IMG/VR virus record: IMGVR_UViG_3300001213_000115
Coordinates: 1-22,655 of that record
Strand: one strand, 5' to 3'
Length of the DNA stretch: 22,655 nt
Origin: a virus
In this document: positions 1-22,655 of the stretch, one piece after another
Numbering within the stretch: the first letter of the stretch is position 1
Layout of the letters: every line of letters begins with the position of its first letter
Position numbers and translations under genes: made by a program
The notes under the pieces: generated by a model
Seen by the model: only the letters and a program-made list of their open reading frames with translations
Told to the model about the DNA's origin: nothing
The model's database searches: none

Positions 1-1
1 T

Positions 2-985
2 GCACAGTTGCAATATGATGAAGAAGGCAATGCATTTTTTGCTGAGGAATGGAAAGCAATTGATTCTGGCAGGCTCTATGGTATCGGCCTTAGTTTACAA
101 ACAGTTCCAAAGGAAGTGAGACACGCAGCATTGGGCAAGTGCCACAAGTATGATTTTAAGGCAAGCAGTTTTGCATTGCTTACTGATCTAGCACTTAGTA
201 TCGATCCATCACTTAAAGTGGGTTACTTAAAGGATTACATTAAGAACAGAGCAGCAATAAGGACTCGCATTGCTAACGAACTTAACATCAGTGAAAAGCA
301 AATTAAAGCAATATTCACATCCATAGGCTTTGGTGCTAAACTTGTTAACAATCCACACAACAGCATTCGTGCTGCACTTGGTCGTGATGAGGAAGGCAAA
401 GCAAAGTTTGAACAATTAATGAACAACTACACATTTAAAATGATTGTGGAACAATTTGATCAAGTAACAAACACTATTCACAATGCAACTCCCAATGATA
501 CTTTTGAACTTGGTGGTTACACTTACACACAGATAGATAAGGAAGGTAACAAGCGCAACAAGAACCAAAAGATATCTTGGATCTATCAAGTGCTTGAATC
601 AGTTGCACTTGAGATACTTACTAGTGCAATTCCATCTACACACAAAACATTGTTGCTTGTGCATGATTGTGTTTACTTAGATAATAAACTTAATGATACA
701 ATTATGGCCGATGTTATTTTTAAACTTGATCAGCAATTTCCACACTTAAGAATGGAACACGAACAAATTGATCCAATTCAAACCAGCAAACAATCGCAAG
801 TAAACATTAACGATCACAAACAGTTTATGCGTAACCAGGAACGCATTGCACAAACTTACAATAGTGATTCAATTACTTCCACAAACATGCATAAGAGACA
901 AATTCAAACTGCATGGGGAATGATTGATGCTGATATGATTGAACCTTTCATTGACAACAACGAATACTACAAGGAAACATATTAA
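2..985 (+). CDS. Divergent family A (Pol I-like) polymerase, C-terminal part (partial)
   Basis: The reading frame is open to the window edge, so the true start lies upstream; residues below count from the TTG at position 8. Three palm/fingers motifs can be seen in order. Motif A is YDFKASSF with Asp49, preceded by an LQTVP segment like the LQN-P segment before motif A of E. coli Pol I. Motif B is KAIFTSIGFGAK (Lys100, Phe108). Motif C is VHDCVYLD (His219-Asp220). The A-B spacing (51) and B-C spacing (120) are close to Pol I (about 53 and 124) and unlike T7 RNA polymerase. A QVLESVALEIL helix (Gln194) sits where Pol I has its conserved Gln. Odd features: the motif A Glu is Ser, the motif B Tyr is Phe, and motif C reads HDC instead of HDE or HDS. 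It probably replicates phage DNA, but a specialised polymerase or an RNA polymerase relative is possible. The stop overlaps the next start (TAATG). Confidence 0.55.
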   Translation, partial: AQLQYDEEGNAFFAEEWKAIDSGRLYGIGLSLQTVPKEVRHAALGKCHKYDFKASSFALLTDLALSIDPSLKVGYLKDYIKNRAAIRTRIANELNISEKQIKAIFTSIGFGAKLVNNPHNSIRAALGRDEEGKAKFEQLMNNYTFKMIVEQFDQVTNTIHNATPNDTFELGGYTYTQIDKEGNKRNKNQKISWIYQVLESVALEILTSAIPSTHKTLLLVHDCVYLDNKLNDTIMADVIFKLDQQFPHLRMEHEQIDPIQTSKQSQVNINDHKQFMRNQERIAQTYNSDSITSTNMHKRQIQTAWGMIDADMIEPFIDNNEYYKETY

Positions 986-1302
986 TGACCAAGAACACCG
1001 AACCTATGTCTCAAGAAACAAAAGATTTGATTTCAAAAGCACTTAAGGAATACTACAAAAACCACATCTCTGCACACAAAGGAAAACCAAGTCCTAAAAA
1101 GGGTAAGCCAATCTCTGATGAACAAAAGTCTAAGATCTCCGCAAGTAACAAAGGGAAAGTCCGCTCTGCTGAAACAAAATCAAAGATGTCAGAAGCAAAG
1201 AAGGGTCGAACCTTCACACAAGAACACAAAGACAATATGCGTAAAGCACAACTTGATCGTTGGAGTAAACTTAAATCGGATGAATCCACAAGTTCCGAAT
1301 AA
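985..1302 (+). CDS. Stand-alone NUMOD3-type DNA-binding repeat protein
   Basis: This 105-residue, lysine-rich protein consists mainly of short repeats of the form S-x-E-x-K-x-K-(I/M)-S-x-(A/S)-x-KGK. Examples are ISDEQKSKISASNKGK, RSAETKSKMSEAKKGR and FTQEHKDNMRKAQ, at about residues 43-90. This is the pattern of NUMOD3 modules, which are helical DNA-binding units normally attached to GIY-YIG or HNH homing endonucleases. No nuclease domain is present here or in the adjoining frames, so it could be a remnant of a homing endonuclease or an independent small DNA-binding protein. The start overlaps the polymerase-like gene by one base (TAATG), so the two are probably translated together. The stop codon overlaps a putative late-promoter motif at 1299-1305. 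Confidence 0.6.
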   Translation: MTKNTEPMSQETKDLISKALKEYYKNHISAHKGKPSPKKGKPISDEQKSKISASNKGKVRSAETKSKMSEAKKGRTFTQEHKDNMRKAQLDRWSKLKSDESTSSE

Positions 1303-1305
1303 ATA
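1299..1305 (+). promoter_or_regulatory. Putative late promoter, ATAAATA motif
   Basis: ATAAATA lies 26 bases before the ATG at 1332. The same heptamer occurs before four other genes (4970, 8860, 11649, 15178), and it matches the core of the T4 late promoter TATAAATA. It overlaps the stop codon of the preceding gene and a small hairpin (AAATAC, loop TCTAA, GTATTT at 1301-1317), so this copy is the weakest of the five. Promoter function is inferred from recurrence and position only. Confidence 0.35.
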
Positions 1306-1331
1306 CTCTAAGTATTTCTAAAGGAACAAAT

Positions 1332-1601
1332 ATGACAGAATACAAGACTACAAACATACTGCTTGCCGCCTTCCTTAAAGTTGAAGGCTTTAAACTTGAT
1401 CGAATTGACATGACTGAACGTAAAGGAACTTTTGTTTTTGAAAATGAAAGTGACTTACAATCAAGAATTCAGTCCGACACAAACAATCTAACACAAGCAG
1501 TTGAACAATTCACACTTGGTAATGCTTTAGTTGAACCTAATGCATTCAATTCAGCACTAAGAGTATTAACTGGTGCAGCCAAGAACTTATCAAATTATTA
1601 A
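1332..1601 (+). CDS. DUF5659-like small protein
   Basis: This is an 89-residue protein with a good ribosome-binding site (AAAGGAAC) before the ATG. The N-terminal half, with TTNILLAAFLKVEGFKL followed by a polar segment and GTFVFE, matches the pattern I associate with DUF5659: a short phage and bacterial domain with a Y-x-T-x-x-x-x-L-A-A-x-L-K start and a G-x-x-x-F-x-F strand. The C-terminal half is helical and carries no motif I recognise. Its function is unknown. It opens a short run of small genes between the polymerase-like gene and the terminase. The family match was made by eye. Confidence 0.55.
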   Translation: MTEYKTTNILLAAFLKVEGFKLDRIDMTERKGTFVFENESDLQSRIQSDTNNLTQAVEQFTLGNALVEPNAFNSALRVLTGAAKNLSNY

Positions 1602-1617
1602 ACAAGGAAAATTTAAA

Positions 1618-1836
1618 ATGTCAGAGCAAACTACGCTTCAAACTGTATTAGAAGCAAACAAAGAATTAATTTCGCTTAATGTAAAACTTGTTCAATTCAT
1701 CTACCAAAACTTCGGTGACAATGGATTAGAAGAACTCGAACAATTCTCTTTCGACATTGGCATGGGCATACAAGAAAACCAACTTGGTATGAACTTGCAA
1801 GATGGAAAGGTTACATTCATCGAAGATCAAGAATAA
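1618..1836 (+). CDS. Small acidic hypothetical protein (72 aa)
   Basis: I chose the ATG at 1618, giving 72 residues, because an AAGGAAAA ribosome-binding site stands just before it. An earlier in-frame ATG at 1573 lies inside the preceding gene and has no such site. The protein is acidic and probably helical at the start (TVLEANKELISLNVKLVQFI), ending in a short strand-like tail (GKVTFIEDQE). I recognise no family. A terminator-like hairpin follows directly after the stop, so this gene may end a transcript that begins near 1300. Confidence 0.55.
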   Translation: MSEQTTLQTVLEANKELISLNVKLVQFIYQNFGDNGLEELEQFSFDIGMGIQENQLGMNLQDGKVTFIEDQE

Positions 1837-1837
1837 G

Positions 1838-1860
1838 AAGTAGCAATCCTGCTACTTTTC
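1838..1860 (+). terminator. Rho-independent terminator
   Basis: AAGTAGC pairs with GCTACTT around the six-base loop AATCCT and is followed by TTC. The hairpin begins two bases after the stop of the 72-residue gene and ends before the ribosome-binding site of the next gene. The T run is short, so termination is probably partial. Confidence 0.5.
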
Positions 1861-1875
1861 AACTAAGGAAATAGT

Positions 1876-2097
1876 ATGAAGAAAGAAGATCTTAAATCTT
1901 ACAACGATAGATACTTCGCTTGTCCAAAGGAATGGAAAGAGATTCCAGTAATTACAGGCGACTATGAAATGGATGCAGGTATTGTTTACAATCACAACGC
2001 AGATTTACCAAACCGCCTTCGCTTGTATTGTAATGCAGGTCCTTATGGACAAGTAACTGCTTACAATGGATACGGCAATTACGGTGGAGACTCTTAA
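1876..2097 (+). CDS. Small hypothetical protein (73 aa)
   Basis: The gene has an AAGGAAA site before its ATG and encodes 73 residues rich in Tyr, Asn and Gly, ending YNGYGNYGGDS. It has no membrane segment, and its three Cys are scattered with no metal-binding spacing. I do not recognise the family. It sits between a terminator-like hairpin and a membrane protein gene whose start follows one base after this stop, so the two are probably co-translated. Confidence 0.5.
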   Translation: MKKEDLKSYNDRYFACPKEWKEIPVITGDYEMDAGIVYNHNADLPNRLRLYCNAGPYGQVTAYNGYGNYGGDS

Positions 2098-2098
2098 G

Positions 2099-2344
2099 AT
2101 GGATGAAGATACCCCGAAGTCAGGAACCGACACTTTGATAGGTTTCATTAAGCACGGTATCTTCGCAATTCTTATTGCAATGACATTTTGGATTGGCAAC
2201 ACTATTGCTGAGTTGAATGTCACAGTTAAGGTATTGAGCAACCAAGTAAGTCAATTAACTTCACTAACTACTGAAAGACTTGAAGATCACGAAAAGAGAC
2301 TTAGAGTATTGGAAGAGTTTAGCAGAATGTTAGGTAAGAAATAA
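2099..2344 (+). CDS. Single-pass membrane protein, possible holin or inner spanin
   Basis: I chose the ATG at 2099 because GGAG about ten bases upstream can act as its ribosome-binding site. An earlier in-frame ATG at 2066 is buried in the preceding gene. The 81-residue protein has a short polar N-terminus and one hydrophobic segment (about residues 15-37, containing IFAILIAMTFWIG). A charged, heptad-like helix follows (about residues 38-78, containing RLEDHEKRLRVLEEF). One N-terminal membrane segment plus a coiled coil is the layout of inner spanins and of some small holin-like proteins. In T7, lysis genes 17.5 and 18.5 flank the small terminase gene, and this gene lies directly before it. 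A lysis role is therefore plausible but rests on layout alone. Confidence 0.45.
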   Translation: MDEDTPKSGTDTLIGFIKHGIFAILIAMTFWIGNTIAELNVTVKVLSNQVSQLTSLTTERLEDHEKRLRVLEEFSRMLGKK

Positions 2345-2388
2345 CCGTAATGGTAAAACCCCAAACTTTTTAAAGGACCAAATAGAAA

Positions 2389-2871
2389 ATGGCAAAATCA
2401 CTTAATGGAATAGACAAAGAATGTTCGATCTGTGGCCAAGTCAAAATCTTGGCATTATTTCACAATGATAAACAATCTAGTGATGGCAAACAGAACAAGT
2501 GCAAAGAATGTGCATCACTTTATCATAAAAAATATGCGGAACTTCCACCTAAACAAGAAAAGCCTAAGACAAGAACACTGACACAAACAGCACTTCAACT
2601 TATGGCCAGAGACAATCTCGATGATTACGACATGACCATTGGTGACAAGATTGCACTCAAGTGGATTGAAAAGTCCTTAGAAGGTGATTCAATGGCAATG
2701 AAGATGCTACTTGAAAGAACTGAAGGTGCAGTCAAACAATCTTTCGTAGTTGATGCCACTGTCGAAAACAAACAAACAGTGTTGGTTAAGAGTGCCAATG
2801 ATCTGTTACTTAAACTTAAAGGACTAAATGACATATCTTCACAAACTGACTCTTCCACAAGTCCTGACTGA
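2389..2871 (+). CDS. Terminase small subunit with N-terminal zinc ribbon
   Basis: The 160-residue product probably recognises phage DNA and loads the large subunit for packaging. The C-terminal part has KWIEKSLEGDSMAMKMLLER followed by TEGAVKQ, a pattern common in small terminases and packaging proteins (size- and charge-alternating helix ending in L-x-R-x-E-G). A predicted DNA-binding helical region lies before it. The N-terminus carries two CxxC pairs (Cys12-Cys15 and Cys38-Cys41), the spacing of a zinc ribbon, which is unusual in this family. The gene overlaps the start of the large terminase gene by 44 bases, and this tight coupling supports the assignment. The ribosome-binding site is AAAGGA. 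Confidence 0.7.
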   Translation: MAKSLNGIDKECSICGQVKILALFHNDKQSSDGKQNKCKECASLYHKKYAELPPKQEKPKTRTLTQTALQLMARDNLDDYDMTIGDKIALKWIEKSLEGDSMAMKMLLERTEGAVKQSFVVDATVENKQTVLVKSANDLLLKLKGLNDISSQTDSSTSPD

Positions 2872-4459
2872 ATGGGACAAGATAGACGAACATGGCACTA
2901 ACATTTGTGCCATTCGTGCTTTGTGTTTGATTGACAGATTCTACTTAATGGTCAAGGTATTGAAACGTGTTGACATGCTTCATCCTTGGCTTTATGCCAG
3001 AGTTAGGGAAGTCGAACAGAATACGGATGGTTACTTGGACCTTTGGGCTCGTGAACATTACAAGTCTACGATTATCACATTTGCTGGCACCATTCAAGAG
3101 ATTCTAAAGAACCCTGAGATCACAATTGGTATCTTCAGTCACACCAAAGGTATTGCTGGAGACTTCTTACTTCAAATTAAGAAAGAGATGGAAGGCAATG
3201 AAATACTTCACGCCGCCTTCCCTGACATCCTTTACAGCAAGAATGAAGTTCCACCTTCGGGAACATGGAACATGGAGAAACTCACAGTCAAACGTAAGAC
3301 TAACCCAAAGGAAGCATCAGTTGAATCACATGGATTGGTCGATGGTATGCCAACTGGTAAGCACTTTGAGTTAATGATTTATGATGACGTGGTTACTTCA
3401 AGTAGTGTGGCTACCCCAGAACAGATTGCTAAGACAACTGCTGCTTGGTCACTCAGTGATAACTTAGGTGCTAGACCCGAAACTGGACTTACTCGCAAGT
3501 GGCACATTGGTACAAGATACTCTTACGCTGACACTTACCAAACAATGCTTGAACGTAAAGTTGTTAAGCCACGCATCTATCCTGCTACTCACAATGGCAC
3601 TCCAGAAGGCAAGCCAGTATTGCTTACTCCTGAACAATGGGAAATGAAACTTAAGACACAAAGTCCCAGTGACATTGCGTGTCAAATGCTTCAAGATCCT
3701 ATTTCAGGACAAGAGAAGATGTTCGACGTTGAAGATGTTCAACTTTACGAAGTGAGACCAAACATTCTAAACGTTTACATCTTAGTTGATCCAGCACGTA
3801 GTAAGAAGGTTGGTAGCGACAATACAGCAATAGCAGTCATTGGTGTTGATCGTGGACTTAGAAAGTATTTGTTAGATGGAATTAATCATCGCTGTGACTT
3901 ACAGGAACGTTGGCAATGGCTTAGGAAGTTCTACCTTAAGTGGCATCCAGACTACATGGAAGGTGTGCAAGCCATCAAGGTTGGTTATGAAGCCTTTGGT
4001 GCATTGGCAGACTTAGATTACTTTAGAGAACAAATGCGTGACCCACGTAATCCAAAGTTTGACATTGAAGAACTAAAATGGCCACGTGAAGGTGGTGGCA
4101 GTAAGAAGGATAGAGTTCAAAGACTTACACCTGACTTTAGACAACATAAGTTCTTTACACCTTACCCAACACCTGTAAGTAAGAATAACATTACTGGTGA
4201 GCAAGAGTTTACTTTAACTGACAAGCAAGAACTTGTTGCTAGAGCAAACTATGCATACAGAATTAGTAAGCGTATTATTCAACGTGACAGTGATGGAAAG
4301 TTTTATGACTTAGCCAAGCACTTTATGCAACAAGTAAACTTCTTCCCACACGGTAAGGTAGACTTGATTGATGCTGTTGCTCGCATTTACGATATGGAAA
4401 TAGCACCACCATTCATTAGTGTCTATGATGAAGATAAGTTTGAACCGGAGTTCACATGA
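2828..4459 (+). CDS. terL: Terminase large subunit (packaging ATPase-nuclease)
   Basis: The 543-residue protein is the packaging motor, which pumps DNA into the prohead through the portal and cuts it. The ATPase half has a variant Walker A loop (AREHYKST, residues 74-81) and a Walker B strand LMIYDDVV ending in Asp186-Asp187. The nuclease half has the RNase H-fold acidic residues: VDPARS with Asp321, GYEAF with Glu388, and GKVDLIDAVARIYD with Asp512 and Asp515. The length is normal for the family and it is intact. The start at 2828 is supported by AAAGGA five bases upstream. It overlaps the small subunit gene and, by four bases (ATGA), the next gene. It lies outside the inverted repeats that enclose the remaining virion genes. 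Confidence 0.92.
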   Translation: MTYLHKLTLPQVLTEWDKIDEHGTNICAIRALCLIDRFYLMVKVLKRVDMLHPWLYARVREVEQNTDGYLDLWAREHYKSTIITFAGTIQEILKNPEITIGIFSHTKGIAGDFLLQIKKEMEGNEILHAAFPDILYSKNEVPPSGTWNMEKLTVKRKTNPKEASVESHGLVDGMPTGKHFELMIYDDVVTSSSVATPEQIAKTTAAWSLSDNLGARPETGLTRKWHIGTRYSYADTYQTMLERKVVKPRIYPATHNGTPEGKPVLLTPEQWEMKLKTQSPSDIACQMLQDPISGQEKMFDVEDVQLYEVRPNILNVYILVDPARSKKVGSDNTAIAVIGVDRGLRKYLLDGINHRCDLQERWQWLRKFYLKWHPDYMEGVQAIKVGYEAFGALADLDYFREQMRDPRNPKFDIEELKWPREGGGSKKDRVQRLTPDFRQHKFFTPYPTPVSKNNITGEQEFTLTDKQELVARANYAYRISKRIIQRDSDGKFYDLAKHFMQQVNFFPHGKVDLIDAVARIYDMEIAPPFISVYDEDKFEPEFT

Positions 4460-4809
4460 AATTTAATAAACAAAGTTACATTAGTCAAAACGATGAAGAC
4501 CTTTCTGATTATGTTCCACGCAATGACATTAGCACTTACGCACCACAGAAGGTAGGCAAGAAGCAACCAAACAAGTTAGTAAGATATGGAAGCACAGAGA
4601 TTCACCCTGACTTGTTTGAACCATTTAGTAATACTCCTAATGTTCAATTAGTAGAGATGAAGGACGGTGGTTGGGCCTGTGAAGGTATTGTTGAGTCTTG
4701 CACAGTTAGGTATGTGGGCAGAACAAAAGTAGAAGCAATTTCAAAATACAAAACCTTTTTAGAAAGATGTTCATACCACACACAAACTATTGAGCCTGAC
4801 TGGACATAA
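4456..4809 (+). CDS. Hypothetical protein downstream of terminase (117 aa)
   Basis: The start overlaps the terminase stop in an ATGA junction, which argues for translational coupling. The 117-residue product has a disordered, basic N-terminal half. Its C-terminal half, with WACEGIVESCTVRYVGRTKVEAISKYKTF, looks like a small alpha/beta fold: two or three strands and one helix, resembling short double-stranded-RNA-binding-like or DUF1508-like shapes. I cannot assign a family. Its TAA stop (4807-4809) forms the edge of the left inverted repeat, so the repeat begins exactly where coding ends. Confidence 0.6.
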   Translation: MKFNKQSYISQNDEDLSDYVPRNDISTYAPQKVGKKQPNKLVRYGSTEIHPDLFEPFSNTPNVQLVEMKDGGWACEGIVESCTVRYVGRTKVEAISKYKTFLERCSYHTQTIEPDWT

Positions 4810-4966
4810 AAAAGCACATGCTTAGTAATCAAAAAAGCACATGCTTAGCGATTTGTGCAAAAATCCAAAAAAGCACATGCTTGTAGTATGCAGAGCGATA
4901 AAGCCAGTGAACCATAGTGGTTGTGTTACTTGATGTAATTGCTAACTGCTCCTTCTCAGACATTAT
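4807..4966 (+). repeat. Left arm of about 160-bp inverted repeat
   Basis: This arm matches the reverse complement of 21102-21262. It carries AAAAAAGCACATGCTT at 4808, 4831 and 4867; the matching copies in the other arm have the same spacings of 23 and 36 bases. A 29-bp stretch (4864-4892) is identical to the complement of 21177-21205. Beyond it, similarity continues with small gaps to GCTCCTTCTCAGACATTAT at 4948-4966. Read on the minus strand, each 16-bp unit becomes AAGC-ATGT-GCTT followed by a T run, so weak terminators would face leftwards, out of the virion module. The arm starts in the stop codon of the preceding gene and ends four bases before the late-promoter motif at 4970. Confidence 0.9.
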
Positions 4967-4969
4967 CGA

Positions 4970-4976
4970 ATAAATA
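4970..4976 (+). promoter_or_regulatory. Putative late promoter, ATAAATA motif
   Basis: ATAAATA lies 24 bases before the ATG at 5001, and an AAAGGAAA ribosome-binding site lies in between. It sits just inside the left inverted repeat and would be the first promoter of the whole virion module. It resembles the T4 late-promoter core and recurs at 1299, 8860, 11649 and 15178. Confidence 0.5.
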
Positions 4977-5000
4977 TTACAGCACAAAAGGAAATACAAA

Positions 5001-5309
5001 ATGTCAGGACCAGTAAACAGTAATAGCAATCTAAGTAATGTAGGATTTAAAGTCACTACTACTAACTTAGACATACTTGCATTTGCAGTCACCTCCTGGG
5101 GTGACAAATGGAAACAACGACAAGTGAATCTTCGTTTTAGTAATGGAAGAACATTTGTTGATAATGATAATACCGGCTATGGTATCTATGGTATTGAAAT
5201 AGTCAAGGGACTAGAAGAAGATCCATTAACAGATCCATCTTACTACGATATGACTCAAGGGATGATACTTCAAGACAACGATGGCAAAAACGAATTAGGA
5301 TTTGATTAA
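5001..5309 (+). CDS. Hypothetical protein before tail fibre (102 aa)
   Basis: This is the first gene of the enclosed virion module, preceded by a putative late promoter and an AAAGGAAA site. The 102-residue acidic product appears mostly beta, with GFKVTTTNLDILAFAVTSWG and later GIYGIEIVKGL, and has no membrane segment. I recognise no family. Its stop is followed immediately by the start of the long tail fibre gene, so it may be translated with the fibre and act as a fibre chaperone, an attachment piece or a small structural protein. That role is an inference from position. Confidence 0.55.
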   Translation: MSGPVNSNSNLSNVGFKVTTTNLDILAFAVTSWGDKWKQRQVNLRFSNGRTFVDNDNTGYGIYGIEIVKGLEEDPLTDPSYYDMTQGMILQDNDGKNELGFD

Positions 5310-8300
5310 ATGACTCAAAACGCAACAATCTCTCAACTTACACCTGTTACTGCTCTTGGAGTCAATGACATTGTCCCTGTAAGCCAATTACAATCAAACG
5401 GAACTTATGTTACTAAGGGTGCTAAGGTTGGACAGATCTCTAGTGGTGGCACTGGTTCTGTAACACTTGTTAACGCAGTAGGTAACAATGGTATTACTGT
5501 GTCTGGTGGACCAATTACAACTAATGGAACACTCACTTTCGGCTTAGGAAACATTACACCCGTCAACGTTAATGCTACAGGTATTATTAGTTCACTTAAC
5601 TTTAGTGGTAATACTTCTGGAACAAATAGTGGTGACCAAACTATTGTCTTAAGTGGTGATGTCAGTGGTAGTGGCACTGGCCCAATTACAACAACATTGG
5701 CAAATACTGCAGTTACTCCTGGCACTTATTCATACGCAACTATTACAGTAGACGGCAAAGGTCGTATTACTGCAGCAAGCAGTGGTTCACCTTCTATTAC
5801 TTCTGTTAGTGGAACAAGTGGACAGATTATTGTTAGTGGTGGATCAAATGCTATTGTCGCATTGGCACCAACTGCAGTAACAGCAGGTTCATACACAAAT
5901 GCAAACCTTACTGTTGATGTCTATGGCAGACTTACTGCAGTAAGCAACGGCAGTTCTTCAGTTACTTCTGTTAGTGGAACTTCTGGACGTATTAGTTCAA
6001 CTGGTGGCACTACTCCTGTTCTTGACTTAGTTACAACTGCAGTAACAGCAGGCACTTACACAAATTCAAACATTACCATTGATGCTTACGGTCGCATTAC
6101 AAGTGCAGCAAGTGGCTCGGGCGGTGGAACTGTCACATCCGTAAGTGTTGCTGGTAATGCTGGACGTATTACTTCAACTGGTAGTCCAATTACTTCGACT
6201 GGCACAATCACTCTTGACCTTGCAACTACTGCAGTAACAGCAGGAACTTACACTGCAGCAAACATTACAGTTGATGCCTATGGTAGAATTACTGCTGCTG
6301 CTAATGGAACTGGTGGAGGTGGTGGCACTGTTACTAGTGTTGCAGTATCGGGTGGAACCACCGGACTTACTACAAGTGGTGGACCAATTACAACAAATGG
6401 TACAATCACATTGGCAGGAACATTAGCAGTAGCAAATGGTGGCACTGGTGTAACAACATCCACCGGATCTGGCTCAACTGTATTAAGCACTTCTCCAACA
6501 TTACAAAGTCCTGTAATTGGTGGCACCAATGCCTACACTGATTATTCAACTGCAATTACTGCACCAACTTATGCACAAGGTAGAATGTGGTATGACTCCA
6601 CACGTAATGCTTTAGCTTACTACAATGATATTTCTGGTAATCAAGTTCACATTGGCCAGGAAGTTCAACTCGAAGTAAGAAACATTACTGGTTCTTCAAT
6701 TGCAGCAGGCAGTGTTGTTTACATTAACGGTCGTTCTGGCTCTACTCCTACAGTGGCATTAGCACAAGCAAACTCATTGTCTACTGTTTCTGCATTCATT
6801 GGACTTACTAATCAAGCAATTCCAAACAACACAAATGGTTACATTGTTATTATTGGCGAAATTGATAACATAAACACAAGTGGCTTCACACCTGGTGACA
6901 TTGTTTATGTTAGTGCAACTACTGCTGGTGCATTCACTAACGTTGCTCCTACTGCTCCAAACTATGCTTATCGTGTTGGTGTATGTCTTTACAATAATTT
7001 GACAGCAGGTTCCATTCTTGTTTCAACAAGAGCAGTTACACTACCAGCATCTAACTTAGTTGGACAAGTTTCAGTAGCAAATGGCGGAACTGGATTGGCA
7101 ACATTGACTGCAAACAACGTATTGCTTGGTAATGGCACAAGTGCTCTTCAAGCAGTTGCACCTGGCACAAGCGGAAACGTATTGACAAGCAATGGCACAA
7201 CATGGGTAAGTCAAGCACCAGCGGCAGCAAGTGGAACAGTTACTTCTGTGTCTGTCACAGGAACTACTGGACAACTTACAAGCACTGGTTCTCCAATTAC
7301 TACTTCTGGAACAATCAACCTTGGTCTTGCAACTACTGCAGTAACTGCAAACACTTACAACTATGCAACGTTGACAGTTGATGCATATGGTAGACTTACT
7401 GCAGCATCGGCTAATACTTCATTTGCTGCAAGTTCATCCATTAGTGCTGCATCTACTCAAGGTGCATTCAATTATGGCACACTTGGCTTTACTGATACTA
7501 ACTTGGTTGCTAGTTACAATGCAAGTGCTAACGGTTATGTTCAAACAATTCTTCAGAACAGCAATGCTGGTGCGGCTGCAAGTGCTGACATAATTGTAAG
7601 TAACAATCTTGGCACTGCATCCACCTACTATGGTAACTTTGGTATTAACAGTTCAGCATACACTGGCACTGGTTCACTTGCTTTACCTAATGCAACTTAC
7701 TTGTATTCACAGACAGGTGACTTGGTAATTGGAACTAACACATCCAATGCACTTCACTTTGTAGTAAACAATGGTGCAACTGATGCAATTACTGTTACAA
7801 GTGGTGGTATTCTTCAAGTATTGGGTGGAACTGCTTCTTCTTCGACTACAACAGGTCAATTAACTGTTGCTGGCGGTGTTGGTGTTACTGGTGCAATTAA
7901 TGCTACTGCAGTTAATGCAACTGGTGGTATGACTGCTCCAACTAAGACTAACTATGACAACAGCACAAACGTAGCCACTACTGCTTATGTTCAGAACATG
8001 GGCTTTAGCATGATCCCTGGTGGGACAATATCAACTAACACTACTTTGACTAATGCAAACTTGAATGGTTGGGGATTTGCGACTGGTGCTGTCACAGTTA
8101 CACTTCCACCTGTGGCATCTGCTCCTGCTAACTCCACTTACACATTACTTGGTGGTTCGGTTGGAGCAACTTTAAAGGCTAATGCGTCTGAAGCAATTTA
8201 CCAACCGAACCAGGCTAATGCTAATACTTGGTTCGTTCCAGCAGGTGGCATGGTTACTATTTCAAACTGGACGGGATTTGCTTGGCTTATTGTCAGTGCA

Positions 8301-8843
8301 AGTAATCAAAACTCAACACCACCTGCTGAAGTTCTTATTAGCACACAAACTGCAAGTAGTTCACCTACTATTGCTTGGACAGGATTGAGTGGTTATGACT
8401 CTTACAAACTTGTCATTAGCAATGCCTACCCTGCAAACAATGCACAACAATTGTCGATTCAAGTAGGTACTGGTGCTGGACCTACTTATGTTACAAGTGG
8501 TTATTGGTTGTCCGAAGTTTCATACAATAGTGCTGGTTCCAATGTGACGGTCGGTAATGCTGCTGCCAGCACTACTGCAGCAAGTGTGTCTTATGCAAAT
8601 GCATTAGGAAATACTGCAGCACAGGCAATTAGTGGTGTGGTTACATTCCAAAGTATGTTAGGAACAAATGGTAACTGGTCTGCAACTTACCAAACTGGAT
8701 ACAACCAATCTGGCACAATTTGGACATTTAGTGGGTCATTTGGTTTAGCAAGTAACTCAACTGCTAAGACTGCAATTAAATTGTTTTGTGCATCAGGCAA
8801 CATTGCTGGTGGTAAATTCTCGTTGTATGGCATCAACACTTAA
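5310..8843 (+). CDS. Long tail fibre, receptor-binding protein (1177 aa)
   Basis: This is a Gly/Thr/Ser/Ala-rich fibrous virion protein without membrane segments, probably a trimer that recognises the host surface. The first third has alternating blocks: a TVTSVSVSG...GPITTNGTITL type segment and a VTAGTYTNANITVDAYGRIT type segment. The second type occurs at about residues 135-158, 190-213, 245-268, 309-332 and 677-701. The VANGGTG motif, common in phage tail fibres, is present twice. A compact domain follows the fourth repeat (about residues 410-575, with VQLEVRNITGSSIAAGSVVYI). The last 170 residues (from about PAEVLISTQTASSS) form a different beta-rich domain, probably the receptor-binding tip. 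It follows the previous gene with no gap. Other stalk proteins share these repeats, so the exact attachment point cannot be read from the sequence. Confidence 0.82.
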   Translation: MTQNATISQLTPVTALGVNDIVPVSQLQSNGTYVTKGAKVGQISSGGTGSVTLVNAVGNNGITVSGGPITTNGTLTFGLGNITPVNVNATGIISSLNFSGNTSGTNSGDQTIVLSGDVSGSGTGPITTTLANTAVTPGTYSYATITVDGKGRITAASSGSPSITSVSGTSGQIIVSGGSNAIVALAPTAVTAGSYTNANLTVDVYGRLTAVSNGSSSVTSVSGTSGRISSTGGTTPVLDLVTTAVTAGTYTNSNITIDAYGRITSAASGSGGGTVTSVSVAGNAGRITSTGSPITSTGTITLDLATTAVTAGTYTAANITVDAYGRITAAANGTGGGGGTVTSVAVSGGTTGLTTSGGPITTNGTITLAGTLAVANGGTGVTTSTGSGSTVLSTSPTLQSPVIGGTNAYTDYSTAITAPTYAQGRMWYDSTRNALAYYNDISGNQVHIGQEVQLEVRNITGSSIAAGSVVYINGRSGSTPTVALAQANSLSTVSAFIGLTNQAIPNNTNGYIVIIGEIDNINTSGFTPGDIVYVSATTAGAFTNVAPTAPNYAYRVGVCLYNNLTAGSILVSTRAVTLPASNLVGQVSVANGGTGLATLTANNVLLGNGTSALQAVAPGTSGNVLTSNGTTWVSQAPAAASGTVTSVSVTGTTGQLTSTGSPITTSGTINLGLATTAVTANTYNYATLTVDAYGRLTAASANTSFAASSSISAASTQGAFNYGTLGFTDTNLVASYNASANGYVQTILQNSNAGAAASADIIVSNNLGTASTYYGNFGINSSAYTGTGSLALPNATYLYSQTGDLVIGTNTSNALHFVVNNGATDAITVTSGGILQVLGGTASSSTTTGQLTVAGGVGVTGAINATAVNATGGMTAPTKTNYDNSTNVATTAYVQNMGFSMIPGGTISTNTTLTNANLNGWGFATGAVTVTLPPVASAPANSTYTLLGGSVGATLKANASEAIYQPNQANANTWFVPAGGMVTISNWTGFAWLIVSASNQNSTPPAEVLISTQTASSSPTIAWTGLSGYDSYKLVISNAYPANNAQQLSIQVGTGAGPTYVTSGYWLSEVSYNSAGSNVTVGNAAASTTAASVSYANALGNTAAQAISGVVTFQSMLGTNGNWSATYQTGYNQSGTIWTFSGSFGLASNSTAKTAIKLFCASGNIAGGKFSLYGINT
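5709..6305 (+). repeat. Direct repeats in tail fibre gene
   Basis: Four in-frame repeats of about 72 bp occur here at 5709-5783, 5877-5948, 6042-6113 and 6234-6305, and a fifth lies near 7338-7412. They encode VTAGTYxxANITVDAYGRIT-like segments. DNA identity is high in places, for example ACTGCAGTAACAGCAGG in several copies. Such repeats can recombine and change shaft length. Confidence 0.8.
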
Positions 8844-8859
8844 TCAACGAGTGCTACTG

Positions 8860-8866
8860 ATAAATA
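8860..8866 (+). promoter_or_regulatory. Putative late promoter, ATAAATA motif
   Basis: ATAAATATTTG lies in the 46-base gap after the tail fibre gene, 23 bases before the ATG at 8890. It is part of the recurring ATAAATA set and shares the longer string GATAAATATTTG with the copy near 15177. It probably starts the head-gene transcript. Confidence 0.5.
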
Positions 8867-8889
8867 TTTGCTTAAATAGGAAGAACTAA

Positions 8890-9252
8890 ATGATTATTAC
8901 AAATCAAACACTTGACGACGTAAAGGATCTAGAACTTGCAAAACAAGTTGGAGAACTCCTTTACGAATTCTACCCTAACTGGATGTGGGCTGTTGAAATA
9001 CAGGATCACGGTCCATTTATTCGATTACTTAATGCTCCAGTTCAGGGCTGGGGCTATTATGTCAATCCAAAAGATCTTTTAACACCATCAACACTTAGAA
9101 AGAATATTCTTCACGCAGGTGGGGAAATGCTTGAACGCTGTGGTTGCACTCGTAATGCCAAATCCGAAGATGGCTTCCATAAAAGAATTATCAACATGGA
9201 AGGTGCCGGCGAAGGTCAATACACAATCCCTAAGTCAATGAGAGGACAATAA
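8890..9252 (+). CDS. Hypothetical protein upstream of portal (120 aa)
   Basis: The 120-residue protein follows a putative late promoter and the site AGGAAG. It has an N-terminal acidic helix, then WMWAVEIQDHGPFIRLLNAP and a central GWGYYVN segment, with a basic tail. I recall small proteins of this shape next to portal genes in other short-tailed phages but cannot name a family. Its stop lies one base before the portal start, so the two are probably translated together. A structural or assembly role is inferred from this context only. Confidence 0.55.
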   Translation: MIITNQTLDDVKDLELAKQVGELLYEFYPNWMWAVEIQDHGPFIRLLNAPVQGWGYYVNPKDLLTPSTLRKNILHAGGEMLERCGCTRNAKSEDGFHKRIINMEGAGEGQYTIPKSMRGQ

Positions 9253-9253
9253 T

Positions 9254-11602
9254 ATGAATGAATATTCCGGCAGTGGTTCAGCAGGCGGAGACAGCGGTTG
9301 GCTCACTCGTAAAGATAGTCTTGATGCAGAACGTGCAACTCCTCCATCTTCCGACAATGAAGAAAATGAAAGGGATATGGACTTAACTAATGACATCACT
9401 GTTCAATACGAACAAGATGATGATGCATGGCTTGAACTTGCTAGGTCTTCTTACCTAGCATCTACTTCTTATGTTGACACAAACTATCGTGGTCAATGGG
9501 AAGCAGGTATTAACATGTTCAATGGAGTTCACCCAGCAGGTTCTAAATACAATGACCCTAAGTATGAAAAGCGTAGTCGCATATTTCGTCCAAAGATCCG
9601 TTCAGTAATTCGTAAGAATGAAGCAGCAGGTGCAGCAGCATTCTTTTCCAATGCTGACATTATTAGCACTGAAGCAGCCAATGCAAGTGATCCACAACAA
9701 GTTGCATCAGCAGCAATGATGAAAGAATTACTTCAATTCCGTTTGAAGAAGTCCATTAAGTGGTATCAGAACGTAATGGGTGCATTGCAAGATGCTCAAG
9801 TAACTGGTGCATGCTGTGCTCACGTCTATTGGGCTACTGAATCTAAAGTTACTGAAAGAGAAGTTACAATGACAGAATTGGGTCGCACACCTGGTTCTAC
9901 TACTACACCTGATCTTAAGATTCAAAAGACAGTTCCAGAAAATTCCCTTCGTGGTTTTCAAGGTGAGAAAGAACAAGCACCAGAAATGGGAACAGACTTT
10001 GATATTATTAATGCAGGTGAAATCCCAGGTAAGGTTAAGTCACTTAGAGTAGAAACTGTCAAACAAAGAGAAATTGTTCGTGATGAACCATGTGTTGATT
10101 TAATTCCGATTGACTACATTCGTATTCACCCAGGATCTTCTTGGATTGACCCAGTTAATAGTTCACCTTACATCATTGAATTACTTCCAATGTTTGTTGT
10201 TGATGTTAAGCGTAAGATGGCGAATGGCGAATGGAGAGACTATGATGAATCTCTTATTCACGCAGCAATGGATGGTAAGTATTCATCGACTGTGCTTGCA
10301 CGTCTTAAGAACAAGCAAAATCCATACACAAGTCAATCTGGACCAATTACAGATTATGGTGTAGTCTGGGTTCAGCGTCACATCCATAGAAAGGAAGACG
10401 AAGACTATGAATTTTACACATTGGGTGACAAAGCATTGCTTACTACACCACGTCCACTTAAGGACACTGTGTTCCATGGCAAGCGTCCTTATGTCATTGG
10501 TAACTTTGTTCTTGAAACACACAAGGTTTATCCAAGTTCTATTCCTGACATTGCACATGGATTGCAAGAAGAAGCAAATGAAATTGCTAACCAAAGACTT
10601 GACAACATTAAGTTTGTGTTGAACAAACGTTACATTGTTCGTCGTAACAAGCAAGTTGACATTAATGCACTTGTTCGTAACGTGCCAGGCGGTGTTGTTA
10701 TGGCTGATGATCCAGAGAAGGACATTATTCCGATGAGTTACCCAGATGTAACTCAAAGTTCTTATGCTGAACAAGACAGAATCAACGGCGACATGGATGA
10801 GTTGCTTGGTAATTTCAGTGCTGGTTCTATTGCAACTAACCGCCAACTTGCCGAAACTGCTAAGGGAATGTCACTTCTTAGTCAACAAACCAACATCATG
10901 GTTGAGTATGGACTTAGAACATTCACTGAAACATTCGTTGAACCAGTACTTCGCTTGCTTATTTTGCTTGAACAACACTATGAGACAGATGAAAATGTGC
11001 TTGCATTGTGTGGTCAGAAGGCAGAATTGATGCAACGTTTTGGTATTGACCAAGACTTAGACTCATTACTTCAACACGAAGTCACATTGAACGTGAATGT
11101 TGGTATGGGTGCAACAAGTCCAGACCAGAAAGTTAACAAACTTGCACAAGGCCTTGGTGTTCTTAAGAGTATTGCTGGTGCTGCATTTGAATCAGCAGTT
11201 AATTTTGAAGAAGTTACTAAGGAAATTTTTGGTGCACTTGGTTATTCAGATGGTTCTCGCTTCATTAAGCAAGGTGCTAACCCAGAACTTGAACAAGCCA
11301 AGAAGCAAATTCAAGCATTGCAGATGCAACTCAATAGCAAGCAAGCAGATAATGAAACCAAACTTGGTATTGCACGTGAAAACAATCAAACTAAGATGGC
11401 TATTGCTGGTGTTAAGGAAACTAATCACAATCAACGCTTCTTGGTCGATCACTTTGCTAGAGTTTCAACTTCTCAATTACAAAGTCTGGCAACAGATCAG
11501 AGTATGAAGCCAACTACTGTTAAGAATATTGCTGGTCCACAAGCCAATTCACAAGCAATAAGTGCTCCACAACAGAAGCCGCCCACACCAATGGGACAAT
11601 AA
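9254..11602 (+). CDS. Portal protein (head-tail connector, 782 aa)
   Basis: The ring-shaped portal sits at one capsid vertex, admits DNA during packaging and anchors the tail. Its length (782) fits the P22-like large portals (P22 gp1 is 725 residues). An acidic N-terminal region precedes YRGQWEAGINMFNG and RSRIFRPKIRSVIRKNEAAG, which is a typical portal wing start. The mid-region has QEEANEIANQRLDNIKFVLN, the stem-helix pattern seen in this family. The C-terminus (about residues 670-782) is a Gln-rich, coiled-coil-like helix that could form a barrel. It precedes the scaffold and capsid genes in the normal order. The site GAGGACAA lies before its start. I see no frameshift. Confidence 0.85.
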   Translation: MNEYSGSGSAGGDSGWLTRKDSLDAERATPPSSDNEENERDMDLTNDITVQYEQDDDAWLELARSSYLASTSYVDTNYRGQWEAGINMFNGVHPAGSKYNDPKYEKRSRIFRPKIRSVIRKNEAAGAAAFFSNADIISTEAANASDPQQVASAAMMKELLQFRLKKSIKWYQNVMGALQDAQVTGACCAHVYWATESKVTEREVTMTELGRTPGSTTTPDLKIQKTVPENSLRGFQGEKEQAPEMGTDFDIINAGEIPGKVKSLRVETVKQREIVRDEPCVDLIPIDYIRIHPGSSWIDPVNSSPYIIELLPMFVVDVKRKMANGEWRDYDESLIHAAMDGKYSSTVLARLKNKQNPYTSQSGPITDYGVVWVQRHIHRKEDEDYEFYTLGDKALLTTPRPLKDTVFHGKRPYVIGNFVLETHKVYPSSIPDIAHGLQEEANEIANQRLDNIKFVLNKRYIVRRNKQVDINALVRNVPGGVVMADDPEKDIIPMSYPDVTQSSYAEQDRINGDMDELLGNFSAGSIATNRQLAETAKGMSLLSQQTNIMVEYGLRTFTETFVEPVLRLLILLEQHYETDENVLALCGQKAELMQRFGIDQDLDSLLQHEVTLNVNVGMGATSPDQKVNKLAQGLGVLKSIAGAAFESAVNFEEVTKEIFGALGYSDGSRFIKQGANPELEQAKKQIQALQMQLNSKQADNETKLGIARENNQTKMAIAGVKETNHNQRFLVDHFARVSTSQLQSLATDQSMKPTTVKNIAGPQANSQAISAPQQKPPTPMGQ

Positions 11603-11609
11603 CAATAAT

Positions 11610-11640
11610 GGGTTAAGGTGTTATCGCAATGCCTTAATCC
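11610..11640 (+). other. Hairpin between portal and next gene
   Basis: GGGTTAAGG can pair with CCTTAATCC (one G-T pair) around a 13-base loop. There is no T run after it, so it is a poor terminator; an RNA processing or stabilising element is more likely. It stands just upstream of a putative late promoter. Confidence 0.4.
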
Positions 11641-11648
11641 AAATTGTA

Positions 11649-11655
11649 ATAAATA
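11649..11655 (+). promoter_or_regulatory. Putative late promoter, ATAAATA motif
   Basis: ATAAATA lies 25 bases before the ATG at 11681, in the 78-base gap after the portal gene. The surrounding sequence is very AT-rich, which lowers the significance of this copy. It would drive the scaffold-capsid block. Confidence 0.42.
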
Positions 11656-11680
11656 AATTAAATATTTAAAGGAATAAATT

Positions 11681-11977
11681 ATGTCAGGACTTTACAATGA
11701 AAAGCGCGACTTGTTGGACAAGGCAGTGTTTGGTGATCAAGTAAAATCATTTCTAAATAGTGAAATTGGTCAATACTTGCTTGCTAAGGGAGATAAGGAA
11801 AGAGATGTTGCTCTTTCTAATCTTACAATGGCTGATCCATTTAATTCGCAAGAGATTCAAAAACTTCAAAACGAAATTAAAGTTATTGAATTGATTAGAC
11901 TTTGGTTAGTTGAAGCAATTGAAGAAGGTGAAATTGCTACTGGCACAATGTATTCAGAATATGATGAAGGTAACTAA
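11681..11977 (+). CDS. Small helical protein between portal and scaffold (98 aa)
   Basis: The 98-residue acidic, all-helical protein has no cysteines or membrane segments. The helices contain FLNSEIGQYLLAKGDKERDVA and IQKLQNEIKVIELIRLWLVEA. I recall similar short proteins, with a final W-L-x-E-x-I-x-x-G motif, beside portal genes in many short-tailed phages, always without an assigned function. A putative late promoter and an AAAGGAATA site precede it. The gene lies 23 bases before the scaffold start, and an assembly role is likely by context. Confidence 0.6.
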   Translation: MSGLYNEKRDLLDKAVFGDQVKSFLNSEIGQYLLAKGDKERDVALSNLTMADPFNSQEIQKLQNEIKVIELIRLWLVEAIEEGEIATGTMYSEYDEGN

Positions 11978-12000
11978 ATTTTTAAATAAAGGAAATTAAA

Positions 12001-12960
12001 ATGTCAAATGAAAATTCCCCAATTAGTCGTCGTAATGCAGCACTTGCAAATCTTCGCAAACAAAACGTAGAAGATTATGAAGATGAATTTGATTCACAGG
12101 ACGACGAATTAGATGTTGATTCAGTCTTAGAGGGTAAATACAAGGATGCCTTTGCTGAAGACAGCGAAGATCAAGAAGACTTAGAAAGTCAAGCAGAAGA
12201 AGTAGTCGAAACTGCTCCTGTTGTCACTAAGCATAAGATTAAAGTTAATGGTGTTGAAAAGGAATTTACAACTGAAGAACTTATTCGTAAGGCAAGTTTA
12301 GTTGATTCCGCAGAAGAATACCAAAGACAAGCGAAGCAAGCATATGAGTTTGCTCAACAACAAATTAAGCAGCCATCCCAGGACGTTGCTAAATCAGTCG
12401 ATGAAGAGATCGACTATGCGTCAATTGTCGACGCAATACAAATGGGCGATAAAACCGAAGCGATCAACGCTATCAGGCAGTTAGTTGGGACAAAGAATAC
12501 AACTCCTTCAGTTGAAGTTGTGTCTCAAGTAGTTGACCAGAAGATTTCGTTTCAGAATGCAGTTGATAAGTTTAAAACTGAATACAACGACTTGTTCGAA
12601 GATCCTGTTTTGGCCAATATGGTTATTGCAGAAGATCAACGTTTACTTAATTCGGGCGATACACGTCCTTACATTGAACGTTACACAGACATCGGTAATC
12701 AAGTTCGTAACTGGAGAGATTCTATTGTTGAAAGAACAACAGGTTCTAAACCAGTTAAAAAGGCTGAAACCTTAGCAACAAAGCAAGAAAGAAAACTCAA
12801 TGCACCACAATACCCGGCAAAGAAAGCAGCAGTGGTAGAAAGTGCAGAAAATGGCAATTATCGTAACGGCGAACCTAGTGCCGATGAACGTCAAGCAAGC
12901 CTCGCTAAAAAGGCTCAAGCACGCGGTCTTCAGTTCAGCCCAACGAGTAGATTTAATTAA
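12001..12960 (+). CDS. Capsid scaffolding protein (319 aa)
   Basis: It is a transient internal scaffold on which the capsid protein assembles. The sequence is highly charged and low in hydrophobic residues, as expected. It starts with a basic stretch, followed by a very acidic segment (about residues 20-70, with DEFDSQDDELDVDS). A small beta-plus-helix unit comes next, KIKVNGVEKEFTTEELI (about residues 78-94), which I associate with phage scaffolds of the T7/podovirus type. The mid-region is Gln-rich and helical, and the C-terminus is basic (KKAQARGLQFSPTSRFN), the usual capsid-binding end. It lies 19 bases before the major capsid gene, the classical order. Confidence 0.75.
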   Translation: MSNENSPISRRNAALANLRKQNVEDYEDEFDSQDDELDVDSVLEGKYKDAFAEDSEDQEDLESQAEEVVETAPVVTKHKIKVNGVEKEFTTEELIRKASLVDSAEEYQRQAKQAYEFAQQQIKQPSQDVAKSVDEEIDYASIVDAIQMGDKTEAINAIRQLVGTKNTTPSVEVVSQVVDQKISFQNAVDKFKTEYNDLFEDPVLANMVIAEDQRLLNSGDTRPYIERYTDIGNQVRNWRDSIVERTTGSKPVKKAETLATKQERKLNAPQYPAKKAAVVESAENGNYRNGEPSADERQASLAKKAQARGLQFSPTSRFN

Positions 12961-12979
12961 TTTTTAAAGGATACCTATT

Positions 12980-13954
12980 ATGGCAGGTCAAATTTGGGGC
13001 GTAAGCTCACTTGGTGGATACTTGTATTCGCGTCAGTTAACAAACGTGCTTCGTATGGCAGTTCAGCCTCTTGTTAAATTCCGTCAGTTCGCTGACGTTC
13101 AAGATGCTTCCCAGCAAGGACGTAGAAAGGGTGATACATTCACATGGGACATTGTCTCGGATGTAACAAACCCAGGTGGTGTTTTGGTTGAAACAAACAC
13201 AATGCCACAAACAAACTTCACAATCACTCAGGGCACATTGACAGTTACTGAATGTGGTAACTCTATTCCTTACAGTGAAAAACTTAACAACCTTTCTAAG
13301 TTCCCAGTAATGAGACTTATTGAAAAGGTTCTTAAGAATGATGCAACAAAGACATTCGACCGTCTTGCGTATGCACAGTTCAACGCAACTCCATTGCGTG
13401 TAGTTGGTGGTGGTAACACTGCTTCTCCAACAATCACACTTACAACTAATGGCACTGCTACTGCAACTAACACAGTTGCTTACAGCACTGGCGCTGCTAA
13501 GTTGATTGTTGACATGATGAAGGAACGTAATATTCCTGCATACCTTGGTGATGACTACTACGCCATTGCATGGCCAACCACACTTCGTGGATTCAAGAAC
13601 AACCTTGAAACAATTCACCAATACAGTGACACTGGCTTCAAGTTGATCATGAATGGCGAAATTGGTCGTTATGAAAATACACGCTACATCGAACAAACAA
13701 ACATCGTTAAGGGTAACTCCACTGATGGTATTACTTCGACAGGCACTTGGACAGGTGGTTCGTCTGACTGGATCTTCTTCTTCGGTAATGACACTGTTGC
13801 AGAAGGTATCACAGTTGAAGAAGAAATGCGTGGTCAGATCCCAACAGACTACGGTCGTTCGATGGGTGTTGCATGGTACTACCTTGGTGGATTCGGTATT
13901 GTTCAAACACTTGCATCTAATGCACGTATTGTTAAGTGGGATTCCGCAGCCTAA
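12980..13954 (+). CDS. Major capsid protein (N4-gp56/P22-coat-like)
   Basis: The 324-residue protein follows the scaffold gene and is expected to form the icosahedral shell with an HK97-type fold. An N-terminal helix with LTNVLRMAVQPLVKFRQFAD is followed by RRKGDTFTWDIVSD, an extended-arm and beta pattern found in the N4-gp56 family. GTLTVTECGNSIPYSEKL, PVMRLIEKVLKNDATKTFDR (the probable spine helix) and EEEMRGQIPTDYGRS follow. No pro-peptide cut site is evident. The leader contains a T run and AAAGGA (about 12961-12971), suiting high expression. Antisense long frames across it are shadows produced by codon bias. Confidence 0.8.
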   Translation: MAGQIWGVSSLGGYLYSRQLTNVLRMAVQPLVKFRQFADVQDASQQGRRKGDTFTWDIVSDVTNPGGVLVETNTMPQTNFTITQGTLTVTECGNSIPYSEKLNNLSKFPVMRLIEKVLKNDATKTFDRLAYAQFNATPLRVVGGGNTASPTITLTTNGTATATNTVAYSTGAAKLIVDMMKERNIPAYLGDDYYAIAWPTTLRGFKNNLETIHQYSDTGFKLIMNGEIGRYENTRYIEQTNIVKGNSTDGITSTGTWTGGSSDWIFFFGNDTVAEGITVEEEMRGQIPTDYGRSMGVAWYYLGGFGIVQTLASNARIVKWDSAA

Positions 13955-13964
13955 TTAGGCAAAT

Positions 13965-13982
13965 GGGGAGTTAATTCTCCCC
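13965..13982 (+). terminator. Terminator-like hairpin after major capsid gene
   Basis: GGGGAG and CTCCCC form a perfect 6-bp stem with loop TTAATT, followed by TTATTC and, a few bases later, a run of six T. A near copy stands at 14704-14721. It may give partial termination so that capsid protein exceeds the downstream head proteins. Confidence 0.55.
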
Positions 13983-13992
13983 TTATTCAACA

Positions 13993-14013
13993 ATTTTTTA
14001 AGGAATATTTAAT
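13993..14013 (+). promoter_or_regulatory. Repeated U-rich ribosome-binding leader
   Basis: TTTTTTAAGGAATATTTAAT stands directly before the ATG at 14014. Nearly the same string precedes the ATG at 14444, and a related one precedes the major capsid gene at 12980. A run of U upstream of the AAGGA site is a known aid to ribosome (S1) binding. Confidence 0.5.
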
Positions 14014-14424
14014 ATGGCATTAATCTCTCAAGTGTATGACCACCCAACATACACAACTCGCAACTACGATAGTAACACTTCTGTTGCTGGTGCTAACGCA
14101 GTAGGTTGCAAGTTTGCTACTTTCACTAACCAGATCGCTTGGTCTGCTACTGCAGTTGTTCAAACTGCTGGCACATCCGCTGGTGCAGGTGCTGCAGCAA
14201 TCATTCAACGTGTTTCTGGCACATCCACAACAACTCTTGGCACATTGACACTTGGCTCTTCTGTAGCAAACACAGTTGTAAGCATTCCATTGTCGACAAC
14301 TGCCGGTGGTGTTGCATTGCTTCCAGGTGATGTTCTTCGTGCAGTTAACGGCACAGACGCAAGTTCTGTTTATGTTCTTACTTACGAAACATCGATTGCA
14401 CCAGGTGCAAACGTAACTCAGTAA
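14014..14424 (+). CDS. Probable capsid decoration protein (136 aa)
   Basis: The 136-residue protein is rich in Thr, Ala, Gly and Val and looks all-beta, with strand-turn repeats such as TLGTLTLGSSVANTVVSI. It begins MALISQVYDHP, a start like those of small head-surface proteins. It lies directly after the capsid gene with a U-rich ribosome-binding leader, as decoration or head-stabilising proteins often do. I cannot identify a named family, and an internal or minor head protein is also possible. Confidence 0.55.
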   Translation: MALISQVYDHPTYTTRNYDSNTSVAGANAVGCKFATFTNQIAWSATAVVQTAGTSAGAGAAAIIQRVSGTSTTTLGTLTLGSSVANTVVSIPLSTTAGGVALLPGDVLRAVNGTDASSVYVLTYETSIAPGANVTQ

Positions 14425-14443
14425 TTTTTAAGGAATATTTATT
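14423..14443 (+). promoter_or_regulatory. Second copy of U-rich leader
   Basis: AATTTTTAAGGAATATTTAT ends directly before the ATG at 14444. It is nearly identical to the leader at 13993-14013. Conservation outside the AAGGA core suggests a shared translation signal or a gene duplication boundary. Confidence 0.5.
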
Positions 14444-14695
14444 ATGGCAAAGAATATGGCAGGAAAAGCACAAGTCGAAGACCGTCTTGACTCCCTTAAG
14501 GGTGTTGATAACTTCGAAGGTGTTTCTGATGTGAAATACATCAACGCTAAGGGCACACCATTTGGTGACAACGCATTTTTCAATTACCTTCCACCTGGTC
14601 AAGACATCGATAACCAACACGATGCTGACATTCGCGAAGCATCTTTGAAGTCTCTTGTAAACCCAGCAGGTTATCACCCTTTCGGCAGCAAGTAA
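14444..14695 (+). CDS. Small hypothetical head-region protein (83 aa)
   Basis: The 83-residue soluble protein is acidic in the middle (KYINAKGTPFGDNAFFNYLP, then DIDNQHDADIREASL) and ends with HPFGSK. I recognise no family and see no membrane or signal segment. Its strong leader and its position between a probable decoration protein and another small protein suggest a minor virion or head-completion protein made in good amounts. A hairpin like the one after the capsid gene follows its stop. Confidence 0.55.
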   Translation: MAKNMAGKAQVEDRLDSLKGVDNFEGVSDVKYINAKGTPFGDNAFFNYLPPGQDIDNQHDADIREASLKSLVNPAGYHPFGSK

Positions 14696-14703
14696 TTCAA
14701 ACA

Positions 14704-14721
14704 GGGGAGTTAATTCTTCCC
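14704..14721 (+). terminator. Terminator-like hairpin, near copy of 13965-13982
   Basis: GGGGAG pairs with CTTCCC (one G-T pair) around the same TTAATT loop as the earlier hairpin, followed by ATTTAATAAGG. The T run is poor, so it is probably a weak attenuator or an RNA end-stabiliser. Confidence 0.42.
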
Positions 14722-14739
14722 ATTTAATAAGGAATTATT

Positions 14740-15108
14740 ATGGCAAATAAAGGATTTTTTCAAGAGAAGTTTCAATTCACTTTACCAGCAGTAGGTGAAG
14801 CAGGTAAACCTTGGGCTACTTTAAAGTCTGCACAAGTAAAGCGCAATTACTACGTAAGCAATGAAATGCCTACTGGTCAAGCAATCTGTGATCCAACTGA
14901 AGACTTTAGAGACATTACTTTTGCTGGTGCAAGATCGGAAGATAGTTGCACAACAAGAGAAAGTATTGTTAAAGGTTATGTTCGTGGTAACATTCTTCCT
15001 ACAGATGACAATTACTACAATGAACATGTTCAACCATTCTATGGTGAAGTTATTGGAGAAGATGGTCCAGGTTTCTTAGAAAGAAACAACACACTTGATC
15101 GTTTGTAA
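14740..15108 (+). CDS. Hypothetical head-region protein (122 aa)
   Basis: The 122-residue protein begins MANKGFFQEKFQFTLPAVGE, has two Cys, and appears beta-rich with KSAQVKRNYYVSNEMP and NILPTDDNYYNEHV. It has no membrane segment and I cannot name a family. It is the last gene of the capsid block: a terminator-like hairpin and a new putative promoter follow. A minor capsid or connector-adaptor role fits the position but is not shown by any motif. Confidence 0.5.
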   Translation: MANKGFFQEKFQFTLPAVGEAGKPWATLKSAQVKRNYYVSNEMPTGQAICDPTEDFRDITFAGARSEDSCTTRESIVKGYVRGNILPTDDNYYNEHVQPFYGEVIGEDGPGFLERNNTLDRL

Positions 15109-15142
15109 TTAAAACTTAATCCACTTAGTGGAAGGAGGGGAT

Positions 15143-15164
15143 AAAGGGCACTAAGGTGCCTTTT
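15143..15164 (+). terminator. Rho-independent terminator after capsid block
   Basis: AAAGGGCAC and GTGCCTTTT pair (one G-T pair) around a TAAG loop, and T-rich sequence follows. It lies 34 bases after the stop of the 122-residue gene and 13 bases before a putative late promoter, so it separates the capsid and tail transcripts. Confidence 0.65.
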
Positions 15165-15177
15165 GTCTTTAATGCGG

Positions 15178-15184
15178 ATAAATA
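15178..15184 (+). promoter_or_regulatory. Putative late promoter, ATAAATA motif
   Basis: GGATAAATATTTG occurs directly after a terminator and 31 bases before the ATG at 15216. This is the copy best placed for promoter function, and it shares GATAAATATTTG with the copy before the portal-side genes (8860). Confidence 0.52.
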
Positions 15185-15215
15185 TTTGAATATGTTGAAA
15201 AGGAACTAAAAATAA

Positions 15216-16547
15216 ATGAGTCTCAATATTCTTATTATTGACCAGGATAGTGTAGGACTTGCTTTTGCTTGGAGATGTGCAATGGCTGGTCACCAAATTC
15301 GCTGGTGGATGGAAAAGAAAGATGGTTACAATTCAAAGGTCGGTGATGGGTTTCATAGAAACATTACTAAGATTGAGAACTGGGTTGGTTCTGCTAAATG
15401 GGCAGATCTCATCTTTACTACTTCAAATGGATCACAAATAGACAAACTTGATGCAATGCGTAGACGTGGTATCAATACAATCTTTGGTCCAAGTCAAGCA
15501 AGTGCTGATTTAGAAATTAAACGTGGTTTAGGAATGGAATTCTTAGAGAAGCACGGAGTTGAAGTTCCTGAATACAAAATCTTCAACAGTCTTAAAGAAG
15601 CAGAAAAGCACATCATGGAAACAGGCGAAACCTATGTGTTTAAAACATTGGGTGACAATGATGATAAGTCACTCAGTTATGTTGGTAAATCTCCTGCCGA
15701 CTTAATTGCAAGACTTCAGAGATGGCAAAAACTTGGTATGAACCCAGGCGGACAAGTGATGCTACAAAAAGTAGTTAAAGGCACTGAGTTTGCAGTTTCA
15801 ATGTGTATGGGCAAGAATGGTTGGTTAAAGCCAGTCAATGAAGGGTTTGAACATAAGAAACTTATGCCAGGTAATTATGGTGTAAACACTGGCGAGATGG
15901 GAACAGTTGCAAAGTATGTGACTGAATCTAAACTTGCTGATGATATTTTACGTCCACTAGGTGATGCATTGCGTAAACTTGGTCATATTGGCTTTTGTGA
16001 TCTTAACTGCATTATCGATGAAAAAGGAAAGGTATGGCCACTTGAATTTACTAATAGACCAGGATGGCCAATATTCAATTTAATGCTTGCTGCAACAAAG
16101 GGCGATCCAGCACAGTGGATGGTCGATGCACTTAATGGAGAGGATACTCACAATGTCACTTACGAAACTGGTATTATTGTTCTTGGATGCCAACCTAATT
16201 TCCCCTTTGGTGGCTTATCTCAAAAGGAACTCACTGGCACTCCTGTTTACGGCGTTACAAAGAAAAATAGTGAGTTTATTCAACCGCAAGGTGTAATGAT
16301 TGAAAATCTCCCGACAATGGAGAATGATGAAATTGTCACAAGACCTATTTGGGCAACTGCAGGCGATTATCTTTTTGGCGTAACCGGTTTTGGAAGAGAT
16401 ACAGTCACTGCAAGCAAGCGTGCTTATGGTACAATGGATGAATTGCATGTTCCAAATTTGATTGTTCGTAATGATATTGGCGGTAAGACTGCTAAGGAAG
16501 TTCAAACTTTACAGAAGAATGGATTTGCAACCGGTTGGAATGATTAA
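15216..16547 (+). CDS. Diverged PurD-like ATP-grasp ligase (443 aa)
   Basis: The full length aligns by eye with phosphoribosylamine-glycine ligase (PurD, about 430 residues). Matching parts are a Rossmann-like start (NILIID), FGPSQASADLEIKRG for FGP-x-x-x-A-x-L-E-x-S-K, YGVNTGEMGT (221-230) for GPNTGGMG, a G-F-x-x-x-x-x-I-I-D strand, LEFTNRPG (276-283) for IEFNCRFGD, and FGVTGFGRDTVTASKRAYGT with NDIGG near the end. Departures: the GGREH motif near the start is DQDSVGL, the glycine-rich loop is KTLGDNDDKSL, and the metal-binding E-x-N is EFTN. It therefore probably keeps ATP-grasp chemistry (acyl-phosphate, then ligation to an amine) but not GAR synthesis. It lies between capsid and tail genes, downstream of its own putative promoter, so its substrate may be a virion protein or phage DNA. 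That is inference. Confidence 0.75.
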   Translation: MSLNILIIDQDSVGLAFAWRCAMAGHQIRWWMEKKDGYNSKVGDGFHRNITKIENWVGSAKWADLIFTTSNGSQIDKLDAMRRRGINTIFGPSQASADLEIKRGLGMEFLEKHGVEVPEYKIFNSLKEAEKHIMETGETYVFKTLGDNDDKSLSYVGKSPADLIARLQRWQKLGMNPGGQVMLQKVVKGTEFAVSMCMGKNGWLKPVNEGFEHKKLMPGNYGVNTGEMGTVAKYVTESKLADDILRPLGDALRKLGHIGFCDLNCIIDEKGKVWPLEFTNRPGWPIFNLMLAATKGDPAQWMVDALNGEDTHNVTYETGIIVLGCQPNFPFGGLSQKELTGTPVYGVTKKNSEFIQPQGVMIENLPTMENDEIVTRPIWATAGDYLFGVTGFGRDTVTASKRAYGTMDELHVPNLIVRNDIGGKTAKEVQTLQKNGFATGWND

Positions 16548-16559
16548 AGGAAATAATTT

Positions 16560-18059
16560 ATGAGTTTAAATCTCTCTCCAGTAGGTAGCCCAGGTAGTCA
16601 ATTCTTCACTGATCAAGGTGTAGTATTGTCCGGTGGTCTTATTTACGTTTATCTTGCAGGAACAACAACACCTGTCACAACTTACACCACAAGTGCTGGT
16701 ACTACCCCTAACCCAAACCCTATTGTTCTTAATTCACAAGGTCGTCCTCCACAAGAAATTTGGTTGACAGGTGGACAACAATACAAGTTTGTAATTACCA
16801 CAGCACAGGGTGTTCAACTTACCCCAGGTGTTTTTGATAATGTTAGTGGTATTAATGATGTTACAAGTGGTGGTTCACCAACTATTTCTGAATGGCAACC
16901 GTCTAACTACACACCATCCTACGTAAGTGCAACTTCGTTTACAACCGTTGGCAATAGCACTGCTGTGTTTACTCCAGGTAGACGTATTCAAACCACTAAC
17001 ACATCTGGGTTGATTTATGCAACAGTTCTTTCTAGCACGTATGGTGGAAGCAATACAACAGTCGTTTGTGAACCAGATTCTGGTGTGCTTGACAGTGGTT
17101 TAATTACTGCTAACGTAAGTATTTTAAATGCGGCTTATCCAAGTTCTCCAAGTCAACTTCCAAGTGCTGGTCAATTGACATTTGTAAGTTCGACACAAGT
17201 CAAATATGTTCCATACAACGGTGCATTCATAACAATTAATGGTGTTTCTTGCAGAATTCCAAGTGCAGGTGTAACTCTTACATCCCCGGCAATGACTGCA
17301 AATACCGATTACTATGTCTATGCATCTATGGTGTCAGGTGTAATGACATTATCCGTTAGCACCACAGGTGTTACAATTGATGGTATTACTGGTATGCTTA
17401 CAATGATTGGTGATAGCACAAAGACATTAATTGGTCTGGTAACATCTGGTTCATCTGCCAACACATTTGCTTCTGCACAAACTTGGTGGAACAATGGCGC
17501 CATTAATAACGTAAGTGGTGGAGCAACTGGTATTACCTTTACACAAGGCACTGGTGGTAAACTTTCTACAACAACAATGGCTGGAACACTACTTGCTGGT
17601 AATGGCGGATCTGGTGCTGCTGGAACATTAACTGGTTATTTGTATGGTAACGGTGCAAGCCCTTACACTGCAAGCACAACCATACCATCTACCGCAATTA
17701 CTGGTTTGCCAACTGCAGGAACAATTACAAACTTAACAACTGGCACACAGATTGTTAACGGAACATCCACAACTTATGCATTACCTAACCCAAGTTATGT
17801 TGGATGGCAAACATTACCAGGCAATTTGTTGATGCAATGGGGAACTGGTTCTTCCATTAATGCGTCAGTTAATACCTACACTGAGACATTCAACACACCA
17901 TTTACTACTGCTTGCTTCCATGTGAATGTAATTGGTAATACAAACAACGCTGGCGGTAATGCTAATAATTTAGTCACAGGTATGACTACAAGTAATTTTA
18001 CATGTGTTTGGAATAACAACCAAGCAGGATGGATTTACTGGATGGCAATCGGCAAATAA
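16560..18059 (+). CDS. Second tail fibre, gp53-like C-terminus (499 aa)
   Basis: The N-terminal 100 residues (GSQFFTDQGVVLSGGLIYVY, later NPIVLNSQGRPPQEIW and YKFVI) are a common virion-attachment domain of podovirus tail fibres and spikes. The middle is Thr/Ser/Gly-rich beta shaft containing LLAGNGGSGAAG-type repeats. The end, PGNLLMQWGTGSS through AGWIYWMAIGK, matches the tail fibre gp53-like C-terminal domain (QWG near its start, WiAiG at its end), the probable receptor-binding tip. The gene begins 12 bases after the ATP-grasp stop with AAAGGAAA before the ATG. Together with the 1177-residue protein, the phage has at least two fibres, which may bind different surface structures. Confidence 0.8.
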   Translation: MSLNLSPVGSPGSQFFTDQGVVLSGGLIYVYLAGTTTPVTTYTTSAGTTPNPNPIVLNSQGRPPQEIWLTGGQQYKFVITTAQGVQLTPGVFDNVSGINDVTSGGSPTISEWQPSNYTPSYVSATSFTTVGNSTAVFTPGRRIQTTNTSGLIYATVLSSTYGGSNTTVVCEPDSGVLDSGLITANVSILNAAYPSSPSQLPSAGQLTFVSSTQVKYVPYNGAFITINGVSCRIPSAGVTLTSPAMTANTDYYVYASMVSGVMTLSVSTTGVTIDGITGMLTMIGDSTKTLIGLVTSGSSANTFASAQTWWNNGAINNVSGGATGITFTQGTGGKLSTTTMAGTLLAGNGGSGAAGTLTGYLYGNGASPYTASTTIPSTAITGLPTAGTITNLTTGTQIVNGTSTTYALPNPSYVGWQTLPGNLLMQWGTGSSINASVNTYTETFNTPFTTACFHVNVIGNTNNAGGNANNLVTGMTTSNFTCVWNNNQAGWIYWMAIGK

Positions 18060-18068
18060 GGAGTCAAT

Positions 18069-19043
18069 ATGGCTACATCAGGAACTTATTCTTTCACAGT
18101 CACAAGAGATGACATTATTAGAGATGCAATGCTTAACTTAGGTCACTTAGGTGAAGGTGAGGGGCCTACTCCACAGGAAACTGTTGATTGTGCTCGTAAA
18201 CTCAATATGATGGTTAAGCAATGGATGGGTAAAGCAGACTACGCACCAGGACTAAAGACTTGGACACGCAGACAAGGTTATGCTTTCTTATCCGGCACAA
18301 CAGGTCAATATCAAATTGGCCCAAACAATGGTAAGTGGACTAATAGTTTTGTTCAAACATTGGCTTCTGCTGGTTCTGCTTTAGGCACAAATATTTTGTA
18401 TGTGAATTCTGTCGCAGGTATGACTGTTGGCGATAATATCGGTGTTCAAATTAATCAAACAAACAGTGATCCACAAACATTGTTTTGGTCTACAGTTCAA
18501 TCTATTAATTCTACACTGAATCAAATCACTTTAACAACAATGTTACCAGTGTCTGTTCCAGTAGGCGCAGTAGTTTATGACTACACAACTAATGCACAAA
18601 TACCAGTTGCAATTGAAACTGCTGTGTTACGCGATAGTAGCAATGAAGATACAATACTTCGTTTAATGAATATTGAAGATTATCAATCCCTGCCAAGCAA
18701 GACTGACCCAACAAACATCAGTGATCCAACAGCAATTTATGTTGAACGTCAATTGAATTATTCTTATGTGTTTACTGATTGTGCAGCAGCAAACGATGTT
18801 ACTAAGTATTTGGTAATTGAATACATGGAACCAATTCAGGACTTCAATAACCCACTTGATACACCAGAATACCCACAAGAATGGTATTTGGCACTTACCT
18901 GGGGATTGACAAGACAAATTGCACCCATGTTTGGTGTCAATTGGACACAAACTATGCAAGCAAACTTAACTGAAGCAGTTGCTATTGCTCGTAATTTGAA
19001 TCCTGATACAACAAGTATCTACTTTCAGCCAGGACTCGAATAA
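18069..19043 (+). CDS. P22 gp4-like head-tail adaptor with inserted domain
   Basis: The outer parts match P22 gp4-type adaptors, which bind under the portal and start tail assembly. They are TRDDIIRDAMLNLGHLGEGE followed by ARKLNMMVKQWMG near the start, and YPQEWYLALTWGLTRQIAPM near the end. P22 gp4 is 166 residues, whereas this protein has 324. The excess includes a beta-rich stretch at about residues 95-175 (GTNILYVNSVAGMTVGDNI, LNQITLTTMLP), which looks like an inserted small domain facing outwards. The stop overlaps the next gene's start (TAATG), and the following gp10-like gene supports the assignment. The start is preceded by AAGGAGTC. Confidence 0.78.
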   Translation: MATSGTYSFTVTRDDIIRDAMLNLGHLGEGEGPTPQETVDCARKLNMMVKQWMGKADYAPGLKTWTRRQGYAFLSGTTGQYQIGPNNGKWTNSFVQTLASAGSALGTNILYVNSVAGMTVGDNIGVQINQTNSDPQTLFWSTVQSINSTLNQITLTTMLPVSVPVGAVVYDYTTNAQIPVAIETAVLRDSSNEDTILRLMNIEDYQSLPSKTDPTNISDPTAIYVERQLNYSYVFTDCAAANDVTKYLVIEYMEPIQDFNNPLDTPEYPQEWYLALTWGLTRQIAPMFGVNWTQTMQANLTEAVAIARNLNPDTTSIYFQPGLE

Positions 19044-20512
19044 TGAAGAAGATTAATTTATTCGGAACTGAAATTCAAGGATTGTCGCCATACAGCAATG
19101 CGCAAATGCGACTTAACTGCTTTTACGAAGTTGATAATTCAAATGAAAAGGATGTGAAGATATTTGTTAGACCTACACCTGGGTGCAATATCTTTGTGAC
19201 ATTGCCTTCGAGTCCTATTCGTGGTTCGATTGTTATTAACAACTTGCTTTATGTGGTTGCTGGAAATACACTTTATTCAGTGAATACTACTGGAACAGTC
19301 ACAGCATTGGGTGTAATGACATCTTTTAGTGCAACAAACGTCGGTATGGCTTACAATGGAGTTCAGTTAATTATTTGTGCTGGTACCACTGGTTGGATCT
19401 ACACTTTAGTGACTGGAACTTATTCAACTGGTGTTGTTACTGCAGGAACTTTTGCACAAATTACTGCTGCTGCTTACCCAACTGGTGCAACAAGTGTTTG
19501 TTTCTTAAATGGTGCATTCATTGCAAACAATCCAGCAAGCAATGGACAATTTCAAACAAGCACATTTTATGACGGGACTTCTTGGCCTGCATTGAATTTT
19601 GCTACTGCTGAAACAAGTCCCGATGTGTTACTTGGCCTAGATGCATGGCAAGGCACACTTATTCTTTGGGGACAAACTCATATTGAATATTGGCAAGATA
19701 CTGGTGCAAGTTTATTCCCATTTACTCAATTAGTTGGCACTGCACAAAACTTTGGTTTAGCAGCAGTTCAAAGCCGAGTATTGTTCAAAGGAAGTATGAT
19801 CTTCCTAGGAAGAAATCCAGCAGGCCAAGTTCAAGTAATGTTGCTTAATGGATATTCACCTGAACCTGTAAGTGATTCAAACATCGATTACTTGATTAAT
19901 AACCTGTCTACAATAAGTGATGCTGTTGGTTTCAGTTATGTGTTGAATGGACACCACATGTATCAATTGACATTCCCAACTGCACAAAAGTCGTTCTTAT
20001 TTGATGGCGGAACTGGGTTGTGGAGTATTCTTCAAACCGGTGTTGGGTTATCTGGTAGGCATATTGCACAAAATGGAATTGCATTTGGTAATAACTTTTA
20101 CATTACTGACTCAAGTTCTGGTAATCTTTACAGATTTAGCACTGATTACACATCTGACAATGGCACAACAATCAAAAGACAAATTCAAACTAGACACATT
20201 CAAGGTGACGGTAATAGGTTTGGTGTTGATGAATTGTGGTTAGACATGCAAATAGGTGCAGGATTGACAGTTGGCCAAGGACAAAATCCACAACTAATGA
20301 TGCAAGTGTCTAAGGATAATGGCAATACTTGGGGCAATGAACGTTGGGTTTCAATTGGTCAACAAGGACAATATGTCGGCCCAAGAGCAATTTGGCGTAG
20401 AATCGGTCAAGGAAGGGATTTTGTGTTTAGATTCACATTGACCGATCCAGTTCCATTTGTTGTTATTCGTGGTTCAGCAATGATTAGACCTACAGAAGAA
20501 GGAAGTCAATAA
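19043..20512 (+). CDS. P22 gp10-like tail hub / DNA stabilisation protein
   Basis: The 489-residue length is close to P22 gp10 (472). The N-terminal pattern INLFGTEIQGLSPYSNAQMR and VRPTPGCNIFVTLPSS matches the packaged-DNA stabilisation family, including the R-P-T-P-G motif. It is predicted to be mostly beta, with repeated strand units such as GSIVINNLLYVVAGNTLYSV and DGGTGLWSIL and ending WVSIGQQGQYVGPRAIWRR. These make a propeller-like hub that closes the tail and carries fibres or spikes. It is translated from a TAATG overlap with the adaptor gene and overlaps the next gene in the same way, forming a tight tail operon. Confidence 0.82.
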   Translation: MKKINLFGTEIQGLSPYSNAQMRLNCFYEVDNSNEKDVKIFVRPTPGCNIFVTLPSSPIRGSIVINNLLYVVAGNTLYSVNTTGTVTALGVMTSFSATNVGMAYNGVQLIICAGTTGWIYTLVTGTYSTGVVTAGTFAQITAAAYPTGATSVCFLNGAFIANNPASNGQFQTSTFYDGTSWPALNFATAETSPDVLLGLDAWQGTLILWGQTHIEYWQDTGASLFPFTQLVGTAQNFGLAAVQSRVLFKGSMIFLGRNPAGQVQVMLLNGYSPEPVSDSNIDYLINNLSTISDAVGFSYVLNGHHMYQLTFPTAQKSFLFDGGTGLWSILQTGVGLSGRHIAQNGIAFGNNFYITDSSSGNLYRFSTDYTSDNGTTIKRQIQTRHIQGDGNRFGVDELWLDMQIGAGLTVGQGQNPQLMMQVSKDNGNTWGNERWVSIGQQGQYVGPRAIWRRIGQGRDFVFRFTLTDPVPFVVIRGSAMIRPTEEGSQ

Positions 20513-21105
20513 TGGCTAAGACTTTTGCAATTTCACCATTTAGCACACCAGTTGATAAAAACGGCGATAGACTTAGTGTTGAATGGAATTCCTTCTTTCA
20601 GACAACTGCTAATGCAGTAAATTCACTTTACACAAGCGGAACTACTGCACAAAGACCCACGAATGCATACTTAGGACAAATCTATTTCGATACTACGCTG
20701 AATCAGTTAGTATTTGTGAATAGCATTAGTTCATCAACTGTTACATGGCAACCAATTAATTCATTTAATTTGAATTATGCAGTGGTTGCTTGTAATTCAA
20801 CTGGATTCACTGTTACTGCTTCTGCCAATATTACTATTCTAAATATTGCAGCAGGTGTTACCAGTGGCACAGTCACATTGCCGACTGGTGTCGATGGACA
20901 AATAGTTAAGATCTCTGCAAGTAGTCAAGGAGGAACTATCCCTACTACAACTATTACAGTTAATGCTGCAGGTGGTCAATCAATGAAGACTGGTCAGACA
21001 GTTGTAATGAGTGCAACAAGTAATGGCACAACTACATCCACTAATAGACCTACTGCGGAATATCTTTTTAGTGCAAGTGCTGGTGGTTGGATTCAAATCA
21101 CATAA
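20512..21105 (+). CDS. Small tail protein, last gene of virion module (197 aa)
   Basis: The 197-residue protein begins with a helical segment (DRLSVEWNSFFQTTANAVNSLY). TTAQRPTNAYLGQIYFDT follows, a recurrent motif in tail fibre and tail-associated proteins. The second half is Thr/Gly/Ala-rich beta sequence like the fibre shafts (GTVTLPTGVDGQIVKISA). It is likely to be a small fibre, a tail-tip needle or an attachment piece bound to the gp10-like hub. Start and upstream stop overlap (TAATG). Its own stop codon lies in the right inverted repeat arm. Confidence 0.65.
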   Translation: MAKTFAISPFSTPVDKNGDRLSVEWNSFFQTTANAVNSLYTSGTTAQRPTNAYLGQIYFDTTLNQLVFVNSISSSTVTWQPINSFNLNYAVVACNSTGFTVTASANITILNIAAGVTSGTVTLPTGVDGQIVKISASSQGGTIPTTTITVNAAGGQSMKTGQTVVMSATSNGTTTSTNRPTAEYLFSASAGGWIQIT

Positions 21106-21262
21106 TGCCTGAGAAGGAGCAATCAAGCAACACAATCAAGTAGTGGACAACCACTGGTTCAAGTGGCTTTATTGCTTGCATACTACAAGCATGTGCTTTT
21201 TTGGAAAAAGCACGAAATCGCTAAGCATGTGCTTTTTTATTCGCTAAGCATGTGCTTTTTTA
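21102..21262 (-). repeat. Right arm of about 160-bp inverted repeat
   Basis: This is the reverse complement of 4807-4966 with scattered differences. AAGCATGTGCTTTTTT occurs at 21187, 21223 and 21246, with the same spacings as in the left arm. The main local difference is a five-base A tract where the left arm's complement has a T tract (about 21205-21209). The arm begins in the stop codon of the last virion gene and lies between converging genes. Read on the plus strand, the units are hairpin-plus-T-run elements that face rightwards, out of the virion module. Confidence 0.9.
21205..21238 (+). terminator. Hairpin with T run in right repeat arm
   Basis: AAAAAGCAC (21205-21213) can pair with GTGCTTTTT (21229-21237) around a 15-base loop, ending in a T run. 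Because the left arm carries the opposite A/T tract at this place, the longer stem forms only in this arm. It would help end the late transcript. Confidence 0.5.
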
Positions 21263-21273
21263 CAAGTCACAAA

Positions 21274-21295
21274 AAAGCCCCATCTAAGGGGCTTT
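21274..21295. terminator. Bidirectional terminator between converging genes
   Basis: AAAGCCCC and GGGGCTTT form an 8-bp stem with loop ATCTAA. On the minus strand it is followed by six T; on the plus strand by TATCTTATTT. It lies three bases past the minus-strand cupin stop and should end that transcript strongly, and also end the plus-strand late transcript. Confidence 0.85.
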
Positions 21296-21298
21296 ATC

Positions 21299-21658
21299 TT
21301 ATTTCTGGGAATCGCCTTTCCTAACTCGATAATTGTCTTCTACTGAATCTGGTGTGCTTACTTCAACTATTGAACCTTGCTCAATGCAAAACAACTGATG
21401 TGGCATAAGTGGTGGAATATGCAATACATCACCTGCAACCAATGTTTGTTCTTGTTCAGTTGCAGTTTTTGTATCAATAGTAATAACTCTGAACTTACCA
21501 ACAGTCACATACCAAGTTTCATCTTTAACTGCATGAAAGTGCATACTAAACTTAGCACCTGCATTAAAATTAAGCAACTTACCACAATACTTGTCATTGG
21601 TTGCAAAGATAAATTCAGAACCCCAACCCTTTTCTACAAATCCATTTAGTCTTGTCAT
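21299..21658 (-). CDS. Cupin, sugar-phosphate isomerase-like (119 aa)
   Basis: I chose the ATG at 21658-21656, one base after the kinase stop, because AAGGAAA stands before it. A longer frame that begins inside the kinase gene is rejected. The single-domain cupin has the complete metal motif: Gly34, His40-x-His42, Glu47 and the following Gly, within GAKFSMHFHAVKDETWYVTVG. The second motif is GDVLHIPPLMPH. The start NGFVEKGWGSEFIF resembles the W-G-x-E opening of type II phosphomannose isomerase-like cupins. Such small cupins often sit in surface-sugar gene clusters, and the neighbouring heptose kinase supports a role in sugar-phosphate or nucleotide-sugar metabolism. The exact reaction is unknown. 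Confidence 0.72.
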   Translation of the reverse strand: MTRLNGFVEKGWGSEFIFATNDKYCGKLLNFNAGAKFSMHFHAVKDETWYVTVGKFRVITIDTKTATEQEQTLVAGDVLHIPPLMPHQLFCIEQGSIVEVSTPDSVEDNYRVRKGDSQK

Positions 21659-21659
21659 T

Positions 21660-22565
21660 TTAGTTTCCTTTAAAAATACTTTCGTAAGTCGGATTATGTG
21701 TTCCGACATGTCTACAAACTTCTGCTGCTGCTTTACTTGCATAAACACATGCTTCATGCAAACTTATGTGACCCCACGTAGCAGCAATGGTACTTATCAC
21801 TGAATCACCGGCACTGCACACATCAACTACTTCTGTTGCTAAAGTTGGAAAATCAAATACACCTTCATTGGTGAACAATGCCATTCCTTCTTCCGAACGA
21901 GTTAGCAACAGGTTCTTAAAGTTGTATTCATTCATTAAGTTACGAACATTTGTATTATTCCACTTAGTCCCTAAAACTAATTCAATTTCAGCAATGTTTG
22001 GAGTAATTAAATCAGCACCTGCATACTTTGTCCAATTAGAACCTTTAGGATCAACTAATACAGGAATGCGTTTCTCCTTGCTTTTTTCAATGAAATATGG
22101 CGAATTTTGCGGGGTAATATTACCCTTGGCATAGTCTGATACTACGACCACATCTGCGAAGGCAATTTCGGTGGCAAATAATGACTTTAAATTATTTGCA
22201 GTTTCTTCTGGTAACTTCTTTTCGAAGTCAACTCTAAGCAATTGTTGATTATGAGCAAGTATTCTTAACTTAACAATTGTTGGAAACCAATCTCCGTGAG
22301 TGATTGGACTAATTAATTTCTTCTGAAGCATTGTCTTCATTATGTTTGCATCTTCATCATAACCCCTTACGTAAAGAAGTTTAGTGTCAGCACCTAATGC
22401 AGCGCAATTGGCAGCCACATTTGCAGCACCACCAAGCACTTCTTTTGTGCTTGTGTGGAGTGCTACAGGAACAGGTGCTTCTGGAGAAATGCGTGTTACT
22501 GATGTGGACCAGTAACGATCCAACATCGCATCACCTACTACAAGAACTCTGTTTTTGAATTTCAT
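21660..22565 (-). CDS. Heptose-7-phosphate kinase (HldE kinase-domain type)
   Basis: This is a PfkB/ribokinase-fold enzyme. The family closest by eye is the kinase domain of HldE (RfaE), which converts D-glycero-beta-D-manno-heptose 7-phosphate to the 1,7-bisphosphate for LPS core heptose. Visible motifs are VVGDAMLDRYW (residues 9-19), EVLGGAANVAANCAALGA (42-59), VVSDYAKG (141-148), VDPKG (171-175), TPNIAEIE (188-195), and the nucleotide/anion-hole region DVCSAGD with catalytic Asp254. The usual G-A-G-D is S-A-G-D here. Its 301 residues cover the kinase only; the nucleotidyltransferase domain of full-length HldE is missing. I chose the start at 22565 because it has AAAGGA and overlaps the upstream stop (TAATG). 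Confidence 0.8.
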   Translation of the reverse strand: MKFKNRVLVVGDAMLDRYWSTSVTRISPEAPVPVALHTSTKEVLGGAANVAANCAALGADTKLLYVRGYDEDANIMKTMLQKKLISPITHGDWFPTIVKLRILAHNQQLLRVDFEKKLPEETANNLKSLFATEIAFADVVVVSDYAKGNITPQNSPYFIEKSKEKRIPVLVDPKGSNWTKYAGADLITPNIAEIELVLGTKWNNTNVRNLMNEYNFKNLLLTRSEEGMALFTNEGVFDFPTLATEVVDVCSAGDSVISTIAATWGHISLHEACVYASKAAAEVCRHVGTHNPTYESIFKGN

Positions 22566-22655
22566 TATTGTCCTTTGATGTTCTTCAAATACCAAATACT
22601 TGGCTTAAAGTTTAACTTACCAGCAACTACTTCAAATGCATCCCAAAGCATGTCA
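22565..22655 (-). CDS. C-terminal end of an unidentified gene (partial)
   Basis: Twenty-nine codons in frame run in from the right edge of the window and end at TAA, which overlaps the kinase start (TAATG). The visible end contains MLWDAFEVVAGKLNFKPSIW and then YLKNIKGQ. The codon use and ribosome-binding overlap match the phage genes nearby, so it is probably the preceding gene of the same sugar operon. No family can be named from this fragment. Confidence 0.6.
   Translation of the reverse strand, partial: DMLWDAFEVVAGKLNFKPSIWYLKNIKGQ

Follow-up and report, generated by a model that had tools for sequence, protein, structure and literature searches.

A family of putative PurD-fold ATP-grasp ligases encoded among phage virion genes

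Introduction

In the reaction catalyzed by PurD (GAR synthetase), ATP phosphorylates a carboxylate and an amine then attacks the acyl phosphate. Homologs of this enzyme in viruses have been read as metabolic genes, with several surveys counting viral purD/GART among the auxiliary metabolic genes (PMC11360552, PMC11097641, PMC12043954) and an ocean survey reporting that the viral copies outnumber cellular ones (PMC11360552). ATP-grasp proteins of other kinds are also described in phages. The cassettes of phages phiEco32 and LUZ24 encode Amidoligase_2, a COOH-NH2 ligase, a glutamine amidotransferase, and an ATP-grasp protein of ~290 aa (PMC3890496), and modification of phage proteins has been proposed for the phage ATP-grasp peptide ligases of the R2K/CDC123 type (PMC7824862). 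Literature searches found no phage ATP-grasp of the PurD type acting on tail proteins. The present analysis concerns a PurD-like gene located among the virion genes of a virus recorded in IMG/VR, together with its relatives in other viral and bacterial sequences.

Results

The gene and its product

The window (i.e., the whole stretch of DNA that was analysed, IMG/VR virus record IMGVR_UViG_3300001213_000115, 22,655 bases) contains a terminase, a large fibre, an SU10-type portal, a capsid protein, the PurD-like ligase, a second fibre, and gp10-like tail genes. The features referred to below are:

9254-11602, + strand: portal protein, SU10-type
12980-13954, + strand: major capsid protein of the upstream block (phrog_1357)
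15138-15169, + strand: strong terminator-like hairpin separating the capsid block from the ligase gene (stem of 14 bp with a T-rich 3' side; MFE z -3.8)
15177-15187, + strand: GATAAATATTT, candidate late-promoter-like element; recurs at 8859-8869 and, in the form AATAAATATTA, at 4969-4979
15216-16547, + strand: PurD-like ATP-grasp ligase gene (open reading frame, ATG start, 443 aa)
16560-18059, + strand: tail-fibre/tailspike gene downstream of the ligase gene (499 aa)
18069-19043, + strand: phrog_12985 protein, tail gene after the fibre (same clusters as in relatives)
19043-20512, + strand: P22 gp10-like tail stabilisation/head-closure protein (clusters shared with relatives)

The initial annotation proposed that the 443-aa protein follows PurD from end to end, and sequence profiles, domains, solved chains, and predicted fold all agree with this. 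The TIGR00877 (purD) profile matches residues 78-425 on model positions 81-423 of 425 (E=7.4e-26), Pfam GARS_A is found above its cut-off and GARS_C below, and solved PurD chains match the protein (best 3e-19). The TIGR00877 score of 90.9 bits, however, is about one third of the cut-off of 288, which places the protein below the equivalog threshold for PurD. Structure prediction, suggested earlier as a check on the ATP site, returned a confident AlphaFold model (pLDDT 92.8, pTM 0.92) with a PurD-type ATP-grasp fold, in which only residues 148-150 of an altered loop fall below pLDDT 50. The best 15 PDB fold matches are all PurD (TM 0.69-0.76), so that the protein belongs by fold with PurD. Neither the PHROG families nor PADLOC gave a match or contain such a family, and the viral structure library has no close model (BFVD viral ATP-grasp models reach a query-normalised TM of at most 0.47).

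Residues retained and lost

Residue roles in PurD follow the analysis of the Aquifex structure given in PMC8880213, with the Aquifex numbering verified against the 2yw2 alignment, and 127 distinct phage proteins were aligned with 19 cellular PurD sequences. The relevant positions in the window protein are:

E100, R103 (Lys in PurD), K143, K151, Q184 (Glu in PurD), E191, K214, E277: retained ATP/Mg residues
E227, T279: marks of the clade
R281: carboxylate-binding arginine

All mapped ATP/Mg residues of PurD are either retained or conservatively exchanged across the 127 proteins. E100 and K143 are present in every one and E191, K214, and E277 in 126 each, while the substitutions relative to PurD are K103 to R (126), E185 to Q (127), D212 to E (126), N285 to T (127), and G to E227 (126). 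The carboxylate-binding arginine (PurD Arg287, R281 in the window) is invariant (127 of 127). The window protein combines the fold with the ATP-binding Lys/Glu set by which the ATP-grasp superfamily is recognized.

The substrate-binding parts of PurD present a different pattern. The initial annotation had described the GGREH motif, the glycine-rich loop, and the exact E-x-N metal motif as lost. The loss of GGREH extends to the whole phage family, in which residues 9-15 are variable, whereas cellular PurD carries G-x-GGREH with G, R, E, and H invariant in all 19 sequences. For the other two motifs the description needs qualification. The loop is indeed altered, from GLAAGKG to GDNDDKS in the window protein (GDxxDKS in the family), but its lysine, K151, is retained; likewise, E-x-N has become E277-F-T279 in the window protein and E-x-T in 126 of 127 phage proteins, but the metal/ATP site survives, with E277 kept and Asn to Thr the only change in the metal motif. 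The NTGGMGAY stretch of PurD has been reduced to NTGE-GT, and 96 of the 127 proteins have an additional acidic residue, D262. The glycine-ligand trio of PurD (Asp212, Arg287, and Glu292) is not intact, as Asp is replaced by Glu, Arg is kept, and Glu292 is lost throughout the phage family (L, A, I, and others instead).

The lone exceptions to these counts all come from a single decayed copy (L014:8001-9215), where short deletions and substitutions have removed nearly all of the catalytic set (R103, K151, E191, E212/K214, E227, and E277) although the frame is still open. Median dN/dS in the family is 0.073 (314 pairs), a value indicating that the ligase is maintained as an enzyme.

Family size, phylogeny, and a bacterial paralogue

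The ligase is a widespread family, with more than 500 viral members and a bacterial paralogue, and no peculiarity of one phage. A scan with the window protein recovered 123 relatives in viral contigs, and a scan with the alignment recovered at least 571 IMG/VR stretches encoding relatives. The bacterial genome scan gave 14 loci, 13 of them close to the phage proteins; among these 13 contigs some are plainly prophage-like (Paraburkholderia, Rhodanobacteraceae), because the copies have retained tail and ejection neighbours. Most other INPHARED matches were records resembling bacterial contamination (two with purH beside purD) and served as cellular outgroups.

The fourteenth locus (L102) is a bacterial paralogue situated amid ordinary chromosomal genes. 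Among 96 genomes sampled from its phylum, which could be Patescibacteria, 7 encode relatives with 49-59% identity to it; the genomes measure 0.5-2 Mb. True PurD is missing from five of the eight genomes with the paralogue, while the other three have both, one of these PurDs scoring just under the family cut-off. The paralogue twice adjoins a GNAT gene, overlapping it at L102:7956-9766 and separated by a 1-bp gap at L224:3505-5443, and further copies adjoin proS or metK. No family name was found for this PurD-like protein (L102, L219-L224).

A profile search for a clade apart from cellular PurD had been suggested as a check, and the tree separates the two clearly: the phage proteins and the bacterial paralogue are split from all 19 cellular PurDs, including those encoded by carrier genomes themselves, with support of 100/100 and a total branch length of 3.3. 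The phage proteins are monophyletic in 44% of bootstrap trees, with the paralogue falling either inside or outside the phage set. A normal PurD is encoded in 10 of 12 carrier genomes, and in the same 10 genomes the ligase relatives score 65-120 bits versus 432-574 for the true PurD.

Gene order around the ligase

As proposed initially, the ligase gene of the window lies between the capsid block and the second tail fibre, and its placement outside any nucleotide-metabolism cluster is likewise confirmed: it sits in a virion operon, and searches for three families (PurF, PurN, and PurM) found none in 14 phage records. The usual order in relatives is tail hub (P22 gp10-like), optional modifier genes, P22 gp7-like DNA-ejection protein, further large proteins, ligase, fibre, and lysozyme. 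Neither PHROG nor Pfam gives an informative match for the large protein that precedes the ligase in many relatives, and its label as an ejection protein reflects its position and the phrog_598 DNA-ejection protein encoded two to three genes earlier. An overlap of exactly 4 bp joins the stop of the preceding gene to the start of the ligase in 95 of 142 relatives, and in 129 of 134 the gene that follows starts no more than 20 bp from the ligase. Genes were called as longest open reading frames, so overlaps other than those of exactly 4 bp may be exaggerated. The window and L008 differ from the usual order in that the ligase-fibre pair follows the capsid block and not the ejection genes, and in L012 the pair lies on the strand opposite the other virion genes.

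Modifier-type genes (GNAT, Asp/Asn hydroxylase, and cupin) occur upstream of the ligase in 61 of the 86 relatives with enough sequence, and they may be a group of modifying enzymes belonging to virion operons. Examples of these Asp/Asn beta-hydroxylase, GNAT, and cupin genes, located between the tail hub and ejection genes, are L045:1061-1648, L054:3465-3917, and L159:1728-2246.

Several other genes were recorded in passing. A 460-aa protein without Pfam or PHROG match (L008:6541-7923, - strand), present in 11 relatives, appears by eye to join a methyltransferase-like front to a heptosyltransferase-like NIGIMRLGAIGD stretch. After the tail genes of the window, the opposite strand encodes a cupin (21299-21757, -; phrog_7851, "cysteine dioxygenase") and a PfkB protein resembling heptose-7-phosphate kinase (21660-22595, -; rfaE_dom_I 307 bits, just under the cut-off), the latter gene occurring also in L128 and L131. 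Near the other end, an unassigned 325-aa protein at 8-985 is followed by a NUMOD3-only remnant at 985-1302, which probably derives from a homing endonuclease.

Promoter and terminator signals

The initial annotation assigned the ligase gene a late promoter of its own. A sigma-70 scan ahead of 15216 detected no promoter, but the candidate element GATAAATATTT resembles the late -10 box of phage T4, TATAAATA, and it follows the hairpin at 15138-15169; together these make a separate late unit plausible in the window only. The shorter ATAAATATT occurs four times in the window against 0.39 expected, three times on the + strand before the genes at 5001, 8890, and 15216, a count that exceeds shuffles, yet the intergenic DNA is AT-rich. 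In most relatives there is no room for such a promoter, since 95 of 142 ligase genes start inside the upstream stop codon, and the proposal can therefore be kept for the window at most. A further element, AAAAAAGCACATGCTTAG / CTAAGCATGTGCTTTTTT, is present in three copies at 4808-4884 and three at 21182-21262, in opposite orientation at the two ends of the late region, where the copies look like tandem terminator hairpins bracketing the late block.

The neighbouring tail fibre

The product of 16560-18059 has an N-terminal P22/Pam1-type head-binding domain of ~100 aa, whose best fold matches are the tails of cyanophages Pan3 and Pam1 and the P22 tailspike head-binding domain, and a Gp53-like C-terminus. 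Two adaptor types are known at the N-termini of the fibres encoded behind the ligase (the P22-type head-binding domain and a second type), and they are mutually unrelated in sequence. A fibre of either type is the product of the next gene on the same strand in 102 of 135 assessable loci, and in 16 of the other 33 it is encoded no more than three genes away. Conversely, among the 77 fibre loci most similar to the fibre of the window, none has the ligase directly upstream, and one further locus has it nearby. Ligase distances correlate with those of the tail hub (r=0.82) and the gp7-like ejection protein (r=0.78), versus r of 0.38-0.47 for the fibre N-terminus, a comparison limited by the shortness of the fibre domain and by a mixed result with the second adaptor type. 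As the ligase lineage tracks the tail hub and ejection proteins, and this fibre type is common without a ligase, the fibre is no obligatory partner.

Discussion

The phage protein is most likely not a GAR synthetase but an active carboxylate-amine ligase expressed late, and the earlier reading of it as a late amine ligase is sound, the ATP site and the carboxylate-binding arginine being preserved in a protein encoded in a virion operon. Both catalysis and ligase chemistry are inferred; the conserved ATP site does not prove them, and it is compatible with a kinase or other chemistry. Taken together, the data make it reasonably probable that this is a working carboxylate-amine ligase with the PurD fold minus the PurD pocket, acting late, most likely on a virion protein or assembly product. 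The enzyme would bind Mg-ATP in the manner of PurD and move the gamma phosphate onto a carboxylate that R281 and E212 hold in place, after which the acyl group would pass to an amine. The loss of Glu292 suggests that the acid is not recognized as free glycine, and the loss of GGREH, with NTGGMGAY now NTGE-GT, suggests an amine other than phosphoribosylamine; the substrate may be a different small molecule, or the side chain or terminus of a protein. The protein would be synthesized late, in most relatives with translation coupled to the ejection-protein genes, and inherited with the virion core, features that make a conserved protein of the ejection or tail machinery, or an assembly-time product, the most likely target. 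A part in virion production gains support from late expression and from inheritance resembling that of core genes; however, co-inheritance with core genes is equally expected from vertical descent and singles out no target. A virion-protein target is plausible as a candidate only, and, as the initial annotation stated, the sequence does not reveal the target.

Two roles outside the virion can largely be set aside. As a true PurD boosting host purine synthesis during infection, the protein would have the full-length homology and PurD fold that it does have, and would agree with the surveys that treat viral purD/GART as auxiliary metabolism (PMC11360552, PMC11097641, PMC12043954). A score of 91 bits where the cut-off is 288, the family-wide disappearance of the PRA motif GGREH and of Glu292, the alteration of the E-x-N motif in 127 of 127 proteins, the separate clade, the PurD already present in hosts, and the lack of any other tested pur gene in the phages together make this highly improbable. 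Equally difficult to credit is the suggestion that an amino acid is joined to a modified base in DNA before packaging. Late expression would suit such a target, but the annotation of the complete carrier genome MW202796 lists no base-hypermodification genes, only a cytosine methyltransferase, and bacterial paralogues are present in cells; this part of the initial proposal is unsupported.

More weight attaches to the fibre encoded just downstream, which the ligase may modify as its partner in a two-gene module. The frequency with which an adaptor-type fibre comes next or within three genes, the movement of the pair together (to the opposite strand in L012 and behind the capsid block in the window and L008), and the folding of the downstream domain as a P22/Pam1/Pan3 tailspike head-binding domain are all consistent with such a module. 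Nevertheless, fibre N-termini swap freely and it is the tail hub and ejection genes that the ligase follows, none of the 77 same-type fibres is directly preceded by a ligase, and the two adaptor types after the ligase are unrelated in sequence, so that the obligatory link to a fibre target is weakened and the module is unlikely. The main rival is a host-directed role, in which a late host-takeover or surface-modifying enzyme (e.g., for superinfection exclusion or envelope amidation) fills the position of a moron, flanked by the ejection and tailspike genes. P22 carries sieA between these genes and P22-like phages have exclusion genes in the equivalent slot, so the virion-operon position could reflect a moron slot. 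The heptose-kinase-like gene and cupin just downstream on the other strand in the window (the kinase also in two more carriers) agree with this role, as does the cellular paralogue in small-genome bacteria, whose existence means that chemistry of this type can serve a cell. Morons, however, are usually patchy, whereas the ligase is inherited as stably as the virion core and is translationally coupled to it, and the family has no match in PADLOC; a host-directed role is thus judged no likelier than the fibre module. Within the preferred reading of a late ligase acting in virion production, a more specific version can be put forward tentatively, in which P22-like phages use a rebuilt PurD pocket to attach an acid or amino acid to one of their conserved ejection or tail proteins, with comparable sister chemistry in small-genome bacteria.

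Comparison with known systems

The R2K/CDC123-type ligases share with the PurD-type phage ligase an ATP-grasp domain and a proposed role in phage protein modification, but they belong to a different ATP-grasp clade, and fold similarity is weak (TM 0.23 for a CDC123-like Lausannevirus protein). The phiEco32/LUZ24 cassettes likewise involve a podovirus ATP-grasp protein proposed to form amide bonds; there, however, it is encoded in the early region with partners, whereas the PurD-type ligase is longer and lies in the late virion region without them, no Amidoligase_2, COOH-NH2 ligase, or GATase neighbours being found among the scanned window proteins or the annotated genes of MW202796. The bacterial paralogue (L102, L219-L224) is closer, falling in the same clade with R103, Q184, E212, E227 (6 of 7), E-x-T, and R281, but differs in its ~29% identity (L102), its lack of GDPAQWM, and its chromosomal location. 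From PurD itself (TIGR00877, PF01071+PF02843) the phage ligase retains domain order, fold, ATP/Mg residues, the carboxylate-binding arginine, and the C-terminal "yR.DIG", while differing in score (91 versus 288 bits), in having GDxxDKS, GE-GT, and E-x-T in place of the PurD motifs, in lacking GGREH and Glu292, and in forming a separate clade encoded in virion operons. The family is large and under strong purifying selection, and it points to a putative chemistry tied to virion production. The purine "purD" label on its members is probably wrong, and if they sit among the surveyed viral purD/GART genes, the purine claim for them derives from a name; R103, Q184, E212, E227, E-x-T, and GDPAQW together provide a signature by which the family can be told from PurD and re-annotated.
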